Both the position numbers and the translations under genes were made by a program. Of a DNA stretch of 64,000 bases, positions 1 through 64,000 are shown one piece after another (position 1 is the stretch's first letter; every line of letters begins with the position of its first letter). Source of the DNA: an uncultured Micrococcaceae bacterium. Its GTDB lineage: Bacteria; Actinomycetota; Actinomycetes; Actinomycetales; Micrococcaceae. The notes under the pieces are model-generated. The model ran no database searches. It was not told the origin of the DNA and worked only from the letters and a program-made list of their open reading frames with translations. The DNA is taken from contig CANNAD010000001.1 in NCBI GenBank assembly GCA_947502645.1, positions 1,178,001-1,242,000 of the forward strand, read 5' to 3'.

Positions 1-1493
1 CCGGAACCACAGGGGAATGCACCGTTCTCTTCCCACTGCAGCCAAACCCACTTGCCTTCCAGCGAACCTTCTTCAAAAGCATCACAACCAAACTTGTTGG
101 CTGCCGGTGCCATCACCACTGTGCCGGTGAGCTCATCTTCAGTGGCGGCAGCATAGTCAAAGTTAACGCTGTACTGGCCTGAAGCGGAACCTGCGACGTC
201 GGACGGAGCGAGGATCTCGGCCCGGTCCAAAGTGACCTGGGAACCAACGGAGTTGGCAACGGTCAGTGCGGATGCCGCGCTGCCCGGTGTGCCGCCGACG
301 TCGTAGATGTCGCCGTCATTGCCTGATGCAACCACGGAAAGGACACCCTGTGCGGTCAGAGCGTTAACGATGTCTACCTCGGGGTCATCGGGCAGGCCGA
401 AGTTCGATCCGAGGGACATGTTGACAACCTGTGCGCGGTCGCTGAAATCGCCGTCTTTGTTGGGGTCCAGCACGTAATCGAGTGCCTGGCCAACAACGTT
501 GGAGGAGCCTTCACAACCGAAGACACGGATGGACACCAGCTTGGCATCCGGTGCTGAGCCGGGGCCGATCTTCATGGCGTTGACTTCCTCGGCCGTCAGG
601 GTCGAGTAATCGCCTTCGAAGGTGCTGCCGTCAGCATTGACGCCGTAGCCTGCAGCGGTTCCGGCCACGTGGCTACCATGGCTCTGGCAATCCAATGGGT
701 TCGGGTCTGGCTTCGGGATGGGCTGGTAAGACTCAGCAGAGGGGTCAGCGTTGTAGTCGTCGCCCACGAGGTCCCAACCGCCCGCGTACTTCTCGGCGTC
801 GAACAAGCTGGGATCCGGCGCTTCAGCTTCAGCGGCCTGAGCCTGCTCAAAGGCTTCAACCGTGCCGGGACCACCGAAGTCAGCATGCGTGTAATCCAGG
901 CCGGTGTCCAGAACGGCGATGGTGACATCCTCACCGGTCTCGTCCCGTTCAACCCATGACGAGAGGGCATTGGTATCAATAACCGCGCCCTTGTTGTCAT
1001 ACGTCTTGGGGATGATGCCGCTGATTTTCACAACGTCACTACGCTTGGCAATTTCACGGACAGCGTCAGCGTCACCCGTGATGGCAACACCAGGGATGGT
1101 GTTGGTGGTGGTGTAAATGTGGGTAGCGGAGGCAGCCTTGGTAACTTCCTTGGCCTTGGCCTCGATGTCCGCCCGAATGGACTTGACCTCGGCTACCTTG
1201 TCTACAGGTTCCTGGCCGCCCAACCGGACTTCGAGGGGCTGGGTCTGCTCGAAGGCGCCCTTGCCCTCGAACTGGATGAACACTGAAACAGGACCCTGCT
1301 TGGTGCGCAGGTCCTTGCTGAGCTTGAGATCCGGACGCTTCTGGTTCTGATTCTGGATGCCTGTGGCCGTAGCTTCGCCCTGGGACGAATTATCTACAGC
1401 CAAAGCAGGTGTCCACATACTGCCGGCGAGCGCAAGGCCTGTCAGCGATGCCAACACAGCCTTTCCTGCTCCCCGGTGTTGTGACTTGCTCAT
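1..1493 (-). CDS. S8 family serine peptidase (subtilase), 3' end outside window
   Basis: This is a secreted subtilisin-like protease of which about 497 N-terminal residues are in the window. It is missing from the ORF track because it is open-ended. I read a signal peptide (residues 1 to about 32, ending TPALA), an I9-type propeptide region (about 65-160), the catalytic Asp in VLDTGLDYTH (about 196), the catalytic His in SHGSHVAGTAAG (about 272) and the oxyanion Asn in VVASGND (about 392). The region after about 430 looks like the start of an inserted PA domain. The catalytic Ser would lie beyond the window. The ATG follows GAAGGAG, a good ribosome binding site. The upstream 240 bp to the next gene hold its promoter, including a TTGACA-like hexamer, but I cannot place it firmly. 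Substrate is unknown. Confidence 0.9.
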   Translation of the reverse strand, partial: MSKSQHRGAGKAVLASLTGLALAGSMWTPALAVDNSSQGEATATGIQNQNQKRPDLKLSKDLRTKQGPVSVFIQFEGKGAFEQTQPLEVRLGGQEPVDKVAEVKSIRADIEAKAKEVTKAASATHIYTTTNTIPGVAITGDADAVREIAKRSDVVKISGIIPKTYDNKGAVIDTNALSSWVERDETGEDVTIAVLDTGLDYTHADFGGPGTVEAFEQAQAAEAEAPDPSLFDAEKYAGGWDLVGDDYNADPSAESYQPIPKPDPNPLDCQSHGSHVAGTAAGYGVNADGSTFEGDYSTLTAEEVNAMKIGPGSAPDAKLVSIRVFGCEGSSNVVGQALDYVLDPNKDGDFSDRAQVVNMSLGSNFGLPDDPEVDIVNALTAQGVLSVVASGNDGDIYDVGGTPGSAASALTVANSVGSQVTLDRAEILAPSDVAGSASGQYSVNFDYAAATEDELTGTVVMAPAANKFGCDAFEEGSLEGKWVWLQWEENGAFPCGS

Positions 1494-1735
1494 ACTGCTC
1501 CTTCAAGAGAGTCAGTCATAGCCGACCGTCCAGTGCGCATTGTGTGCCCCCGGAACTGCTGCTGACGTGGCCATGACAGGTGTGAGTGATGGTGCTGAAC
1601 TACTGGGTGTCAACAGATGAGCGCCCCGACCCCAAACGATTGGTTTACTCACAGAACAGCTTTATGTGTCTGCCGTCACAAGTCAACAGGTGTCCACCAA
1701 TTTGAGACACTTAAAAATGTTGGGCTACCAAACCG

Positions 1736-2725
1736 CTAGGGGCGCACCGAAAGCCGGTCCTTTAACCGCCGGTAACGACGACGCAGGAGACTCACCAGGG
1801 AAGCGTCGCTGACCGCTTCTTCGAGCCGCTGCAGGCGTTCGCTCATCTGCCGATTCTGCTCCAGGGACTGCATCAGCAGTTCCTCCGCATAGTTCTTGCG
1901 CTGGTGCAGGTGGTCTGCGAGGCGGCACTCGTGTTTGGTCAGGTACAGGAGCGCGCCGAGACCGTTGTCCCGAACGTAGTCCTTGAGGTGACGCTCCCGC
2001 ACCAGCAGATCCAGCCGCTGATGCTCATGGTCCTTCGCGATCACGCTATTGCCGAGGTCGCCGGATTCAAGCCTGCGCTGGTGCCAGAACGCCAGCGGCT
2101 CCCCATCGATGAAGCCCATGGTGTGGGCGGAGAGCACGCGGAGCAAAAACTCCCAGTCACCTACTGCGGCGAGGTCCTCGTCGAAGTATCCGACGTCGTC
2201 GTGCAGGTTCCGGCGGTACAGTATGGAAATTGGAACAAACCGGTTGACCCGAAGAATGTCGAACAGCGTGACGGTGGTGATGCCGGGTTCGAAGACTTCC
2301 CGGTCCACTTCCTGGAGGTGGTGCCCGTAGACCCGCTCGAAGATGATCTCCGTGCGAACGGCAACGCCGGCGTCGTCACTATCTTTCAGGTGAGCAACGG
2401 TCCGGGCAAGGAATTCCGGGTGCCACGTGTCGTCGTCGTCGTGGATGGCAATGAAGTCCGATGCACTCGAGCGGATAGCACGATTTGCGGCCGCTTCCAT
2501 GCCGGCCGATTCCTCGTGATGCATCACCTGCACCCGGTCGCCCAATTCTGCCGAATGTTCCGCGACGATCTTGTCCACCGGGGCGGCCGAACCGCCGTCG
2601 TTGACAATGACCAGCGTCCAGTCCTGAAAGGACTGCGCGAGAACATCTTTGACGGCGCGAGCCAACAACAGCCCCCGATCCTTCGTTCTCATGACGATGG
2701 AGACGGAGGGGTGGGCCTTGTTCAA
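1736..2725 (-). CDS. Family 2 glycosyltransferase
   Basis: This is a predicted cytoplasmic GT-A fold glycosyltransferase that moves a sugar from a nucleotide-sugar donor, probably in cell-surface polysaccharide or teichuronic-type polymer synthesis. The N-terminus VSIVMRTKDRG and the VNDGGS stretch (about 41-46) are typical of GT2 nucleotide binding. IAIHDDDDTWHPEFL (about 93-107) carries the metal-binding DxD-type acidic cluster. The C-terminal ~60 residues are charged and probably helical. Its ATG overlaps the stop of the upstream pyruvyltransferase gene by 4 bp (ATGA), so the two are translationally coupled. Donor and acceptor cannot be read from sequence. Confidence 0.88.
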   Translation of the reverse strand: MNKAHPSVSIVMRTKDRGLLLARAVKDVLAQSFQDWTLVIVNDGGSAAPVDKIVAEHSAELGDRVQVMHHEESAGMEAAANRAIRSSASDFIAIHDDDDTWHPEFLARTVAHLKDSDDAGVAVRTEIIFERVYGHHLQEVDREVFEPGITTVTLFDILRVNRFVPISILYRRNLHDDVGYFDEDLAAVGDWEFLLRVLSAHTMGFIDGEPLAFWHQRRLESGDLGNSVIAKDHEHQRLDLLVRERHLKDYVRDNGLGALLYLTKHECRLADHLHQRKNYAEELLMQSLEQNRQMSERLQRLEEAVSDASLVSLLRRRYRRLKDRLSVRP

Positions 2726-4173
2726 TGGGTGTCCTTTCGGTTCAGCATGCGCGTCCTTGCGGATGCCAGGGTGCGGATCAGGGCGAAACTGCGGGAGTTG
2801 AACCAGCCGTCGAGTTCGGCGCGCGTATCGTTGGCGCGCTTGTGCTCGGCGTCGAGGTGCGATTCGAGGTGCTCGTTGTCAGCTCTCAGGGACGTGAGCT
2901 CGGCGGATTGGGCGAGGAAGACCTCGGCCTCATCCGGTGCGAACCAGGTGCCGTTTGGCGTTAGTTCATGGACCATGGGTAGCTGGGGTGGATCCGGTGT
3001 TGCCCCCTGAAGTCCGCGCACGACGGCGTCCCACCACTTTTCGTGGTGGTCCCGGAGCGTTGAATGCGCATTGTTCAGGTGGTCGTGGATGTCTGCGCGA
3101 CGCTCCCACGCCTCAGAGATCGCCGCGGTGAAGGAGGGCCCGACGACGGCGGGAAGAGGGAGCGCGAAAGCGCCCAGCCCCCAGTTCTCCAGTGCTCCGC
3201 GCAACCGTGCCTCGCTGTAGTCCTCAACGGCCAGGGCTACGCAGGGCACCCGTGCGTCGGTCGCGAAGACGGCGGGGTGATAGCGCGAAGTGATCACCAT
3301 GGACGCCCCGGCTGTCAGCGCAGCGGTAGATTCAGCGTCCGCGATGGAGCGCAGTTCCACGTTCTTCGACTCCATCGCCTCGGCGATCCGCGTGTGCATG
3401 GCCTCATCGCCGTCGCCCGCTCCTTCGGTGGCCATGTGGGGCAGGAAAACGATGGGCAGGCCGGTCAGCTGAGCAGCGTGATCCAGAGCGGACGCGGTGT
3501 GTCTGACGAACGTGGTCTGCGGCATGGAGCCGGTACCTGACGCAAACGTCGCCGCGATGTACGGACCGTTGGGAGCTGCCTCCTTGTTCGTCGCCGTGCT
3601 CGCGTAGAAGGAAGCGTCATCCAGGCACGGAACCACGTTGTCCGTGTTCGACAGGTCCCGTCCCAGACGCAGCGTGGTGGCCTCACGCGCACCCAGAACG
3701 ACGGCGTTGGACACCAGTTCCGCAGCTATATCCCGGTCGCGACGGACCAGTGCGGGACCGAGTGTCTGCCCGCTGATCAGCACCGGAAGGCCCAGTCCGC
3801 GCGCCAGCGCTGCAACCGCAGCCCGCTCGTACAGCAACCAGCCGTAGATGGAATTCAGGTTGCCGCCACCTGCAATAAGGAGAGCGTCGCAGGTCCGCAG
3901 GGTGGCGGTGAGCTGCTGCGCTTCCGCCGGGCGGCCGTCGTCGTTCGTGACCGCGTCGAAGTACGATTCCCGTTCCCGTGGCGGCCAGGGGAAGGGCAGC
4001 GTGGATACCGCATCGCAGCCGAAACGGCGCGTTGAATCGTCGGGGTTACGGCTGAGGACAACGATGTCCGCCACACCACGCTGCCGCAGTTCCTGCACAG
4101 CAGCATGGGTCATGGCTTCGTCGCCAACATGATAAACAGGCTGCCCAATGTCACCGAGGAGCGCGATCTTCAT
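2722..4173 (-). CDS. Polysaccharide pyruvyl transferase family protein
   Basis: This is a 483-residue protein of the CsaB/WcaK-type polysaccharide pyruvyl transferase family, which adds ketal pyruvate to sugars of surface polymers. The N-terminus (KIALLGDIG, then GDEAMTHAAVQEL) and the central LLIAGGGNLNS motif (about 113-123) fit the family's two Rossmann-like halves. A later TSRYHPAVFA motif (about 295) is the usual SxRLH-type signature. The last ~70 residues form a predicted coiled coil (AELTSLRADNEHLESHLDAE) that goes beyond the catalytic fold. It is the first gene of a two-gene unit with the GT2 gene, which suggests they modify the same glycan. Confidence 0.85.
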   Translation of the reverse strand: MKIALLGDIGQPVYHVGDEAMTHAAVQELRQRGVADIVVLSRNPDDSTRRFGCDAVSTLPFPWPPRERESYFDAVTNDDGRPAEAQQLTATLRTCDALLIAGGGNLNSIYGWLLYERAAVAALARGLGLPVLISGQTLGPALVRRDRDIAAELVSNAVVLGAREATTLRLGRDLSNTDNVVPCLDDASFYASTATNKEAAPNGPYIAATFASGTGSMPQTTFVRHTASALDHAAQLTGLPIVFLPHMATEGAGDGDEAMHTRIAEAMESKNVELRSIADAESTAALTAGASMVITSRYHPAVFATDARVPCVALAVEDYSEARLRGALENWGLGAFALPLPAVVGPSFTAAISEAWERRADIHDHLNNAHSTLRDHHEKWWDAVVRGLQGATPDPPQLPMVHELTPNGTWFAPDEAEVFLAQSAELTSLRADNEHLESHLDAEHKRANDTRAELDGWFNSRSFALIRTLASARTRMLNRKDTH

Positions 4174-4205
4174 GAGACTCCTGTCAGACAGATCAGCACG
4201 CGCGG

Positions 4206-5051
4206 CTATCCGGCCTGCACGGGTGCGCCGCCAGTGGCTGCCCCGCCCTGCCAGAGTGCATCGAAAGGCGCGTTGGAAGAGACCCGGTGGCGGATGCCTT
4301 CTGTAACAAACTTCTTGGCGGTCTTGGCCGCTTCCAACGGCGTGGCGCCCTTGGCGAGCTCGGCGGCGACGGCTGCTGCCAGAGAGCAGCCCGCTCCGCT
4401 GACTGCTACTTCTCCGACCTTCGGTTCGCTGAGGACCTCGAGCGTCTCGCCGTCGTAATAGACGTCGACGGCGTCCGCACCTTCCAGACGCACCCCGCCC
4501 TTGGCGAGGACGACGGCGCCGCTCACCTCGTGGATCTTTCGTGCAGCTTCCTTGAGGTCGTCGACGGTGTTGATCGTCATGCCGGACAAGCTCTCAGCCT
4601 CGAAGTGGTTCGGCGTGACGAACGTTGCGAGCGGGAGGAGGTTCGCCTTGAGTGCCTCATCCGTGTCCAGAGCTGCGCCCGGCTCCTGTCCCTTGCAGAT
4701 CAGTACCGGGTCAAGGACAACGTTCTTCCATTCCTGGTTCTTCAGCGCTGTAGCAACGGTGTTGATGGTGGTGGGAGTGCCCATCATGCCAAGCTTCACC
4801 GTGTTGAGCTGGCCCGAGTAGCACGTCTGAACGGCTTCGAGCTGGTCCGAGATAACCTGGGCGTCCACCGGGACGAAGCGGTGATTCCAGTTGTCCTTGG
4901 GATCGAAGGACACGATGCAGGTCAGCGCGGTGATGCCGAAAACGCCGAGTTCCTGGAACGTCTTCAGATCCGCCTGGGCGCCAGCTCCGCCCGTTGCTTC
5001 CGAACCGGCGATCGTCAGGGTGATGGCAGGGGAGGGTGTGTTCTGGGACAT
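4206..5051 (-). CDS. pdxK: Pyridoxine/pyridoxal kinase (ThiD-like PdxK)
   Basis: This 281-residue ribokinase-fold kinase phosphorylates pyridoxal or pyridoxine in vitamin B6 salvage. Similarity runs the full length of Bacillus-type ThiD-like pyridoxal kinases: TIAGSEATGGAGAQADLKTF near the N-terminus, SFDPKDNWNHRFVPVD, VVLDPVLICKG, TPNHFEAESLSGM and the ATP-site GAGCS motif near residue 218. The Cys in LICKG and the Cys in GAGCS match the two cysteines used by this Gram-positive subgroup. A hydroxymethylpyrimidine kinase (ThiD) role is the main alternative. The gene stands alone between the polysaccharide genes and alkA. Confidence 0.85.
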   Translation of the reverse strand: MSQNTPSPAITLTIAGSEATGGAGAQADLKTFQELGVFGITALTCIVSFDPKDNWNHRFVPVDAQVISDQLEAVQTCYSGQLNTVKLGMMGTPTTINTVATALKNQEWKNVVLDPVLICKGQEPGAALDTDEALKANLLPLATFVTPNHFEAESLSGMTINTVDDLKEAARKIHEVSGAVVLAKGGVRLEGADAVDVYYDGETLEVLSEPKVGEVAVSGAGCSLAAAVAAELAKGATPLEAAKTAKKFVTEGIRHRVSSNAPFDALWQGGAATGGAPVQAG

Positions 5052-5063
5052 AGTTCTATCTTG

Positions 5064-6089
5064 CTACGTCTTGGGGGGAGATGGCGAGTCCGCGGACGAA
5101 CCGTTATTGCGCGCGGAGGCCGCGATAGCCGCCTGCCACAAGTGCATCGAGGCGTAGGAACGCCACGGCGCCCACATGGTTGCATGCTCCGCCAGGAGCC
5201 TATGATGTGCGGCTTTCGAGCCCTCGGCATCGAGGATGCCAACAGCTTTCGCTCCGGCGACCAGTGCGACGTCGCCGGTCAGCCACGCGTCGGGATCGCC
5301 CAGTACGCGCATCGCGATGTACGCGGCGGTCCAGACGCCGATCCGCGGGACCGCCACCAGCTCGGATCGCAGGAGTTCCGTATCACTATCAGCGTGGACG
5401 TCCAACTCACCGTCAGCCAAGGCCCGAGCAGTATTGACGACGGCGCGGATGGACTGCCGGGGGAGCCGCAGCGGCCTCTCCGGATCGAGGGTTTCGCCGT
5501 CCTCGGGAACCGGGACTGCGCCAGCAATCTGCTCAGGGTTGGGGAACAAGCGATCCAGACCAGCTATGTCTGATTGGTACGGAGAGCCCGCGGCCGTGGT
5601 CATTCGAGTGAGATGGGTTCGGGCAGCAGCCACGGAAATCTGCTGCCCAACAATCGCGCGGATCACCATTTCGTGCGGATCCACCGCCCCGGGAACCCTG
5701 ATCCCGGGAGTCTGCTCAACAAGTGGAGCGAGCGTGGGGTCGGCAGAAAGTGCGGCATCGGTGACGGAAGGATCGGCGTCGAGATCAAACAGGCGGCGAA
5801 CGCGCGCAACAGCCGGTTCGACGTCGGCCATGGACGTGAGCTCCAACCGCACGTTTAGCCCCCAACCGCCGTCGGGCGCTTGGGTAGCCACGGCATCAAA
5901 GGCGCCGGGCCCCTGCGGAAACCGCAGGGTGCGGGCGTAACGCAAGCGGCCGACGTCGTTCATTTCAGCCACCTCAACACCCGGAAGGGCGCGAACAGCG
6001 AGGAAGTGGAAAACCCCGGGTGCGTCGAAAGGCTGCCGCAGGGGAAGGTCAAACTGCAGGGATGCGGTTCGGGCGGCCGCACTAGTCAA
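5064..6089 (-). CDS. alkA: DNA-3-methyladenine glycosylase II (AlkA)
   Basis: This enzyme excises alkylated bases from DNA. The AlkA N-terminal domain is visible (LQFDLPLRQPFDAPGVFHFL, then RYARTLRF), followed by VRAIVGQQISVAAA and the HhH-GPD element IGVWTAAYIAMRVLGDPDAW. The Asp in LTGDVAL aligns with the catalytic Asp of E. coli AlkA, and WAPWRSYASMHLW is the family's C-terminal signature. The track's start at 6191 is artificial, because that stretch reads through the VOC remnant in another frame. The best start I see is TTG at 6089, overlapping the VOC stop by 8 bp, giving 341 residues. Many actinobacterial homologues carry an N-terminal Ada-AraC part, which is absent here. Confidence 0.85.
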   Translation of the reverse strand: MTSAAARTASLQFDLPLRQPFDAPGVFHFLAVRALPGVEVAEMNDVGRLRYARTLRFPQGPGAFDAVATQAPDGGWGLNVRLELTSMADVEPAVARVRRLFDLDADPSVTDAALSADPTLAPLVEQTPGIRVPGAVDPHEMVIRAIVGQQISVAAARTHLTRMTTAAGSPYQSDIAGLDRLFPNPEQIAGAVPVPEDGETLDPERPLRLPRQSIRAVVNTARALADGELDVHADSDTELLRSELVAVPRIGVWTAAYIAMRVLGDPDAWLTGDVALVAGAKAVGILDAEGSKAAHHRLLAEHATMWAPWRSYASMHLWQAAIAASARNNGSSADSPSPPKT

Positions 6090-6216
6090 GGCAGAACTCG
6101 TTGCCCTCCGGGTCTTGCATCGTGATGAATCCGGCCTCCGTCCCCTCGTCGGCCGAGAACGCGGCCAGCCGTGCCGGGTCGGCGCAATCAAAGGTGATTT
6201 GAACTTCTCGCGTCAT
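6082..6216 (-). pseudogene. Internally deleted VOC/glyoxalase-like protein remnant (44 aa)
   Basis: This short open frame is too small for the ORF track. It joins the normal start of an actinobacterial VOC protein (MTREVQITFDCADPARLAAF) directly to the normal end of one (FITMQDPEGNEFCLD, then stop). The roughly 70-100 residues between those two parts in intact homologues are missing, although the frame stays open. The product cannot form the paired beta-alpha-beta metal site. The stop overlaps the probable TTG start of alkA, so the remnant may still act as a coupled leader for alkA. The VOC assignment rests on both ends matching the family; the in-frame deletion is inferred. Confidence 0.7.
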
Positions 6217-6256
6217 AGGACAACTCTACGTTCCTGTACATGACGCGGGTAGACCA

Positions 6257-6296
6257 AGGTTGTTGAACAATCCTTGCGTAGATTGTTCAACAACCT
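6257..6296. promoter_or_regulatory. Double operator, 16-bp perfect inverted repeat, 5-oxoproline locus
   Basis: Two 16-bp arms, AGGTTGTTGAACAATC and its exact complement, are separated by 8 bp (CTTGCGTA). Each arm contains the near-palindrome TTGTTGAACAA. The same sequence occurs upstream of pxpA at 13419-13435. The site lies 57 bp before the transporter start and overlaps plausible -35/-10 elements (TTGCGT, 18 bp, TAGTCT). The likely binder is the GntR/FCD regulator encoded at 8540-9217, which is an inference from context. Confidence 0.75.
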
Positions 6297-6352
6297 GTAG
6301 TCTTCGAATCAACATAACCTGTGACTGGCGTCACTCAACGTTTGGAATCAAC

Positions 6353-7570
6353 ATGTCAGACACCGCTACCAAGCCAGCATTGAGCCCCTCGGGACGGCGG
6401 ACTGCCCTGCTGGGCGCCATGTTCCTCATGGCGACCAGCGCGATCGGCCCCGGCTTCATCACGCAGACCACCGTCTTTACCGTTCAACTCGGTGCCGCGT
6501 TTGCGTTCGCCATTCTCATCTCGATCCTCGTTGACATCGCAGTCCAGCTCAACGTCTGGCGGGTTATCGGCGTTTCCGGGATGCGCGCGCAGGAGCTCGG
6601 AAACAAGGTGCTCCCCGGGCTGGGCTGGTTCCTGGCGGTTCTCGTATTCCTCGGCGGAGTGGTCTTCAACATCGGGAACATCGCCGGAACGGGTCTTGGC
6701 GCCAACGCGATGATGGGGATCGACCCGAAAATCGGCGGCGCCATCTCCGCCGTGATCGCCATCCTGATCTTCCTCTCCAAACGTGCTGGAATGGCGCTCG
6801 ACCGCATCGTGGTCATGCTCGGAGCGGTCATGATTCTGCTCATGATCTACGTGGCAATCGTCGCGGCGCCTCCGGTGGGCGAAGCGCTGAAGAACACGAT
6901 CCTCCCCGAGGAAATCGACTTCCTGATCATCACCACCCTCATCGGCGGCACCGTCGGCGGCTACATCACCTACGCCGGCGCGCACCGCATGCTCGACTCC
7001 GGCGCAACCGGTGTGGATAACGTCAAGGCAATCACCCAAAGCTCCGTCCTCGGCATCATCGTCACCGGCATCATGCGGGTGCTGCTGTTCCTGGCGATCT
7101 TCGGCGTCGTCGCTGGCGGTGTAACTCTCGCGGGAAGCAATATGGCAGCTGACGCCTTCGGCCACGCCGCCGGCGAAATCGGAATGCGGCTGTTCGGGGT
7201 TGTCCTCTGGTGCGCCGCCCTCACCTCCGTCATCGGCGCCGCCTACACGTCCGTGTCATTCGTGACCCGCTCATCCACATCAGAACGACGCCGGAACCTC
7301 ATCACCGTGGGCTTCATCGCCTTCTGCGCCGCCGCGTTCCTGCTCCTCGGCCAGGCACCGCAAACCCTGCTGATCTTTGCGGGTGCATTCAACGGTCTGA
7401 TCCTGCCCATCGGATTCGCCGTCGTTCTCTGGGTTGGCTGGCGGCGTCGTGATCTGCTGCAGGGGTACAAGTACCCTGTGTGGCTCCTTATTATTGGCGT
7501 GCTGACGTGGCTCCTCACCATTTATCTTGGCTGGAATTCACTGGCTGGTATGGGAAAGCTGTGGGCCTGA
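6353..7570 (+). CDS. NRAMP-superfamily transporter (YcsG-like)
   Basis: This is a 405-residue inner-membrane transporter with about 11 predicted helices. It belongs to the NRAMP-related group that includes Bacillus YcsG, encoded with ycsF/ycsI/kip genes. [15 protein letters not shown] near the N-terminus corresponds to the NRAMP helix 1 signature, but the canonical DPGN metal motif is not present, so metal transport is doubtful. Context suggests it imports 5-oxoproline or a related compound, as an inference. The track's start at 6260 falls inside the operator; the ATG at 6353 ([10 protein letters not shown]) gives a sensible N-terminus. Its stop overlaps the next start (TGATG), so the two genes are coupled. 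Confidence 0.82.
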
Positions 7571-8373
7571 TGAGCACCCCGGCACCACTGACCGAGAACG
7601 CCCTGCTGACCCCGACCGAGGCGCGGCAAGCGTTCCGCAACGGCCTCGTCTCGCCGACTTCGGGCTTCTCCCGCGGCTATGCCCAGGCGAACCTCATCAT
7701 CGTTCCGCGGGCGCAGGCTTTCGACGTGCTGCTCTTTGCCCAGCGCAACCCGAAAGCGTGCCCCATCCTGGGCGTGCTCGACGCCGGTGAGACCACCGGA
7801 CCGCTGCTCACCGGAGGCGATATCCGGACCGACGTGCCCAAATACGTCGTGTACCGTGACGGGCAGCCCATAGACGAACCGACCGACGTCACCGCCTACT
7901 GGCGCGATGACCTCGTGACGTTCATGATCGGCTGCAGCTTCACCTTTGAGTCCGCACTGCTCGACGGCGGCGTCCCGATTGCGCACATCGACCAGGGCGT
8001 GAACGTGCCCATGTACAAAACCAACATCCCCTGCGAAAGTGCTGGCACCATGTCGGGGCCGCTCGTGGTGTCGATGCGCCCTCTCCCGGCGTCGCAGGTG
8101 TCCGACGCCGTCCGCATCACCTCGCGCTACCCCGCCGTGCACGGTGCTCCCGTTCACATCGGAAACCCGGAAGAGTTGGGCATCGAGTCTCTTGGGCGCC
8201 CAGACTTCGGCGATCCAGTGACCGTTCCCGAAGGGCATCTGCCGGTGTTCTGGGCTTGCGGCGTCACACCGCAGGCCGCGGTCATGCAGTCCAGGCCGTC
8301 CTTCGCGATTGGCCACGCACCCGGGCACATGCTCATCACCGACGCCCGGGACAGCGACTACCTGATTCCGTAG
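7570..8373 (+). CDS. Putative hydro-lyase, DUF1445 family (YcsI / D-glutamate cyclase-like)
   Basis: This is a 267-residue cytoplasmic protein of the DUF1445 hydro-lyase family. Members are related to mammalian D-glutamate cyclase, which makes 5-oxo-D-proline from D-glutamate. Family stretches include [10 protein letters not shown] at the N-terminus, [11 protein letters not shown], the [11 protein letters not shown] motif (about 122), PHIDQG-like [14 protein letters not shown], and [12 protein letters not shown] near the end. It starts with the ATG overlapping the transporter stop, so it is the second gene of the plus-strand operon. Beside pxpABC a role in 5-oxoproline or glutamate lactam metabolism is reasonable but not shown. 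Confidence 0.85.
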
Positions 8374-8398
8374 CGCCGTTTCTGCTTCTCCATCTCTC

Positions 8399-8470
8399 CG
8401 CAAAATTGCCGCTTGCACGCAGAATTGCGCGTTGCAACGCACGATTCTGCAGCTTAGCGGCAATTTTGCG
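8399..8470. repeat. 72-bp imperfect palindrome between convergent genes
   Basis: The 36-bp arms begin CGCAAAATTGCCGCT and end AGCGGCAATTTTGCG, centred on GTTGCAAC at 8434/8435. The arms match at most positions. It sits between the stops of the DUF1445 gene and gntR, so it could serve as a bidirectional terminator. Its length and CGCAAA...TTTGCG ends resemble the repeats at 16.6, 17.7 and 20.2 kb, though the interior differs. Confidence 0.8.
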
Positions 8471-8539
8471 AGCTCGACGAGGCAAGGCAGGAGCGGAGTC
8501 TCGGGCTCAAGAGCTGATTGGCTGTTCTGTACTCGTCTC

Positions 8540-9217
8540 TCAGTCGCCGAGGTGCTCGAGCAGCTCTGCCTCAGCGGCGTCGAGGTAGCTGCGCAGTCCC
8601 TCTGCCGCCTCGGCACGCTGCCCGGCACGCAACCGCTCCACGAGGTCCACGTTCCGGTGCACGTAGTGGCTGTGGAAGTCCGGTGCTGAGGACATCGTGT
8701 GAAACACGAGCCGCATCTGCGCGAGCACCCGGGTCATCAAGACCTCCAGCGACTCGCTTCCGCTCATGGCAATCACGGCGCGGTGCAGAGCCTGGTTCGC
8801 GCTGGCCATACGGGGCACGGAACCTGCTTCCCGCGCTGCCGTTGCTTCTGCGATGATCGCATCCATGGCATCGAGATCCGACGACGACACCTCGCCCCAC
8901 ATAACCGCGGCCGGCTCGATCATGCGCCGCACCCGGTAAATTTCCTGCACATCGTCCCGCGTCGGTGCGGCAACAAAAACGCCGCGATTCGCAATCCGCG
9001 TGACAATCCCTTCGCCTACAAGACTGCTGAACGCCTCCCGCAGGGTGTTCCGAGAAACCCCCAGTGACGCGGACAGCGACTGCTCGGAAAGCTTGGACCC
9101 CGGCGTCAGCTGCCCATCGGCAATCCGGCTTCGCAGCACGGAAGCGACCCACGCGCCGGTATGCGCATGCTCAGCAGTGGGCGCGGGAAACTCTCCCGGC
9201 AGCGCGTTCATCAGCAT
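8540..9217 (-). CDS. GntR-family (FCD) transcriptional regulator
   Basis: This 225-residue regulator has an N-terminal winged helix (IADGQLTPGSKLSEQSLSASLGVSRNTLREAFSSL, about 31-66) and a C-terminal all-helical FCD ligand domain with the conserved histidines seen in ANQALHRAVI and HSHYVHRNVDLVERL. FCD proteins usually sense small organic acids. The gene starts 24 bp after the stop of the biotin carboxylase, so it is probably the last gene of the pxpA operon. It likely binds the TTGTT-AACAA palindromes in front of both operons and thus controls itself and the locus. 5-Oxoproline is the obvious candidate ligand, by inference only. Confidence 0.9.
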   Translation of the reverse strand: MLMNALPGEFPAPTAEHAHTGAWVASVLRSRIADGQLTPGSKLSEQSLSASLGVSRNTLREAFSSLVGEGIVTRIANRGVFVAAPTRDDVQEIYRVRRMIEPAAVMWGEVSSSDLDAMDAIIAEATAAREAGSVPRMASANQALHRAVIAMSGSESLEVLMTRVLAQMRLVFHTMSSAPDFHSHYVHRNVDLVERLRAGQRAEAAEGLRSYLDAAEAELLEHLGD

Positions 9218-9241
9218 CCCCCTAATCTACCGGCAGACTCC

Positions 9242-10975
9242 CTAACTGATGGTGCCCAGAGCGTCACCGCGTACGACGGCGGCTCCCGCCTCCTGCGGGC
9301 CTCTCACCAGAGTGCCGGATCGCTGGGCGGAGACCGTGGTTTCCATCTTCATGGCCTCCAGGACCGCCACCGGGTCTCCCTCGGAAACCTGGGCGCCGTC
9401 GTTGGCAACCCACTTCACCAGGTTTCCGTTCATGGGAGCGGTGAGGGCGCCGTCGTCGTGCGTTCTTGAATCGGTGGGCGGAGAAGGTTTGGCGCTGCCG
9501 CCGGTCATCAGCGCGTTCCACAGCTCCGTTGGGAGTCCGAGGCGGACGGCTTTGCCCTCGACGTCGACTGTGAGGCGTTTGCGTTCAGCACTGGGCTCGG
9601 CTGCCGCGAGTTCCGGCGAGGCTGCGAGCTCCTCCGCGAACTCGGTCTCGATCCACGTGGTGTACACGCTGAGGGAGTTGGGCTGGGTGAACGCCGGGTG
9701 GCGGACGACGGCCCGATGGAAGGGCAGGACGGTTGCCAGTCCGCGGATCTGAAGTTCGTCCAGTGCAGCGCGCGCCCGGCGGAGGGCCTGCTGCCGGTCG
9801 GATCCCCAGACAATGAGTTTGGCCAGCAGGGAATCGTATTCCGACGGCACGGTGCCGCCGCTCCGAAGCCCCGAATCAACGCGGATACCGGGACCAGTGG
9901 GCGCTTCGAAGACCTCGACTGTGCCGGGACAAGGCAGGAAGCCGCGCGCTGGATCCTCGGCGTTCAGACGGAACTCGAACGCGTGGCCGTGGGGCTGCGG
10001 ATCCTCAGTCAGGGAAAGTTCCAGACCATCGGCAATGCGAAACTGCTCACCGACCAGATCCACGCCGGACGTCTCCTCAGTGACGGGGTGCTCCACCTGC
10101 AGACGCGTGTTCACCTCCAGAAAAGAGATGATGCCATCAGGGGACACGAGGTACTCCACGGTTCCGGCACCCGTATAGCTGGCCTCGCGGCAGATCGCCT
10201 TGGCCGACTCGTGGATGCGCCGCCGCTGCTCGTCCGTGAGGAACGGCGCCGGTGCTTCTTCCACGAGTTTCTGGTTACGCCGCTGCAGTGAGCAGTCGCG
10301 TGTGCCCACCACCACCACATTGCCGTGCGTATCCGCGAGAACCTGCGCTTCCACGTGCCGGGGTTTGTCCAGGAATCGCTCCACAAAGCATTCGCCCCGC
10401 CCGAAAGCGGCTGTCGACTCCCGCACCGCAGACTCGAACGCGTCCTCCACGTCCTCCATCCTGCGCGCGATCTTCATGCCGCGGCCGCCGCCGCCAAAAG
10501 CGGCCTTGATGGCCACCGGCAACCCGTTCTCCTCGGCGAAAGCCCTTACCTCGGCGCCGTTCTGCACCACACCGTCCGATCCTGGAACCAGCGGCGCACC
10601 CGCCCGGACGGCGATTTCACGCGCAGTCACCTTGTTGCCCAGATCGCGGATAGCCTGCGGCGACGGACCGATCCACGTCAGCCCGGCGTCCAGCACAGCC
10701 TGCGCGAACTCCGCATTCTCAGACAGAAAACCGTAGCCCGGATGGACCGCGTCAGCTCCTGACGTTGCGGCCGCGCGGAGCAGTTTCTCGATGCTCAGAT
10801 ACGTGTCCGCACCCGTGCTGCCTTCCAGCGCGACGGCCTCATCGGCGAGGTGGACGTGCATCGCATCCGCGTCCGGATCCGAATACACGGCCACGGACGC
10901 CAATCCGGCGTCGGAACACGCACGCACCACCCGCACAGCAATTTCGCCGCGATTGGCGATCAGGACCTTTTTCAT
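9242..10975 (-). CDS. Biotin carboxylase with fused biotin carboxyl carrier domain
   Basis: This 577-residue protein has a biotin carboxylase half ([18 protein letters not shown] at the start; ATP-grasp loop [30 protein letters not shown]) and a C-terminal biotinyl domain with the biotinylation site [10 protein letters not shown]. It would carboxylate biotin with ATP and bicarbonate. No acyl-CoA carboxyltransferase beta subunit is nearby; instead it overlaps by 4 bp the KipI/KipA fusion. That pairing recalls urea carboxylase, where biotin carboxylase, KipA-like, KipI-like and BCCP domains occur together. The partner and substrate are unknown; similar accC-like genes occur in other pxp clusters. 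Confidence 0.88.
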
Positions 10976-12612
10976 GGACGGCCTCCTTGAGATGGCGTGA
11001 GTGAGTCGGGATCGACGACGACGAAACGGACCGCCGTGCCCGGCACGAGTTGGGCAGCCACAGGCAGATCTTCCGGCACGACGACGGCGATCACCGGATA
11101 ACCGCCCGTCACCGGATGGTCCGCGAGGAACAGGACAGGAAGGCCTGACGGCGGCACCTGCAGCGCACCGGCAACAGTGCCTTCGCTCGCCAACTCACCG
11201 TCCCGAACCCGCTGCAGCGGCTCAGCGCCGTCGAGCGTGAACCGCACACCAATCCGGTTCGATTCAGCGCTCGCAGTCCAGCCCGGTCCTGTCAGGGTTT
11301 GCAGTGCCTGGTCGCCGAACCAGTCATCGCGCGGGCCGGTAGTGATCCGTAGCGTCATGGCGCCGTCAGTGAGCGGAGCCAGAGTGGAAGATTCCGGGTG
11401 CCCCACCACGTGGCCGGTCACCGCCGGACCCGTGCTCAACACCGTGCCAGCCGTCAGCGGTTGAGGCCCGACGCCGGACAGCGTGTCCGTTGAGCGGCTC
11501 CCCAGAACTTGGGCAACATTCAGCCCGCCACGGACGCCGAGGTATGTGCGAAGTCCGTCGGTGGGCGTCGCAAGAGTGAGAGTTTCGCCGTCGAGCAGTG
11601 CGAAAGGCGTGCACATCGGGGCTGTCCGGGGACCGGCGTCGCCGGCGATGGCGGCAGGAGCGACGGCGCCCGTCACGGCCAGGACAGCGTCGCCGTGGGC
11701 GCGTACCTGCAAACCACCCGATACCGTCTCGATCACAGCCGACGACGAAGAGTTGCCAACCAGCCGGTTCGCTTGCCGTGCAGAACGGGTGTCCAGCGCG
11801 CCCGAAGCGGAAACACCCAGATCACCGAACCCCGGACGGCCCAGATCCTGAACCAACGCCTGCATCCCCGGCGCCACAATTTCCAGGGCGCGGGGTGATC
11901 CACTGGAGCCGGTTTCGGTCTTTACGGGGGCCGCGAACTCCTGGGCTTCCGGCCGGGAGGCGGCAGTGCCGTCGTCGTGCCCTGAATCCATCAGCGTCCC
12001 GACGGCCACAAATCGGACAGTATCGCCGGGCCGCACCAGCGCCGGCTCATCGCGGCCAAGATCCCACAGGCGCGACGACGTGCGGCCGATCAGCTGCCAC
12101 CCACCCGGCGATTTCCCCGGGTACACAGCGGAAAAATTTCCTGCCAGCGCCACAGAACCCGCGGGAACGGCGGTCCGCGGACTGTCGCGTCGAGGCACAT
12201 TCAATGCAGTGTTCTCACCGCTCAGGTAGGCGAAACCTGGGGCGAAACCGCCGAACGCCGCCGTCCACGCCTGCGACGTGTGAGCCTCAATAACACCCTT
12301 GGCCCCGAGCCCGGTGAGCCTGCCAACTGCCTTGAGGTCCTCGCCGTCGTACACCACCTCAATTGTGACCGTACGGCCTTCGACCGCAGTACGGGCGTCG
12401 ACGTCGAGATGCGCGACGGCGTCCCGCCCCGCCAGCGCATGTGCACGGGTATCGAAGCGAATCAGCACAGATTCTGCCGCGGCCAGGACATCAGTCTGAC
12501 CAGGAAGCGGATGATGCAGAAGCTGTGCGTGCAGGGAGAGAACGGCGTCGAGCTCGTCGAGTTCAACCAGAAAAGCCCGGGTTCCCGCCCAGCGGATGGA
12601 GGGACTGCTCAT
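10972..12612 (-). CDS. pxpBC: 5-oxoprolinase subunits B and C fused (KipI-KipA)
   Basis: This 546-residue fusion has an N-terminal KipI/PxpB (AHS1) domain with the signature [13 protein letters not shown] (about 120-132). The C-terminal KipA/PxpC (AHS2) domain begins near [20 protein letters not shown] (about 245). In bacteria PxpB and PxpC with PxpA hydrolyse 5-oxoproline to glutamate using ATP, PxpBC acting as the kinase part. It overlaps pxpA upstream and the biotin carboxylase downstream, each by 4 bp, which indicates tight coupling. The two subunits are separate genes in E. coli and Bacillus. An allophanate hydrolase or carboxyltransferase role is the alternative reading of the AHS domains. 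Confidence 0.88.
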
Positions 12613-13367
12613 ACGAAACTCTGGATGGTGACGCCCGCACTCTCCAGACCCGCGCGTACTGCTGCCGCCATGGCGACGGCGCCGGGGGTGTCCCCGTGTA
12701 CGCAGATGCTCTCGGCGTTCATCGTCAACTGCGAACCGTCGCGGGCGACAATGATTCCCTCGGTAGCTAGGCGAACCATGTTCCTGGTCACCACCTCGGG
12801 ATCGTGCAGGACAGCGTCCGCCTCACGACGGGAAACGAGCGTGCCGTCAGGGTTGTAATTCCGGTCCGCGAACGCTTCTGCCACGCCCCTCAGACCAGCT
12901 TTTCCTGCCTTGTCCAACGCCACGGAACCGGGCAGCAGGAGAAGCGGTAGGTCGGGGTTGAACGCTTTGACGGCGTCAACCACGGCCTGCGCATGGACTT
13001 CGTGGTGGACGATCGTGTTGTAGAGGGCCCCATGGGGTTTGACGTAGCGGATTTCGCTGCCGGCGGCTCGAGTCAGAGCCTGCAGGGCGCCCATCTGGTA
13101 GAGGACGTCGTCGGCAAGTTCCGTGGGGGAGCAGTCGAGGAAGCGGCGGCCAAAGCCAGTCAGATCCCGATAGCCAACATGGGCTCCAATGGTCACGTTG
13201 CCCGCAACAGCATCGCGGCAGGTCTGCGCAATAGTTGAGGGATCGCCCGCGTGAAATCCACACGCCACGTTGGCGCTGGACACTGACCGAAGGACCGCTG
13301 CGTCGTCGCCCATAACCCAGTTGCCAAAGGACTCGCCGACGTCGCTGTTCAGATCAATAGTGGGCAT
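12609..13367 (-). CDS. pxpA: 5-oxoprolinase subunit PxpA (LamB/YcsF family)
   Basis: This 252-residue LamB/YcsF-family subunit is the hydrolytic part of prokaryotic 5-oxoprolinase. [16 protein letters not shown] at the N-terminus, [14 protein letters not shown] (about 40), [15 protein letters not shown] (about 66) and [11 protein letters not shown] (about 110) are family hallmarks with the expected metal or catalytic Asp and His residues. I place the start at 13367 rather than 13388, because GGAGG lies just upstream and homologues begin M-x-DLN-D. It is the first gene of pxpA-pxpBC-biotin carboxylase-gntR. The promoter region is under 100 bp and holds an operator and a second inverted repeat. 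Confidence 0.92.
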
Positions 13368-13383
13368 TGTGACCTCCGTCTCG

Positions 13384-13408
13384 TGCATGCTCTGGATTCA
13401 AGCATGCA
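13384..13408. repeat. Inverted repeat in pxpA 5' leader
   Basis: TGCATGCT and AGCATGCA form 8-bp perfect arms around a 9-nt spacer. It lies between the operator at 13419-13435 and the pxpA ribosome binding site. It may be a second protein site or an mRNA hairpin. Confidence 0.55.
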
Positions 13409-13418
13409 CCAAGACGGA

Positions 13419-13435
13419 GGATTGTTCAACAATCC
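13419..13435. promoter_or_regulatory. Operator of the pxpA operon
   Basis: GGATTGTTCAACAATCC is a 17-bp palindrome around a central base, about 50 bp upstream of the pxpA start. It matches each arm of the double operator at 6257-6296. The TTGAAC inside it on the minus strand could be a -35 hexamer, which would make binding repressive. Confidence 0.75.
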
Positions 13436-13456
13436 GACTCGGTTGGCCGCCCGGAA

Positions 13457-13918
13457 TTAGCTCACAAACTTGATGGCCATCGGGTACGTGTAGCGCTCGC
13501 CCTTGTTCGCAGCGATAGCGGCCAGAATGCCGAAGACAATACTCGCTATACCGGCAGCCAGCAGAATGAATGCGCCCACCAGAATTACCAGGAGAACGGA
13601 TCCCACGATGTACGCAATAGCGACAGTGAGCTGGAAGTTCAGTGCGGTAACGCTGTGCTCACGGATAAACGGCCCTCGATCCTTCAGGACCAGGTAAGCA
13701 ATGAGCGCCGGCACGAAACTGAAGAAAATACCGCCGATATGGACCAGCGTGGAATACAGCCGCTCATCGGAAGGATTCAGGGGCTGCTGCGGCTGCGCCT
13801 GATACTGCGGGGTCTGGTACTGATGGGGCTGCTGCGGCGCAGGCTGCTGTGGTGCCTGATGCTGATTCGGCTCCTGCGGCTCAGGCTGTTCGGGATTGGG
13901 CTGCTGTGGGCTGGACAT
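13457..13918 (-). CDS. DUF4870 membrane protein with Pro/Gln-rich N-terminus
   Basis: This is a 153-residue membrane protein. The first ~50 residues are almost all Pro, Gln, Glu and Asn (QAPQQPAPQQPHQYQTPQYQ). They are followed by a DUF4870 (Tic20-like) domain: DERLYSTLVHIGGIFFSFVPALIAYLV, a short loop with KDRGPFIREHSVTALNFQ, and two further helices. The function of DUF4870 is unknown. The track's start at 14164 is an extension in a GC-rich frame. AAGGAG directly upstream of the ATG at 13918 supports the shorter product. Its stop lies 22 bp from the pxpA operator, so it is probably not part of that operon. Confidence 0.85.
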   Translation of the reverse strand: MSSPQQPNPEQPEPQEPNQHQAPQQPAPQQPHQYQTPQYQAQPQQPLNPSDERLYSTLVHIGGIFFSFVPALIAYLVLKDRGPFIREHSVTALNFQLTVAIAYIVGSVLLVILVGAFILLAAGIASIVFGILAAIAANKGERYTYPMAIKFVS

Positions 13919-14013
13919 GGCACTCCTTGAGAATGGTGTGGATAAAACGAGCGTTCTGCGGCTAAATATACGGCGATGACCTGCATCTGGCCAGAGCCCG
14001 TTATATTCCCGAG

Positions 14014-14913
14014 TCAGCCCGTGATGGCCGCCAGCGCTTCCGGCAGGCGGGGATAGTGGAACGTGAAACCAGCGTCGACCAGTTTCTGGGGCTCCACCCA
14101 TCTGCTCTTCAGTACCAGTTCCGTCTCCGTTCGGATAATCACCGCACCGAACTCCAGCAACCACCGCGGCGACGGGATGCCGAACTTCATCCCGAGCACA
14201 GTCCGCATTCGGCGCATCAGCTCCCGGTTGGTCACAGCATCCGGAGCCGCCGCATTCACGGGCCCCTGCAACTCCTCGTGACCATATATATGGAGTACGG
14301 CACGGAATAGGTCCTCCACATGGATCCAGCTGAACTGCTGGTCACCGCGTCCCATGCGGCCGCCCAAACCCACGCGAGTCATCACCTCGAACGGCCGCAT
14401 CACCCCTCCGCCCGGACCCAGCACAATCGCAATACGCAGCGCCACCTGACGAACGCCATCGGACGCTGACTCTGCCTGCGCAGCCTCCCATGCCCTCGCG
14501 ACCGCCACCGAAAATCCCGAGCCGAGCTCGCCGTCGTCCTCCGTTTGTGGACGGTCCTGCGCGTGCCGGTAGATGGTCCCGGTGCTGGAATTGATCCACA
14601 ACGACGGCGGCCTCCCGCCCGACTCGCGGCACATGTGGAGTGCCCGTCCCAGCTCGCTGGTGGTCTCCGTGCGAGAGGTGAAGATGACGTCGGCGTTGGC
14701 CTTGTTGTAACGGCAGTTCACGCTCCGCCCGGCAAGATTGATCAGGACATCCGCGCCGTCGAGCAGTTGCGCGATACCCCCGGTGTCGCCCCAGGACACC
14801 TTGGTGCGACGGCCGATGGTCCGCACCTCAACTCCAAGCTCCCTGAAGCGCCGCTGGAAATAGGTTCCGATGAACCCCGACGCACCCGCGATGACAACAA
14901 CTCTCGGATTCAT
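14014..14913 (-). CDS. TIGR01777-type NAD(P)-binding epimerase (SDR39U1-like)
   Basis: This 299-residue extended-SDR protein has the nucleotide-binding GASGFIGTYFQRR at the N-terminus, a VLINLAGRSVNCRY stretch (about 56-69) and the DUF1731-type C-terminus (KSRWVEPQKLVDAGFTFHYP). It is typical of the TIGR01777 group, whose substrate is unknown. The canonical YxxxK triad is not obvious, as is common in this group. Its ATG overlaps the stop of the upstream TetR gene by 4 bp, so the regulator and epimerase form one unit, probably under TetR autoregulation. Confidence 0.88.
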   Translation of the reverse strand: MNPRVVVIAGASGFIGTYFQRRFRELGVEVRTIGRRTKVSWGDTGGIAQLLDGADVLINLAGRSVNCRYNKANADVIFTSRTETTSELGRALHMCRESGGRPPSLWINSSTGTIYRHAQDRPQTEDDGELGSGFSVAVARAWEAAQAESASDGVRQVALRIAIVLGPGGGVMRPFEVMTRVGLGGRMGRGDQQFSWIHVEDLFRAVLHIYGHEELQGPVNAAAPDAVTNRELMRRMRTVLGMKFGIPSPRWLLEFGAVIIRTETELVLKSRWVEPQKLVDAGFTFHYPRLPEALAAITG

Positions 14914-15566
14914 TGTTTGGCACTCCTGACAAGGTGCACAACATCCTCCACGATCTTGCGCACCACCGGCAGGCGAGACAGGATGACCAGCCTCGCAGCC
15001 AGCGGTGCCGCATTGTTGATCAGCGCTCTGGTGCGCCGCTGATTCGGCGAGCGGTCATACACCCAGAACAAGGTGACCGCCATGTACCCGAGCCACAGTA
15101 ACTCCGGCAGATCCTCGCGGATGGCGTAGGGCGGTTGCGGCCTGGAAACAGTGACCGCCTGCTTGAACAGGGCGATCGACTTTCCACGGGCCACAGCCGC
15201 TTCATCACCGAAGGGGCTGACTTTCGACGACGGTTTGATGGCAACCTGCAGGAAGTTCGAGCCGAAGTCGTGGTACGGGCCCATGACGTCCACCCCGGTC
15301 TGCAGGATGGTACGCAGCTGCTCCCCGAGGTTGATGCCGTCCCGCAACTGGGGGAGCGCACGGGCGCGATGCTCATCCTGAAGCGACTTGTACAACTCAT
15401 GGACCAGATCGTCCTTGGACTCGAAATAGTAGTACGTGTTGCCCGTAGACACTCCCGCCGCCGCGGCAATACCGCGCATGGTCGTCTTCTCATATCCCTG
15501 CTCGCGGAACATGCGCAGAGCCGTGGTGACGAGCAGCTCCCGTGTCGCCGCGCTCTTGACTGCCAC
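14910..15566 (-). CDS. TetR/AcrR-family regulator
   Basis: This 218-residue repressor has an N-terminal helix-turn-helix (RELLVTTALRMFREQGYEKTTMRGIAAAAGVSTGNTYYYFESKDDL, about 8-52) and a helical ligand-binding C-terminal part. The start is GTG at 15566, six bases after AAGGAG. Two near-perfect palindromes with TGAAC half-sites lie 13-58 bp upstream. A plausible -35 (TTGAAC) overlaps the distal site, so the gene is probably self-repressed together with the downstream epimerase. The ligand is unknown. Confidence 0.88.
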   Translation of the reverse strand: MAVKSAATRELLVTTALRMFREQGYEKTTMRGIAAAAGVSTGNTYYYFESKDDLVHELYKSLQDEHRARALPQLRDGINLGEQLRTILQTGVDVMGPYHDFGSNFLQVAIKPSSKVSPFGDEAAVARGKSIALFKQAVTVSRPQPPYAIREDLPELLWLGYMAVTLFWVYDRSPNQRRTRALINNAAPLAARLVILSRLPVVRKIVEDVVHLVRSAKQ

Positions 15567-15578
15567 TGAGACTCCTTT

Positions 15579-15624
15579 TTGAACGTGTTCAATCCATAGT
15601 CAAGCACGTTTCTGAACATGTTCA
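15579..15624. promoter_or_regulatory. Two TetR-type operators
   Basis: TTGAACGTGTTCAA (15579-15592) has 6-bp perfect arms with a 2-bp centre. TGAACATGTTCA (15613-15624) is a perfect 12-bp palindrome. They share the TGAAC half-site and flank the probable tetR promoter. They could also affect the divergent yhhQ gene. Confidence 0.7.
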
Positions 15625-15663
15625 AAATCTGCTGTACGGGTGGGGCATGCGAGAATTGACCCC

Positions 15664-15711
15664 GGACCCAACCGGGTCCTCCAGTGCTAATACAGCCAGC
15701 CGTCCGCTGGC
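15664..15711 (+). other. Two short hairpins in the yhhQ leader
   Basis: GGACCC-AACC-GGGTCC (15664-15679) and GCCAGC-CGTCC-GCTGGC (15695-15711) are perfect 6-bp stems just before yhhQ. A preQ1-type riboswitch would make sense here, but I do not recognise any known preQ1 class. Confidence 0.4.
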
Positions 15712-15735
15712 GAACCACTAGATTGCGAAAACTCC

Positions 15736-16449
15736 ATGACAGAAACCCAGGCCCTGAAACCCAGCGCCCGCTTCGCCTCCATCGGCAGCCCCTACTTCGG
15801 CATCTTGCTCGCCGCGCTCGCCGTGATCCTTATCCTCTCCAATATCGGGGCGTCCAAGGGCGTAGTGATCGGCCCCTTCGTCACCGACGGCGGCTTCTTC
15901 CTCTTCCCTCTCGCGTACATTCTGGGCGATGTCATCAGCGAGGTGTACGGGTTCCGGGTGGCACGCAAGGCGATCATCACCACCTTCGTCCTGTCCGCCT
16001 TTGCGTCCCTGTGCTACTGGATCATCATCGCCCTACCCGGATTCGACGACGACTTCAGTGTTGCCAAACAGTCCGCACTGGAACTCGCGTTGGGCCCCGT
16101 GCCGCTGATTGTGCTTGCCAGCCTGCTCGGGTTCGTCGTTGGCCAAACCCTCAACTCCCTGGTCCTCGTCCGCATGAAGGAACGCTTCGGCGAACGCAGG
16201 CTGTGGGCGCGGCTCATGGGGTCCACCGGCGTCGGAGAATTCGCAGACACCCTGATCTTCTGCTCCATCGCCGCCTCAGTCATCGGCATCACCGACTTCC
16301 CCACCTACGCCAACTACGTCCTCGTCGGCTTCGTGTACAAAACCCTGGTCGAGTTCGCCTTCGTCCCCGTCACATCCGCAGCCATCGGGTGGGTCAAACG
16401 CCGCGAGCCCAGCTACGGCGTCGCCCCCGTCCCGGCCCCGGGCGCGTAA
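15736..16449 (+). CDS. yhhQ: Queuosine precursor transporter (YhhQ/QPTR family)
   Basis: This 237-residue membrane protein with about six helices belongs to the YhhQ (VUT/QPTR) family, which imports preQ0, preQ1 or related queuosine precursors. Family features include LILSNIGASKGVVIGPF (about 33-50), FPLAYILGDVISEVYGFRVAR (about 56-76) and the later GSTGVGEFADTLIFC. The tRNA-guanine transglycosylase gene lies about 4 kb downstream and no queCDE or queF is in view. Together they suggest queuosine salvage rather than synthesis, which cannot be judged from one window. Confidence 0.88.
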   Translation: MTETQALKPSARFASIGSPYFGILLAALAVILILSNIGASKGVVIGPFVTDGGFFLFPLAYILGDVISEVYGFRVARKAIITTFVLSAFASLCYWIIIALPGFDDDFSVAKQSALELALGPVPLIVLASLLGFVVGQTLNSLVLVRMKERFGERRLWARLMGSTGVGEFADTLIFCSIAASVIGITDFPTYANYVLVGFVYKTLVEFAFVPVTSAAIGWVKRREPSYGVAPVPAPGA

Positions 16450-16497
16450 CCGGCGTCCTGCTCGCGCCACCTCCAGGCACCTAGCAGCCGGCTCGGC

Positions 16498-16586
16498 AGC
16501 CGCCGTCGCCCGCGCCCTCCCCGCGCCGTCGTCCGTCGCCCTCCCCACGCCGTCGCCCGCGCCCCACGCCGTCGTCCGCGGCCGCA
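16498..16586. repeat. GC-rich low-complexity tract
   Basis: This non-coding stretch repeats variants of CGCCGTCGTCCG and CGCCCTCCCCACG several times and runs straight into the palindromic repeat at 16587. I see no gene in it. Confidence 0.6.
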
Positions 16587-16658
16587 CGCAAACCCGACGG
16601 AAACCTGCCTTTCCGAGCGATATATCCCTCGGAAGGGCACGTTTGGCTCGAGTTTGCG
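16587..16658. repeat. 72-bp palindromic intergenic repeat, copy 1
   Basis: The 36-bp arms start CGCAAACCCGA and end TCGAGTTTGCG around a central GATATATC; 29 of 36 positions pair. The right half reads TTTGGCTCGAGTTTGCG, shared with copies 2 and 3. It lies between the convergent yhhQ and DUF559-like genes. Confidence 0.85.
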
Positions 16659-16727
16659 GAGGAGCGAGGGCAGAGGGCAGCGGACATAGGGCAGCGGTAG
16701 GGGGACGCGTGGCGGGAAATAGCAGCG

Positions 16728-17666
16728 CTAGCGACGGCGCTCCGCCCTGGCAATAGCAACGAGGATACGTTCCTTGAGTTCGGCTTCGCGGAACAGGTCA
16801 GCCCATTCGATGCGTACGAATTGCCATCCCATTTCGGTGAGGGCTTTTTCCCGCCGTCGTTCATTGAACAGGGCCTCACTAGTGGGGCGATAGTCGAAGT
16901 ACTTCGTTTTCCCATCAAACTCGACGGCGAGCATGAGCTCCGGGTATGCGAAGTCGAGTCGGTGTTGGCCGAGCCGGGTTTCAACCGCGTATTGTTCCAC
17001 CGGAACTGGGAGGTTCATGGTGTGAAAGAAGTGCCGCGTCAACGTTTCACCAGGGGACTCCGCCAAACCGCTCGCCGCTCCGAGAGCCGCACGTGCCATA
17101 GGGATACCCTTGTGTCCGCGGAGAGAATCAGCGATGCTGTTCATTGTCTGGCGGTCCGCACCATTCCGGAGCCCGTGATCGGCGAGAATGAGCCCCTGTC
17201 GGTAACCGAGCACACGTGCGCTGTCCACGATGCTCCGCTCCAGAGTTGTTACCCGAAAGCCGTGTCGCGTGGTGATCTGATCCTCTGGAATCCGCACCTG
17301 ATGGACCTTGAGCAACGGGCCACGTTGACCCGCAGGTGTCTTCGACTGGGAGAGATGTATTGTGTCGTCCACGTTCCACAGGTGCAGACCCCAGAGCCTT
17401 GCAGAAGAAGTATGGCTATACACTTGGCCCCCTTCCCGCTTCGTCAGTGTGGCATGGCGATATACCTGCAGCAGGTCCTCGGCGTTGGGAGTCCACTCGC
17501 TGTCTTTCTGCAGCTGTGGGGCATAGCAGCCGTGTCGGACACGAACGAGTGATCGGGAACGAACCAGACGTCTGATTGCCTTGTCCGAGACACCACGTTC
17601 CCGCAGCTCCTGCGCGCGCCAGTACGGCTGCGAACGTAAAATCTGCTGCACCTCTGCTGTAGCCAT
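16728..17666 (-). CDS. AbiEi-like N-terminus with DUF559 endonuclease-like domain
   Basis: This 312-residue protein begins with a winged-helix region resembling the AbiEi antitoxin N-terminal domain (YWRAQELRERGVSDKAIRRLVRSRSLVRVRHGCY, about 16-49). It ends with a DUF559 (Vsr/PD-D/ExK-like) domain: RLDFAYPELMLAVEFDGKTKY (about 233-253), then WQFVRIEWADL. The Asp and Glu-x-Asp residues fit a metal-dependent nuclease core. Such proteins are common in Micrococcales and usually stand alone. No AbiEii-like toxin gene is adjacent, so a toxin-antitoxin role is not supported. Function is unknown. Confidence 0.75.
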   Translation of the reverse strand: MATAEVQQILRSQPYWRAQELRERGVSDKAIRRLVRSRSLVRVRHGCYAPQLQKDSEWTPNAEDLLQVYRHATLTKREGGQVYSHTSSARLWGLHLWNVDDTIHLSQSKTPAGQRGPLLKVHQVRIPEDQITTRHGFRVTTLERSIVDSARVLGYRQGLILADHGLRNGADRQTMNSIADSLRGHKGIPMARAALGAASGLAESPGETLTRHFFHTMNLPVPVEQYAVETRLGQHRLDFAYPELMLAVEFDGKTKYFDYRPTSEALFNERRREKALTEMGWQFVRIEWADLFREAELKERILVAIARAERRR

Positions 17667-17730
17667 GGTTCCAGTGTGGCAACGGTGGTGCTCCGTCGCC
17701 TGGCCAGCGCTTCCTATGTGGAAAACTCAC

Positions 17731-17802
17731 GGTAAACCCGAGCAAAACCGGGCATCTAGACGGGTATATCCCTCTAAAGGGCCGCTTTGGCTCGAGTTTG
17801 CG
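17731..17802. repeat. 72-bp palindromic intergenic repeat, copy 2 (decayed left arm)
   Basis: This copy is centred on GGTATATC at 17763-17770. The right arm reads GGCCGCTTTGGCTCGAGTTTGCG and the left arm has TAAACCCGAGC. The left end has lost the CGC. It lies between the divergent DUF559-like and ABC genes, so it is not limited to convergent positions. Confidence 0.8.
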
Positions 17803-17829
17803 GCTGGGCCGGCGTGGGCGCGGCTGCGC

Positions 17830-17839
17830 GGGGGGGGGG
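17830..17839. repeat. Homopolymer tract of ten G
   Basis: A run of ten G lies 31 bp upstream of the ABC ATPase start, between palindrome copy 2 and the gene. It could vary in length and change promoter spacing, or it could hide a sequencing error. Confidence 0.6.
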
Positions 17840-17870
17840 CGTAGAGCCCGACGGCGATAGGCTGGGCGTC

Positions 17871-18557
17871 ATGAGCAAGACCGAGCCCATCCTCGCAACC
17901 CGGGGTCTCGTTGCGGGGTATGGCACGAGCGCGATCTGTGGGCCACTCGACGTCGAACTGCGCGCGGGTGAGGTTCTCGGTGTTGTCGGCTTCAACGCGT
18001 CGGGCAAGTCGACGATGGTCCGAACGATGATCGGAGCCCAGGCGGCGCTCGACGGCGAAGCTCTGGTCAATGACTTGCCGCCGGATGACAGGAGTGCCAG
18101 GTACCTGCGCTTCGTTTCCGCGGTACTCGACGGTGACGCGTTTTTCCCGTCACTCTCCGTCGAGGAGCATCTGTCCCTGGTGGCGAACGGTCATGGCGTC
18201 CAGAACGCGCAGACCGCCGTCGAACGCGAACTGGAGTACTTCGACCTGATCCGCGCACGGGAATCCCTGCCGGACTCCCTGTCCTCCGGGCAGCGACGCC
18301 GCCTGATTCTGGCCGCTGCGCTCATCCGCCCGTCGTCGCTCCTTGTCCTGGATGAACCCGAGCAGCGACTCGACCCCGTCATGCGGAAACGCCTGAGCCG
18401 CCGTTTGTGCTCTACGGCTGCGGCAGGGACAGCGATAGTGCTGGTGACGCACGACGGCGCCCTCCTGCAGCAGGTGGCGGACCGATGCCTGCTGATAGCT
18501 GAACCCATTGTTGAGATAACGCCGTCGGAGGGCGCGGCGGCCATAACTACGGCGTGA
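17871..18557 (+). CDS. ABC transporter ATP-binding protein
   Basis: This 228-residue ABC ATPase has Walker A GFNASGKST (about 44-52), the signature LSSGQRRRL (about 138), Walker B LLVLDEPEQRLDP (about 158) and the switch His in VLVTHDGA. The ATG at 17871 (MSKTEPILATRGLVAGYG) is preferred; the track's start at 17787 would read through the palindrome and the G tract. The stop overlaps the GTG start of the next gene (GTGA), so it pairs with the multi-span protein downstream as a probable exporter. The substrate is unknown. Confidence 0.88.
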   Translation: MSKTEPILATRGLVAGYGTSAICGPLDVELRAGEVLGVVGFNASGKSTMVRTMIGAQAALDGEALVNDLPPDDRSARYLRFVSAVLDGDAFFPSLSVEEHLSLVANGHGVQNAQTAVERELEYFDLIRARESLPDSLSSGQRRRLILAAALIRPSSLLVLDEPEQRLDPVMRKRLSRRLCSTAAAGTAIVLVTHDGALLQQVADRCLLIAEPIVEITPSEGAAAITTA

Positions 18558-20224
18558 CCGGGTTGGACGTGTGGCGGCGACGTTCTGGGCAGTCCCGGGG
18601 TGAGCGGACGACGGCGGCCCCTCTGTCCGAGGGCGCCGAGGACTTTGACCCGTGGGCCCGCACCCGGTCCGTTTCCAGGGTTCGTGAACGAAGCCAGTTT
18701 TGGTCCAGGGCAGGCGACATCTACATGCTGGCTCTGGGTGCGCTGTTCAGCGTGCTGCTGGCGATGGGGATTTTCAGGGCGTTCGCGAACGAGTTTCGGT
18801 CGGACCTCGGCGGCGCAGGGATTGTAGGGGCCGTCCATGGGGTTGTCCCCGTGGAGGTAGCGCTCTCCGCCGCCCTTGCAGCGGTGCTCGTGGCGGGTCT
18901 GCAGCTCACGGCGAAGTTCGGTCCCATCGCCGTGGATGCCGCGCAGGGCCTCTGGTGGTTGTCCCTCCCGGTGCCGCGCAATCCGCTTCTGGTGCGGGTC
19001 CTGCGCGGGCGTCTGGCCTGGATCATGGTGGCGGGGGCGCTCTTGTTTGTCCCCATAGGTGCGATCAACGGTTCCGCTGCCGGGCTGGTTCTTGGCTGCG
19101 TGGCAACTGGCTTGCTGCTGGTCGATGTCATGCTCATCGCCGCAGCGTTTCAGGTCGTGGGGAAGTCGGGTGTGCTCCGGCGCATTCTTCCCGCGGGCCT
19201 TGCGATGGTTGGAGTGCTGTTCGCTATTGAGGTGTTGCTCAGGTTCATGGGCAGCCAGAGAGGCCTCACCCTGATCTGGAATGTGTTGCCGTCCCAATGG
19301 CCGCTGCTGGCGCTCCACGGGAATATGGCTGTCGTCGTCGTACTTGCTGTTACGGCTGTGGCCGGGTACTGGCTGCTCCGAAACCGGCTGGAATGTATCG
19401 CGACGGGCGACCTCATCAGCAGCGGTGCGGTCAGCGGGCACGCAGGCGCCGCGCTGTTTTTCCTCAATACCGGCGAACTCGCCGCAGCACTTGGTTCAGG
19501 TCGTGGCCCCGGATCGAGGAGCCGTTCCCGCGGCGCACAGATGCTGCCTGTCTGGTTACAACGCGGCCCGGTCACCTCCCTGGCGCGCGCTGAGGCGCTG
19601 GTTACCATCCGGAATAGTGGAGTGTTGGGCCGTATGATTGCCGGGCTGGGCGTCCCGGTTGCCGTCGCATTTACTGCAGGAGGTAACGCACCGATTGTGC
19701 TGCTCACCGCCGTCGTGCTGGGCGCGTGTCTTGCCGGAAACGCTGCGGGAGTTGCTGCGCGGGAGGCGGTTCGGATGCCGTCCGCAGGATTTCCGGTGCC
19801 GCTGGGCCGAAAGGCCAGGCGAAGAGCCCATTCGCTGGTGCCGATGCTGCTGCTGGTGCCGTGGGGCTGCGCGCTCGGACTGATTCTCTGGTTGCTCGGT
19901 GGTCCTGGTCTGGAGCTGCTGGTTCTTGGGGCCCTGGCCGGCGTCGCACTTGCGGCGGGCGCGGTTCGGCGGGCGTTCCAGCCGGCAGTGGACTGGGAGT
20001 CGACGATGATGCTCGCGACACTCGGCCGAGCTTCCACCCCGATGATCGGCAACACTATCCACGGCTACGACGTGATGGTGCTCGGGCTGGTACCGCTCGG
20101 CGTGAGTTTGTTCATGACCACCATTCCGACGGCGGCACTCGTGGTCGCGGCCGTCGTCGCCGTCGTGTGCTGGCTGGTGGGGACCACACCGGCAACAGAG
20201 CCGAAACACCTTCAATCGGGCTGA
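18554..20224 (+). CDS. Large multi-span membrane protein, ABC permease partner (DUF6297-like)
   Basis: This 556-residue protein has about 12 predicted membrane segments, beginning GDIYMLALGALFSVLLAMGIF (about 55-75). The N-terminal ~50 residues are charged and cytoplasmic. It overlaps the ABC ATPase gene by 4 bp (GTG start), which makes it the likely permease. Size and layout resemble the actinobacterial DUF6297 family, a recollection I cannot verify here. No solute-binding protein is nearby, so export is more likely than import. The gene is followed by palindrome copy 3. Confidence 0.7.
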   Translation: MTGLDVWRRRSGQSRGERTTAAPLSEGAEDFDPWARTRSVSRVRERSQFWSRAGDIYMLALGALFSVLLAMGIFRAFANEFRSDLGGAGIVGAVHGVVPVEVALSAALAAVLVAGLQLTAKFGPIAVDAAQGLWWLSLPVPRNPLLVRVLRGRLAWIMVAGALLFVPIGAINGSAAGLVLGCVATGLLLVDVMLIAAAFQVVGKSGVLRRILPAGLAMVGVLFAIEVLLRFMGSQRGLTLIWNVLPSQWPLLALHGNMAVVVVLAVTAVAGYWLLRNRLECIATGDLISSGAVSGHAGAALFFLNTGELAAALGSGRGPGSRSRSRGAQMLPVWLQRGPVTSLARAEALVTIRNSGVLGRMIAGLGVPVAVAFTAGGNAPIVLLTAVVLGACLAGNAAGVAAREAVRMPSAGFPVPLGRKARRRAHSLVPMLLLVPWGCALGLILWLLGGPGLELLVLGALAGVALAAGAVRRAFQPAVDWESTMMLATLGRASTPMIGNTIHGYDVMVLGLVPLGVSLFMTTIPTAALVVAAVVAVVCWLVGTTPATEPKHLQSG

Positions 20225-20243
20225 CCTTTCCGCATGGCCCTGA

Positions 20244-20313
20244 GCAAACCCGAGCGAAAGTGTCCGTTCCGAGGGATATATCCGTCTAATCGGCTACTTT
20301 GGCTCGGGTTTGC
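20244..20313. repeat. 70-bp palindromic intergenic repeat, copy 3 (best conserved)
   Basis: The arms begin GCAAACCCGAGCGAAAGT and end ACTTTGGCTCGGGTTTGC around GATATATC. The outer 11 bp pair perfectly. It lies between the convergent DUF6297-like gene and tgt. Confidence 0.88.
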
Positions 20314-20350
20314 GGGAAGTGGGAGGCGGGGCGCGCGACGGCGGTGGAGG

Positions 20351-21625
20351 CTACCGCGCAGCGTAGTAGCGGCCCAGCACGTCGGCCTTGAGGTCATAGA
20401 ACGTGCCGTCCTCGATCGCGTGTCGGGCATCGTCCACGAGTTTCACGATGAAGCGTTCGTTGTGGATGGAGACCAGAGTGGACGCAACCATTTCCTTGGC
20501 GCGGAACAGGTGGTGGATGTAAGCGCGGCTGTAGTTGGCGCACGCGTAGCAGTCGCAGCCGTCGACGAGCGGCCCGAAGTCTCGTTTGAACCGGGCGTTG
20601 GAGAGGTTGCGGCGGCCGTCCGGTGTGTAGAACGCAGAGGTCCGGGCAACGCGGGTGGGGGAGACGCAGTCGAAGGTGTCCGCCCCGTTCTCGATGGCGG
20701 TGAAGAGGTCGTCCGGCTCGGAGATGCCCAGCAGGTGGCGTGGTTTGTCGAAGGGCAGTTCCTCGGCGCACCAGCGGACAATCGTGCCGAGATTCTCTTT
20801 CTCCAGCGCACCGCCGATCCCGAATCCGTCGAAGTCCATAGCACCCAGATCGCGGCACGCCTTGCGCCGCAGGTCCTCATACTGTGCACCCTGAATGACA
20901 CCGAACAGCGCCTGGTACGGTCGGTGCGAACGCGCATCCGTCAGCCGTTCATGCTCAAGAACGCACCGTTCCGCCCACAGGCGGGTTCGTTCGAGCGAGC
21001 TTTCCTGATAGCCGCGGGAGTTCATGAGAGTGGTTAGCTCGTCGAAAGCAAACATGATGTCAGCGCCGAGCTGGTGCTGGATCTGCATCGAAATTTCGGG
21101 TGTGAACCGGTGCCGGTCACCGTTGAGGTGGCTCTTGAACCACACGCCGTCGTCGTCCACGTGTGCCAGCCGTTCCTTGCCGGCGGCGACGTCGTCGTCC
21201 GCACCACCGGACGTCACGGCGTCCATGTTGATGACCTTCTTGAAGCCCGCACCGAGGCTCATGACCTGAAAACCACCCGAATCCGTGAACGTTGGTCCGT
21301 CCCAATTCATGAACTTCCCCAAACCGCCAGCCTCATCGAGGATGTCCGCGCCCGGCTGCAGGTACAGGTGGTAGGCATTCGCGAGCAGGGCCTGCGCGCC
21401 GAGTTCCTTCATGGATTCCGGGAGCACCGCCTTGACTGTGGCTTTGGTTCCGACGGCGATGAACGCTGGCGTCTGGATGTCGCCATGCGGTGTGGTGATG
21501 GTACCGGTCCGGCCCTGGGAAACGCCGTCGGGCTGCGGCGCGGAGTCCTGAAGACGTGTTTCCGGGGTGAATGAGAACGAGGATTTCTGCGATTGCGGGT
21601 GCACCCATCCATTTTGCCAGCACAT
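20351..21625 (-). CDS. tgt: tRNA-guanine(34) transglycosylase
   Basis: This enzyme exchanges guanine-34 in GUN-anticodon tRNAs for a queuosine precursor. It has about 424 residues. TPAFIAVGTKATVKAV, ANAYHLYLQPG, TFTDSGGFQVMSL and MFAFDELTTL carry the TIM-barrel active-site Asp residues. GIGGALEKE and the C-terminal zinc site CDCYACANYSRAYIHHL are also present. The ATG at 21625 is taken from the track; a GTG seven codons later is an alternative. With yhhQ in the same window it indicates precursor import followed by tRNA insertion. Confidence 0.94.
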   Translation of the reverse strand: MCWQNGWVHPQSQKSSFSFTPETRLQDSAPQPDGVSQGRTGTITTPHGDIQTPAFIAVGTKATVKAVLPESMKELGAQALLANAYHLYLQPGADILDEAGGLGKFMNWDGPTFTDSGGFQVMSLGAGFKKVINMDAVTSGGADDDVAAGKERLAHVDDDGVWFKSHLNGDRHRFTPEISMQIQHQLGADIMFAFDELTTLMNSRGYQESSLERTRLWAERCVLEHERLTDARSHRPYQALFGVIQGAQYEDLRRKACRDLGAMDFDGFGIGGALEKENLGTIVRWCAEELPFDKPRHLLGISEPDDLFTAIENGADTFDCVSPTRVARTSAFYTPDGRRNLSNARFKRDFGPLVDGCDCYACANYSRAYIHHLFRAKEMVASTLVSIHNERFIVKLVDDARHAIEDGTFYDLKADVLGRYYAAR

Positions 21626-21685
21626 TGTGCCGAAGCTGACCGTGACGCCGACAGCCGAGGAAACGTGGCCGCGTGGAGGGGCGGG

Positions 21686-22417
21686 TCAGTCCAGTGTCGA
21701 CGTCACAATGGGGTCCGATTCCGGGTAGTGACTCCCGCGGAACTCGTCCCACCGTTCCCACACCTCGTGCAACTGCTTTGCGCCGAGGTCGTAGGTGGAG
21801 GCAACCGCCATGGATTCGCCGCCGGGCAGGTCTCCGAGGATGAGGAGCCCATCTCCGTGCTCAGCGTAGGAGTGTACGGTCAGCCCGAGCTGGTGTGGGC
21901 TGCGGAACCACACTCTGCCTGTGATGTCGACGCCGGTGGGCAGGCTGGCGGAGTATTCGTCGCCGGGTGAGGGAACGTCGTCGAGCCCGAGTGTCGAGAT
22001 GATGGACTGGCCGTCCTTCGGTGGGGCGGAGAAGTACAGGGTCCGCCGGTTGGTGTTGGGGTGCCGCTCCAGTGCGAAGCGTAGCTGCTGCAGGAACGTG
22101 ATCCACCCTTCTGTGACGACAGCGTCATCATCAGCGCGCTCCACCGTGACGCGGGTTCCACCGTCCCCGGGCTCGAGCCGGAAGGTGTCGCCGCCCTTGA
22201 CGGTCAGAGCCCGGTGATCCGGGTCCTCGGTGACGTCGGTGAAGTAGATTTCCTCGATCTCATCCTTCAGCGAGTCGGCGTCCCAGCCGTGCCATTGCAG
22301 CAGTTTCGCCGGTTCGCGGAGCATGATCCACACCTGTCGGGCGTCCGCGTTGATGAGCACGCTGAGCGCTTCCATCGCATTCGAGGGCGCTTCCTGAGGA
22401 GCTGATGAGTCCGTCAT
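21686..22417 (-). CDS. SRPBCC/START-like domain protein
   Basis: This is a 243-residue soluble protein with an SRPBCC-type fold. The N-terminal ISVLINADARQVWIMLREPAKLLQWHGWD-like stretch (about 18-46) and RLEPGDGGTRVTVER followed by a long helix (TFLQQLRFALERH) match polyketide cyclase/AHSA1-type proteins. The C-terminal ~110 residues look like a second, less typical region. It may bind a hydrophobic ligand. No operon partner is evident. Confidence 0.7.
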   Translation of the reverse strand: MTDSSAPQEAPSNAMEALSVLINADARQVWIMLREPAKLLQWHGWDADSLKDEIEEIYFTDVTEDPDHRALTVKGGDTFRLEPGDGGTRVTVERADDDAVVTEGWITFLQQLRFALERHPNTNRRTLYFSAPPKDGQSIISTLGLDDVPSPGDEYSASLPTGVDITGRVWFRSPHQLGLTVHSYAEHGDGLLILGDLPGGESMAVASTYDLGAKQLHEVWERWDEFRGSHYPESDPIVTSTLD

Positions 22418-22426
22418 GGCTCGACT

Positions 22427-23299
22427 CTACTCCCGCGGTGAGGCACCGGCCAGACCCCTGATGGCGATGAGTTCGTTGTTGATCTGCCGGTCGAGTTCCT
22501 GGGCGCTGAGGGTCTCGGAACCGCCGTGTGTCCACAGGTACAGCAAGGTGTTCAGGCGCAGCTGCCGCCACTCCTTCTCACTGGCGTCGTCGGCGGTTTC
22601 GGATGCCTTGAGGATTTCGCGGTCGTACAGGTGCGGCTCGTTCATCTGGCGTTGCCGGACGGTTGCCGCCATCTTTGCCCGGAGGGGGTCCGTTTCGGCG
22701 TCGTCCACTGATCGCAGGCGGGCTGCAAGTTCTTCGGAGGTGGTGGTGTCTCCGTTTTCTGCGGTGATGTACGCGGCGATGGCGAGGCAGCTTTCAATCC
22801 ACTTCCATCGACCAAAGTTGCCGTCGAATTCCTGCTGGGTGACCAACTCGGTGACTTTGAGTGCGTTGTCTGTGTCGACGAGGTCAACAAACAACAGCTG
22901 AGCCAGGTCGCGGACGTCCTGCAGGTTGCTGCCGGATTTGATGTTCAGTCCCTTGCCGAGGCGTGCGGCCAGTTCCTGGACCAGCGGGCTTTCGGGGTGA
23001 ACGGCGGCGGCGTGGGCGACGACGGCTTCCGGCGTTCCGTCCTCGGCCGGGATAACGTCGATGGGGCCGGTCTGCTGGTCATCGGAAGCGATGACGGAAA
23101 CGGTCGACGACGCCGCCATCCTGACGCTGGAGCCGTCGTCGAGCGTGGCCACAAGGAGAGCTGCAACGCCGTAGTCGTCGCGTTCGACGCTGAGTTCGCG
23201 AACCTCTTGGGCGGTGCCGCCCGGGGTGATCAGCTGGTGTCCGGTTGCGACGGCGTCGGCCCGAATTATTCGAGTCTCCTGAGGGGTCTCGGCCATCAT
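22427..23299 (-). CDS. Conserved hypothetical protein (290 aa)
   Basis: I do not recognise this family. The product is acidic and soluble. An N-terminal half contains short beta-like segments (TPGGTAQEVRELSVERDDYG and MAASSTVSVIASDD). A helical C-terminal half has a LARLRSVDDAETDPLRAKM region. There is no signal peptide or membrane segment. The start at 23299 (MMAETPQETR) lies 2 bp after the DUF4916 stop and behind AGGTGA, so the two genes are coupled. The track's start at 23443 is not supported. Confidence 0.75.
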   Translation of the reverse strand: MMAETPQETRIIRADAVATGHQLITPGGTAQEVRELSVERDDYGVAALLVATLDDGSSVRMAASSTVSVIASDDQQTGPIDVIPAEDGTPEAVVAHAAAVHPESPLVQELAARLGKGLNIKSGSNLQDVRDLAQLLFVDLVDTDNALKVTELVTQQEFDGNFGRWKWIESCLAIAAYITAENGDTTTSEELAARLRSVDDAETDPLRAKMAATVRQRQMNEPHLYDREILKASETADDASEKEWRQLRLNTLLYLWTHGGSETLSAQELDRQINNELIAIRGLAGASPRE

Positions 23300-23301
23300 G
23301 C

Positions 23302-23841
23302 TCACCTGCCCCAGCAGACGTGCGCCATGGCCTGGCGAAGCAGGTCGCCGCGTCCGCCGGTGAATTCGTTGAGCAGCCCGGGGCTCAGGGCTTCCTGCGG
23401 TGTGACCCAGGTGAGTTCGAGTGCGTCCTGACGCGGTTCGCATTCGCCGGTGACGGGAATGATGTAGGCCAGCGCGACGGCGTGCTGGCGGTCATCGGTC
23501 AGGCCGGTCTCCGAGGGCGCGGGGAAGTATTCGGCCACCGTGAAAGGTACGGGGCTTGCGGGGAGCTGGGGCATGGCGAAGGGCCCGAGATCCTTCTCCA
23601 GATGCCGGACGAGGGCTGCCCGGATGGTCTCCCGGTACATGACGCGCCCGCTGACGAAGGTGCGGATCATTTCCGCCTGGTCGTTGGCCTGCAACAGCAG
23701 CCCAACCTCTGTCACGTATCCCAGACCGTCCAACCGGACCGGGATGGCTTCGACGTAGACCATGGGCAGGTGTCCGCGGGCCTCGGCGAGGTCCTCTTCT
23801 GAAAGCCATCCGGGATTGGGGTCAGGAGTGCGAACGTTCAT
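23302..23841 (-). CDS. DUF4916 / NUDIX-like family protein
   Basis: This 179-residue protein belongs to the actinobacterial DUF4916 family, which has a NUDIX-like fold. WLSEEDLAEARGHLPMVYVEAIPVR near the N-terminus and RTFVSGRVMYRETIRAALVRHLEKDLG (about 65-91) are family features. The canonical NUDIX box GX5EX7REUXEEXGU is not intact, so hydrolase activity is uncertain. The ATG at 23841 is preferred over the TTG at 23847. It is the first gene of a coupled pair with the hypothetical gene downstream. Confidence 0.8.
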   Translation of the reverse strand: MNVRTPDPNPGWLSEEDLAEARGHLPMVYVEAIPVRLDGLGYVTEVGLLLQANDQAEMIRTFVSGRVMYRETIRAALVRHLEKDLGPFAMPQLPASPVPFTVAEYFPAPSETGLTDDRQHAVALAYIIPVTGECEPRQDALELTWVTPQEALSPGLLNEFTGGRGDLLRQAMAHVCWGR

Positions 23842-23962
23842 AATCAAGTTCTACCCCAAAAGGTTGTGGAGAGTCATGCCCGACTCACTACGCGGGGAAC
23901 GCCACGCCTTCACCGACGACGCGCAGGTGCAGCCGGGTTCCCGGGCGTGCGTCCAACTGGAA

Positions 23963-25109
23963 TTACCCGTCCAGCGTCGCGGCTGCCTCTAGTGTCATCC
24001 AGGCCTGCAGCTGCGTGGAGAGCTCGACGGCGGCTTCCGGAGGATAAGCCTCACCAGCCAGTTTTCGCGGGTCCCACGAAAAGATGGTGACGGTCCGACG
24101 TCGGCCCGTGACGCCCCTGCGGATGTTGCGTTCGCGACGTCTCTCCCAGAAGGCGTCGCCCGTTTCGCGGACCATGCGCGCCGCTGCCGTCCTCACCGTA
24201 TCCGGCAACCGTTCATCGTTCGCCGCCAGCGCCAGATACCGCACGAGGATCCCCGGTGAAGAGCCCGCCGTCGCCGTGGCCATGGGTCAGGAGAACGCCG
24301 TCAACGGACAGGTGCTGCTCCACCGCGAGCACCAGTTCCGCAGCCCGCTCCAGATTCGCCTCACCGCCAAGTTCCAGCAACGCACCCAGAACCGGCCCCT
24401 GATTGTAGGAGTAGACCGCACGAACCAGCACCGGCTCGCCGTCGCGGATCTTCAGCCCATCCAGGTACAGGCCGCGCTCGCCGTCGAGCAGCGAATCGTT
24501 GAGCCAGTCCACGAGTTCCTGCCCACGCTCCGGCTGCCCCTGCCGGGCAAAAAACAAGGCTGCAGGCGCCGTCGCCGGCGTGTTCTTGAAATCGCGTTTC
24601 GTGCTCCAGAAAACCCCGCCGCCCAGCTGCGCTGTATGCGCCGATTCCAGTGCCCGCCGCAGAGCATTGACGGCCTGCTGATTGCGCTGCCGGCCACCGC
24701 GATGGGCGGCGTTCGCCAGGTGATCGAGCCGACCGGCAGCGAGCGCCAGCCACGCCATGTCGTCGTAGAACCAGTTCGTGTACCGCAGAAAGTTGCGGAG
24801 ACGGATGGTGGTCATCAGCCGTGAAGCGAGCGCCCCCGCACTGGGCCTGCGGTCGCCGTCGAACCTGATTCCCGATTCCAGTTCACGCTGGCCGGCATCC
24901 ACCAACGCGTCCACGTAGTGGGCCTGCCACCAGTAGTGCCATTCGGCCACGGATTCACGCCGGGTGGAAGGGTGTTTGACCGCTCCGATGTGCGTGCGCG
25001 GCAGACCGAGGAACCTGCGGCCGAAGTGGTCCACAACAGACTGTGCTGCAATGTCAGCCCGGATAACGAGCTCAGACTGGGACCCGCCGGGCGACTGAGA
25101 ATTGAGCAT
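23963..25109 (-). pseudogene. Glycoside hydrolase family 76-type protein, frameshifted
   Basis: Two track ORFs, 24213-25109 and 23963-24283, are halves of one protein. The first ends in frame at LLTHGHGDGGLFTG and then goes out of frame. The second frame continues ILVRYLALAANDERLPDTVR, with the C-terminal FSWDPRKLAGEAYPPEAAVELSTQLQAW. The join lies at a GGGG run (24251-24254), so one extra G explains the break. Family features are WHYWWQAHYVDALVDAG, the acidic pair in NWFYDDMAWLAL (about 133), and YSYNQGPVLGALLELG. Intact homologues act on alpha-mannan. No signal peptide is seen. It is either a real null allele or a sequencing error. Confidence 0.8.
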
Positions 25110-25240
25110 GTCATCACCCTATCCGTGGGGCAGTAGAGTCGGGACTGAGCAGTCTGCGCAAGTTTGCGCTCGGCGAGTGCTTCGTGGCCGCCGTCACAGT
25201 ACGCTCAACAAGGATCTTCGAACCCTACGAGGAGGAACAC

Positions 25241-26014
25241 ATGGACATCTCAGGCAGCGTGGCACTCATCACCGGCGGCGCCTCCGGACTCGGTGCGGCA
25301 ACGGCACGGCGCCTGTACGACGCCGGAGCCTCCGTAGTGCTGGTGGACCTCCCGCAGTCCAAGGGCGACGATTTCGCCAAGGAATTGGGCGAGCGCGCCC
25401 GCTTTGTACCCGCCGACGTCACCAACGAGGCCGAGGTCAGCGAAGCCGTCCGTGTAGCCAGCGAGCTCGGGTCATTGCGCATCGTGGTCAACTGCGCCGG
25501 AGTGGCCACACCAGGCAAGGTACTGGGTCGCGACGGCGTCCTTCCCTTGGAACAGTTCAACAAGGTCATCCAGATCAACCTGGTGGGCACCTTCAACGTC
25601 ATCCGCCTCGCCGCCGAAGCCATGGCAGCTACCGAGCCCGTTGAGGTCAACGGCACCCAGGAACGTGGCGTCATCATCAACACTGCCTCTGTGGCAGCGT
25701 TTGACGGACAGATTGGCCAGCCCGCCTACGCCGCCTCCAAGGGCGCAGTCGCGGCCATGACGCTACCCTTGGCCCGCGAGTTCGCGCGCTCGCAGATCCG
25801 TGTTGTCACGGTGGCTCCGGGAATCTTCGAGACGCCGATGATGGCGGGGCTCCCGCAGGAAGCCCAGGATTCTCTGGGCAAGCAGGTTCCGCATCCTTCC
25901 CGTCTCGGCAAGCCGGGGGAATACGCGCAGCTGGCCCAGCACATCATCGAAAACCAGATGCTCAACGGCGAGACCATTCGTCTTGACGGAGCAATTCGCA
26001 TGGCCCCGAAATAA
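25241..26014 (+). CDS. SDR-family 3-hydroxyacyl-CoA dehydrogenase (type II HADH-like)
   Basis: This 257-residue short-chain dehydrogenase resembles HSD17B10-type 3-hydroxyacyl-CoA dehydrogenases, which oxidise 2-methyl-3-hydroxybutyryl-CoA and similar substrates with [17 protein letters not shown] (about 12-25) binds the cofactor, VDLP gives the NAD-preferring acidic residue, [10 protein letters not shown] follows, and the active site is [29 protein letters not shown] lies upstream of the ATG at 25241. It ends 18 bp before the acyl-CoA dehydrogenase gene, so both probably serve fatty acid or isoleucine breakdown. Confidence 0.9.
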
Positions 26015-26032
26015 GCGGAGCCATTTTCTTCC

Positions 26033-27313
26033 ATGACTGTTACAGAAAGGGTGGGCTCATTGCCGAGCGCCGCTGATTCCTTGCCGAGCGCAGATTTCTT
26101 CCATTTTGAGGAGCTGCTTTCGGACCGCGAACAACGCAAGCTGGCTGAGGTGAGGGAGTTCCTCGCCGCAGAGGTTGCCCCGTACGCGGCGGATTGGTGG
26201 AACCGCGAGTACTTCCCGAAGGAGCTGCTGCCCAAGCTGGGGGCGCTCGGTCTGAGTACACCGGTTCAGCAGGGGTACAGCCATTTGTTCGCGGGTCTGG
26301 TCATTGCGGAGATGACCCGCGCGGACACTTCCATTGCCACATTTTTCATGGTCCACCACGACCTCTTCGTGGAGTCCCTGCACCGTTTCGGCACGCAGGA
26401 TCAGAAAGACCGCCTGCTTGATGACGCCATGAGCCTGCGCATCACCGGAGCGTTTGCTCTTACGGAGCCAGACCATGGGTCCGACGTCGCTGGCGGTATG
26501 GCGACGACGGCCACTCGAGACGGGGATAGCTGGATCCTGAACGGGTCCAAACGCTGGATCGGGAACGGCACGTTCTGCGATTACATGCTGGTGTGGGCGC
26601 GCGACACAGAGACCGGGGAGGTGCGCGGTTTCATTGTTGATTCGCGGCTCGAGGGTTTCAGCACACGCAAGATTGAGCACAAGACAGCCTTGCGTACAGT
26701 GCAGAACGCTGACGTGGTGTTTGAGAATGTTCGTGTGCCTGAAGCGGACCGGTTCGCTGGCATCAACAGTTTCAAGGACACCAATCACCTTTTGCGTGGC
26801 TCGCGCATCATGGTGGGGTGGCAGACGGTCGGCCAGCAGCTGGCCGCTTTCGACACAGCCCGCTCTTACGCACTGGAGCGGTTACAGTTTGGCCGCCCCA
26901 TCGCGTCGTTCCAGCTGATCCAGAGTCAGTTGGTGCAGATGCTGGGCAACACGGTGGCCAGCATGTCGATGATGGCCCGTGTGGCCCAGATCCAGGAATC
27001 CGGGGAGCTCCAGGAAGCGGCGGAGCTTCAGGAAGCGGCGGAGCTTCAGGGGGCGGCGGAGCTTCAGGGGGCGACGGGCGACGCCGGTGCGGATATGCCG
27101 CAGGCGGCGCTCGCGAAGTCCTACACTTCAGCGAGGATGCGGGAGACCGTGGCCCACGGCCGTTCCATACTGGGCGGGAACGGGATTGTCACGGACTACC
27201 GCATGGCAAAGATCTTCGCGGATGCAGAGGCCATCTACACCTATGAGGGCTCTTTTGAGATCAATACCCTCATCGTTGGCCGCGACATCACGGGACTCTC
27301 CGCGATCGTCTAA
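26033..27313 (+). CDS. Acyl-CoA dehydrogenase (glutaryl-CoA dehydrogenase-like) with tandem-repeat insert
   Basis: This FAD-dependent dehydrogenase has 426 residues. FALTEPDHGSDVAGGMATTATRDGDSWILNGSKRWIGNG (about 143-181) is the flavin/substrate core. The C-terminal YTYEGSFEINTLIVGRDITG has the catalytic Glu in the position used by glutaryl- and short branched-chain dehydrogenases. The C-terminal domain carries an unusual ELQEAA-type insert of four six-residue repeats (about 325-348) encoded by an 18-bp tandem repeat. The insert falls before the conserved helix KSYTSARMRETVAHGRSILG, so the enzyme may tolerate it as a surface loop. It probably shares an operon with the upstream SDR gene. Confidence 0.9.
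   Translation: MTVTERVGSLPSAADSLPSADFFHFEELLSDREQRKLAEVREFLAAEVAPYAADWWNREYFPKELLPKLGALGLSTPVQQGYSHLFAGLVIAEMTRADTSIATFFMVHHDLFVESLHRFGTQDQKDRLLDDAMSLRITGAFALTEPDHGSDVAGGMATTATRDGDSWILNGSKRWIGNGTFCDYMLVWARDTETGEVRGFIVDSRLEGFSTRKIEHKTALRTVQNADVVFENVRVPEADRFAGINSFKDTNHLLRGSRIMVGWQTVGQQLAAFDTARSYALERLQFGRPIASFQLIQSQLVQMLGNTVASMSMMARVAQIQESGELQEAAELQEAAELQGAAELQGATGDAGADMPQAALAKSYTSARMRETVAHGRSILGGNGIVTDYRMAKIFADAEAIYTYEGSFEINTLIVGRDITGLSAIV
27005..27076 (+). repeat. 18-bp in-frame tandem repeat, four units, inside acyl-CoA dehydrogenase
   Basis: The units are variants of GAGCTTCAGGAAGCGGCG. Units 1-2 encode ELQEAA, unit 3 ELQGAA and unit 4 ELQGAT. The number is a multiple of three, so copy-number changes keep the frame. 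Confidence 0.9.
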
Positions 27314-27340
27314 GGGGAGTGGCGGACGTCGCCTTGGCGC

Positions 27341-27440
27341 TGCCCCAAAACTTCGTACAGTTGACGCGACCCTGCCCCAAAACTTCGTACACTTGACGCG
27401 ACCTTGACACCCTCAAGGTCGCGTTATCTGTGCACTCGAC
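27341..27440. repeat. Dispersed intergenic hairpin repeat, copy A, with 31-bp direct duplication
   Basis: TGCCCCAAAACTTCGTACA followed by TTGACGCGACC occurs twice (27341-27371 and 27373-27403, one mismatch). A hairpin follows with a perfect 10-bp stem GCGACCTTGA / TCAAGGTCGC and a 5-nt loop (27398-27422), and then CTGTGCACTCGACG. Read in reverse complement, the element matches copy B at 48.95 kb. It lies downstream of the acyl-CoA dehydrogenase and may act as a terminator. Confidence 0.85.
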
Positions 27441-27509
27441 GTGCGGAGTCGGCCAGGCGAGAGCTTATCCACGGACCATACCGTTTCTCCGGTGAGGCAG
27501 GATAAGAAG

Positions 27510-28799
27510 ATGGACGCGACGCGTAACGGTGAAACCACGGGGAGTTCATCCGGGGTAACCGCAAAGAACGAACGACGAGGCTTCACCGCGGGATTCAACC
27601 AGACTGTCCGCTGGGTGGCTGGTGGCATTGTTATTGTCCTGGGCTTGGTAGTCCTTTGGTACACCATTGGTTATCTGTGGTCTGTGGTGTTTCCGGTGTT
27701 GCTTGCGTTGTTGCTGAGCAGCATCCTGTGGCCGGTCAATCGCGTTCTGCGGCGAATCCTGCCCAAAGCCCTGGCTGCGCTGCTGACCATACTGCTGGCG
27801 GGGGCCACGTTGTATGCCATTGGTTGGTGGGTGATTCCGCCGATGATTTCCGAGTCTGCGGAGCTCGCACAACAATCGCGCGCAACCCTGGCAGCTCTGA
27901 GCGAGTTTTTCGTGGGTCCGCCGTTCAACCTTCAGGACGCGGACCTCAATAATCTTGTGGATACCGCTATACAGCAGGTCCGCGAGAACACCAGTGCGAT
28001 CATCACCGGGGTCACTTCCAGTATCTACACGAGTCTGGGCCTGCTGACCTCAGCCGTTGTGACCATGTTGCTGGTGATCGTGTTTGTTTTCTTCTGCCTC
28101 AAGGACGGCGACCGCATATTGCTCTGGGCTGCGCATTGGACCAATGAGCATGCTTACAGGCACGTCCGCGCTATCTCCACTCAGGCATGGCATACCCTTT
28201 CCGGTTACATTTCCGCGCAGGCGGCAGTGGCGTTGGTCGACGCAGTCTTCATAGGGCTCGGCTTGTGGATCCTGGATATTCCGTTGGCGCTTCCGTTGTC
28301 TGTGCTGATCTTCTTCGGTGCTTTCATTCCGATTGTGGGTGCTGTTGCCACGGGTCTGCTGGCAGCGCTGGTTGCCCTCATCTCTGATGGCTGGGTAACT
28401 GCCCTCATCGTCCTTGGCATTGTGCTCCTGGTTCAGCAGCTTGACAGCAACTTTCTCCAGCCCGTTCTGGTGGGCCGCACGCTCAAGATTCACCCCGCCG
28501 TCGTGCTGGCGTCTGTGACGGTGGCGGGAACGCTGTTCGGCATTGTCGGGGCGTTCCTCGCCGTGCCGATCACTGCCGTAGGTATTGTGGTGCTGCGGTA
28601 TGTGCGCGATGAGTCGTTCTCTCCTGAGCACCCCTGTGCGGCAGACACGGACGTGATGGAGGAACACACGGACGAGGATGGCGTCACCTCTGAGGAACAC
28701 ACGGACGACGACGGCGCCCAACAGGTCGACGGGGACCAACAGGACGACGGCGCCCACCAGATAGACGACGCTGTGAAGGATATCAATGACAGCTACTGA
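27510..28799 (+). CDS. AI-2E family transporter with acidic C-terminal tail
   Basis: This is a 429-residue multi-span membrane protein of the AI-2E/PerM family (YdjX-like exporters; actual substrates vary). TM segments include WVAGGIVIVLGLVVLWYTIGYL and VVTMLLVIVFVFFCLKDGDRI. FIPIVGAVATGLLAALVAL and QQLDSNFLQPVLVGRTLKIHP are family signatures. The start at 27510 (MDATRNGE) follows an AGGATAAG region. The last ~50 residues are a hydrophilic acidic tail with repeats of EEHTDEDG and DDDGAQQ/DQQDDGAHQ, outside the conserved fold. It overlaps the next gene by 14 bp. Confidence 0.88.
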   Translation: MDATRNGETTGSSSGVTAKNERRGFTAGFNQTVRWVAGGIVIVLGLVVLWYTIGYLWSVVFPVLLALLLSSILWPVNRVLRRILPKALAALLTILLAGATLYAIGWWVIPPMISESAELAQQSRATLAALSEFFVGPPFNLQDADLNNLVDTAIQQVRENTSAIITGVTSSIYTSLGLLTSAVVTMLLVIVFVFFCLKDGDRILLWAAHWTNEHAYRHVRAISTQAWHTLSGYISAQAAVALVDAVFIGLGLWILDIPLALPLSVLIFFGAFIPIVGAVATGLLAALVALISDGWVTALIVLGIVLLVQQLDSNFLQPVLVGRTLKIHPAVVLASVTVAGTLFGIVGAFLAVPITAVGIVVLRYVRDESFSPEHPCAADTDVMEEHTDEDGVTSEEHTDDDGAQQVDGDQQDDGAHQIDDAVKDINDSY

Positions 28800-29973
28800 T
28801 CGATTATCAGCACCTATTGTTCACGAAAATGTGGGCGAAAAGCCGGATCTCTTCTGGCGTAGCTTCTACGCCATTGTCATGGTGGTAGCGATACTCATAG
28901 GAATCGCGCTGGCGCTTGGGCCCATAGTGCTGTGCGTTGCGACCTGGAACGTGTGGGCGCTGATTACCCTGCCGTTGGTGCCACTCGGGGGATGGATCGC
29001 TGTGAAGAGCACTTACCACGCCCGTAAACTGATGTGGCACTTTTCGCACCTGCCTGAATACCGGCTATTCGTGGATCGGGTAGAGGCAGCTGAGTGGCCC
29101 AACATGTTGGATAAGGGTGCGCGGATTCCGGAGCAGGAGGACAGTTTCCGGCGGACCCTGTATCTGAGATCTATAACCTCCGCCGTAGTGTCCTTCGCTA
29201 TCGTGAGGCAGAGCATGACCCCCAACGGCAGATACATCACAGAGACGGCCCCTGTCCTCTACCTTCGGTATGGGCCGCATGGGAATCAGAGCCTGATGAG
29301 CGTGCCCTTCCCCTCGCACGGAGACGACGGAGTAGACCGGTGGCTTGGTCACCTGTCTGCGCAGGGGATTCCGCTGTACTACACGCCGCGGTTCCTCTTT
29401 CGACACGACACCCAGATCCTTGACGACGCAGGGCGGCTGAGAGAGCTCGATGGAGCGACGGACCTGGTCCCATATGCTTTTTCCGGCGGGTGGTTGGCCG
29501 ATGAAGCAGAACTCCGGCAGCGCTGGCTCGCGTTGCAGCAGGAACACCGTGAAATAGAGGAAGAGCGTGACCCGGCGCTGAAGGAGGCGCGGGCCAAACA
29601 TTCATGGCGGACGTGGATTTTCCAGACGCAGGTTTTTGTCTGGATGGGTCTGGCGGTCTTCCTGCAGCAGGTCGCAGTCACGGCGGGCCATCTGAACCCC
29701 GGAAATATGATCCCCAGCTTTCTGACGGTGTTCCTGTTTGGTCTGCTCTTCTTCCAGCTATTGCGCAGTTACCTGCGATGGCCGTACATGTTTATTTACT
29801 CTGGCGGCGTCCTGGTTGCCGGGTTCATGATGATGGTCGCCACCGTTGATTCGCCGCTCGCCGAAATGCAGGTTGCAGAGAATTTCCTCCTCGCCGCCGT
29901 CGTTTTCCAGCCTTTCTGCTGGGCGCCGTACTTCGCGATCAAGAAGATTGCGGCGATGCGCCGGTCCCGCTGA
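28786..29973 (+). CDS. Uncharacterised membrane protein (395 aa)
   Basis: I do not recognise this family. It has two N-terminal membrane segments (IVMVVAILIGIALALGPIVL and a second after a short loop), a long soluble middle region (about 75-270), then about four C-terminal segments starting FQTQVFVWMGLAVFLQQVAV. The middle contains a predicted coiled stretch (RWLALQQEHREIEEERDPALKEARAK). It starts inside the last codons of the AI-2E gene, so the pair is co-transcribed. Its 3' end overlaps the convergent VOC gene by 35 bp. Confidence 0.75.
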   Translation: MTATDRLSAPIVHENVGEKPDLFWRSFYAIVMVVAILIGIALALGPIVLCVATWNVWALITLPLVPLGGWIAVKSTYHARKLMWHFSHLPEYRLFVDRVEAAEWPNMLDKGARIPEQEDSFRRTLYLRSITSAVVSFAIVRQSMTPNGRYITETAPVLYLRYGPHGNQSLMSVPFPSHGDDGVDRWLGHLSAQGIPLYYTPRFLFRHDTQILDDAGRLRELDGATDLVPYAFSGGWLADEAELRQRWLALQQEHREIEEERDPALKEARAKHSWRTWIFQTQVFVWMGLAVFLQQVAVTAGHLNPGNMIPSFLTVFLFGLLFFQLLRSYLRWPYMFIYSGGVLVAGFMMMVATVDSPLAEMQVAENFLLAAVVFQPFCWAPYFAIKKIAAMRRSR

Positions 29974-30373
29974 TATTCATCATCCAGTTCACGCCGAACT
30001 TGTCCGCGCACATTCCGAAGCTGTCACCCCACGGTGCCTGCTCCAAAGGCATGGTGACACTGCCGCCGTCGGAAAGCTTGTCAAAGTAGCCGCGTAGCTC
30101 GGCGTCGTCGTCGCCAAAAATGGCCACGGGGTAGCCGTTTCCGGATGGGTCGCCCATGCTCTTGGGTGTATCCGAGCCCATCAAAACCATCCCGCCCTCG
30201 GTCTCAAGTTGGCTGTGCATGACGTTGTCCTGCTCGGACGGGTCCTCGCTGGCCTGAAAGTCGCCGAACGTACTCACGTCCAGCTGACCACCGAAAACAG
30301 ACTGGTAGAACTCCATCGCTTCGCGCGCGTTGTCGCGGAAAGACAAGTACGGGTTCATGCGGGTGGTGCCCAT
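29939..30373 (-). CDS. VOC family protein (PhnB-like)
   Basis: This 144-residue protein is of the PhnB-like glyoxalase/bleomycin-resistance superfamily. MNPYLSFRDNAREAMEFYQSVFGGQL opens the first beta-alpha-beta-beta-beta unit. MGDPSGNGYPVAIFGDD and PLEQAPWGDSFGMCADKFGVNWMMN form the second, ending with the usual WG..FG..D.FGV.W signature. Such proteins often lack a known substrate. It stands alone on the minus strand and overlaps the convergent membrane protein gene by 35 bp. Confidence 0.88.
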   Translation of the reverse strand: MGTTRMNPYLSFRDNAREAMEFYQSVFGGQLDVSTFGDFQASEDPSEQDNVMHSQLETEGGMVLMGSDTPKSMGDPSGNGYPVAIFGDDDAELRGYFDKLSDGGSVTMPLEQAPWGDSFGMCADKFGVNWMMNISGTGASPQSS

Positions 30374-30460
30374 GGGAGGTCTCCTCGGTCGTGGAAAGGT
30401 ACGTACCGATTATGTTCCGGGATCAGGGGCAGTGGAAGGGATTACACGAGCATTTTCGAT

Positions 30461-31324
30461 TCACTCTCCCAGTCTGGTGAAGGTTATTCCGTTATCGCGT
30501 GAGTAGACTACGCCAACGTCCGTTGCTACCCAGATATCCAGGGATCCGCCGTCCGAGTGGACGTCGAGGGCCGTCGGACCCTCCTTGATGGAGCCCCTCA
30601 CTTCCCATGTGAGTCCCGAGTCCTTGCTCGTGTAGATTTCGCCGGCGGGCGTGACTCCTGCCGCGAGGCTGCCGTCCACTGCCGTAAATACCAGGAGTGG
30701 ACTTCCATCGACGGGGTTCCACGAACCACCTGCATCCGTTGATCGGTACAGTCCTTCTGCGGACGTTGCGAGGACCACACCGCTGGAGTGGGTGCCTGAC
30801 AGGTCGAAGACTTGAAATTGCGACGCGGAAAAATCCCAACTGCGGCCATCGATACTGGTCAGTAGGTCGCCGTCATATCCGACAAATTTTTTGTCCGTTG
30901 TGCTGAGGGCATGAAAGTCCGACTCACCTTGCCGTGACATCGGTTCCCAGCTATTGCCGTTATCTGTAGACCGGATCAACCCGACAGGGTTGGGAAGGTC
31001 TGTTCCCGGGCCGGGGTGTCCGGATGCGAAGAGCGTTCCCGCCTCATTGGCGGTGAAACCCATCAGGTCGATGACGGGACCTATCCGTTCCGTGGGGCGG
31101 GACGAGACGTTGTATAGCCCGTCGTGAGTGGCCAGCAGGACTTGATCTGTGGTTGGATCGACGCTCATTCCATGCACATGACCGGTGGGGTAGCCGTCAG
31201 CGACAGTGTCTCTGTCAGGGCCAGCGGATGGAGACGCGCATGCGGTCAGAATTAGCCCGGAGAGGACAGCTGAGACGGTCACCGCGTAGAAACGTGGGCG
31301 TAGTGAAGCTAGTTTTTTGGGCAT
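30461..31324 (-). CDS. BNR/sortilin-like beta-propeller lipoprotein (F510_1955-type)
   Basis: This 287-residue exported lipoprotein has the lipobox LILTACAS at about 23-30. The rest is a beta-propeller of BNR/sortilin-like repeats (SVDPTTDQVLLATHDGLYNVS, RSTDNGNSWEPMS, RSTDAGGSWNPVDG, SKDSGLTWEVRGS, SRDNGITFTRLG). Proteins of this kind, often labelled F510_1955 glycosylhydrolase, occur next to DUF305 and copper genes. It lies 93 bp after the DUF305 gene and probably belongs to the copper cluster. Glycosidase activity is not supported by anything I see. Confidence 0.8.
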   Translation of the reverse strand: MPKKLASLRPRFYAVTVSAVLSGLILTACASPSAGPDRDTVADGYPTGHVHGMSVDPTTDQVLLATHDGLYNVSSRPTERIGPVIDLMGFTANEAGTLFASGHPGPGTDLPNPVGLIRSTDNGNSWEPMSRQGESDFHALSTTDKKFVGYDGDLLTSIDGRSWDFSASQFQVFDLSGTHSSGVVLATSAEGLYRSTDAGGSWNPVDGSPLLVFTAVDGSLAAGVTPAGEIYTSKDSGLTWEVRGSIKEGPTALDVHSDGGSLDIWVATDVGVVYSRDNGITFTRLGE

Positions 31325-31417
31325 CGTTGGTTCCCTGCTGATTGAAACGAAACGGTTAGGGAGTGTGCTGGCCGGAAGCCGCCTGGTGTATTGCGACTCC
31401 CGGCCAGCGAACCATTT

Positions 31418-32041
31418 CTAGAGTTCCGCCAGGAGAGCTTCCATTTCCTCGATTTCGGCTTGCTGAGACTTCACGATGGTCTCGGCCAGCACAATCGCGT
31501 CAGGGTACTGACCGTTTGCGATCTCCTGCTGTGCCATCTCTACAGCGCCATTGTGGTGAGCGGTCATTGATTCGAGGAAAATCCTTGCGGCTGCTTCGCC
31601 TTCGGCGGCTTTCAGTTCAGCCATCTGATCCTCAGTCATCATGCCCTGCATGTCGCTGGAGCTGCCCATGTCGTGCCCCTCCATGCCGCCGGACATCTCA
31701 ACTGGTTCGCCCCAGGAATCGAGCCAGCCGGTCATCGTCGCAATCTCCGGGGCCTGGGCTTCCTTGATTCTGGTGGCAAGTTCACGTACTTCGGAACTGA
31801 CCGAGTCCTTCGCAAGAACGATCTCGCTCATCTCCACGGCCTGACGGTGGTGGGGAATCATCATCTGCGCGAACATGACGTCCGCATCATTGTGCTGCTC
31901 GGAGGCGTTTTGGCCGGAACCAGCTGTGGAACTGGCGCTGGTTCCAGAGGACGGGGCAGTGCTCGTGTCGCTGGCACCGCATCCGGCCAGAGCGATTGTT
32001 GCCGCGACGGCCAGGGCAGAGATGGAAAGATAACGCGTCAT
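31418..32041 (-). CDS. DUF305 lipoprotein, copper-associated
   Basis: This 207-residue exported DUF305 protein has a lipobox (IALAGCGA, about 17-24) and a Ser/Thr-rich linker. The domain has two ferritin-like helical motifs: DVMFAQMMIPHHRQAVEMSEI (about 53-73) and ESMTAHHNGAVEMAQQEI (about 155-172), with paired His residues that suit metal binding. A Met-rich stretch MSGGMEGHDMGSSSDMQGMM between them points to copper. The real start is 32041, after AAAGGACACC; the track's start at 32470 reads through an unrelated frame. It sits in the copper cluster controlled from the CsoR-type site. Confidence 0.88.
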   Translation of the reverse strand: MTRYLSISALAVAATIALAGCGASDTSTAPSSGTSASSTAGSGQNASEQHNDADVMFAQMMIPHHRQAVEMSEIVLAKDSVSSEVRELATRIKEAQAPEIATMTGWLDSWGEPVEMSGGMEGHDMGSSSDMQGMMTEDQMAELKAAEGEAAARIFLESMTAHHNGAVEMAQQEIANGQYPDAIVLAETIVKSQQAEIEEMEALLAEL

Positions 32042-32136
32042 GATGGTGTCCTTTACTTGAGTTTTCAGGGTTTGCATCGTCGAGGGGCAGCAAGTAGCGG
32101 CGATTCTGTGAGGGTGCAGCTGCGGCCCAGCGATTT

Positions 32137-32559
32137 TTATGTACGACTGATGCAGAGCTGAACCAGCGATGGCGTGTACGGACGCGTTCGGTGAGGGTGC
32201 GCGATGCGTGGAGGAGCCCGAAAGCTCGGAAGGCCATAGATTGGGCGGTTTCTCAGGGCGAGGGCGACCACGATGCTGATGACCACGATCGTCATGGCGC
32301 AGGCGCCGGCGATCATCATGCCTCCACAGTCCGTCGCGGACAGGGCGTCCGCCGGGCTGGGACTCTCGTGTGCTGTCGATGCTGTCATCACATGGTGCTG
32401 GCCTATAGGGCCCGGGGATGCGACTGCTGCCGATGTGGTGTGGCCCGCCGTGCCGTGTCCGCTCATCCACATATGCATCGCCAAAATGCCCAGGACGATG
32501 GCCATCACACCGGCCAGCGTGAGTGCGGTTCTCAAGAGAGGTGAGGATTCAGTGCGCAC
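32137..32559 (-). CDS. Small membrane protein (DUF6153-like)
   Basis: This 140-residue protein has an N-terminal membrane segment (TALTLAGVMAIVLGILAMHMW) and a His/Met-bearing loop (MSGHGTAGHTTSAA, then IGQHHVMTASTAHE). A second segment follows (MTIVVISIVVALAL). The pattern matches actinobacterial DUF6153 proteins, which are often found with DUF305 and copper ATPases. The start is GTG at 32559, overlapping the P-type ATPase stop by 11 bp. A role in copper handling is inferred from context and the His/Met content. Confidence 0.7.
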   Translation of the reverse strand: MRTESSPLLRTALTLAGVMAIVLGILAMHMWMSGHGTAGHTTSAAVASPGPIGQHHVMTASTAHESPSPADALSATDCGGMMIAGACAMTIVVISIVVALALRNRPIYGLPSFRAPPRIAHPHRTRPYTPSLVQLCISRT

Positions 32560-34588
32560 CCGTTCCCTCCCCTGCGATGGGCGATGGTTTCAGGTTCATA
32601 CGGCGCAGCAGCTGTGCGTTCAAAGCCACCACAATGGTGGAGATCGACATAAGGACCGCCCCCATAGCAGGTGAAAGGACAAATCCGGCGAAGGCCAGCA
32701 CGCCAGCTGCGAGCGGGACGGCCACGACGTTGTAGCCCGTTGCCCACATAAGGTTTTGGATCATCTTGCGGTAGCTGGCCCTGGATAGATCGATCATGGA
32801 CAAGACCGCACGCGGATCGTTACCAACGAGGACGACGCCGGCAGATTCCATAGCGACGTTGGTGCCGGCCCCGATCGCAATACCCACTTCGGCTCGTGCC
32901 AGTGCCGGAGCATCGTTGACCCCGTCTCCGACCATGGCGACCTTCAGGCCGCGTCGTTGGAGTTCCGTGACTTTTTTGTCCTTATCCTCGGGCAGTACGT
33001 CGGCGAAGATTTCGTCAATTCCAAGGTCCTTGCCCACTGCCTGTGCCACTTGACGGGCGTCGCCGGTGATCATGGCTACTTTGACTCCGCGTTGCTGTAG
33101 GGCATTCACGGCAGTCCGGGATTCGCCGCGAACCCGGTCTTCCAGACGGAGACCTCCAATAATCTTGCCGTCCCGAACCACGTGCAACACGCTGGCTCCC
33201 CGGGAAGCCCATTCCTCGGTACTGGCGGCGATCTCCGCAGGGCTGGCGATCCTCAGGTCCTGAAGCATATTCGGTCCACCGACGGCTATATCCGCTCCAT
33301 TCACGCGGGCCCGTACTCCACGGCCAGTCATCGACGTGAATTCGGTCCCCGCGTAGTCAAGCGCTGCGGCGTCGGCATCGCCCTCGGCAGCCCGGACGAT
33401 TGCTCGCGCCACAGGATGTTCACTATCGGATTCGGCCGCCGCGGCCAAGGCAAGGAGTTCGGCTGTGCTGACGCCATCGGCTGCCGCGGTTCCCGTCACG
33501 GCGTGCTGCCCTTCCGTCAGCGTGCCGGTCTTGTCGAAAAGCACCACGTCGACTGTACGCATACGCTCCAGTGCCGTCCGATCCTTGATCAGCACACCTG
33601 CCCTGGCGGCACGCTCAGTCGAAATAGCGATGACGAGAGGGATGGCCAGACCCAGTGCGTGGGGGCAGGCGATGACCAGGACAGTGACGGTGCGGATCAC
33701 TGCGTCATCGGCACTTCCCAGAAGCAGCCAGACGATGAACGTCACGATGCCTGCACCGAGAGCGAAGTAGAACAGCAAAGCCGCAGCACGGTCAGCCAGC
33801 GACTGTGCCTTCGATGAGGATTCCTGCGCTGTGGACACCAGACGCTGGATACCTGCCAGCGTGGTATCCGTGCCGACGGCGGTCACTTTGACCCTGATGG
33901 AGTTATCGGTAGAGACAGTCCCGGCGACGACCGTTTCACCGACAGTTCGGGCTACGGTGCGCGACTCGCCGGTAATCATGGATTCGTCGAATTCGGCTTC
34001 GCCGGCAACAATGTCCCCGTCCGCTGGAACCCTCGCTCCTGAGCGAACCAGGACGACGTCGTCAACCGTCAGGGAGCTGGCAGCAACCGTTTCGACGCCC
34101 GAGGAGGTGACACGTTCTGCCTCGTCGGGCAGTAGCGCAGCAAGGGCGTCAAGGGCCCCGGCGGCAGAGCCCAGTGCCCGCATTTCCATCCAATGACCCA
34201 GCAGCATGATGACGACCAACAGAGCCAGTTCCCACCAGAAGTCCAGGTTGAACTCCCCGATGCCAAGTGTGGTCACCCACGACGCGACAAACGCAACCGT
34301 TATGGCCATCGCGATCAATAGCATCATGCCGGGCTGCCGTGATTTCAGCTCCGCCAGCCCGCCTTTCAGGAACGGAGCCCCGCCATAGAAGAAGATAACT
34401 GTGCCCAGAATCGGGGAGATCCATGAGGCGCCTAGGAAATCGGGCACGGTGTAGCCGAGGATCGAGGCAAACATGTGGCTGAACAGGACAACCGGAATGG
34501 TCAGAACCAAGCTCAGCCAGAACCTGTTTCGGAACATCGTAGTGCTGTGTCCGGCATGCTGGCCGTATTCCTGCTGCTGGTGATCCAT
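32549..34588 (-). CDS. Copper-type P1B ATPase (CPH motif)
   Basis: This 679-residue heavy-metal-translocating P-type ATPase exports metal from the cytoplasm. The membrane metal-binding motif in VIACPHALGLAIPLV is CPH, which defines the P1B-3 (CopB-like) subgroup. The phosphorylation site is DKTGTLTEG, with TGE in MITGESR, an HP dipeptide in SEHPVARA and the GDGVNDAPAL hinge. The N-terminus is His-rich (HQQQEYGQHAGHS) and lacks an HMA domain, which is supplied by the separate upstream gene. It is the second gene from the CsoR-type operator. Confidence 0.93.
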   Translation of the reverse strand: MDHQQQEYGQHAGHSTTMFRNRFWLSLVLTIPVVLFSHMFASILGYTVPDFLGASWISPILGTVIFFYGGAPFLKGGLAELKSRQPGMMLLIAMAITVAFVASWVTTLGIGEFNLDFWWELALLVVIMLLGHWMEMRALGSAAGALDALAALLPDEAERVTSSGVETVAASSLTVDDVVLVRSGARVPADGDIVAGEAEFDESMITGESRTVARTVGETVVAGTVSTDNSIRVKVTAVGTDTTLAGIQRLVSTAQESSSKAQSLADRAAALLFYFALGAGIVTFIVWLLLGSADDAVIRTVTVLVIACPHALGLAIPLVIAISTERAARAGVLIKDRTALERMRTVDVVLFDKTGTLTEGQHAVTGTAAADGVSTAELLALAAAAESDSEHPVARAIVRAAEGDADAAALDYAGTEFTSMTGRGVRARVNGADIAVGGPNMLQDLRIASPAEIAASTEEWASRGASVLHVVRDGKIIGGLRLEDRVRGESRTAVNALQQRGVKVAMITGDARQVAQAVGKDLGIDEIFADVLPEDKDKKVTELQRRGLKVAMVGDGVNDAPALARAEVGIAIGAGTNVAMESAGVVLVGNDPRAVLSMIDLSRASYRKMIQNLMWATGYNVVAVPLAAGVLAFAGFVLSPAMGAVLMSISTIVVALNAQLLRRMNLKPSPIAGEGTGAH

Positions 34589-34621
34589 GACGATGCCCCT
34601 CTTCTTCCAGGCCAGCCGCTC

Positions 34622-34948
34622 CTAGGCGGTGGTCAGCCGGTAGCCAGCCTTCTCGATGACGGCATTCACCTCGGGATCGGCCAAGGCTGGGTCTGCGATG
34701 ATGTGCACGGTGGATGTGCCGCCTGACACCAGGTTTATTTCGACAGAGTGAACACCGTCCAGTGCAGTCAGCGCATCAGTGACTTTCGCTGCGCAGGAAC
34801 CGCAGCTCAAGCCTTCCACCAGGACGTCTTTGATCACTGCGTCATCTGTTGGGGAGCTGGCTTCGGCTTCGGTCTGCGGTGCACAGCAAGCGCATCCCTC
34901 CGGCTCCTTTGCGGTGAGAGACAGTTCGGACGTCGTTGTGCCACACAT
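34622..34948 (-). CDS. HMA-domain copper-binding protein (CopZ-like)
   Basis: This 108-residue soluble protein has a Cys-rich N-terminus (EPEGCACCAPQTEAEA) and a C-terminal HMA ferredoxin-like domain (VLVEGLSCGSCAAKVTDALTALDGVHSVEINL). The domain has the metal-binding CxxC in SCGSCA. It would carry Cu(I) to the ATPase encoded 33 bp downstream. The N-terminal CACC cluster is an extra potential metal site compared with a plain CopZ. It is the first gene behind the CsoR-type palindrome. Confidence 0.88.
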   Translation of the reverse strand: MCGTTTSELSLTAKEPEGCACCAPQTEAEASSPTDDAVIKDVLVEGLSCGSCAAKVTDALTALDGVHSVEINLVSGGTSTVHIIADPALADPEVNAVIEKAGYRLTTA

Positions 34949-35000
34949 GGGTACTCCTTGACAGTTAGCGGTAGGGGTTACTGACCCTTACCGTCAGACT

Positions 35001-35017
35001 ATACCCCCAGGGGGTAT
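35001..35017. promoter_or_regulatory. CsoR-type copper operator
   Basis: ATACCCCCAGGGGGTAT is a perfect 17-bp palindrome around a central A, identical in form to known CsoR sites. It lies 53 bp upstream of the CopZ-like start and probably derepresses the whole minus-strand copper cluster when Cu(I) rises. No csoR gene is in the window. Confidence 0.85.
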
Positions 35018-35069
35018 CAGTAAAACTGTTTGGAGCGGTGAGGGACCGACAATCAATGACCTTCGGGGA

Positions 35070-35852
35070 TCACAGGGGCTTTTTCTCGCCCGCGGTAACG
35101 GGGAACGGTAGCCGGTTGGCCCGCATGGGCGCAGGGCACGCACCAAAATCAGTGAACACAAACGGGTAGTTCAAGGTCCGGTTGAAATCGAGGACCACGC
35201 TGCCCTTGTCGTCCGGTGCCGGCGTCTGGACAAAGCGCCAGGCAGCTGTGGCGTCACCGTTGGTGGCGTCGTGGAAATTCAGTGACAGACCGCCGTCGCC
35301 CCTGGCTTCTGCACGAAGCCGGTGATCCGCGCCGTCGAACTCAAACACCACCTCACCAACGGCTTCAGCAATCAGGGGGGTGTCCTCGCGCACCGACGCG
35401 ATGTTCTCTGTCTGCGGCGCCGGATACGCCTCGAACCGGGCGTTCAACACCCAGTCCTCGCTGTAATCGAACGTGGGAACACCCTGAAAATTGGTTCGCG
35501 TCTCCGCGTTGTTGTCCCTGGTACGAACAGCGTATGCCTGATTCCTGACGGCGAGTTCGGCAGCAATGTTCTCCCGCCGCACCCACATCAGCGACTGACC
35601 CTCACGCAGGCTCGCCGTCACCGTCCCATCCACCGGCTGGTCGTCGTCGAACATCACCAGGCCAAACGAGCCGTCGACGGTGATATCAGCGGAGGAACCG
35701 TTCGTGGACCACTTTCCGGGCAAGCCCTCAATCCGGATGGGATTGTCGCTCAACCACTGGAAGGATGTCAGCGTCAACCAGCCAAAATCAGCGGCCAGCT
35801 CCTGCTCCCGCGCCTCATGCCACTCTTTCCATGCCTGCTCACCCGTAGTCAT
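35070..35852 (-). CDS. DUF1684 protein
   Basis: This 260-residue soluble protein is of the DUF1684 family. WKEWHEAREQELAADFGWLTLTSFQWL at the N-terminus and FDYSEDWVLNARFEAYP in the middle are typical. The C-terminal LDFNRTLNYPFVFTDFGACPAPMRANRLPFPVTAGEK is the most conserved part of the family. The function is unknown. It ends just upstream of the copper operator but reads toward it on the same strand, and nothing suggests a copper role. Confidence 0.88.
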   Translation of the reverse strand: MTTGEQAWKEWHEAREQELAADFGWLTLTSFQWLSDNPIRIEGLPGKWSTNGSSADITVDGSFGLVMFDDDQPVDGTVTASLREGQSLMWVRRENIAAELAVRNQAYAVRTRDNNAETRTNFQGVPTFDYSEDWVLNARFEAYPAPQTENIASVREDTPLIAEAVGEVVFEFDGADHRLRAEARGDGGLSLNFHDATNGDATAAWRFVQTPAPDDKGSVVLDFNRTLNYPFVFTDFGACPAPMRANRLPFPVTAGEKKPL

Positions 35853-35908
35853 GGCACCAGTCTGCCATTAGATTGAACGCATAGGGACCCGCCCGTAAGG
35901 AGTTTTCC

Positions 35909-36445
35909 ATGGCACAGGAACATGCAGACGATCAACCGCTGGGAACTGTAGAGGAACTGCCGGATGAAACGTACCGGCTGACCTTTCATCGCGACTACCC
36001 GCATCCGGAAGAGCGCGTTTGGACCTTCATCACCACACCCGAGCGCACGCGCCTGTGGTGGGCAGAATCCCGTGGGGACCTGCACGGCGGGGCGCCTTTT
36101 GATCTTCGGTGGCTCAACGGACGAAACGAGGAGCTGGACTGGTGGGACGGCCAGGTGGTCACTTCCGACTGGGAGCGGACCTTCGAAATCGCGAACGTTC
36201 AGCATGGCCGCATCCGGTTCGACCTGCAGCCCCTCGCCGTCGAACGGACGGAGGGAACGCGGCTCACCTTCACCAATGTTGTCAGCGACCCCGACTTCCT
36301 CGGATCAAGCCTGGCCGGCTGGCACCTGCACCTGGACCACCTTCGCCACGCACTCGACGGCCACCCCGTGGACTGGCCGCACTGGTGGGAGGAACAGTAC
36401 CCGCACTGGGAACAGATTCGGGCGCGCTACGAACCCGAAGACTAA
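35909..36445 (+). CDS. SRPBCC/AHSA1-like protein
   Basis: This 178-residue protein has an AHSA1/START-type fold. TYRLTFHRDYPHPEERVWTFITTPERTRLWWAESR (about 21-55) and DWERTFEIANVQHGRIRFDLQPL followed by GTRLTFTNVV match the pattern. The C-terminus is Trp- and His-rich (GWHLHLDHLRHALDGHPVDWPHWWEEQYPHW). The GTAAGGAG upstream supports the ATG at 35909. The stop overlaps the convergent TspO-like gene by 4 bp. Confidence 0.82.
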   Translation: MAQEHADDQPLGTVEELPDETYRLTFHRDYPHPEERVWTFITTPERTRLWWAESRGDLHGGAPFDLRWLNGRNEELDWWDGQVVTSDWERTFEIANVQHGRIRFDLQPLAVERTEGTRLTFTNVVSDPDFLGSSLAGWHLHLDHLRHALDGHPVDWPHWWEEQYPHWEQIRARYEPED

Positions 36446-37632
36446 CCCTGCTCGAGGTCCGAGGGGTTGCGCACATAAACGGCTCGCTGCTGGCCGGTCC
36501 ACTGCCTCCGAACAGCAAGCCTCTCCGCGTGGGCCACGCGGTGCCGCTGAGCACTCGCTGAAATCAGCACCGCGAACATCGCGACGCCGGCGGCGGCAGC
36601 AACAGGGGGCGACGTCGGCTCTCCCCACAGCCGCTGGACAAGTAGCCAGAACAGTCCCCAGGAGATAGCGACAGCAACAGCCAGACGTCCGCGTTTTCCC
36701 GTGGCGCTGGCGATGCTGCCGCCGAAGATCAACACCCCCAGAGCGATGATCGACCACACTGTGGCGCCCCAACCGAAAAGGTCCCACTCCGTCGTCGCCA
36801 GCCAGGAGGCCACATTTCCTGCGGACGCAACGATGATCCAGCCCAGATACAAGCCGAACGGCACATCGACCGCCCACGTCTGGAGTCTCGAAAATGACGG
36901 GTAGCGGTTCATCCGCGACAGGATGACCACCAGCACGCCCAGTAGCGCCGCCATCACGAAAACGGTGAAGCCGACCCACCCTGCCTGCGCGCTCAGAATC
37001 CACACGCAATTCAGGATCATGGACGCCGCAGCCAACCAGCCGATCTGGCGGTGACGCTTACTCGTACGCTGCGACGGAAGCCACTGATGCACCGTGTAAA
37101 GCACCAGGCCCAGATAGATCACTGACCAGATGCTGAAAGCCCGTGACGCCGGGGCGAGCAGACTGGCATCCGGTGCGAACGCGCCGTTGGCGGCCTCGGC
37201 GATCCCTGGGCCGCCAAAGACTCCGACGCCGATCATCGACCCCACGACGCATACCACCAGGCACGCCGTGACCGTCCATCGACGGCGGACATCCAGGGGA
37301 ACTTCGGCGCTCACCGGGTAGGCAACCGGTTCTGCAGGCTGGTCCGACTCCGCACGGGCACGCGTGGTCAACGGAATCGGGGCCGTGTGGAAAGCCTCTG
37401 GTGCGCGTGCAGCCGGTCGCATCTCGGGAACGGGGTGTTTCCGGGCTTCTTTCTCGGCCCGGATCTCATCCCGGAACCTGAAGTTCCGCCGAAGCTGCTT
37501 CACCCCGAGAACAGTTTTTCTGAACGCCCGGTCTTCGGCGCCCTTCCACCTGGGGTCTCCCAGACCGTCCAACCAGTCGCTGATCCGCTTCTGCTGCTGC
37601 GGATGCCGTTCAGGGACCTCTTCAGAAACCAT
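36442..37632 (-). CDS. TspO/MBR-like tryptophan-rich membrane protein
   Basis: This is a 396-residue membrane protein. The first ~115 residues are charged and soluble. The rest has about eight membrane segments, with TspO-like features such as AFSIWSVIYLGLVLYTVHQWLP (about 165-186), LNCVWILSAQAGWVGFTVFV, and YLGWIIVASAGNVASWLATTEW. It is longer than classical TspO (about 160 residues) and resembles the larger actinobacterial relatives. The ligand is unknown. Confidence 0.75.
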   Translation of the reverse strand: MVSEEVPERHPQQQKRISDWLDGLGDPRWKGAEDRAFRKTVLGVKQLRRNFRFRDEIRAEKEARKHPVPEMRPAARAPEAFHTAPIPLTTRARAESDQPAEPVAYPVSAEVPLDVRRRWTVTACLVVCVVGSMIGVGVFGGPGIAEAANGAFAPDASLLAPASRAFSIWSVIYLGLVLYTVHQWLPSQRTSKRHRQIGWLAAASMILNCVWILSAQAGWVGFTVFVMAALLGVLVVILSRMNRYPSFSRLQTWAVDVPFGLYLGWIIVASAGNVASWLATTEWDLFGWGATVWSIIALGVLIFGGSIASATGKRGRLAVAVAISWGLFWLLVQRLWGEPTSPPVAAAAGVAMFAVLISASAQRHRVAHAERLAVRRQWTGQQRAVYVRNPSDLEQG

Positions 37633-37782
37633 GGCGAATCATTCCCTCTCGATGGTGTCCTCGGACGAGTTTGGTGGCGTGGCGCAAGCCACTAGCCTAC
37701 CGAATGCCCTTCAACCCTTGACTAATGGTCACTCCTTGTGGGCGATCTGGGCTCAGGGGCAACCGTTGTCGACCATTGGTCA

Positions 37783-38691
37783 CTAGAAGGCGGGCGGGAA
37801 ATGCTGCAGCTCGAACCGGCTGCGGTATTCGACGTCGTCGCCCGTTAACGGATCCTTGAAGGCGACGCTGCGAGCAAGCAGCTGCAATGGTTTCTCATAG
37901 TCGTCCGGGGCTTTGGGGAGTAGATCCGGGTAGAAGGAGTCATTCAGAATCCCGATTCCGAGCTTCGCCATGTGCAGCCGCAGCTGATGCGTCTTGCCTG
38001 TGTGCGGCTCCAACAGGTACTTGCCGAGCCCGTCACGCGCCTCGATCAGGCTGATCAGCGATTCAGCGTTCGGTTCGCCGTCGACCTCCTGCGCGAGCAG
38101 ATAGGTGCGGGACTTCACCATACGGTTACGCACGACGGCGGGAAGCTCCAGTTCCGGACGGAACGGTGCAATGGCCTCGTATCTCTTGGAGATCTGCCGG
38201 CGTTCGAAGAGCGTCTGATACTTCCCACGGGTAGCCGGGTTGACGGAAAACAACAGCACACCGGCGGTCATCCGGTCGAGGCGGTGCATGGGAATGAGGT
38301 CGGGCAGGTCGAGCTGGACCCGCAGCCGCACCAGGGCGGACTCGGAGATGTAGGTGCCGCCGGGCGTGGTGGGGAGGAAGTGGGGTTTGTCCACCACCAG
38401 GAGATCCTCGTCCTGATGGATGATCCCGATCTCCACCGGCATGCGGGTTTCTTCGGGCAGTTCCCGGTAATACCAGATGAAGGTGTGCTCTGTGAGCGGC
38501 GTCGTCGGGCTCAAGGGAGTTCCGCCGAGGCCCACGACCTCACCGCGCTCGAACCTCCTCGTAATGCCGTCCGGGTCAACATGGCCAAAACGTTCCAGGA
38601 CATAGTCCATGGCCGTTTCCCACGGGCCCTCAGCGGGTAGCCTCAGCCGGGTTGCGTTGACCCCGTTGCGCACGGGTAGCGGGGACTGCAT
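37783..38691 (-). CDS. RluA-family RNA pseudouridine synthase
   Basis: This 302-residue enzyme isomerises uridine in rRNA or tRNA. The catalytic Asp is in PMHRLDRMTAGVLLFS (about 133-148). DEDLLVVDKPHFLPTTPGG precedes it, and the C-terminal KTHQLRLHMAKLGIGILND is the RluA-family end motif. An S4-like N-terminal part is present (FERGEVVGLGGTPL) but divergent. The target nucleotide cannot be assigned. ATG at 38691 is chosen over GTG at 38694. Confidence 0.9.
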   Translation of the reverse strand: MQSPLPVRNGVNATRLRLPAEGPWETAMDYVLERFGHVDPDGITRRFERGEVVGLGGTPLSPTTPLTEHTFIWYYRELPEETRMPVEIGIIHQDEDLLVVDKPHFLPTTPGGTYISESALVRLRVQLDLPDLIPMHRLDRMTAGVLLFSVNPATRGKYQTLFERRQISKRYEAIAPFRPELELPAVVRNRMVKSRTYLLAQEVDGEPNAESLISLIEARDGLGKYLLEPHTGKTHQLRLHMAKLGIGILNDSFYPDLLPKAPDDYEKPLQLLARSVAFKDPLTGDDVEYRSRFELQHFPPAF

Positions 38692-38713
38692 CACCCGAAT
38701 AGCGTACCGGGCC

Positions 38714-39511
38714 TCAATCCATCGGTTGGCAGTGAGGACAGTAGTAGACGTCGCGCAGGGCGAGCTCGTTGGCGCCGAGAACGTCCTTCACCACGGGCGT
38801 CCGGCACCGGAGGCAATTCGCGCGGCCGTAGACCCAGAAGCGGTCGCCGTGGCGTCCGACGGCGGTTCCCGTCGTCGAGCGGGTGCCGCGGTCCTTGTTC
38901 GCCTCGAGCAGGGTCTTCGACAGTGCGACCACCCGCTCAAGATTCGGCACATCAGCGACAACGTTAAACGGATTGACCCGCGCCAGAAAACACACTTCGC
39001 AACGGTAGATGTTGCCCACCCCCGCAAGGTTTCGCTGGTCCAGAAGCGCCACACCCACCGGTTCGTCCGGGTGAGACCGCAACCGCCGGAGCGCCTCATC
39101 CGCATCCCATTCCGGGCCGAGCAGGTCCGGCCCCAGGTACCCGACGGCGTCGTCCTCCTGTTGCCGGGGCAGCACCTCCAGAATCCCCAGTTCAAACCCC
39201 ACGACGACGGCGCCCGCTACCTCCAGCACGCAGCGCGCCTTGTGTACGGGCCGCCGCCAACGCTCGCGCGGCCCGTACACGTGCCAGGTGCCCTCCATTT
39301 TGAGGTGTGAATGAATGATGGCGCCAGTGCTCTCATCACCCACCCGAATGAGCAGATGCTTTCCTCTCGAGACCACATTCTCGACCGTTTTACCTGTGAG
39401 ATCGACCGTCGCATACGCGGGCACCCGGACGTCGCAGCGAGTCAGCTCCTTACCGGCGAGGACGGCGTTGAGCTGTCTGGCCATCCGCCAGAGATTGTCT
39501 CCCTCAGGCAC
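38714..39511 (-). CDS. nei: DNA glycosylase/AP lyase, Nei/Fpg family
   Basis: This 265-residue enzyme removes oxidised bases. The N-terminus MPEGDNLWRMARQL gives catalytic Pro2 and Glu3. GKHLLIRVGDE with FxxHLKMEGTW-like SHLKMEGTW follows. LDQRNLAGVGNIYRCEVCF is the helix-two-turns-helix region. The zinc finger is CLRCRTPVVKD...VYYCPHCQ. It starts within the last 8 bp of lhr, so the two DNA repair genes are translationally coupled. The PEGD start places it with Nei rather than Fpg. Confidence 0.92.
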   Translation of the reverse strand: MPEGDNLWRMARQLNAVLAGKELTRCDVRVPAYATVDLTGKTVENVVSRGKHLLIRVGDESTGAIIHSHLKMEGTWHVYGPRERWRRPVHKARCVLEVAGAVVVGFELGILEVLPRQQEDDAVGYLGPDLLGPEWDADEALRRLRSHPDEPVGVALLDQRNLAGVGNIYRCEVCFLARVNPFNVVADVPNLERVVALSKTLLEANKDRGTRSTTGTAVGRHGDRFWVYGRANCLRCRTPVVKDVLGANELALRDVYYCPHCQPMD

Positions 39512-42500
39512 GGATCCTCAACCCACGAGGCGTCGTATAAAAACCGGCCGCAACCAGAGCCGTGGCCATAGGTGTATCCAGGATCGATTCGCCGTTGATC
39601 TTCTCCACCGCCAACTTCTCGGCAGCACCGCGCCTGACGATTCCCACCAGAGCCGAAGCAGCAATCCCCAGTTCATCGGGGTCCTCGGTGAACGCGAGCA
39701 ACGTCTTCCCTCCACGTTCCACATACAGGGAAAGCTTCCCATCCACGAGCACCACCAGCGCCCCCGCCTTGCGCCCGGGCCTGTGCCCGGTCTCCAGACT
39801 CGGCCACGCCAACGCAGCACCATAAGGGTTCGCCGGATCCGTCGCCGCCAAAGCAACAGCCGACGGCACAACATCGCCGAGCCTGTTGTCACTGGAGAAC
39901 GATCGCAACCGGTCCACCGTCGACGGAACAGCGAACTGCGCAGCACCCAACTGCTCAATGAAATAACCGCGGCGGGACCTGCCCATCTCCTCCAACCGCG
40001 CCAACACCTTGTACATCAGGGCAAAGCCGCCCGGAGTTCCCTCATTGGCAACCGCCCCACGCGTCACCACCCCGTACCGGTCCATGAGCAGCTCCGCAGT
40101 CGCGTGCGCATGAACTGTGGTGTCAGCTTCGACGTCGGGCAATGCCGTCCACCGTCCGGCAACCATCGGTGGGGCGTTACGGAGCGTCTGGCGCTCGCCG
40201 TCGGACGAGAGTTTCATCGATGCGCCGGTCAGGGACGCACCCGGGGCCCGGCCGACTCGCCCGAGTCTCGCGGACCGGGCCCGACCCGGTGCGGGTTTGC
40301 GCTTATGCGCGGTTTTCCCGCCGCCAACCAGCGAGCGAACCGGGGTGAAGGTGTCGTTGCTGATCCGGCCCGCCCAAACGAGTTCCCACAGAGCGTGCGT
40401 CACGGCGTCGTCGCTCGTTGCCGTGTTCCCGAGCGTTTGCACGAGTTGCCGGAAGAAATAAGCGCCGCCGCCCTCCAACACCTGGAGCAGCTGCAACTGC
40501 AGCTCCGACGGTTCGAAATCGGGCGCGGGATTCAGGGTGAGCGGCGCGTTCTCGGCCAGATGCAACGCGATCCAGCCGTCATTTCCCGGCAGAGCACCAA
40601 CGCCGGACCACACCACCTCACCTGTGGCCATCAGCTCATCAAGCATGGACGGGGAATAGTTGGGGACCCGGGTGCCGAGAATCAGTGGCTCCCAGGCCGA
40701 CGCCGGAATGGGAACGCCAGAGAGCTGATCCACAACGGTGGCAACGCCGTCGAGCCCTCTCAACCCGGAACCGACATGCTGCCATGACGGCAGGAACCGG
40801 CCGTACGTTGGCGGATCCACCGGTTCAACTTCCTGGCGAAGGGCAGCCAGCGAACGACGCCGGAGTCGCCGCAGGACGTCGGTGTCACACCATTCGGAGG
40901 TGGCCGGACGGTGGGTTTTGTCCTCCTCCGGTCCCGCCTCCGTTGGACGGAACTCTCCTTCAACCACCCGGTTCTCGTGGGCGAGCCGCTGGAGGGTGGC
41001 GGCGACGACGGCGACTCCGAGCCCCAGCCGCGCGGCAGCTTCGTTGGCCGTGAAAGGGCCGTGCGTTCGTGCATATCGGCCCACGAGATCCCCGAGGGGA
41101 TCGGTAACCGGCTCGATGAACGCCGTCGGGATGCCCATGGGCAGCGGGACACCAACGGCGTCGCGCAACCGGGCAGCGTCCTCGACGGCGGCCACCCGTT
41201 GAACACCCGCGACTCCAACGGAGAAGGCCCGGTTGGATCGGCTCAGTTCGGTGAGATGCTGATCGGCCTGTTCGGGGTCCTCCAGACGCTCCGCGACTTC
41301 CGCGGACGACAAGGGTCCGAGCAGCCGCAACAGATCCGCGACTCCTTCGAGGCCCCGAGCCTTCCGGTCAGGAGCCAGACGCTGCAGTTCCGCCTCCGTC
41401 TCCATGATGACTTTCGCATCGAGCAGCTCACGCAGTTCCGCCCTGCCAAGCAGTTCGTTCAACAGGGTCGGGTCCAAGGACAGCGCCGCGGCCCGGCGCT
41501 CAGCCAACGGTGAATCGCCTTCGTAGAGGAAGGACGCAACGTAACCGAACAGGATGGAGCGTGCGAACGGGGACGGCTGCGACGTGGTGATTTCCACGAC
41601 ACGTATTTCCCGGCGCTCGATCGCTGCCGTGACGTCTTTCAGAGCAGGAAGATCGTACACATCCTGCAGGCATTCACGAACTGTTTCGAGAACGATGGGA
41701 AACGTTGGGTACTTCCGGGCGACGTCCAACAGTTGGGCAGAGCGCTGACGCTGCTGCCACAGCGGTGCACGCTTACCGGGGTTCTGCCGAGGCAGTAGCA
41801 GCGCTCTGGCCGCGCACTCGCGGAATCGGGCTGCGAACAACGCCGATCCGCCCACTTCACCGGTGACAATCCGGTCCAGTTCATCGGCGTCGAACAGGAA
41901 GAGTTCCGCCCCAGGAGGTTCATCATCCATGAGCGGCACCCGCAGCACAATGCCGTCGTCGGACGCCATCGCAGAACCGTCCAGCCCGTACCTCTCGTGC
42001 AGCCTCGCGCCGACGGCCAGCGCCCACGGCGCGTGCACCGGCATGCCGAAGGGGCTGTGCAGGATCACCCGCCAGTCACCGAGTTCATCGTGGAAACGCT
42101 CCACTACAAGGTTGCGGTCGTTGGGCACTACCTCGGTGGCCACCTGCTGTTCCGAGATGTAGTTCAGGAGGTTTCCGGAGGCCCACTCGTCGAGTCCGAT
42201 GGCCGCGCAGCGTTCGAGCGCGGATTCCCTGGATGCCCCGCTGACCTCGCGGACAAACGCACCCAACGCCCGTCCGAGATCAACGGGCCGGCCGAGCGAA
42301 TCGCCCTTCCAGAACGGCAGCTTGCCCGGCTGTCCGAACGCCGGCGACACGAGCACACGGTCATGGGTAATGTCCTCGATGCGCCAGCTGGTGGCACCGA
42401 GCGCGAAGACATCACCAACGCGCGATTCGTAGACCATCTCCTCATCGAGCTCGCCCACACGCCGCCCGCCCTTGTTCGCGGATTCCTCAGAACCCACGAT

Positions 42501-44237
42501 GTAGACGCCGAAGAGGCCGCGGTCCGGAATGGTTCCTCCCGAGGTGACGGCGAGCCGCTGAGCCCCAGGCCTACCCGTGATGGTCCCCTCCGTCCGGTCC
42601 CAGACGATCCGCGGACGCAGCTCCGCGAACTCATCCGACGGGTAACGCCCTGAAAGGAGGTCCAGAGTGGCATCAAACGCCGAGCGCGGGAGCGTGGCGA
42701 ACGGCGCGGAACGGCGCACGACGTCGAACCATTCCTCCACGTCGACGGAACCAAGAGCCGCCGCAGCCACGGTCTGCTGAGCCAGGATGTCCAAGGGGTT
42801 CGTGGGGATGAATAGCGGCTCGATCTGCCCGGCGAGCATCCGCTCCACGGTCACAGCTGTGTTGACCAGATCTCCCCGATGCTTGGGGAACAGCACGCCC
42901 TGGGAAACCTCACCCACCTGATGGCCAGCACGCCCAACGCGCTGCAGCCCGCTCGCCACGGACTGCGGAGACTCAACCTGAACCACGAGGTCCACCGCGC
43001 CCATATCGATACCCAGTTCCAGGGATGACGTCGCCACCACGCAACGCAGCCGCCCCGACTTCAGATCATCTTCGATCAACGCCCGCTGATCCTTCGACAC
43101 CGACCCATGATGGGCGCGTGCCAGCAGCGGGTCCGCACCCTGGGACTGCCCTGCCTGAGCCATGATCTGTGCGGGCGGGTGGCGTTCGTCATTCGGGGTG
43201 ACAGAAGCGTCCTCCGACCAGGCGTCGGCTGTGGCAAGCCGACCCTCGTGGATTTCGTTCAATCGTGCGGTGAGGCGTTCAGCCAGGCGACGGGAGTTCG
43301 CGAACACGATCGTCGACCGGTTTGCCTCGATGAGGTCTACGATCTTTTCCTCGACGTGCGGCCAGATGCTGGCCTGCGGAGAGTAGCCGCCGCCGTCGTC
43401 GGTATCAGTGGCGCCAGAGGCAGGGGAGGGTGCGGAGCCGAGTTCCGACATGTCCTCCACAGGAACGGTGACGGTGATGTCCCAGGATTTGCGCGACGCC
43501 GGTGCCACGATCTCCACGGGTGCGGTCCCACCGAGAAACCGGGCCACCGTTTCTTTCGGTTCCACCGTCGCAGAAAGCCCGATCCGCTGCACCGGCCGTC
43601 CCAGCATTGCGTCCAGACGCGCCAGTGAAACGGCGAGGTGAGCGCCGCGTTTGGTGCCCGCCACCGCGTGAACCTCGTCAACGATCACGGTGTCGACCTC
43701 GGCCAGCGTCTCCCGCGCCTTCGAGGTCAGCATCAGGAACAAGGACTCCGGCGTCGTGATCAGAATGTCCGGCGGCTTGCTGAGTAACTGGCGCCGCTCC
43801 GCCTGAGGTGTATCGCCGCTGCGCACTCCGACAGTGATCTCCGGAACAGGCAGGTCGAGCCTCCGCGCCGTCTGCGTAATGCCGATGAGCGGTGCCCGCA
43901 GGTTGCGCTCGACGTCCACGCCGAGGGCCTTCAACGGCGAGATATACAGGACCCGAGTGGACCGCCGTCGTTCCTTCCGGCCGCCGCCGCGCTTAGTGCC
44001 TGCGCCTGCGCCCGCGCCGTCGTCGTCCGCCGTCGAAGCCGACGTCGTCAGGAACCGGTCCAGTGCCCACAGAAACGCCGCGAGTGTCTTGCCCGAACCC
44101 GTGGGAGCAACCACCAGGGCATTCGCTCCGCGGGACACCGCATCCCACGCACCCTCCTGCGCTGGGGTGGGCTCACTGAAAGCGCCCGCGAACCACTCAC
44201 GAGTGGCTTGCGTGAACTTCTCCAGCACCTGCGTCAT
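39504..44237 (-). CDS. lhr: ATP-dependent helicase Lhr (long form)
   Basis: This is a 1577-residue SF2 DNA helicase of the full-length actinobacterial/enterobacterial Lhr type. Motif I is APTGSGKTLAAFLWALD (about 44-60). Motif II is VIVDEVHAVAGTKRGAHL with DEVH. Motif VI is LQRVGRAGHQVGEVSQG. The winged-helix, Lhr-core and long C-terminal beta-barrel/winged-helix regions follow. Two low-complexity linkers stand out: ADDDGAGAGAGTKRGGGRKE after motif I and SPASGATDTDDGGGYSP later. The start at 44237 (MTQVLEKFTQ) is preferred over TTG at 44255. It is coupled to nei. Confidence 0.93.
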   Translation of the reverse strand: MTQVLEKFTQATREWFAGAFSEPTPAQEGAWDAVSRGANALVVAPTGSGKTLAAFLWALDRFLTTSASTADDDGAGAGAGTKRGGGRKERRRSTRVLYISPLKALGVDVERNLRAPLIGITQTARRLDLPVPEITVGVRSGDTPQAERRQLLSKPPDILITTPESLFLMLTSKARETLAEVDTVIVDEVHAVAGTKRGAHLAVSLARLDAMLGRPVQRIGLSATVEPKETVARFLGGTAPVEIVAPASRKSWDITVTVPVEDMSELGSAPSPASGATDTDDGGGYSPQASIWPHVEEKIVDLIEANRSTIVFANSRRLAERLTARLNEIHEGRLATADAWSEDASVTPNDERHPPAQIMAQAGQSQGADPLLARAHHGSVSKDQRALIEDDLKSGRLRCVVATSSLELGIDMGAVDLVVQVESPQSVASGLQRVGRAGHQVGEVSQGVLFPKHRGDLVNTAVTVERMLAGQIEPLFIPTNPLDILAQQTVAAAALGSVDVEEWFDVVRRSAPFATLPRSAFDATLDLLSGRYPSDEFAELRPRIVWDRTEGTITGRPGAQRLAVTSGGTIPDRGLFGVYIVGSEESANKGGRRVGELDEEMVYESRVGDVFALGATSWRIEDITHDRVLVSPAFGQPGKLPFWKGDSLGRPVDLGRALGAFVREVSGASRESALERCAAIGLDEWASGNLLNYISEQQVATEVVPNDRNLVVERFHDELGDWRVILHSPFGMPVHAPWALAVGARLHERYGLDGSAMASDDGIVLRVPLMDDEPPGAELFLFDADELDRIVTGEVGGSALFAARFRECAARALLLPRQNPGKRAPLWQQRQRSAQLLDVARKYPTFPIVLETVRECLQDVYDLPALKDVTAAIERREIRVVEITTSQPSPFARSILFGYVASFLYEGDSPLAERRAAALSLDPTLLNELLGRAELRELLDAKVIMETEAELQRLAPDRKARGLEGVADLLRLLGPLSSAEVAERLEDPEQADQHLTELSRSNRAFSVGVAGVQRVAAVEDAARLRDAVGVPLPMGIPTAFIEPVTDPLGDLVGRYARTHGPFTANEAAARLGLGVAVVAATLQRLAHENRVVEGEFRPTEAGPEEDKTHRPATSEWCDTDVLRRLRRRSLAALRQEVEPVDPPTYGRFLPSWQHVGSGLRGLDGVATVVDQLSGVPIPASAWEPLILGTRVPNYSPSMLDELMATGEVVWSGVGALPGNDGWIALHLAENAPLTLNPAPDFEPSELQLQLLQVLEGGGAYFFRQLVQTLGNTATSDDAVTHALWELVWAGRISNDTFTPVRSLVGGGKTAHKRKPAPGRARSARLGRVGRAPGASLTGASMKLSSDGERQTLRNAPPMVAGRWTALPDVEADTTVHAHATAELLMDRYGVVTRGAVANEGTPGGFALMYKVLARLEEMGRSRRGYFIEQLGAAQFAVPSTVDRLRSFSSDNRLGDVVPSAVALAATDPANPYGAALAWPSLETGHRPGRKAGALVVLVDGKLSLYVERGGKTLLAFTEDPDELGIAASALVGIVRRGAAEKLAVEKINGESILDTPMATALVAAGFYTTPRGLRIRA

Positions 44238-44373
44238 GGCTTCATCATCCAACACTGGACGGACATTTTTCGAAAGTGGCCCAAGGCCGCGTCGGGAACA
44301 CCGGTAGAGTAGAAGGTGGTGAGCCGGGAAGTCTGGTCGGCGTGAACTTGAACGCGCCCAACTCTAGGACTGT

Positions 44374-45720
44374 ATGACAGAACACACGAAACCCCGCCCC
44401 TCGAACAGTATTCTGAGCCGGGGAAGTTACCCCGAGCATCTGCGCATCACTTCGATCCTGCGCAAGGAGACTGTCGGCGGGGTGCTCCTGCTCGTAGCCA
44501 CCGTCGTCGCGCTGATCCTGGCCAACAGCCCCGCCGCGGACTCCTACTTCAGCCTCCGCAATCTCGAGGTCGGGTATGAGCCGTGGCATCTGAAGCTCAG
44601 TCTCGGCGCATGGGCGGCGGACGGGCTTCTGGCGATTTTTTTCTTCCTGGCTGGCCTTGAGCTCAAGCGAGAATTTGTTGCCGGTGACCTCCGCACTCCC
44701 AGCCGCGCGATTGTTCCGGTGGCGGCAGCGGTGGGCGGCGTCATCGTCCCAGCCCTGATATTCGTTGCTATTGCCGCCAGCGCAGGCCCTGAAGTTCTTA
44801 CCGGGTGGGCTATTCCAACGGCCACGGACATCGCTTTCGCGGTGGCCGTCCTTGCTGTCGTCGGTACGCATCTACCGAGCGCCCTGCGCATCTTTCTTCT
44901 GACGCTCGCCGTGGTTGATGACCTGCTGGCCATAGCGATTATCGCCTTCTTCTACTCTGGCGACATTCACGCCGCGCCCCTCCTGCTGGCCTTGCTTCCG
45001 CTGGCCCTCTACGCGTTTCTGGCGCACAAGTATTCCGGGTTCTTCGGCCGCAAATCATCGGCTGCCTGGCTGTTCCTCCTGCCGATAGGGCTGCTGGTGT
45101 GGGCGCTGGTGCACGCTTCCGGCGTCCACGCGACGGTCGCCGGCGTCCTGCTCGGGTTCGCCGTGCCCGTCATGGCGGCCACGGTGAAAGGGCAGCCAAA
45201 GCCCGACGACGCCGGCCACGACGGTCTGGCGGCCACCCTTGAGCACCGGATTCGTCCGTTGTCCGCCGGGGTCGCGGTCCCGATTTTCGCGTTCTTCTCC
45301 GCCGGGGTGGCTATCGGCGGTTGGGACGGATTTGTCACTGCGGTGTCCGATCCGCTGGCGGTGGGGATCGTCGTCGCGCTTGTCGTGGGCAAACCGGTGG
45401 GCATCCTGCTGGCAACCTGGGGCGTCACGAAGGCTACCCGGGCTGAGCTGGACCCGGACCTGTCCTGGACTGACGTGCTCGGCGTTGCCATGCTTGCCGG
45501 TGTTGGATTCACGGTGTCCCTGCTGATTAGCGAGCTCGCATTCGGCAGCGGCAGTGTGCTCGATGACCACGGCAAGATCGCCATCCTCATCGGTTCGCTT
45601 CTCGCCGCGCTGCTGGCAACCGTTGTCCTGCGCGCACGCAACCGCCACTACCGGCGCCTGGAGTTGAAGGAAAAGATCGACGCCGACCACGACGGAACGC
45701 CCGACGCCTTCGAACGCTGA
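44374..45720 (+). CDS. nhaA: Na+/H+ antiporter NhaA
   Basis: This 448-residue secondary transporter with about 12 helices exchanges sodium or lithium for protons. [21 protein letters not shown] and [23 protein letters not shown] carry the two essential Asp residues of the family. [19 protein letters not shown] is also conserved. The C-terminal tail after the last helix is charged ([17 protein letters not shown]). The 5' region contains a short conserved-looking leader (see findings). Confidence 0.94.
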
Positions 45721-45748
45721 CGGTGGCTGCGGCGATAGACTGCCGCAT

Positions 45749-46609
45749 ATGAGCACCGGCCCCGTCGATCTCCCACATCCGGTCACCCGACAGTTTTTCC
45801 CCAGCCCTGTCCCGCCAGGAACGGGGTGGCCGGGAGATCCTGCCTCTCCCACCACCCCGGTGGCTGAAAACGCGGACGACGTCGTCTCCCAGGCCGGCAG
45901 TACCCGTCACCTTGACCTGCTGAACGCGCAGGTTTCAGTGTGCCGTGCGTGCCCGAGGCTGGTGGAGTGGCGGGAGCAGATCGCGCGCGACAAGCGCAAG
46001 GCGTCAGCGGCCGAACCATACTGGGGCCGTCCCATCCCCGGGTACGGTAGCGCACACCCGAGTGTCCTCATCGTGGGCCTGGCTCCCGCGGCAACGGGCA
46101 GCAACCGCACCGGGCGGGCCTTCACCGGGGACATGGCCGGCGTCTGGCTATTCGGCGCCCTCTACCGGGCGGGGCTCGCGGTTCAGGAAACGAGTGTTTC
46201 CGCAGGCGACGGTCAGGAACTCATCGATACGCGCATGGTCTCCACCGTCCGCTGCGCCCCACCGGACAACAAACCCACGATCGCCGAACGCGACACCTGC
46301 GCACCATGGCTCGATGCCGAACTGAAATTCGTCCTGCCCAGCGTGAAGGTAATCATGTGCCTTGGCTCCTACGGGTGGGCCGCCGCGTTCAGGGCACTGA
46401 AATCACGGGGATACCAGGTTCCTCGGCCGCTACCGAAATTCGGTCACGCCGCCCGCGTCGAAGTCCAACGTCCAGAAGGAGACGCAGGGGACGCCGTCGT
46501 CGTACTGGGGTGTTTCCACCCGAGCCAGCGGAACACCTTCACCGGAAAACTGACTGTCCCCATGATCGACGCCGTTGTGGGCGAAGCGGCGGCAATCGCG
46601 GGCAGGTAA
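45749..46609 (+). CDS. Uracil-DNA glycosylase, family 5 (UdgB-like)
   Basis: This 286-residue glycosylase carries an Fe-S cluster. QVSVCRACPRLVEWREQIARDK (about 62-83) gives two cluster cysteines. VRCAPPDNKPTIAERDTCAPWL provides the others. VLIVGLAPAATGSNRTGRAFTGD (about 105-127) and LGCFHPSQRNTFTGKLT are family 5 motifs. It acts on uracil and hypoxanthine in double-stranded DNA in characterised members. It begins 28 bp after nhaA and may share its transcript. With nei, lhr and alkA it adds to the repair genes in this window. Confidence 0.9.
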   Translation: MSTGPVDLPHPVTRQFFPSPVPPGTGWPGDPASPTTPVAENADDVVSQAGSTRHLDLLNAQVSVCRACPRLVEWREQIARDKRKASAAEPYWGRPIPGYGSAHPSVLIVGLAPAATGSNRTGRAFTGDMAGVWLFGALYRAGLAVQETSVSAGDGQELIDTRMVSTVRCAPPDNKPTIAERDTCAPWLDAELKFVLPSVKVIMCLGSYGWAAAFRALKSRGYQVPRPLPKFGHAARVEVQRPEGDAGDAVVVLGCFHPSQRNTFTGKLTVPMIDAVVGEAAAIAGR

Positions 46610-46618
46610 CTTCCGGGA

Positions 46619-47278
46619 CTATTTCGCTGGGGTGTAGGGCTGGAACGTGCCAATGGTCAACAGTTTGATGTCCTCATTGGCGCAGCCCGTGCTCTTGAAC
46701 GGAACCAGCAGGGAATTGGTGTCCTCCGGCGGGTAGACGCGGATGGCCGTGGTCTTGACCTCCTCGCACTCCGTGTACTTACCGGCCCGCGCCTCCGTCA
46801 ACTGGGCGGCAGCGGATTCGCCGGGCTTCAGCTCGTTGGCAACAGGGGCTTTCTTGGATTCACGCTCGGCCGCGGCGCCCACCTGCTCGCCGTCCGCCAC
46901 GAAGGAAACACCAGCCCAACCGTGCAATACACAACTCTTGCTGCCCGTGTTCGTCAACACCAGTTCACGGGAGACGCCTCCCGCCGCGCCCGCACCCGGC
47001 TCGGTGACGACCTCACCACTCAACATCCCCGCCGTGCAACGGTTCTGAATGGCGTCCGTGGACGTCGGGGTCGGCGTCGCCGTCTCAACCGGGGCAGCAG
47101 GCGTAGTGGCATCCGACGACGCCGTAGCGTCCGACGTCGGAATGGCCTCTGACGCCGTAGTCGGTGAGGTGTCACTCGAAGCCTCTGGCGAAGAAGCGCC
47201 ACACCCCCCGAGGAACAGCAGCGAGCCGACGGCCGCTGCAACAACGAGGGTGTGGGACTTGCTACGCACAAAGTTCAT
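46619..47278 (-). CDS. DUF4232 lipoprotein
   Basis: This 219-residue exported lipoprotein has a lipobox (LFLGGCGA, about 21-28), a long Ser/Thr/Ala/Pro linker (about 30-80) and a DUF4232 domain. The domain has RELVLTNTGSKSCVLHGWAGVSFVADGEQVG (about 104-134), GESAAAQLTEARAG and a C-terminal CxN-type cysteine in FKSTGCANED. DUF4232 proteins are common in actinobacteria and of unknown function. It lies between UdgB and YcnI with no clear operon link. Confidence 0.88.
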   Translation of the reverse strand: MNFVRSKSHTLVVAAAVGSLLFLGGCGASSPEASSDTSPTTASEAIPTSDATASSDATTPAAPVETATPTPTSTDAIQNRCTAGMLSGEVVTEPGAGAAGGVSRELVLTNTGSKSCVLHGWAGVSFVADGEQVGAAAERESKKAPVANELKPGESAAAQLTEARAGKYTECEEVKTTAIRVYPPEDTNSLLVPFKSTGCANEDIKLLTIGTFQPYTPAK

Positions 47279-47341
47279 ACCAACACCTCACCGTAACGAC
47301 GTGACCGAGTCAACCATGACGCGGCCAGCGATGCACAGACT

Positions 47342-48049
47342 TTATCTGGAGGTCTCCCTTGTACGGCTCAACGCGATGCCACCCAGGACCACCCCGAGGA
47401 CCCCCGCAGCCAGGCCAAGGTAGCCCGGAATCTGGGAGGCGTCGTCGCCCTCCCGGCCCGCTTCAGCGAGGTCTTCGCCGTCCTCTTCACCGTCCGACGC
47501 CGCGTGGTGGCCCTCTTCGCTGGCCTTAGTCAGCGTGTATGTAGGGGCAGGGGACTCCAACTCGTGCGGGTCCTGATCCTCAGCAGGCATTTCCGCCCAG
47601 TCAGTCTGGCCCTTCTCGCACTCCTGCAACACAGGGAACGCAAGCGTTTCACCAGCCTTTTCCGGATTCTGCATGGCAACCTCGAACGCCATCCGATAGC
47701 CATCCTCGAGCGGCGTCTTGGCAGTGTAAACAATCTGACCAACATGCTTGGTGATGGTGCTGCCATCTTCGAGAGTCAACGGCTCGTCCAACTTCTCCTC
47801 AACCTTCTTCACATCCCACCCCTCGTAAACAGTGGGCTTCGCATCCGCAACACTGTCCGGAATGTTGATGGTGAAACTGGTGGTCGGTGACCCCTCACAA
47901 CCGTGCGACGACGAGAATGTGAGAACAGAGTAGGCGCCCGCGGCCGTGGTGTCCGGCTCAACGGTAACGTGTGCGCTCGCGGACGCGATCCCCGCGGTCA
48001 TCAGGCCTACAGTCGCGGCGGATGCAAGGAGGGTACGGCGAATTTTCAT
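47342..48049 (-). CDS. YcnI-family copper-binding membrane-anchored protein
   Basis: This 235-residue exported DUF1775/YcnI protein has a signal peptide ending ASASA (about 26), which leaves His as the first mature residue (AHVTVEPDTTAAG). That His is used for Cu(II) binding in characterised members. The domain continues with SSHGCEGSPTTSFTINIPDSV and ends before a Glu/Asp-rich linker. One C-terminal helix, IPGYLGLAAGVLGVVLGGIALS, anchors it. The start at 48049 (MKIRRTL) follows AAAGG. The next gene upstream on the same strand encodes a membrane protein that is often paired with YcnI. Confidence 0.9.
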   Translation of the reverse strand: MKIRRTLLASAATVGLMTAGIASASAHVTVEPDTTAAGAYSVLTFSSSHGCEGSPTTSFTINIPDSVADAKPTVYEGWDVKKVEEKLDEPLTLEDGSTITKHVGQIVYTAKTPLEDGYRMAFEVAMQNPEKAGETLAFPVLQECEKGQTDWAEMPAEDQDPHELESPAPTYTLTKASEEGHHAASDGEEDGEDLAEAGREGDDASQIPGYLGLAAGVLGVVLGGIALSRTRETSR

Positions 48050-48107
48050 GGTGGAACCTTTCACTGTGCGCGGCTCTGCGGCCTGCGCTGAGTCTTGTGG
48101 ATTCGGG

Positions 48108-48749
48108 TTAGTGAGAGGTGACGGGTGGGCCGCGGAGTGGTGGTGCCACGAGGTATGGAGGGGTGGCCAGGGCCCTGTCAGTGGCCTTGATGCTCAGGCG
48201 GACCGTGGGGGTGATTGCCGTTGTCTTCAGCGGGCTGAACAGGGGCTTCAGCCACGCTAGCGTCGCATGGACGGCTTGCTCTCCACGGGTGATGACGACG
48301 GCGGTGACCAGTGTTGCCAGGACGTGCGCGGCGAACATGGCAGCGCCTATGCCGGTGCCCAGTCCGGCCGCTGTTCCGGCCGCTGTTCCGGCCGCTATTC
48401 CGGCTGCTGGGCCGGCGTCGAGTGCCTGGTGCTGAAGCGGAATCGTGTCCGTGGCGCAGGTGATTATGGCGTGGTGCGCGTGTGTTGCGGCTTCGCAGCG
48501 GGCTGTGGACGAGAGCATTCCGAACAGGTGATGAAATGCGACCTGCGCTGCGCCCAGAATCAGCGTCAGCGCTGGCAGGGGCAGCGTCCGTTTCGCCGCC
48601 ATGGTCACGGCGAGCATGGTCAGGGCTGCCAGCCCGACGACGATGGCCGGCTCGGGAAGCGACCCACCGCCGGTCACATGGGCAAGGGATGAGAGCGCGA
48701 TGATCACCACGGTAATCACGCTCGCGCGGAGCAGCCTTGCGTGACGCAC
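48108..48749 (-). CDS. Membrane protein in YcnI cluster
   Basis: This 213-residue membrane protein has about four segments: ASVITVVIIALSSLAHVTGGG, then IVVGLAALTMLAVTMAA, LTLILGAAQVAFHHLFGML and AAMFAAHVLATLVTAVVI. His residues occur near the outer face (AFHHLFGM, THAHHAII). The region AGPAAGIAAGTAAGTAAGLG is encoded by 12-bp repeats. GTG at 48749 is preferred to the track's start, because AGGAGG lies 7 bases upstream. It probably shares a transcript with ycnI. No named family is recognised. Confidence 0.72.
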   Translation of the reverse strand: MRHARLLRASVITVVIIALSSLAHVTGGGSLPEPAIVVGLAALTMLAVTMAAKRTLPLPALTLILGAAQVAFHHLFGMLSSTARCEAATHAHHAIITCATDTIPLQHQALDAGPAAGIAAGTAAGTAAGLGTGIGAAMFAAHVLATLVTAVVITRGEQAVHATLAWLKPLFSPLKTTAITPTVRLSIKATDRALATPPYLVAPPLRGPPVTSH

Positions 48750-48915
48750 GACCCCTCCTTTTCTATCGCTTGTAGAACTCGGCACTCAGTCTAGGCTAGT
48801 TCGTTGCTGCTCGCCGGTTGGCTGGGTCGCGGACACTCGGAGGGTTTAGAACCTTGGGGGCTTTTGCGCGCTTCGTGCGTCTCGTGAGTTAAGTGCCCCG
48901 TGTGCGTTGTGGCTT

Positions 48916-49019
48916 GAGTGCACAGTTGCTGTGATCTTCAGCCCCATCTTGTCCGTCGAGTGCACAGTTGCTGTGACCTTGACAGCGGCAAGGTCACATT
49001 ATGTGTACGAAGTTTTGGC
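48916..49019. repeat. Dispersed intergenic hairpin repeat, copy B, with partial tandem duplication
   Basis: GAGTGCACAGTTGCTGTGATCTT (48916-48938) is repeated as GAGTGCACAGTTGCTGTGACCTT at 48958-48980. A hairpin GTGACCTTG / CAAGGTCAC (48973-48997) and GTGTACGAAGTTTTGG follow. From CGTCGAGTGCACAG to GTTTTGG (48954-49018) it aligns without gaps to the reverse complement of copy A at 27.35 kb. It abuts the rlmH stop. Confidence 0.85.
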
Positions 49020-49475
49020 TTATTCGTGGTGGTAGGGGCGTCCGCTGGCGATCTCTTGGGCGCGATAGAGCTGTTCGATGACGATGAGGCGGACGAGTTG
49101 GTGGGGGAACACGAGTGGTGAGAGTGACCAGGTGAAGTCGGCTCGTTGGTGGACGGTGTCATCGACTCCGTACGCTCCGCCGATGATGAGCGTGATGTTC
49201 TTGGCGGAGTCGAGGGGTTGCTGGAGTGTCTGGGCGAGCTTGGGTGAGGTGATGGCTTTGCCGCGTTCGTCGAGCAGTATGAGGTAGTCGGTTCCGACTT
49301 TGGCGAGTAGTCTCTCTGATTCTTCTTTGCGGGCTGCGTCCCCTTCGCGTGAGGAGTGGGGGATGGGCTGCCAGCTGACGTCGAAGGGTTTTTTGAGGCG
49401 TTTTTCGTAGCGCGTTATGCCTTCTGATACCCATGACTCATGTTTTTTGCCGACGGTGAGGATGCGCAGTGCCAT
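49020..49475 (-). CDS. rlmH: 23S rRNA pseudouridine(1915)-N3 methyltransferase
   Basis: This 151-residue SPOUT methyltransferase modifies pseudouridine 1915 in helix 69 of 23S rRNA. ALRILTVGKKHESWVSEGITRYEKRL is the N-terminus. LILLDERGKAITSPKLAQTL and ITLIIGGAYGVDD, then LSPLVFPHQLVRLIVIEQLYRAQEIASGRPYHHE, form the knotted AdoMet site and the conserved C-terminus. It is full length. Copy B of the dispersed repeat begins right after its stop. Confidence 0.94.
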   Translation of the reverse strand: MALRILTVGKKHESWVSEGITRYEKRLKKPFDVSWQPIPHSSREGDAARKEESERLLAKVGTDYLILLDERGKAITSPKLAQTLQQPLDSAKNITLIIGGAYGVDDTVHQRADFTWSLSPLVFPHQLVRLIVIEQLYRAQEIASGRPYHHE

Positions 49476-49502
49476 GAGGTCATTCTCTCCTACACGGTGC
49501 GG

Positions 49503-50162
49503 TCAGTACGGTTCCGGCCACGCCATGTCTGCGATGATCCAGCCGCCATCGGTTGGTGTCAGGGTCATCTCCCACGTTGCACTTTCTGTGCCGTCTCCGG
49601 TGCTCGATACTTTTCTAGGCGCTTTGTAATATTTGTGTGGTTTTTGGACGAGTTTGGCTTCGCCGAATATGTTCCCGTGCTGATTGGTCCTCATGCTGGA
49701 GTATGTGAGCCGACTGTGGATCTCACCGCCTGTTGCCCAGTAATCATTCTTTGCCATGTATTCCGGAGTCTCCAAAAAGCGATTGCACATCTGGCAGCTA
49801 GTTTTTGCGAGCGGTGCGAGAACATCCGTGGACCGGGTGGCAATCGAGTAGTTCACTATGTCGAAGTAGTAGTCCACAAACGCCTTGAATCCTTCTTCGG
49901 TGTGTTCCTTCGCGACGGCTGGCATCTGTGGAATGGGGACATTCTCCGCGGGCCCTTCGGCGGAAGCGGCCTTGTACTTTGCCGAGGATGAGGCGGACGG
50001 TGTTGGCGTTGGTTCTGACACCGTGGTTTCGGTTTCAGGGCTTGCTGTCTGGGTTGTGCTGGTGGTTGTGGGTGTTGTTGCGCATCCGGTGAGCGAAAGG
50101 GCTGCGGCGAGGCAAATAGTTGTGAGGCGGTTGAGGTTGCGGGCATGGGGAGACTGGGGCAT
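49503..50162 (-). CDS. DUF6318 family lipoprotein (paralogue 1)
   Basis: This 219-residue exported lipoprotein has a lipobox (LSLTGCAT, about 22-29) and a Thr/Ser/Pro linker. The domain is ASAEGPAENVPIPQMPAVAKEHTEEGFKAFVDYYFDIVNYSIATRST (about 66-112), followed by KTSCQMCNRFLE with a CxxC and a C-terminal TPTDGGWIIADMAWPEPY. It matches the second lipoprotein at 51191-51826 along its length. DUF6318 is a Micrococcales lipoprotein family of unknown function. It lies 63 bp after the PKD-like gene and completes a three-gene secreted module. Confidence 0.85.
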   Translation of the reverse strand: MPQSPHARNLNRLTTICLAAALSLTGCATTPTTTSTTQTASPETETTVSEPTPTPSASSSAKYKAASAEGPAENVPIPQMPAVAKEHTEEGFKAFVDYYFDIVNYSIATRSTDVLAPLAKTSCQMCNRFLETPEYMAKNDYWATGGEIHSRLTYSSMRTNQHGNIFGEAKLVQKPHKYYKAPRKVSSTGDGTESATWEMTLTPTDGGWIIADMAWPEPY

Positions 50163-50225
50163 GACGTTCCTTGGTGGGGCGGCTGTGGTGGCCGATGTTT
50201 TGCTGGATGGTCGGGTGGGGTGTGG

Positions 50226-51194
50226 TTAGCAGCCCCAGTCTTCAGGGTTTTCGGCGCATGTTCCGTCGACTAGGCGGGATTCGGAGCGCCAGACGCTCAT
50301 GGTCACTGGTTCTGATGCCACTTGCGCTTGTCCTCGGATGGCTTGCCATGGTCCTCCTTCTACGGAGAATTCGCCTCGGAAGTATGTGGTGAGTTGGATG
50401 TTGTAGTCGCCTGTTTCTTGGTAGGCGTAGCTGGTGAAGGTGTGTTCGCCTAGGTCGGTTTCGTGAATGGCGATGCCGGCTTCTGGCATGGGGCCTCGTG
50501 TGGTGCCGTCGCCGTAGTTCCAGGTGTAGCTCACTGGCATGGCGCGAACTTCGACTGCTTTGTTGAGCAGAGTGATGTTGAATGTCTGGGTTTCTACTTC
50601 GGCGTAGAAGTTGTTGTGAGCTCGAATGAGTGTGTGTGGACGCGGTTGAACGCCAATATTTGCAGAGATGATGGTAAGTCTTTGGAAGTCCTCCAAAGTC
50701 ACTACAGGATCTTCATCTGGCCGGGGTAGCGCAGGGTCATGCGGTCCGACGCAGCGAGGGCTGCCTACTCTCTGAGCTGTTCTGGGATCTTGATCTGGCT
50801 TATTAAGAATGCGCCAGGTCTGAAGGAGCGACTCTCCGTCCTTACATGTTGGCGCGGAACCCAGACAAATTGGGTCAAGGTTGCTTTCTGCGTCGGAGCA
50901 GGCGATTTGGTCCCAGTAAATATAAAGTGGCGTCTCTGGATCACTCGGTTTTGGATCCGTCGGTGATCCCGGAGGGGTGCCTGGTAGTGGCAACGGGGCC
51001 GTTTCTATAGGAGGCTTCGCGTCAGGAGCGCAATGTCGGCCGCCCAGTTCCGTTGAGTCACCATCAAAATCGCCCTCAATTTTGCAGCGTGTTTCATCCG
51101 CGTTTGCGGCAGGCATGGCAAGGAATATGATAATGCAGGATAGCAGTACAAAGAAGGCAGTAAAGAATTTCTGGACTTTCCAAGGGGTAGTCAT
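50226..51194 (-). CDS. Secreted PKD-like domain protein
   Basis: This 322-residue exported protein has a signal peptide (FFTAFFVLLSCIIIFLAMPAANA, about 10-32). A Pro-rich linker with several Cys follows (CKIEGDF, RHCAPDAK, CSDAESNLDPICLG). The C-terminal part is a PKD-like domain with VSYTWNYGDGTTRG (about 220-233) and GEHTFTSYAYQETGDYNIQLTTYFRGEF. It ends WRSESRLVDGTCAENPEDWGC. PKD-like domains usually mediate extracellular protein or sugar contacts. It overlaps the upstream DUF6318 gene by 4 bp (ATGA). Base composition is visibly less GC-rich than the flanks. Confidence 0.82.
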   Translation of the reverse strand: MTTPWKVQKFFTAFFVLLSCIIIFLAMPAANADETRCKIEGDFDGDSTELGGRHCAPDAKPPIETAPLPLPGTPPGSPTDPKPSDPETPLYIYWDQIACSDAESNLDPICLGSAPTCKDGESLLQTWRILNKPDQDPRTAQRVGSPRCVGPHDPALPRPDEDPVVTLEDFQRLTIISANIGVQPRPHTLIRAHNNFYAEVETQTFNITLLNKAVEVRAMPVSYTWNYGDGTTRGPMPEAGIAIHETDLGEHTFTSYAYQETGDYNIQLTTYFRGEFSVEGGPWQAIRGQAQVASEPVTMSVWRSESRLVDGTCAENPEDWGC

Positions 51195-51826
51195 TTCGAC
51201 GATCCCATGTCTACCACGATCCAGCCATTTGCAGCTGCCTTAAAAAACATCTGCCACTTAATGCCCCAATTGGCATCGTTGGCCGAGCGATCCGTCTTGG
51301 AGTCATGGTTTATGAATGATTTCTGATTGAATTTGACCTGCCCGTATTTGTAACCCATCGGTCGCTCTGACATGTCAACATAAACAAGATCCAGATTTGT
51401 CTCACCACCGACTCGCCATGCCCCAGCGGCATGGTCGGTCTGAATGTCGTAGACAATTTGGCTGCAAGTGCCACAAAGCGGATTTGTGTACTGGCTAAGC
51501 AGATCTGTGGATTGTGATTCATACGAATAGTCGATCAGATCATAGTAGTACTCAATGAACGCCTTCAGGCCCTCCTCCGTGTGCTCTTTCGCGATCGCTG
51601 GCATCTCAGGGACAGGCACATTCTCGGCGGGTCCGTCAGCAGATGCCGGCTTGTAAGTCGGGGTTGGTGTCGGGGTGGCCGTTGCGGGGGCGGGTCCCGA
51701 GTCAGGCCCAGGACTGCTCATATCTGCCGAGGGAGATCCTGCGCATCCTGCTACTAGTAGCAGGGAGGAGAGGGCCAGTGCACTGGTCCGGAGCAGGCTG
51801 GAGTTCTTCAGGGGAAGGCGAGACAT
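51191..51826 (-). CDS. DUF6318 family lipoprotein (paralogue 2)
   Basis: This 211-residue exported lipoprotein has a lipobox (LLVAGCAG, about 22-29) and a Pro/Thr linker. It shares PASADGPAENVPVPEMPAIAKEHTEEGLKAFIEYYYDLIDYS with paralogue 1. A CxxC is present (NPLCGTCSQIVYD), and the C-terminus is KAAANGWIVVDMGSSK. It is the first gene of the module and overlaps the PKD-like gene by 4 bp. The two paralogues differ most in the last third, as would be expected if they bind different partners. Confidence 0.85.
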   Translation of the reverse strand: MSRLPLKNSSLLRTSALALSSLLLVAGCAGSPSADMSSPGPDSGPAPATATPTPTPTYKPASADGPAENVPVPEMPAIAKEHTEEGLKAFIEYYYDLIDYSYESQSTDLLSQYTNPLCGTCSQIVYDIQTDHAAGAWRVGGETNLDLVYVDMSERPMGYKYGQVKFNQKSFINHDSKTDRSANDANWGIKWQMFFKAAANGWIVVDMGSSK

Positions 51827-51932
51827 TGAAGTTCCTGGGTCTGTGAGAACGATTGTTATCTGAGCAGTTCAGATTCACAGTACCGAACATCTGGTCCCCG
51901 TGCGCAAAGTTATCCACATCCATGAGCTGCAG

Positions 51933-52300
51933 TCAGCCCGGCCGCGTACCGCTCTCCAGCCGATCAAAGACGGATTCGAGAATGGTGATCTTTTCCTCGG
52001 CGAAGAGCACTTCGGGACCGGCGGGTGCCAGACTATTGAATGGTGATTCGTAGAGCTGGCCGACTTCCATGACTCCGTTGCGGGTGAGGTGCTCAACGAT
52101 CAGGTTGATGAAGTTCAGTTGCGCAGCATTGAACGTGTTGCCGGTGATGAACTCGTCATGGATTCCCGTACGGCTTCGGGTTTCAACCCGACCAGTGATC
52201 GCACAAAGTATCCAAGTTCGCCCGATGATGCTCGCTCAAGGTCCTCGCGTGATCCAGCTCCGCTTTCCAGGAGGAGACCTTCGAGTCCAAGGAACCCAAC
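51933..52300 (-). pseudogene. Decayed HsdR (type I restriction R subunit) C-terminal fragment
   Basis: Two minus-strand frames together read as the C-terminal domain of a type I restriction R subunit / DEAD-box helicase (EcoEI_R_C type). One frame gives LESGAGSREDLERASSGELG then YFVRSLVGLKPEAVRESM (to about 52157). After a one-base shift the other frame gives FITGNTFNAAQLNFINLIVE, EHLTRNGVMEVGQLYESPFN and SLAPAGPEVLFAEEK, ending in TGA at 51933. The helicase and nuclease parts are missing. No hsdM or hsdS is nearby. This marks a lost restriction system. Confidence 0.72.
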
Positions 52301-52351
52301 CGCCCGTGGGATAGTTGAACGAACACCATTTCTTCGACTCGAGGACCCTCT

Positions 52352-52813
52352 ATGTCTCCCCGCAAACTGTTCCGCGCCGTCGCCTTCGCTGAGGCGGTGA
52401 CGTGGACGCTGCTGCTGGTCGGCCTGTTCCTGAAGTACGTCACGGAGACCACGGAGATCGGCGTCCGCATTGGCGGCGGTATCCACGGGTTCGTGTTCCT
52501 CTGCTACGTGGTTGTCACCGTGTTCACCTGGGTCAATCAGAAGTGGCCGGCGAAGACCGGTGTGATCGCCGTCGTCTCCGCCGTCATCCCCTATGCCACT
52601 ATCCCTGTGGAGAAATCCCTGGATCACCGGGGAATGCTCGACGGCGGTTGGCGCCTCGCTGCCGGGGGAGAGGAACCGCACGGTTTCGTTGAGAAGGTTC
52701 AGGCGTGGGTACTTCGCCATCTGCTGTTGGCGGTGGTTATCGCCGTCGTCGCGGTCGCGGTTGTCTTCAGTGTCCTGCTGATGCTTGGCCCTCCCGGTGA
52801 GTGGTTCAGCTAA
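52352..52813 (+). CDS. DUF3817 membrane protein
   Basis: This 153-residue membrane protein is of the DUF3817 family. KLFRAVAFAEAVTWTLLLVGLFLKYV (about 4-29) and GGIHGFVFLCYVVVTVFTWVNQKW hold the family's first two helices. A TGVIAVVSAVIPYATIPVEKSLDHRG stretch follows, then a hydrophilic loop and a last helix (LLLAVVIAVVAVAVVFSVLLML). It is typical of actinobacteria and of unknown function. The C-terminal helix after the loop goes beyond the core domain. Confidence 0.88.
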   Translation: MSPRKLFRAVAFAEAVTWTLLLVGLFLKYVTETTEIGVRIGGGIHGFVFLCYVVVTVFTWVNQKWPAKTGVIAVVSAVIPYATIPVEKSLDHRGMLDGGWRLAAGGEEPHGFVEKVQAWVLRHLLLAVVIAVVAVAVVFSVLLMLGPPGEWFS

Positions 52814-52880
52814 CAGCCAGAATGGGTAGCGACGCGCAACCTGGTGTGCCTACGGTGGAGACCCCGACGGAAGGAATCCC

Positions 52881-53531
52881 ATGTCCCGCATCGCCATTAT
52901 CGGAGGCCACGGAAAAGTTGGCCTGAAACTCGCCCCGCTTCTTATTGCCCAGGGCCACAGCGTCAGCGCCGTCATTCGCAATCCGGATCAGACGCAGGAC
53001 GTCGAGAGTGCCGGAGCGCAGGCATTGATAGCCGACGTTGAGAAGCTGGACAAAGCCGGGATCGCTGAGGCCCTCGGAGGCCACGACGCGGTCGTCTGGT
53101 CCGCAGGTGCCGGAGGTGGAAGCCCCGAGCGCACTTGGTCCGTAGACCGCGACGCCGCCATCCGCACTATTGACGCCGCGCAGGACGCCAAGGCTCAGCG
53201 CTTCGTCATGGTCTCGTACTTTGGTGCAGGCAAGGATCACGGAGTCCCAGAGGACAACGACTTCTACGCCTACGCGGAATCGAAAGCACAGGCTGACGAG
53301 CACCTCCGCGGAACGAACCTTGACTGGACGATCCTCGGGCCGAGCGCGCTCACGGACGATGCCGGGACCGGGAAAATCGAAATGGGCGACGGCGTCGAAG
53401 GCGGCCAGGTGTCACGCGACGACGTCGCACAGGTCGCCGCTGCAGTACTGGACAACCCGGAGACCAAGGGCAAGTTCCTCGAGTTCAACAACGGAGATAC
53501 GCCCATCGCGGAGGCGCTCAAGGCCAGCTAA
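52881..53531 (+). CDS. NAD(P)-binding oxidoreductase (NmrA/atypical SDR)
   Basis: This 216-residue protein has the nucleotide motif IIGGHGKVGLKLAPLL (about 5-20), a short ALIADVEKLDKAGIAEALGGHDAVVWSAGAGGG region and the RFVMVSYFGAG motif. LDWTILGPSALTDDAGTGKI follows. It belongs to the atypical SDRs with an NmrA/YwnB-like fold. The ATG at 52881 follows AAGGAAT. The substrate is unknown. It ends 73 bp before the SAM riboswitch. Confidence 0.88.
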   Translation: MSRIAIIGGHGKVGLKLAPLLIAQGHSVSAVIRNPDQTQDVESAGAQALIADVEKLDKAGIAEALGGHDAVVWSAGAGGGSPERTWSVDRDAAIRTIDAAQDAKAQRFVMVSYFGAGKDHGVPEDNDFYAYAESKAQADEHLRGTNLDWTILGPSALTDDAGTGKIEMGDGVEGGQVSRDDVAQVAAAVLDNPETKGKFLEFNNGDTPIAEALKAS

Positions 53532-53603
53532 CCGGAGGCGGAGTTACGGCCTGTGACAGGGGCCGTTTCATTACCGACGGAATATGGTGTGAACTGAGTC
53601 TGC

Positions 53604-53698
53604 AACCATCCCGAGCGGCTGAGAGATCTGGCTCCACGACGCCGCAGCAACCCTGGCCGAGAAATCTGGCGCAGGGTGCTACTGCCAGGACCGATGGA
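53604..53698 (+). ncRNA. SAM-I (S-box) riboswitch
   Basis: The aptamer opens with CCATC (P1) and GAGCGGCTGAGAGATCTGGC. CACGACGCCGCAGCAACC matches the S-box core around P2 and the kink-turn. The segment AGGGTGCTACTGCC fits the GGUGCUAAUUCC element, and GATGG closes P1. The P1 3' strand runs directly into GGAGAGGA, the ribosome binding site of the flavin reductase gene, so translational control is likely. SAM-IV is related; the core motif fits SAM-I better. Confidence 0.85.
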
Positions 53699-53710
53699 GA
53701 GGACGTTCCC

Positions 53711-54238
53711 GTGCCTGATGAAACCCGATTCGCGATGACTGATCAACGCACTTTCAAGGAAGTCGTGGGCCATTTTGGTACCGGCGTCACGATCATTACC
53801 GCGATGGGTCCAGACGGCCCTCTCGGGTTCACCTGCCAGTCATTCGCGTCCTTGTCGCTCCAGCCACCATTGATCACGTTCAGCCCGTCCCGCGCGTCGA
53901 ATTCCTGGCCGCGCATTCGGGCGGCTGGACGATTCACGGTGAACATACTTTCCGCGGGAAACGAGCCGTTGTCGAATCAGTTTGCCCGTTCCGGCGGGGA
54001 CAAGTTCGCTGGCGTGGAATGGACCGATGGTCCGAACGGATCGCCGAGACTGCCCGGCACGCTCGCCTCGATCGACTGTGACCTCCACGCAGAGTACGAC
54101 GGCGGCGACCACACCATCGTCGTCGGTGCCGTTCGGGACCTGGAGGTCCACCACTCTGGAGAACCGCTGCTGTTCTACAGGGGCCGGTACCTGCGTCCGA
54201 CGTCGGGATCCCCGGCTTCGGACTGGCGTCACCCTTAG
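53711..54238 (+). CDS. Flavin reductase family protein
   Basis: This 175-residue FMN-binding split-barrel protein supplies reduced flavin to partner monooxygenases. RTFKEVVGHFGTGVTIITAMGPDGPLGFTCQSFASLSLQPPLITF (about 13-57) is the family core. GRFTVNILSAGNEPLSNQFA and the GDHTIVVGAVRDLEVH end motif follow. The GTG start follows GGAGAGGA. A SAM-I riboswitch directly in front means it responds to methionine or SAM supply, which points to desulfurisation of organic sulfur. No monooxygenase gene is next to it. Confidence 0.9.
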   Translation: MPDETRFAMTDQRTFKEVVGHFGTGVTIITAMGPDGPLGFTCQSFASLSLQPPLITFSPSRASNSWPRIRAAGRFTVNILSAGNEPLSNQFARSGGDKFAGVEWTDGPNGSPRLPGTLASIDCDLHAEYDGGDHTIVVGAVRDLEVHHSGEPLLFYRGRYLRPTSGSPASDWRHP

Positions 54239-54260
54239 GGGTGCGGCTTCAGCAGGAGTT

Positions 54261-54308
54261 CACCTCTACCGTCTTGTGTCATTGCGTTGACACAAGACGG
54301 TAGAGGTG
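54261..54308 (+). terminator. Perfect 21-bp hairpin after the flavin reductase gene
   Basis: CACCTCTACCGTCTTGTGTCA pairs completely with its downstream complement across a 6-nt loop (TTGCGT). It begins 22 bp after the stop. It lacks a T tract, so intrinsic termination is likely but not certain. Such a long perfect stem is unusual. Confidence 0.75.
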
Positions 54309-54362
54309 CTTGTATCAATCAGGCGATACAAGATTCTCTTACTGGTGAGGCGGAAGAAATTC

Positions 54363-55406
54363 ATGGGACGAATAGCACTAGTCGTGGTCATAGCGGCTGT
54401 AGCCCTGCTTGTCTTCGTCTTGGTAGCACTGCTGCGCAAAGTCCCACACGGTTCTAGTGGCGTGGCACTACAAATGGAGAAATTGCCCAGCGCTGACCGC
54501 GCAGTCGTGACGCCGTTGATTCAGAGTGAATGGAAGCGGATGTCTTCCGCGCTCGTCGTGGGGTTTGCCGCTGCGGTCATAGTCTGGCAATTGGGCGGAA
54601 TCTGGGCCAGCCTTTACGGACTGCCGTATGCGCTCGCTGGCATGGTCGGTGCCGTGGTCGGCCTGTGTGTGATGAACGCATGGCCGCCGACCAGCTGGCC
54701 CAGCGATGAACGCAAGGCGCGAGTTGCGGAGATTGCACCCCGAGGCGCCACAAGCTTCGGTAAACAATGGATCTTCGTTTTACCTCTGGGTGCCGCCGTC
54801 GCACTGGTACTAGGTCTGATTCTCACGGGCCTCTATTCCTCGACGGATGAGAACGGATTACACCGCGTCTTCTCGCGTCGCCGCCTCGCAGGATGGGGAG
54901 TTGAGAATGGGCAGGTTGTCGATGTGCAGTACACAATTTCCGCTAGCAGTCCTTTCCCCGGCTGGTATTACGGAGTACCACTTATCGTTGGCACAATACT
55001 GTTCATTGCGGTCGTCTATTGGAACCTTCGACGGGCGGCTTTAGCGCCGAGACCCACAGATATAAACCTGTTCGCAATTGACGCTTCGTTGAGAACACTG
55101 CGTACACGCTTCACCATGGCGGCATCCAGTGCGGCGCTCGGTCTGTATATCGCGGGTGTTGGTGTGATGACTGGGATTACCCTTCGAAGCGCGCATCTGG
55201 AGCCCGTACCTACTGCTGAACTGGACGTTATTCCCCGGTATGCAGCAGTTGAACCTGGTCATACGTTTGCAGTGGTGCTCACCGTTGCGTCGCTGGCCAT
55301 CGCCGTCGCCGCGATGACGCTTCTGTTCCGCGCTGTTGCTGCAGTTCTCGAGGCCGTGTCTGCGGCCCGCGTCGAATCTGCGCGAGTTCGTGACGAGGCG
55401 CATTGA
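54363..55406 (+). CDS. Uncharacterised multi-span membrane protein (347 aa)
   Basis: I do not recognise the family. It has about seven predicted segments: IALVVVIAAVALLVFVLVALL at the start, then ALVVGFAAAVIVWQLGGIW and LAGMVGAVVGLCVMNAWP. WIFVLPLGAAVALVLGLILTG, YGVPLIVGTILFIAVVYWNL and two C-terminal segments follow. An arginine-rich loop with FSRRRLAGWGVENGQ lies in the middle. The ATG at 54363 follows GAGGCGGAAG. It is coupled to the small GntR gene (TTGA overlap), a common pairing of a membrane protein with a YhcF-type regulator. Confidence 0.75.
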   Translation: MGRIALVVVIAAVALLVFVLVALLRKVPHGSSGVALQMEKLPSADRAVVTPLIQSEWKRMSSALVVGFAAAVIVWQLGGIWASLYGLPYALAGMVGAVVGLCVMNAWPPTSWPSDERKARVAEIAPRGATSFGKQWIFVLPLGAAVALVLGLILTGLYSSTDENGLHRVFSRRRLAGWGVENGQVVDVQYTISASSPFPGWYYGVPLIVGTILFIAVVYWNLRRAALAPRPTDINLFAIDASLRTLRTRFTMAASSAALGLYIAGVGVMTGITLRSAHLEPVPTAELDVIPRYAAVEPGHTFAVVLTVASLAIAVAAMTLLFRAVAAVLEAVSAARVESARVRDEAH

Positions 55407-55774
55407 TTACCGTCGATCCGGCATCGCCCACGTCCCCTGCCGAGCAGATACGCTCCCAGCTGGCTGCCCTGATCCGGCTCGGGGAGCTTGTCGCAGACGC
55501 TCGAATGCCTACCATCAGGCAGTTGGCTGCGGACCTACGCGTCGCCGCTGGCACTGTGGCCAAGGCCTACAAGGAACTGGAAAATGCTGGTTTGATCCGG
55601 ACGGGGCGCGCCGCCGGAACCCGGGTGAACGTAGGCCAAGCGACAGGGGAACCAGTGCTGGGTGGAGCAAACCATTTCATGCGCGCCGCACACCAATCCG
55701 GGCTAAGCCTTCAGGAGGCCCAGGAGATCCTCGCCGCCGCATGGGACGCAGACGCAACGGGCCGGATTCCCTAA
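55403..55774 (+). CDS. Short GntR-family regulator (YhcF-like)
   Basis: This 123-residue regulator has a GntR winged helix: SPAEQIRSQLAALIRLGELVADARMPTIRQLAADLRVAAGTVAKAYKELENAGLIRTGRAAGTRV (about 11-74). A short helical tail follows, the YhcF/YtrA pattern. It starts at TTG overlapping the membrane-protein stop (TTGA). Such regulators usually control the transport or membrane gene next to them, so autoregulation of this pair is likely. The ligand is unknown. Confidence 0.85.
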   Translation: MITVDPASPTSPAEQIRSQLAALIRLGELVADARMPTIRQLAADLRVAAGTVAKAYKELENAGLIRTGRAAGTRVNVGQATGEPVLGGANHFMRAAHQSGLSLQEAQEILAAAWDADATGRIP

Positions 55775-55824
55775 TCAGCGCATCCGTGAGTCGGGAAGCA
55801 GCCGGCATCCCGTATGTTTAACTG

Positions 55825-56196
55825 GTGGTTACGCGACGTGAGGCAGCTCAGATCCTTGATATTCCGCTGGAAATGGCTCACCGTCACGGTATCCCTGCCA
55901 GGTTGTCAGACGCCGAGTTGTCGGAGCTCTTGGACAATCCACCGGCCTGGCTCGTGCAGTCCAAGGAAAATCGCACGGGCAAGCGGCCTGTGTGGGTCCA
56001 GCTGACCTGTGCGGTGTGCGGGTTCTCGGAAGCAGTGCGCCCGAAGAAGTGGTGGCCGCCGTTCACATACGTCTGCTGTGACCACCACGCCCACGAGGAA
56101 ATCCCGCAGGCAATGCCGGGTCTGGTTCGCAGCGAGTACGAAGGGATTGGCAGCCGGTTCGTCGGCATCGCTGATGTAGAAGTTCCCGTTTCCTGA
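55825..56196 (+). CDS. Small hypothetical protein with Cys/His cluster (123 aa)
   Basis: I do not recognise this family. The N-terminus looks like a helix-turn-helix-like segment (RREAAQILDIPLEMAHRHGIPARLSDAELSELL, about 4-36). The middle has LTCAVCGFSEAVRPKKWWPPFTYVCCDHHAHEEIP with CxxC and CCDHH that could bind zinc. The start is GTG. It lies 50 bp after the GntR gene. Composition matches the flanks, so I consider it real. Confidence 0.65.
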   Translation: MVTRREAAQILDIPLEMAHRHGIPARLSDAELSELLDNPPAWLVQSKENRTGKRPVWVQLTCAVCGFSEAVRPKKWWPPFTYVCCDHHAHEEIPQAMPGLVRSEYEGIGSRFVGIADVEVPVS

Positions 56197-56562
56197 CAGT
56201 CGACGCGCGGCCCTGACCAGCGGCACAAAATGAAATTCCCGATTTCGTCAGCGGACGCAACATCGCCGAGGGTTTTCTCGAACAACGCATCGATGTCTTA
56301 AACCGCCTAGCTTTGGGCGTGTGCGGGTAAATGACACGCCGCTGTAAAGACTTTTGCCAGACATTGTTTCCTTACGCAACACTCCACCAACTACGAGACT
56401 GGATTCCCCTTGCGGGACGGTGTTGCATCTTTACGACGACGACGACGACGACATCGGCAACATTCATCTGTGTCGACAATTTGTAGGCCGTTGAATCTAA
56501 GGGGCCTACTACCATCGGCGAAGACTTGTTGGAGAATCACTCATACATGCAAGTATGTATCC
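56197..56562. other. 366-bp non-coding region before the S66 remnant
   Basis: I see no gene here. It holds a run of about six ACG triplets (about 56433-56452) and a weak inverted repeat ATACAT-GCAAGT-ATGTAT (56543-56560) just upstream of the S66 start. Base composition is less GC-rich than the flanks. It probably contains the promoter of the interrupted S66 gene. Confidence 0.5.
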
Positions 56563-56845
56563 ATGAAGATTCGATACCCTAGACCGCTAGCACCCTGCGA
56601 TTTAGTTGGCGTTACTGCGCCGTCGACAGGTGTGCCAGGGGCTCTTACACGGCGTCTGAATTTTGCCGTACAGCAATTGCGTGACCGCGGTTTTGCGGTG
56701 GACATGGGTGACTGCGTGGACGGGTCCACTCACATCAGCGCACCCGCTCAACAACGAGCCGGTGAGCTAATGAGAATGCTTTTGGATCCCACGATCAAGG
56801 CCATTGTGCCCCCATGGGGAGGGGAAACCGCCATCGACCTTGTTC
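56563..56845 (+). pseudogene. S66 peptidase (LD-carboxypeptidase/MccF-like), cut by ISL3 element
   Basis: The first ~94 residues of an S66-family serine peptidase are readable: MKIRYPRPLAPCDLVGVTAPSTGVPGALTRRL at the start, then FAVDMGDCVDGSTHISAPAQQRAGELMRMLLDPTIKAIVPPWGGETAIDLV. These are the usual N-terminal features of LD-carboxypeptidases and MccF-type resistance proteins. The reading frame meets the left inverted repeat of the ISL3 element at 56846. The other end of the gene is not found after the element, so the 3' part was lost. Confidence 0.8.
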
Positions 56846-58282
56846 GGCTCTTCCCAATTAGGGGTGTAGCTGGGGTCTGAATCCTCCGGTTTCGAGGAGT
56901 GATCTGGCGATGTAGTGGGTGAGGTTGCGGAATCCTAGGGCGATGCCGCGTAGGTGTTCGAGCCGGCCGTTGATGGATTCGGTGGGGCCGTTGGATGTCC
57001 CGGGGTTATCGAAGAACGTGAGTATGTCGGTGGCCCGGCGGTTCAGCGTTCGTCCTAGGGTGCGGATCTCGTCGAGTCCGGCCGGGACACCGTGTTGGAG
57101 TTGGTTGATGAGTTTGGTCATCAGTTCCTTACCCGTGGCACGGTCGGGGTGACGGTAGGCGGTGATCATGTCCTGATACACGCCCCAGGTGACTTCAACG
57201 GCGACGTGCGCCTCGTTGGTGAACGCCTTTTCGAGTCGCACGCGTTGCTTGTCGGTGAGGAGATCTGCGCCTGTGTGAAGTGTCCTGCGGATACCGTAGA
57301 GCGGGTCCCCAGCGCGGCCCCGGTGCCCGAGGCTCTGTTGCTGCACTCGTTGCCGGCACCGGTCCAGGCCGTCTCCGGCCAGTTGGATGACGTGGAACGG
57401 ATCCATGACCTCGACCGCTTGGGGTAGTTCTTCGGCGGCGGCGGTCTTGAATCCGGTGAACCCGTCCATCGCAACTACCTGGATCGTGTCCCGCCAGGCC
57501 TTGGTGCGGGCTTGCAGCCACCTAGAGAAGACTCGTTTGGAGCGGCCCTCAACCATGTCCAACAACCGCGAAGGGCCAGTGCCGTCACGAACTGGGGTGA
57601 GGTCGATGATGACGGTAACGTACTTGTCCCCACGGCGGGTATGCCTCCAAACGTGTTCATCAACACCGATGACTTCGACACCATCGAAGCGGTGCGGGTT
57701 GTTGATCAACACACGGCGGCCCTCGGCCAGGACAGCAGTGTTGGCGGTGGGCCATGCAACGTTCAGTGCCTCAGCAATCCGGGAGATGGATAGGTGCTGA
57801 CAGACGACGCCTGCCAATGCCCACGTAAGTGCGGTGCGGGAGATCTTCGCCCGCGGCTCAACCGCCAAGCCGGTGTCTTGGCGCCACACATGGGAACAGT
57901 CAGCGCACCGGAATCGACGAACCTGGATGCGCAGTGTCACCGGTTTCCAGCCCATGGGTGCGTGCGCTACCCGACGCTCGATCGTGCCGCGCGGAACACC
58001 CTCGGTCCCGCAGCGGCGGCAGAACTCATCGGCTGCCACGACCCGGCAGGCTAGCTCCGTTCGTTTGGGCAGGAATCGTTGGCCGATCACCTTCAGACCG
58101 AGGCCATCAAGGCCGGTGAACGTGGTCAGGTCAGGGACAGAGAAGGTAGCGTTGAACATGAGGGCCTTGTGCTCGAGAACAGTGGAGTAGATACCTTGAT
58201 TCTCTCCCAAGGCCCTCTTCCACACCCCCGGCCACTGACCCCAGCCCTCAAACCACAGTTACACCCTCAATTGGGAAGAGCC
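56846..58282 (-). mobile_element. ISL3-family insertion sequence (1437 bp)
   Basis: Imperfect terminal inverted repeats bound the element. The left end reads GGCTCTTCCCAATTAGGGGT. The right end, in reverse complement, reads GGCTCTTCCCAATTGAGGGT, about 26 of 30 bases matching. The left flank ends CCTTGTTC and the right flank begins CCATAAGT, so there is no 8-bp target duplication. It encodes one intact transposase. It interrupts an S66 gene and abuts tRNA-Ser. Confidence 0.9.
56858..58159 (-). CDS. ISL3-family transposase
   Basis: This 433-residue DDE transposase has an N-terminal zinc ribbon (CRRCGTEG and FRCADCSHVW) and a helix-turn-helix. The catalytic core has Asp in VEVIGVDEHVWRH, Asp in VVAMDGFTGFK and Glu in SNGPTESINGRLEHLRG. 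The C-terminal region ends FRPQLHP in the left inverted repeat. ATG at 58159 (MFNATFSVPD) is chosen rather than the track's 58225, which lies in the terminal repeat region. It appears full length and potentially active. Confidence 0.92.
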   Translation of the reverse strand: MFNATFSVPDLTTFTGLDGLGLKVIGQRFLPKRTELACRVVAADEFCRRCGTEGVPRGTIERRVAHAPMGWKPVTLRIQVRRFRCADCSHVWRQDTGLAVEPRAKISRTALTWALAGVVCQHLSISRIAEALNVAWPTANTAVLAEGRRVLINNPHRFDGVEVIGVDEHVWRHTRRGDKYVTVIIDLTPVRDGTGPSRLLDMVEGRSKRVFSRWLQARTKAWRDTIQVVAMDGFTGFKTAAAEELPQAVEVMDPFHVIQLAGDGLDRCRQRVQQQSLGHRGRAGDPLYGIRRTLHTGADLLTDKQRVRLEKAFTNEAHVAVEVTWGVYQDMITAYRHPDRATGKELMTKLINQLQHGVPAGLDEIRTLGRTLNRRATDILTFFDNPGTSNGPTESINGRLEHLRGIALGFRNLTHYIARSLLETGGFRPQLHP

Positions 58283-58314
58283 CCATAAGTGCACCACGCC
58301 ACTCCCGGAAATGA

Positions 58315-58344
58315 AGAAAACCCCCGGATTTCCAGGGGTTTTCT
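58315..58344 (-). terminator. Terminator after tRNA-Ser
   Basis: AGAAAACCCC and GGGGTTTTCT form a 10-bp stem with a 10-nt loop, just 3' of tRNA-Ser on the minus strand. The stem ends in TTTTCT, the expected tail. Confidence 0.75.
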
Positions 58345-58348
58345 GTGG

Positions 58349-58433
58349 CGGTGACGGTGGGATTTGAACCCACGTTGGCTTTCACCAAACAACATTTCGA
58401 GTGTTGCACCTTCGGCCGCTCGGACACGTCACC
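58349..58433 (-). tRNA. tRNA-Ser (anticodon CGA)
   Basis: GGTGACG pairs with CGTCACC around an 85-nt sequence. The anticodon loop CTCGAAA gives CGA for UCG codons. A long variable arm and the T-arm GGTTCAAATCC are present. CCA is not encoded. Confidence 0.95.
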
Positions 58434-58486
58434 AACGCCGCTACTTTACCGGTTGAGGTGCCGAACGCCCAAAAGCGCCCAAAACG

Positions 58487-58978
58487 TTAGAGGTTGACGA
58501 CGTCGTTCTTGCCGACGTCGGGCTTGTCGCCGGTGACTGCGGACTTCGCGAGCTTGAAGATGTTCACGGCTTTTGGTGCGTCGCTGGTCCAGTATTCGGC
58601 GGTGTGCGCGTCCACCCGAATGAGGGCAACCGTGGGGTCATCCTTGCCGTTCTCGAACCAGGGTTCCACCATGGGGTTCCACAGTTCGTCGATCTTGGCC
58701 TGGTTCCGCACAAGTTCAGCGGTGCCGGCGATGGACACCCAGCCGTCCTTGCTGTGAACCGCAACGTTCACCTCCGGGTTGGCGCGAATCTCGGAAGCTT
58801 TGGGGGAGGGGTCCTGCGTGAAGAACCACAGGTCGCCGTCGAACTCGGTTTCCTGCAGGGCCAGCGGTCTGCTGACCAGGTGCCCTTCGAGCGAGGTCGT
58901 CGTCAGGACGCCGATCTTCGCGTCCTTGAGCAGGTCGGCTACTTCCTTGCGTCCGTTGGTCGATGAATCGTTGGTCAT
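58487..58978 (-). CDS. Pyridoxamine 5'-phosphate oxidase-fold stress protein
   Basis: This 163-residue protein belongs to the general stress protein 26/PPOX-like split-barrel group. LLKDAKIGVLTTTSLEGHLVSRPLALQETEFDGDLWFFTQ (about 15-54) is the flavin-binding core. VNVAVHSKDGWVSIAGTAELVRNQAKIDELWNP follows. Such proteins bind FMN or F420, and activity is rarely known. The track's start at 59056 extends into tadA. The ATG at 58978 fits homologues. Confidence 0.85.
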   Translation of the reverse strand: MTNDSSTNGRKEVADLLKDAKIGVLTTTSLEGHLVSRPLALQETEFDGDLWFFTQDPSPKASEIRANPEVNVAVHSKDGWVSIAGTAELVRNQAKIDELWNPMVEPWFENGKDDPTVALIRVDAHTAEYWTSDAPKAVNIFKLAKSAVTGDKPDVGKNDVVNL

Positions 58979-59024
58979 TGACACCACATCCTTAAGTTGT
59001 CCGAACCCCCATTGTAAGCAAGCT

Positions 59025-59504
59025 TCACTTATGTGGCGAAGTGCGCTGCGCGGCAAAGAAATCAGTCAGCAGCCGGGAGCACTCGGCGGCGCGCACATCA
59101 GGGAAAACTTCCACCCAATGATTCAGCCGCGGTTCGCGAAGCACGTCAAATACCGATCCCGACGCCCCAGCCTTCGGATCCCACGCACCAAAAACCACGC
59201 GCGGAACCCTCGCCAGCACAATCGCGCCTGCACACATGGCGCACGGCTCCAGCGTCACCACCAGCGTGCACCCATCCAACCGCCAGCTCCCGAGAGCGGC
59301 TGCTGCCTGCCGGATCGCCACCACCTCAGCGTGCGCCGTTGGATCATGCGTGGCCTCACGCTCATTCCGGCCAGTGCCGAGAACGGCACCATCAGGGCCG
59401 ACGACGACGGCGCCGATCGGGACGTCCCCCGAGTCCAGCGCCCGCACGGCCGCGGATAGGGCCAGGCCCATCCACTCGTCGTGATTTCCGCCAGGTCCAC
59501 TCAT
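59025..59504 (-). CDS. tadA: tRNA adenosine(34) deaminase
   Basis: This 159-residue zinc deaminase converts adenosine-34 to inosine in tRNA-Arg(ACG). DVPIGAVVVGPDGAVLGTGRNEREATHDPTAHAEVVAIRQAA (about 27-68) has the HAE motif. TLEPCAMCAGAIVLARVPRVVFG has the PCxxC zinc ligands. The C-terminus LREPRLNHWVEVFPDVRAAECSRLLTDFFAAQR matches TadA. Its tRNA substrate is encoded at 62146-62218 in this window. Confidence 0.93.
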   Translation of the reverse strand: MSGPGGNHDEWMGLALSAAVRALDSGDVPIGAVVVGPDGAVLGTGRNEREATHDPTAHAEVVAIRQAAAALGSWRLDGCTLVVTLEPCAMCAGAIVLARVPRVVFGAWDPKAGASGSVFDVLREPRLNHWVEVFPDVRAAECSRLLTDFFAAQRTSPHK

Positions 59505-59527
59505 AACCTCAATGGTACTTTTGACCT

Positions 59528-60163
59528 ATGCGCGTACTGGTTGTTGATCATCCCCTTGTTGCCCACAAACTCACGGTCCTGCGGGACAAGGACACGTCGT
59601 CGCCCGTTTTCCGGCTGCTGACGGAGGAGTTGGTCACGCTTCTGGCGTACGAGGCCACCCGTAATGTGCGCGTGGAAAGCGTCCGCGTGAATACGCCAGT
59701 CACCGAAGCTGATGGCATTGGTCTGGTGAAGCCGACGCCGCTGGTCGTCCCGATACTCCGCGCGGGCCTTGGCATGTTGGAGGGCATGACACGGCTTGTG
59801 CCGACGGCGGAGGTCGGTTTCCTGGGGATGCAGCGCAACGAGGAGACGCTTGAGGCCATCACCTATGCCGAGCGGCTTCCGGATGACCTGACGGGCCGTC
59901 AGGTCTTTGTGCTGGACCCCATGCTTGCCACTGGCGGTACGCTGCGGGAAGCCATCAAGTTCCTTTTCCAGCGCGGGGCCGACGACGTCACGTGCATCTG
60001 CCTGCTCGCCGCCCCTGAAGGGCTCAAGGCGCTTGAAGAAGAGTTGGACGGACAAAACGTGACAATCGTTCTGGCGTCGATCGACGAGAAACTCAACGAG
60101 AACGCGTACATTGTGCCGGGTCTGGGCGACGCCGGCGACCGCCTCTACGGTGTCGTCCACTAG
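59528..60163 (+). CDS. upp: Uracil phosphoribosyltransferase
   Basis: This 211-residue enzyme makes UMP from uracil and PRPP for pyrimidine salvage. [41 protein letters not shown] opens the protein. [16 protein letters not shown] and the PRPP motif [18 protein letters not shown] follow. It ends [22 protein letters not shown], typical of Upp. It diverges from tadA across 23 bp. Confidence 0.95.
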
Positions 60164-60223
60164 GCGTTTCGCGGCAAAACCCCCGTCAGGACAGGGAAGA
60201 GCCGCGTTGTGACGCACATTACG

Positions 60224-60262
60224 TTGCGCATAGTTAACCGTTCCATGTAATAATTCTTGATG
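60224..60262 (+). promoter_or_regulatory. Promoter for a leaderless upstream ORF
   Basis: TTGCGC (60224-60229), 18 bp, then TAATAA (60248-60253) place the start point at about 60260-60262. That is on or next to the GTG of the Cys-rich upstream ORF, so the mRNA is probably leaderless. Confidence 0.6.
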
Positions 60263-60354
60263 TGAACACCAACTCGACAGCATCTGCAGCCGCAGCAACC
60301 CTGATCAGCCGTTTGGCTGGTTCGGCTATGTGCTGTTGTCGAATGCATGCCTAA
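60262..60354 (+). CDS. 30-residue Cys-rich leader peptide (CCC run)
   Basis: This frame is too short for the track. It starts GTG and encodes MNTNSTASAAAATLISRLAG followed by SAMCCCRMHA and a stop. Three consecutive Cys codons (TGC TGT TGT) sit near the end. Leaderless uORFs with Cys runs are known in mycobacteria, where cysteine shortage stalls ribosomes and relieves repression of downstream sulfur genes. Here the next gene, 126 bp downstream, is a winged-helix regulator. There is no ribosome binding site, in line with a leaderless start. Confidence 0.65.
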   Translation: MNTNSTASAAAATLISRLAGSAMCCCRMHA

Positions 60355-60479
60355 AAGCACCACCCTCAGCTAACAGGCAATTCTTTACGGGCCCAACGGC
60401 GGGCACACCCGCTTCATTGCGATCGGCCCACCCATAGCATTCGAGCCGCGATGACGGCCATTCACATTTGAGGTTTAAC

Positions 60480-61292
60480 ATGTCAGTTGCATCCGGATAC
60501 GTCCACATCTCCCTTCGCCCTCAGCGCCGCGACAACGCGTCGAATTTCCAGCGGCCACGCTCCGCAGAGGGACAATCTCCAAGTCAGGGATACCGGCAGC
60601 TGCACGCGGTTCCTCCGTACGCAGACACAGCCCATCCCGACACAGCGCCCACCCCGGTCATCTCACCCAACGGCGTTCCTGGCCCGCAGCCGGTCAGCAA
60701 TGACACAGCGGCCCGAGGGTTCGTGGTGTACGTCGGGCTTGATGAAGAGGCCGCAACCGCGAACGGCACGACGCTTACCAAGCTCGCGCAGGACATCCGC
60801 GCCTACGTTCAGGAACTGGTGCCGAACGCGCAGAGCCACGCCGCCGTCGCGCTCGCCCCTGCCGGTGCGCAGGGTACGGATATCGACGTCGTCCGGCAGG
60901 CTTTGGGGGATCCGACGGCGAATCGCCGGCCCCGCACGGAAACGCGCAGCCAGTCCCAGCCCCGTACTGCCACGGGCGTTCTGATTGATCTGGCGCGCAG
61001 GGAGGTGCAGCTGGACGGTGAGGTGCTGAACCTGACCTTCAAGGAGTTCGAGCTGCTGAACTACCTGGTGGAGAACGGCACCCGTACGGTGAGCCGCGAG
61101 GAGCTGCTGGAATCCCTCTGGAAGAACGCCGAGGAGATCCCCAACGTGCGGACCATCGATGTTCATATTCGGCGTCTGCGCTCGAAGCTCTCGCGGTTGG
61201 CCAACACAGTCCGCACAGTGCGTGGCCAGGGCTACCGCTTCTACGAGCACCCCGAGGTCATTGTCTGGGCAGCTCCTGAATACTCCATCTGA
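60480..61292 (+). CDS. OmpR/PhoB-type winged-helix regulator with atypical N-terminus
   Basis: This 270-residue protein ends in an OmpR/PhoB DNA-binding domain: LNLTFKEFELLNYLVENGTRTVSREELLESLWK and NVRTIDVHIRRLRSKLSRLANTVRTVRGQGYRF (about 180-258). The N-terminal half is not a normal receiver. It has a low-complexity start (about 1-80) and a short alpha/beta-looking region (GFVVYVGLDEEAATANGTTLTKL, then HAAVALAPAG). No DxxD phosphoacceptor pattern is clear. It is an orphan without a sensor kinase. The Cys-rich uORF upstream suggests a link to sulfur supply. Confidence 0.85.
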   Translation: MSVASGYVHISLRPQRRDNASNFQRPRSAEGQSPSQGYRQLHAVPPYADTAHPDTAPTPVISPNGVPGPQPVSNDTAARGFVVYVGLDEEAATANGTTLTKLAQDIRAYVQELVPNAQSHAAVALAPAGAQGTDIDVVRQALGDPTANRRPRTETRSQSQPRTATGVLIDLARREVQLDGEVLNLTFKEFELLNYLVENGTRTVSREELLESLWKNAEEIPNVRTIDVHIRRLRSKLSRLANTVRTVRGQGYRFYEHPEVIVWAAPEYSI

Positions 61293-61342
61293 CAGCTTGG
61301 GGTGCGGAGCGGCTGGCGCTCAGTTTTCATTAGACTCGAGGC

Positions 61343-61870
61343 ATGAGTAATCACCACGTCAAGCGGCTCATGCTGCTGCGTCATGCAACAGCTTCGTGGC
61401 CCCTTGGCGTCGGAGAGCATGACCGCCCGCTAACAGGGCAGGGTCACCGGGAGGCGCCCACAGCCGGGAAATGGATGGTGGAGCACGGCGCCGAACCGGA
61501 TTTCATCCTGTGTTCCTCGGCCCTCCGCGCACGTCAGACGTGCACGTGGGTGTGTCAGGAGCTCAAGGACAAGGCGCCCACGGCGAAACTGGAACGCGAG
61601 CTCTATCTGGCCTCCGGTACGGAAATGCTCGCGCTCATCAATCATGTGCCGGAGACAGTGACCAGCCTCCTCGTCATCACTCACATGCCCGGAGTTCAGG
61701 AACTGGCCCTGCGGCTTGCCTCCAGGTCCTCCGATGAGGAGGCAGTCATGGAGCTTGCCATGGAGTATCCGCCAGCCGGACTGACCGTCCTCAACCATTC
61801 GGGCCCTTGGGCTGAACTCGACGGACGCGACGCCGAGATTACAGATTTCGTGCGTGCCCAAGTCAGCTAA
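61343..61870 (+). CDS. SixA-like histidine phosphatase
   Basis: This 175-residue phosphoglycerate-mutase-like phosphatase has LMLLRHATASWPLGVGEHDRPLTGQGHREAP (about 9-39) with the catalytic RHA. SALRARQTCTW follows, and LLVITHMPGVQELALRL (about 113-129) holds the second catalytic His. It resembles SixA-type phosphohistidine phosphatases. The ATG lies 50 bp after the winged-helix gene. A link to signalling is possible but unproven. Confidence 0.88.
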   Translation: MSNHHVKRLMLLRHATASWPLGVGEHDRPLTGQGHREAPTAGKWMVEHGAEPDFILCSSALRARQTCTWVCQELKDKAPTAKLERELYLASGTEMLALINHVPETVTSLLVITHMPGVQELALRLASRSSDEEAVMELAMEYPPAGLTVLNHSGPWAELDGRDAEITDFVRAQVS

Positions 61871-61885
61871 AGGGAATCAGAGGAA

Positions 61886-61909
61886 CCGGTGTCGCTGCTG
61901 CGACACCGG
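61886..61909 (+). terminator. Hairpin after the SixA-like gene
   Basis: CCGGTGTCG and CGACACCGG form a 9-bp stem with a CTGCTG loop, 15 bp after the stop. There is no T tract. Confidence 0.6.
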
Positions 61910-62110
61910 CCCCGCCGTACTGGCATGAGCCAGTTCGCGGACGGAACGGGGTCCGGGGTACCAGGCTCCACGGGTCAGGGCGGGGGTGTGATCGACGAAC
62001 AGAACGATCACCCTCATCCGCGACTCCCGCGGCTGGGTGCCGCCAAAATCGATCCAATGCGTAGAAAGATAATAAACCACTCGTAAAGATTTGGGGAGTA
62101 CGGTTAAACA
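61910..62110. other. Non-coding stretch between SixA-like gene and tRNA-Arg
   Basis: I see no convincing gene. A minus-strand frame reading VLFVDHTPALTRGAWYPGPR is open, but I cannot assign it to a family. It may be a gene remnant. Confidence 0.35.
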
Positions 62111-62115
62111 AGAAA

Positions 62116-62139
62116 CCCCGTCACCGAGTGGTGACGGGG
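62116..62139 (-). terminator. Terminator after tRNA-Arg
   Basis: CCCCGTCACC and GGTGACGGGG form a 10-bp stem with a 4-nt loop. On the minus strand the stem is followed by TTTCTTG, as expected for intrinsic termination. Confidence 0.8.
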
Positions 62140-62145
62140 TAAATG

Positions 62146-62218
62146 TGCGCCCGACAGGATTCGAACCTACAACCTTCTGATCCGTAGTCAGATGCTCTAT
62201 CCGTTGAGCTACGGGCGC
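62146..62218 (-). tRNA. tRNA-Arg (anticodon ACG)
   Basis: GCGCCCG pairs with CGGGCGC around a 73-nt cloverleaf. The anticodon arm CTGACTACGGATCAG gives ACG. The T-arm has GGTTCGAATCC. A34 is the expected TadA target. Confidence 0.95.
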
Positions 62219-62534
62219 ATTGTGGGACCCTGGTAACCCAGTGTTCCGGTGGCCGATTGGCCGTAGATAACTCTAGCGGGTTTGCAGCCTCATTGCTAAT
62301 TCAGCAGAAGGGGGGCTCGCGGAGATGAACGAATGTCGTCGCGACGTTACGAAAAAGCTAGACCGGTCTACGTGACCTTGATCACACCAAGCTGACGTCG
62401 CAACCATCAAATACCACGGAATCACGCGGTTCGTAGGATTTCACACGACGTCGGACTTCGACACTATCGGCAAACGGAAGGTAAACGGGCCATAGCATCG
62501 AAATCACACCTCTCACCCTACGAAGGGAAACGCA
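62219..62534. other. 316-bp regulatory region upstream of pckG
   Basis: There is no gene here. The region holds a 12-bp perfect palindrome TAGACCGGTCTA (62359-62370) followed directly by a CRP/GlxR-like site, about 150 bp before the pckG start. A GAAGGGAAA ribosome binding site precedes the ATG. Confidence 0.55.
62371..62386. promoter_or_regulatory. CRP/GlxR-like site upstream of pckG
   Basis: CGTGACCTTGATCACA fits TGTGA-N6-TCACA with one mismatch at the first position. The GTGA/TCAC half-sites are perfect. The gluconeogenic pckG gene is a typical target of cAMP-receptor regulators in actinobacteria. Confidence 0.65.
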
Positions 62535-64000
62535 ATGGGCATTCAGCCGAGCCAGCTAATCCTCGATGATGCTTCAGCGTCTGCCGCTGGAGCGCAGACA
62601 GAAGCACCAACTACACATGCTGCGCTGTTGTCATGGGTACAAGAGGTGGCCGAGCTGGTTACGCCTGATCGCATCTATTGGGTGGATGGCTCCGCTGAGG
62701 AAAATGCGCTGCTGACCGACGAGCTCGTCGAAGCCGGCACACTGACCCGGCTCAATCCGGAGAAGTTCCCGAATTCATTCGCAGCGTTTTCTGATCCCAA
62801 GGATGTTGCCCGCGTCGAGGAGCGGACTTTCATCTGTTCCAAGAATGAGCGCGACTCCGGATTCACCAACAACTGGATGGACCCAGTTGAGATGAAAGAA
62901 AAGCTCACCGGATTGTTCCGTGGCTCCATGCGTGGCCGCACCATGTACGTCATTCCGTTCGTCATGGGTCACCTCGACGCCGAGGACCCCAAGTTCGGCG
63001 TCGAAATCACGGACAGCGCCTACGTCGTCGCATCCATGCGCATCATGGCCAACATCGGCACGGATGTCCTGCGGAAGATGGAAGAAACCAACGCGTTCTT
63101 TGTCCCCGCGCTGCACTCCGTGGGAGCGCCGCTTGCGGACGGCCAGCAGGATGTCCCCTGGCCCTGCAATGAGGACAAGTGGATTGTCCACTTCCCCGAG
63201 GAACGCTCCATCTGGTCCTACGGCTCCGGCTACGGCGGCAACGCCCTGCTGGGCAAGAAGTGCTTCGCCCTTCGCATTGCGTCCACCATGGCACGCGACG
63301 AGGGGTGGCTGGCTGAGCACATGCTGATCCTCAAGCTCACCTCACCGGAAAACAAGGACTACTACATTTCCGCTGCGTTCCCATCCGCCTGCGGCAAGAC
63401 CAACCTCGCCCTGCTCAACCCCACCATCGAGGGCTGGAAAGCCGAGACCCTGGGTGACGACATCACCTGGATGCGATTCGGCAAGGAGGGTGAGCTGCGC
63501 GCTACCAATCCGGAAGCCGGCCTGTTTGGCGTGGCTCCTGGAACCGGTTGGGGAACGAACCCCAACGCCATGAAGGGGATCGAAAAGGGCAACTCCATTT
63601 TCACCAACGTCGCACTGACGGACGACGGCGGCGTCTGGTGGGAGGGGATGACAGAGGAAGCCCCCGCTCACCTCACTGACTGGTTGGGCAATGACTGGAC
63701 TCCCGAGTCAGACACCCCTGCTGCGCACCCGAACTCACGATTCTGCACGCCAATCGACCAGATCGACATGCTCGCGGACGAGTACTTCTCTCCTGAGGGC
63801 GTCGAGATCTCGGCAATCCTGTTCGGCGGCCGCCGCAAGACCACGATCCCGCTGGTCACACAGGCCCGCGACTGGACCGGCGGCATTTTCATGGGCTCCA
63901 CGCTCTCTTCGGAGACAACGGCCGCAGCTGCAGGCGCTGTTGGCGTTGTGCGCCGCGATCCGATGGCCATGCTGCCATTCATCGGTTACGACGCCGGTGA
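62535..64000 (+). CDS. pckG: Phosphoenolpyruvate carboxykinase (GTP), 3' end outside window
   Basis: This is the GTP-dependent PEPCK of gluconeogenesis, converting oxaloacetate and GTP to PEP. About 488 residues are in the window and the gene is missing from the ORF track because it is open-ended. [19 protein letters not shown] is the nucleotide-binding loop with the hyper-reactive Cys. [13 protein letters not shown], then [27 protein letters not shown] and [20 protein letters not shown] are further active-site signatures. ATG at 62535 follows GAAGGGAAA. A CRP-like site upstream suggests carbon-source control. Confidence 0.95.

What the first reader, a model, noticed from the sequence alone, without database searches (positions are those of the whole stretch)
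49503..51826. Secreted module DUF6318 - PKD-like - DUF6318 in a less GC-rich region
Three exported proteins are coupled on one strand. Two are paralogous lipoproteins with the same ENVPxPxMPAxAKEHTEEG core and a CxxC but different C-termini. Between them is a Cys-containing PKD-like protein. The composition differs from the flanks, and a decayed restriction gene lies beside it. It may be a surface recognition or immunity system that has not been described.
Basis: partly seen in the sequence, partly recalled or inferred. Interest (0 to 1): 0.6.

Follow-up and report, generated by a model that had tools for sequence, protein, structure and literature searches.

The report
Shuffled lipoprotein and PKD protein pair
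In the bacterial order of this genome, a lipoprotein gene and a secreted-protein gene sit side by side and keep being re-dealt as one unit: the end of the first and the start of the second are swapped together between constant outer parts, as in known self-recognition or toxin/antidote systems, although what this pair does has not been tested.

Summary
Gene 1 (DUF6318 lipoprotein, 51191-51826), gene 2 (exported PKD-like protein, 50226-51194, 4-bp ATGA overlap) and gene 3 (second DUF6318, 49503-50162) lie on the minus strand in a GC dip. The conserved unit is the pair DUF6318 then PKD; the third gene is a lineage-specific tandem duplicate. In loci chosen by PKD alone, 52 of 60 PKD genes have DUF6318 directly upstream. 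The pair is widespread in the window's order and was seen nowhere else in a phylum sample. The host genome has 7 DUF6318 and 5 PKD loci. DUF6318 is predicted to be NTF2-like. Unexpectedly, the pair is a mosaic. The 3' part of DUF6318 and the 5' part of PKD form one low-GC variable block; the outer ends are conserved and homogenised between copies (silent divergence lower in the PKD C-half in 26 of 27 genomes). At orthologous loci with 77-94% identical flanks the block is often replaced whole, including in the window (50827-51543). This anatomy resembles pheromone/receptor or polymorphic toxin/immunity cassettes. I infer a cognate envelope pair under specificity exchange: a recognition or antagonism system. 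Function is inferred, no paper in the library names DUF6318, and no toxin activity was shown.

The parts
51191..51826 (-). Gene 1: DUF6318 lipoprotein, 211 aa, lipobox VAGC, CxxC; predicted NTF2-like fold by homology to gene 3
   Evidence: fold from the gene 3 model
50226..51194 (-). Gene 2: exported 322-aa protein; signal peptide, linker, four-Cys segment, C-terminal PKD-like domain, terminal Cys pair; start overlaps gene 1 stop by 4 bp
49503..50162 (-). Gene 3: second DUF6318 lipoprotein, 219 aa, diverged duplicate of gene 1 (about 35% identical), absent from the syntenic locus of the same-genus relative
50827..51543 (-). Variable block: gene 1 from about codon 95 to its end plus about the first 122 codons of gene 2; no nucleotide similarity to the syntenic locus of the same-genus genome although both sides align
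   Evidence: window against L048
51544..51826 (-). Conserved 5' flank of the block: gene 1 signal peptide, linker and first helix, 75% nucleotide identity to G001
50226..50826 (-). Conserved 3' flank of the block: gene 2 PKD half, 76% nucleotide identity to G001 and 77% to paralog L012
51940..52190 (-). Remnant of a type I restriction HsdR gene (EcoEI_R_C), about 77 codons, bounds approximate; not part of the system
49020..49475 (-). rlmH (SPOUT methyltransferase), syntenic neighbour downstream; not part of the system

Best explanation
DUF6318 and the PKD-like protein are a cognate pair of envelope proteins whose specificity is kept diverse by recombination. SHOWN: they are neighbouring, usually overlapping genes over most of the order; their outer ends are conserved and homogenised between copies; the inner ends (DUF6318 C-half and PKD N-half) form one block that diverges, is replaced at orthologous loci, and covaries across loci. 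INFERRED: the lipid-anchored NTF2-like protein binds the N-terminal part of the secreted PKD protein through the variable surfaces, so a new block must arrive complete to keep the match; the constant PKD half presents the complex or binds the envelope. Different blocks would define recognition types used for self/non-self discrimination or antagonism between relatives; extra DUF6318 copies would keep compatibility with other or former partners.
For: Pairing: all 5 PKD loci in the host genome lie directly after DUF6318; 106 of 118 across the order; 52 of 60 in PKD-chosen loci, with 26 of 106 spacings exactly -4 bp. Only these two families recur widely among neighbours across families. Mosaic: over 27 genomes, silent divergence is lower in the PKD C-half than N-half in 26 and lower in the DUF6318 N-half than C-half in 24; in the 18 genomes not used to notice the pattern, 18 and 15. 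Gene conversion: in G103 and G219 the PKD C-half is closer between paralogs inside a genome (pS 0.06-0.09) than between orthologs (0.26-0.28). Replacement: L104/L106 have 92-94% identical flanks and an unalignable middle; similar gaps in L127/L125, L096/L093, the window against L048, and L009 against L047. Covariation: partial correlation of DUF6318-C with PKD-N distance given the constant parts is 0.22, permutation maximum 0.05. GC is lowest in the two variable segments over 68 pairs.
Against: No interaction or phenotype was tested; only monomers could be modelled. Covariation may come from physical linkage of the adjacent segments alone. Coevolution analysis of 105 pairs (Neff about 98) is too shallow to show contacts. 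Several close species pairs keep the same block (L134/L135, L101/L099, L098/L100, L133/L136), so turnover is not constant. Some PKD genes lack a recognisable partner and some DUF6318 lack PKD.
Confidence: 0.5

Rival explanations
1. Effector and immunity: the exported PKD protein carries an antagonistic N-terminal part, and the membrane-anchored DUF6318 lipoprotein protects the producer; tandem DUF6318 copies are accumulated immunity genes.
For: Linked variable block. DUF6318 tends to outnumber PKD in multicopy genomes and duplicates in tandem after PKD. In the host genome 2 of 5 PKD genes are broken and none of 7 DUF6318. Imm-NTF2 immunity proteins are known (PMC3482391).
Against: The PKD N-half keeps one Cys-rich scaffold over much of the order instead of swapping unrelated toxin folds; no known toxin domain; no delivery system beside it; PKD without a recognisable DUF6318 exists in family f7. 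The copy-number bias is confounded because genomes were picked by DUF6318 count and PKD counts are lower bounds.
Confidence: 0.25
2. Surface variation: both proteins are exposed and the block is shuffled to escape phages or other binders that use them as receptors.
For: Predicted surface location, gene conversion among dispersed copies, hypervariable middle in constant ends.
Against: Escape from binders does not by itself require the variable parts of two proteins to be adjacent and exchanged together; neither protein is found in phage records or matches a known defence family, which does not speak strongly either way.
Confidence: 0.15
3. Ordinary housekeeping envelope pair: the variable parts are simply less constrained, and gene conversion homogenises the more similar ends.
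For: Wide, mostly single-copy distribution; purifying dN/dS overall, 0.13-0.64; gene conversion by itself favours similar stretches.
Against: Relaxed constraint does not raise silent divergence nor replace a block inside 92-94% identical orthologous flanks; the low GC confined to the block across genomes is unexplained.
Confidence: 0.1

Closest known systems
comQXPA (and agr) pheromone-receptor loci
   Same: Adjacent, overlapping genes; variable segments adjoin each other across genes while other parts are conserved; [quoted passage not shown] agr from own knowledge).
   Different: No histidine kinase, response regulator, peptide processing enzyme or small peptide gene; the proteins are an NTF2-like lipoprotein and a PKD protein.
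Polymorphic toxin/immunity systems (CDI, Rhs, LXG)
   Same: Variable cassette recombined with constant gene parts together with its partner gene; strings of immunity genes; NTF2-fold immunity families exist (PMC3482391).
   Different: Variable parts here are homologous and share one scaffold; no known toxin domain or delivery machinery; the constant part is at the 3' end of the second gene; the candidate immunity protein is an external lipoprotein.
TraA receptor and SitA lipoprotein toxins of Myxococcus
   Same: Polymorphic envelope proteins that sort kin, including lipoproteins (PMC5562445, PMC8546572, abstracts).
   Different: Gram-negative outer-membrane exchange; relation by sequence was not tested here; no such exchange is known to me in this order.
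Pfam DUF6318 (PF19843) and PKD (PF00801)
   Same: The genes are members above the gathering cut-offs.
   Different: No function is assigned to DUF6318 and no paper in the library names it; I found no description of the block exchange.

Membership tests
DUF6318 (PF19843) | Profile match above gathering score | tested here: met
   96-98 bits against cut-off 23.8 for both window genes
NTF2-like fold | Long helices followed by a curved beta-sheet, structural match to solved members | tested here: met
   Gene 3 model, block pLDDT 90-97 over residues 61-180; best hits ARC6/PARC6 domain, Tim44, VirB8-like PrgL, CaMKII hub, E 2e-5 to 1e-3
PKD domain | Profile match and beta-sandwich fold | tested here: met
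   PF00801 26 bits against 23.5; 20 of 20 relatives match; best fold hits are collagenase PKD domains, best E 1.2e-3
Polymorphic toxin/immunity system | Variable cassette shared by two adjacent genes, exchanged between constant parts | tested here: met
Polymorphic toxin/immunity system | Recognisable toxin domain | tested here: not met
   No toxin family in Pfam or NCBIfam above cut-off, no toxin-domain match among solved structures
Polymorphic toxin/immunity system | Toxicity and neutralisation by the partner | not testable with these tools
   Needs expression experiments
Pheromone-receptor locus (com/agr type) | Linked kinase/regulator and processing enzyme | tested here: not met
   Only DUF6318 and PKD recur widely among neighbours across families
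Anti-phage defence system | Match to known defence families | tested here: not met
   No PADLOC match
Mobile element cargo | Carriage by phages or mobilisable plasmids | tested here: not met
   No phage record; 3 plasmid records, all non-mobilisable Arthrobacter replicons

The most novel reading that the evidence does not exclude
An undescribed, order-wide recognition (kin-type or incompatibility) system of Gram-positive actinobacteria, in which a lipid-anchored NTF2-like protein and a secreted PKD protein form type-specific pairs, and types are created and spread by exchanging one DNA block that spans the gene junction.
Probability: 0.4. Interest if true: 0.85.

Novelty: new variant of a known kind. 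Interest (0 to 1): 0.66.

Why it matters
Two protein families without a described joint role turn out to be one unit with the evolutionary signature of a specificity system over a large order of actinobacteria (named members found here include Arthrobacter, Jonesia and oral Actinomyces). It gives direct tests (does DUF6318 bind PKD, and only its own type?) and would, if confirmed, add an envelope recognition or antagonism system in Gram-positive actinobacteria. The exchanged block also predicts which residues should set specificity.

Tried and rejected
Horizontal island: rejected; the locus is syntenic in the same-genus relative and the low GC follows the variable segments in other genomes too. 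Triplet as the conserved unit: rejected; the third gene is a lineage-specific duplicate. Restriction gene as a partner: rejected. Phage or plasmid carriage: no phage record, 3 plasmid records. Direct coupling analysis between the proteins: top inter-protein scores exceed permuted pairings, but the permutations destroy phylogeny and Neff is about 98, so it is not counted. Overall distance correlation of the two families (r 0.73) is confounded by species phylogeny. dN/dS above 1: not found; silent sites in the block are saturated. Toxin families in the PKD N-half: none found.

Full report
CHECK. Gene 1 (51191-51826) and gene 3 (49503-50162) are DUF6318 lipoproteins; gene 2 (50226-51194) is an exported PKD protein. 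Genes 1 and 2 share ATGA. The GC dip (55.0% against 62.2%) is at the edge of the window's distribution. The neighbouring HsdR remnant is real.

THE UNIT. The host genome has 7 DUF6318 loci and 5 PKD loci, each PKD directly after a DUF6318 on the same strand. Two of the five PKD genes are broken, one by a frameshift (L009) and one by two in-frame stops (L010), next to intact DUF6318 genes. In 39 related genomes, host included, each family occurs in 34. In 248 genomes of the order, DUF6318 is found in 146 and PKD in 191; in 198 genomes sampled over the phylum, DUF6318 is found in 5 (host included), all of the window's order. Of 118 PKD genes read, 106 have DUF6318 directly upstream; of 60 found in loci chosen by PKD alone, 52. 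Overlaps dominate, with -4 bp the commonest spacing (26 of 106). At least one upstream gene missed by the profile is still a short lipoprotein (L054). No other neighbour recurs widely across families. The third gene of the triplet is a tandem duplicate: in the tree the extra copies of G009, G134, G223, G012 and the window group with their own genome's or genus's DUF6318.

FOLD. The gene 3 model is confident from residue 61 and NTF2-like; best solved matches are the ARC6/PARC6 intermembrane domain, Tim44, VirB8-like PrgL and CaMKII hub. Gene 2 has a signal peptide, a low-confidence linker, a four-Cys segment and a PKD-like sandwich. Many PKD proteins of the window's family end in C-x2-NP-x4-C.

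THE MOSAIC. Between copies inside a genome, the outer ends are alike and the inner ends are not. Over 27 genomes, taking the closest paralogs and splitting each gene in half, mean silent divergence is 0.42 (DUF6318 N), 0.69 (DUF6318 C), 0.59 (PKD N) and 0.30 (PKD C); the predicted direction holds in 24 of 27 (DUF6318) and 26 of 27 (PKD), and in 15 and 18 of the 18 genomes that had not been used to notice the pattern. Because silent sites show it, constraint on protein sequence is not enough to explain it. G103 and G219 separate gene conversion from descent: paralogs within each genome share the PKD 3' half at 91-98% nucleotide identity, more than orthologs at syntenic loci between the two species, 85-87%.

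REPLACEMENT AT ORTHOLOGOUS LOCI. L104 and L106 align at 92-94% on both sides of about 0.9 kb that does not align: all of DUF6318 and the first part of PKD. L127/L125, L136/L127 and L096/L093 show the same with outer flanks at 80-89%. Other pairs, L134/L135, L101/L099, L098/L100 and L133/L136, keep the same block, so the state tends to be shared or replaced as a whole. In the window, comparison with the same-genus genome aligns rlmH and more than 4 kb beyond at 77-83%, the PKD 3' half (50225-50826) at 76%, nothing from 50827 to 51543, and the DUF6318 5' part (51544-51826) at 75%. The second syntenic locus (L009/L047) shows the same gap, and its gene pair in G001 is closer to a non-syntenic copy (L008) than to its own positional ortholog. 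Across 129 loci the DUF6318-C and PKD-N distances covary after removing the constant parts (partial r 0.22, permutation maximum 0.05), while DUF6318-N and PKD-N do not (-0.005). GC averages 66.6, 55.9, 60.8 and 64.1% over the four segments against 64.8% for the loci.

MECHANISM. The simplest reading of a block that spans a gene junction and travels whole is that its two protein products must match each other. comQXPA is built that way, its variable ComP N-terminal domain being predicted to contact ComX (PMC4008528), and toxin and immunity cassettes travel together for the same reason (PMC3482391). I therefore infer binding between the DUF6318 sheet and the PKD N-half. Whether the outcome is recognition, antagonism or surface variation is open; recognition or antagonism together I put at about 0.7, housekeeping at 0.1.

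LIMITS. No experiment, no multimer model, one genome per species. Starts were taken as the first start codon, so some reported overlaps and N-terminal identities are distorted. Halves are a crude split. Counts of PKD are limited to the best candidates. Host genome breaks could in principle be assembly errors, though two in-frame stops in one gene make that less likely for L010.

Noticed in passing
L013:5018-5626 (G000:C3): Solo DUF6318 without CxxC at a purN/corA locus; the syntenic locus of G008 (L034) carries DUF6318-PKD-DUF6318, so PKD was probably lost here.
   Followed up: partly
L042:7160-11312 and L043:7195-10019 (G003): Four and three tandem DUF6318 genes; several have twin-arginine-like (SRRS) lipoprotein signals, and only one PKD was found in the genome.
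   Followed up: no
window 50226-50260 (C-terminus of gene 2): The PKD protein ends exactly in Cys, in a C-x2-NP-x4-C motif seen in many members of the window's family; could be a disulfide loop or processing site.
   Followed up: no
G005:C5:19-267 and G005:C17:19-267: PKD C-terminal fragments with the same coordinates and scores at two contig starts, as if the homogenised repeat broke the assembly.
   Followed up: no
L048:8027-8437: SnoaL-like gene in the same-genus genome at the position of the HsdR remnant in the window; the intergenic slot upstream of the pair is itself variable.
   Followed up: partly
L041, L103, L117, L121, L123, L128, L129: PKD genes, mostly of order family f7, without a recognisable lipoprotein upstream.
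   Followed up: partly

Follow-up and report, generated by a model that had tools for sequence, protein, structure and literature searches.

A conserved cysteine-run upstream ORF in a structured leader before an orphan winged-helix regulator of Micrococcales, a likely cysteine-sensing attenuator

Cysteine-rich leaderless upstream open reading frames (uORFs) have been described in mycobacteria at cysA2, nirA and Rv0485 (Shell et al. 2015, PMC4633059), and a further paper places the cysteine genes of M. smegmatis under translation attenuation (PMC13236596, citing Canestrari 2020). For the Cys leader peptides of the Mycobacterium cys, P. acnes cys and B. longum cbs loci, an involvement of Rho has been proposed, and neither a conserved terminator hairpin nor a structured leader was reported (PMC1262725). 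Rv0485 has been called a transcriptional regulator and its orthologues have high 5'UTR-to-CDS read ratios in two mycobacteria, while an actinobacterial uORF of the whiB7 type also controls a regulator (PMC4128351). Within the limits of the library searched, we found no earlier report in Micrococcales of the uORF described here, and in the literature searched no regulator of sulfur amino acids is named for this group.

The locus described here lies in a window of 64,000 nucleotides (the whole stretch of DNA that was analysed, to which all coordinates refer) from an uncultured Micrococcaceae bacterium. An earlier note on this DNA had reported a 30-residue GTG ORF with three consecutive Cys codons, and this ORF is present as described. 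Its translation is MNTNSTASAAAATLISRLAGSAMCCCRMHA, with the C-terminal sequence AMCCCRMHA directly before the stop codon, and it is separated by 125 nt from the winged-helix gene, which starts with ATG at 60480 and has an in-frame TTG alternative at 60468. The features of the locus are:

59528-60163: upp, upstream of the uORF
60220-60244, + strand: diverged copy of the family promoter repeats TTGTTACTTGC...TTGTTACG, a candidate regulator site (promoter alignment)
60246-60254, + strand: extended -10-like element TGTAATAAT (sequence; conserved spacing to the uORF start)
60262-60354, + strand: leaderless-type uORF, GTG start, 30 aa, ending CCCRMHA (sequence and relatives)
60331-60339, + strand: three Cys codons, TGC TGT TGT (sequence)
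60340-60345, + strand: CGA ATG (Arg-Met), directly after the Cys run (uORF comparison)
60470-60473, + strand: Shine-Dalgarno sequence GAGG of the regulator (sequence; GAGGT is conserved in the alignment)
60480-61292, + strand: orphan winged-helix regulator, 270 aa (Trans_reg_C; profile and fold searches)

Further upstream, a 455-aa ORF on the minus strand (56858-58225) has, judged by eye, the look of an ISL3-type transposase.

Like the mycobacterial polycysteine uORF attenuators, the window locus combines a short leaderless-type RTG ORF and Cys codons near its stop with a gene in cis downstream and the absence of an intrinsic terminator. It differs from them in its lineage (Micrococcales), in the near-universal orphan winged-helix regulator that lies downstream, in a shared CC-CGA-AUG core and, in a second family, in a Met-rich run. 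The Cys leader peptides of PMC1262725 likewise have runs of Cys codons near the stop and no terminator, but they precede biosynthetic operons. In whiB7-type control, as in the proposal made below, a uORF acts on a regulator and the regulator on a regulon; the signal there is translation inhibitors and not an amino acid. At Rv0485/Msmeg_0932 a Cys-rich leaderless uORF also precedes a regulator gene, a likeness of arrangement that does not imply homology; we take Rv0485 to be a ROK-family protein, not one of the OmpR type. Because a mycobacterial regulator thus has a Cys-rich leaderless uORF, the arrangement is not without precedent (PMC4633059).

Conservation of the uORF was followed in a first set of 111 loci, of which those with names are Micrococcaceae. 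Upstream of the orthologous gene, automated searching picked out a comparable uORF at 93 of the 111 loci (87 distinct leaders), most of these uORFs having a V/M-N start and a CC(C)RM[HQPS] end, and hand reading of the remaining loci added RWCRM, CHCRM, CCCRM and RCGCRM variants. Loci L035, L048, L061 and L028 have one Cys codon or separated Cys codons only, and several genera retain the promoter motif without the uORF or without its Cys run. The middle TGT/TGC of the run encodes Cys in all 37 representative Micrococcaceae uORFs, and the Arg codon after the run is CGA in the same 37 and in 25/25 second-family uORFs analysed. Taken by itself, the Cys run carries no significance, the window genome having 465 occurrences of TGYTGYTGY, and of the 16 matches to the CCRM pattern in that genome, read individually, the known uORF is the only comparable short uORF; it is the conservation, rather than the run, that goes beyond what chance would give, and on these sequence comparisons the Cys uORF before the orphan regulator is a real feature. 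None of three uORF peptides tried matched the named leader-peptide families of NCBIfam. Upstream of the six PALP-family genes of the window genome, which by sequence are likely to include cysteine-synthase types, no Cys-run uORF was found. At L012 the uORF frame found lacks the CCRM run, a CRRM end stands in another frame and the CGAATGC/GCATTCGA pairing is kept, possibly a frameshifted uORF; at L015 the promoter motif is still followed by a GTGAAC uORF start, but the ORF has no Cys codons.

A similar arrangement is found in a second Micrococcales family, which we guess to be Microbacteriaceae. Here, a uORF with a leaderless-type ATG ends in CCRM plus two residues at 28 of 30 loci, and its Met- and Cys-rich peptide reads MTxNAxxLTSxEAxGxAGMMMPxxxVMCCRMC[RA]; most of the uORFs in this family (L211-L240) have an MMM run ahead of their Cys codons. 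The Cys codons interchange between TGT and TGC with Cys retained, and the two runs together suggest a combined Met/Cys sensor. The exact 18-nt core ATGTGYTGYCGNATGTGY occurs once, never more, in 30 of 60 second-family genomes (reversed control, 0), and the sites listed fall near matches to the regulator. In a third family, Met/Cys-rich uORFs with GCCCCL or VCCCL ends precede three of the nine closer orthologues (those with long matches), and a scan found no such uORF at the other six. The window regulator shares 44-47% identity with the second-family proteins; the arrangement is therefore either old or re-invented. The comparison in relatives proposed in the earlier note thus found the uORF, the Cys run and the start-at-TSS geometry conserved in Micrococcaceae, in the second family and in part of the third, and because uORF and run are kept in cis with the regulator, want of conservation is not an objection to the reading. 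A Cys run with a CGA-AUG core is common to Micrococcaceae and the second family, and the common denominator of all these loci is an ORF that is predicted to start at the transcription start, has its Cys run just before the stop and lies in cis with one gene, a single site in each genome according to the search with the exact core.

The promoter geometry is also conserved. In the window about 7 nt separate the end of TGTAATAAT from the uORF GTG, and the distance from -10 to start codon is 6-7 nt in the inspected loci of Micrococcaceae and the second family (about 7 nt before the ATG in the latter, where most of 27 promoters also have a TTGACA-like -35); this spacing supports the predicted leaderless uORF. 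A generic sigma-70 scan scored no site at the window locus, since TGTAATAAT is not accompanied by a good -35. The exact form of the promoter repeats has no match in the window genome; in each of the eight genomes that have any it occurs once, always at the regulator locus and with no further site, which fits autoregulation. A palindrome-like element, GTCTCACAnnGTGRGAC, stands whole or in part 28-30 bp 5' of TTACTTGC in Micrococcaceae promoters (for example at L040 and L076), the spacing being exactly 30 bp in most loci with both; a loose form of the pattern occurs at 58 of 111 Micrococcaceae loci, and none was seen in the window.

The leader itself is predicted to be structured. The 218-nt window leader folds at -77.2 kcal/mol, compared with -63.1 +/- 4.4 in 200 shuffles (z -3.19), and better than all 200 of them. 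From the window fold and an RNAalifold consensus a six-helix model was built and scored on 45 aligned representative leaders. Its predicted strands are:

60262-60266, + strand: P0 5' strand GUGAA, pairs with UUCAC at 60461-60465
60275-60283, + strand: helix A 5' strand, codons 5-8, pairs with the Cys-codon strand at 60330-60338
60330-60338, + strand: helix A 3' strand, which holds Cys codons (helix model)
60339-60346, + strand: P1 5' strand UCGAAUGC, pairs with 60437-60444
60349-60352, + strand: P1b 5' strand GCCU, at the uORF stop, pairs with AGGC at 60375-60378
60375-60378, + strand: P1b 3' strand AGGC (helix model)
60391-60404, + strand: P2 hairpin GCCC-AACGGC-GGGC (helix 5)
60437-60444, + strand: P1 3' strand GCAUUCGA (partner count, helix model)
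60445-60458, + strand: P3 hairpin GCCG-CGAUGA-CGGC (helix 6)
60461-60465, + strand: P0 3' strand UUCAC, just 5' of the Shine-Dalgarno sequence (helix model, alignment)

In the model 87.4% of cells are paired against 31-42% when it is slid along the alignment, slid controls being expected to score worse because the model was derived from the same sequences. Double changes fall in 32 cells against 9.6 in shuffles that ignore the relatedness of the leaders, and 0 of 500 shuffles reach this number. The changes are spread unevenly over the helices. Helix A (helix 2) has six pairs with changes on both sides and P1b (helix 4) has three; P1 (helix 3, CGAAUGC with GCAUUCG) has a single double-change pair, so that it rests mainly on conservation, and P3 also has one, with a GCCA..UGGC version in the Paeniglutamicibacter group. 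P0 (helix 1; 84.9% paired, no compensatory changes) and P2 (95.1% paired, no double changes) rest on conservation. The P1 partner CATTCG occurs in 74 of 87 Micrococcaceae leaders where 6.9 would be expected, and its distance to the ATG is 41-50 nt in every case. The Cys codons thus appear to sit in a covarying helix and the CGAAUG helix appears nearly invariant. In the second family the P1 partner occurs in 5 of 27 leaders (1.8 expected) and folding gave no strong consensus, so that the Micrococcaceae fold is not what the two families share; CGA is invariant there too, although the partner is mostly absent. A hairpin at the uORF stop of second-family leaders, on average 1.0 kcal/mol more stable than shuffles and better in 21 of 27, was too slight an effect to claim.

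Several familiar modes of control were considered and found no support. No terminator-like site was found within 60100-60560, so a classical trp-type transcription attenuator, with an intrinsic terminator after the leader ORF, was rejected, as was a T-box or other Rfam riboswitch, the covariance models giving no match at E<=5. Simple occlusion of the Shine-Dalgarno sequence by structure paired with the uORF was examined by in silico masking, in which pairing was forbidden from the uORF start through CGAAUGC; over 51 leaders the mean unpaired probability of the Shine-Dalgarno sequence went from 0.32 to 0.28, with no consistent opening. As masking failed to open this site, either the stacked fold (P0, P3) would control translation or Rho would control transcription.

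Hence, we hypothesize that the uORF is a genuine cis-acting leader ORF that senses cysteine and attenuates expression of the orphan regulator, and we regard this reading as likely. Transcription would start at or beside the GTG and a ribosome would load at the 5' terminus. If Cys-tRNA is plentiful, it would read through Cys-Cys-Cys-Arg-Met-His-Ala and depart, which would leave the leader to adopt its compact fold, with helix A on the Cys codons, P1, P3 and P0 closing beside the Shine-Dalgarno sequence, and this fold would lower production of the regulator. If Cys-tRNA is scarce, translation would stall on the Cys codons, the ribosome would cover strands of helix A and P1, the fold would be blocked and the regulator would be made. 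What we infer is the stalling, the sign of its effect and whether control falls on translation initiation or on Rho-dependent termination; Cys-tRNA-dependent stalling is the natural reading because attenuation by leader ORFs is established, and induction by Cys shortage is the sign that we prefer, by analogy. The attenuator reading of the earlier note therefore stands in part: the uORF is conserved and its Cys codons lie in covarying RNA, but several genera of Micrococcaceae have lost the Cys run. The wider proposal, that ribosomes reading a Cys run (elsewhere Cys and Met) at the mRNA 5' end set the level of the regulator in at least two families of Micrococcales and in part of a third, is put forward tentatively; it may or may not hold across that range.

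Among the alternatives, Rho-dependent attenuation shares the sensor with the mechanism just outlined and differs in the regulated step: the C-rich leader would recruit Rho once the uORF has been terminated, and a ribosome stalled at the Cys codons, or RNA folding that such a ribosome allows, would block Rho so that polymerase reaches the regulator gene. The missing intrinsic terminator suits this scheme, as do the C-rich stretch (CACC/ACCCC) after the uORF stop in the Micrococcaceae alignment, the C-rich second-family leaders with no strong consensus fold, the proposal of Rho for the mycobacterial, P. acnes and B. longum leader peptides (PMC1262725) and the read ratios at the Rv0485 orthologues (PMC4128351). 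However, C-richness was judged by eye in both families, not by a rut-site score, and a covarying fold that ends beside the Shine-Dalgarno sequence suggests a role in translation initiation in Micrococcaceae, and on balance we consider Rho control rather unlikely. It could also be argued that the RNA fold alone is functional and that Cys codons occur simply because helix A requires GCUGUUG for its pairing. Compensatory changes do keep helix A where Cys codons are lost (RWCRM at L035/L048, CHCRM at L061), and CGA is invariant; yet Cys runs persist in families without the fold (VMCCRMC in the second, CCCL/CCCCL at three third-family loci), and the TGT/TGC swaps there leave Cys unchanged, which makes this explanation improbable.

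A Cys-rich micropeptide that acts in trans, for instance as a metal or thiol sensor binding the regulator, would account for the CCRMC-type C-terminal sequence and the LTSxEA segment conserved in the second family. In Micrococcaceae, however, the central part of the peptide varies and constraint on wobble positions equals that on the other codon positions, which points to constraint on RNA and codons; moreover, the ORF lies in cis immediately upstream of the regulator and Cys-poor variants occur, and we give this possibility little weight. That the ORF arose by chance, its conservation reflecting overall DNA similarity or that of the promoter, could draw on the many Cys-run triplets in the genome and on the genera with a promoter and no uORF, but ORF, Cys run and stop are kept where the flanking leader has diverged, across families with about 45-50% identity between their regulators. 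Cross-family conservation already contradicts such a reading, which we consider barely credible.

The regulator is itself widely conserved. It is single-copy in 37 of 37 genomes of the same family, that of the window included (cut-off 1e-40), was found in 59 of 60 second-family genomes and has matches in 21 of 21 third-family genomes at a looser cut-off of 1e-25, twelve of which cover the C-terminal half only; it thus appears single-copy and near-universal in the families searched. Trans_reg_C (residues 180-254, E 2.2e-22) is its only Pfam domain, no receiver domain being detected by Pfam. Profile and fold searches place this OmpR/PhoB-type winged helix nearest to GlnR and PhoB. Among solved structures the DNA-binding domain comes closest to GlnR of Saccharopolyspora erythraea and M. 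tuberculosis (PDB 8hml, 8hig and 8hih), with a profile E-value of 5e-22 and roughly 40% identity in the fold search, and this match is limited to the C-terminal domain, residues about 160-255. The conserved core spans residues 78-264 approximately, of which residues 78-150 have no Pfam match and are modelled with moderate confidence at best. In the predicted structure (mean pLDDT 70.6) most of residues 1-64 fall below 50, and the N-terminal half was too weak for use. PAPS reductase (PF01507) is present in 13 of 29 searched genomes and had no match in the window genome and 15 others. The regulator is therefore not tied to sulfate assimilation, and the context, in contrast to that of the mycobacterial nirA and cys loci, is not sulfate assimilation. 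The one searched congener of the window genome is without a PF01507 match.

The earlier note had supposed that a whole regulon is placed under cysteine supply, and the regulator may act on genes for sulfur amino acids. With its Cys/Met-run leader, this near-universal, single-copy orphan protein becomes a candidate sulfur amino acid regulator; attenuation would then act on a regulator instead of on single biosynthetic operons, and the leader offers an RNA with covariation support for studies of mechanism. If this is true, a whole sulfur amino acid response would lie one step below a translation sensor, including in organisms without detectable PAPS reductase, and the question of which Micrococcales genes answer to Cys supply becomes directly testable.
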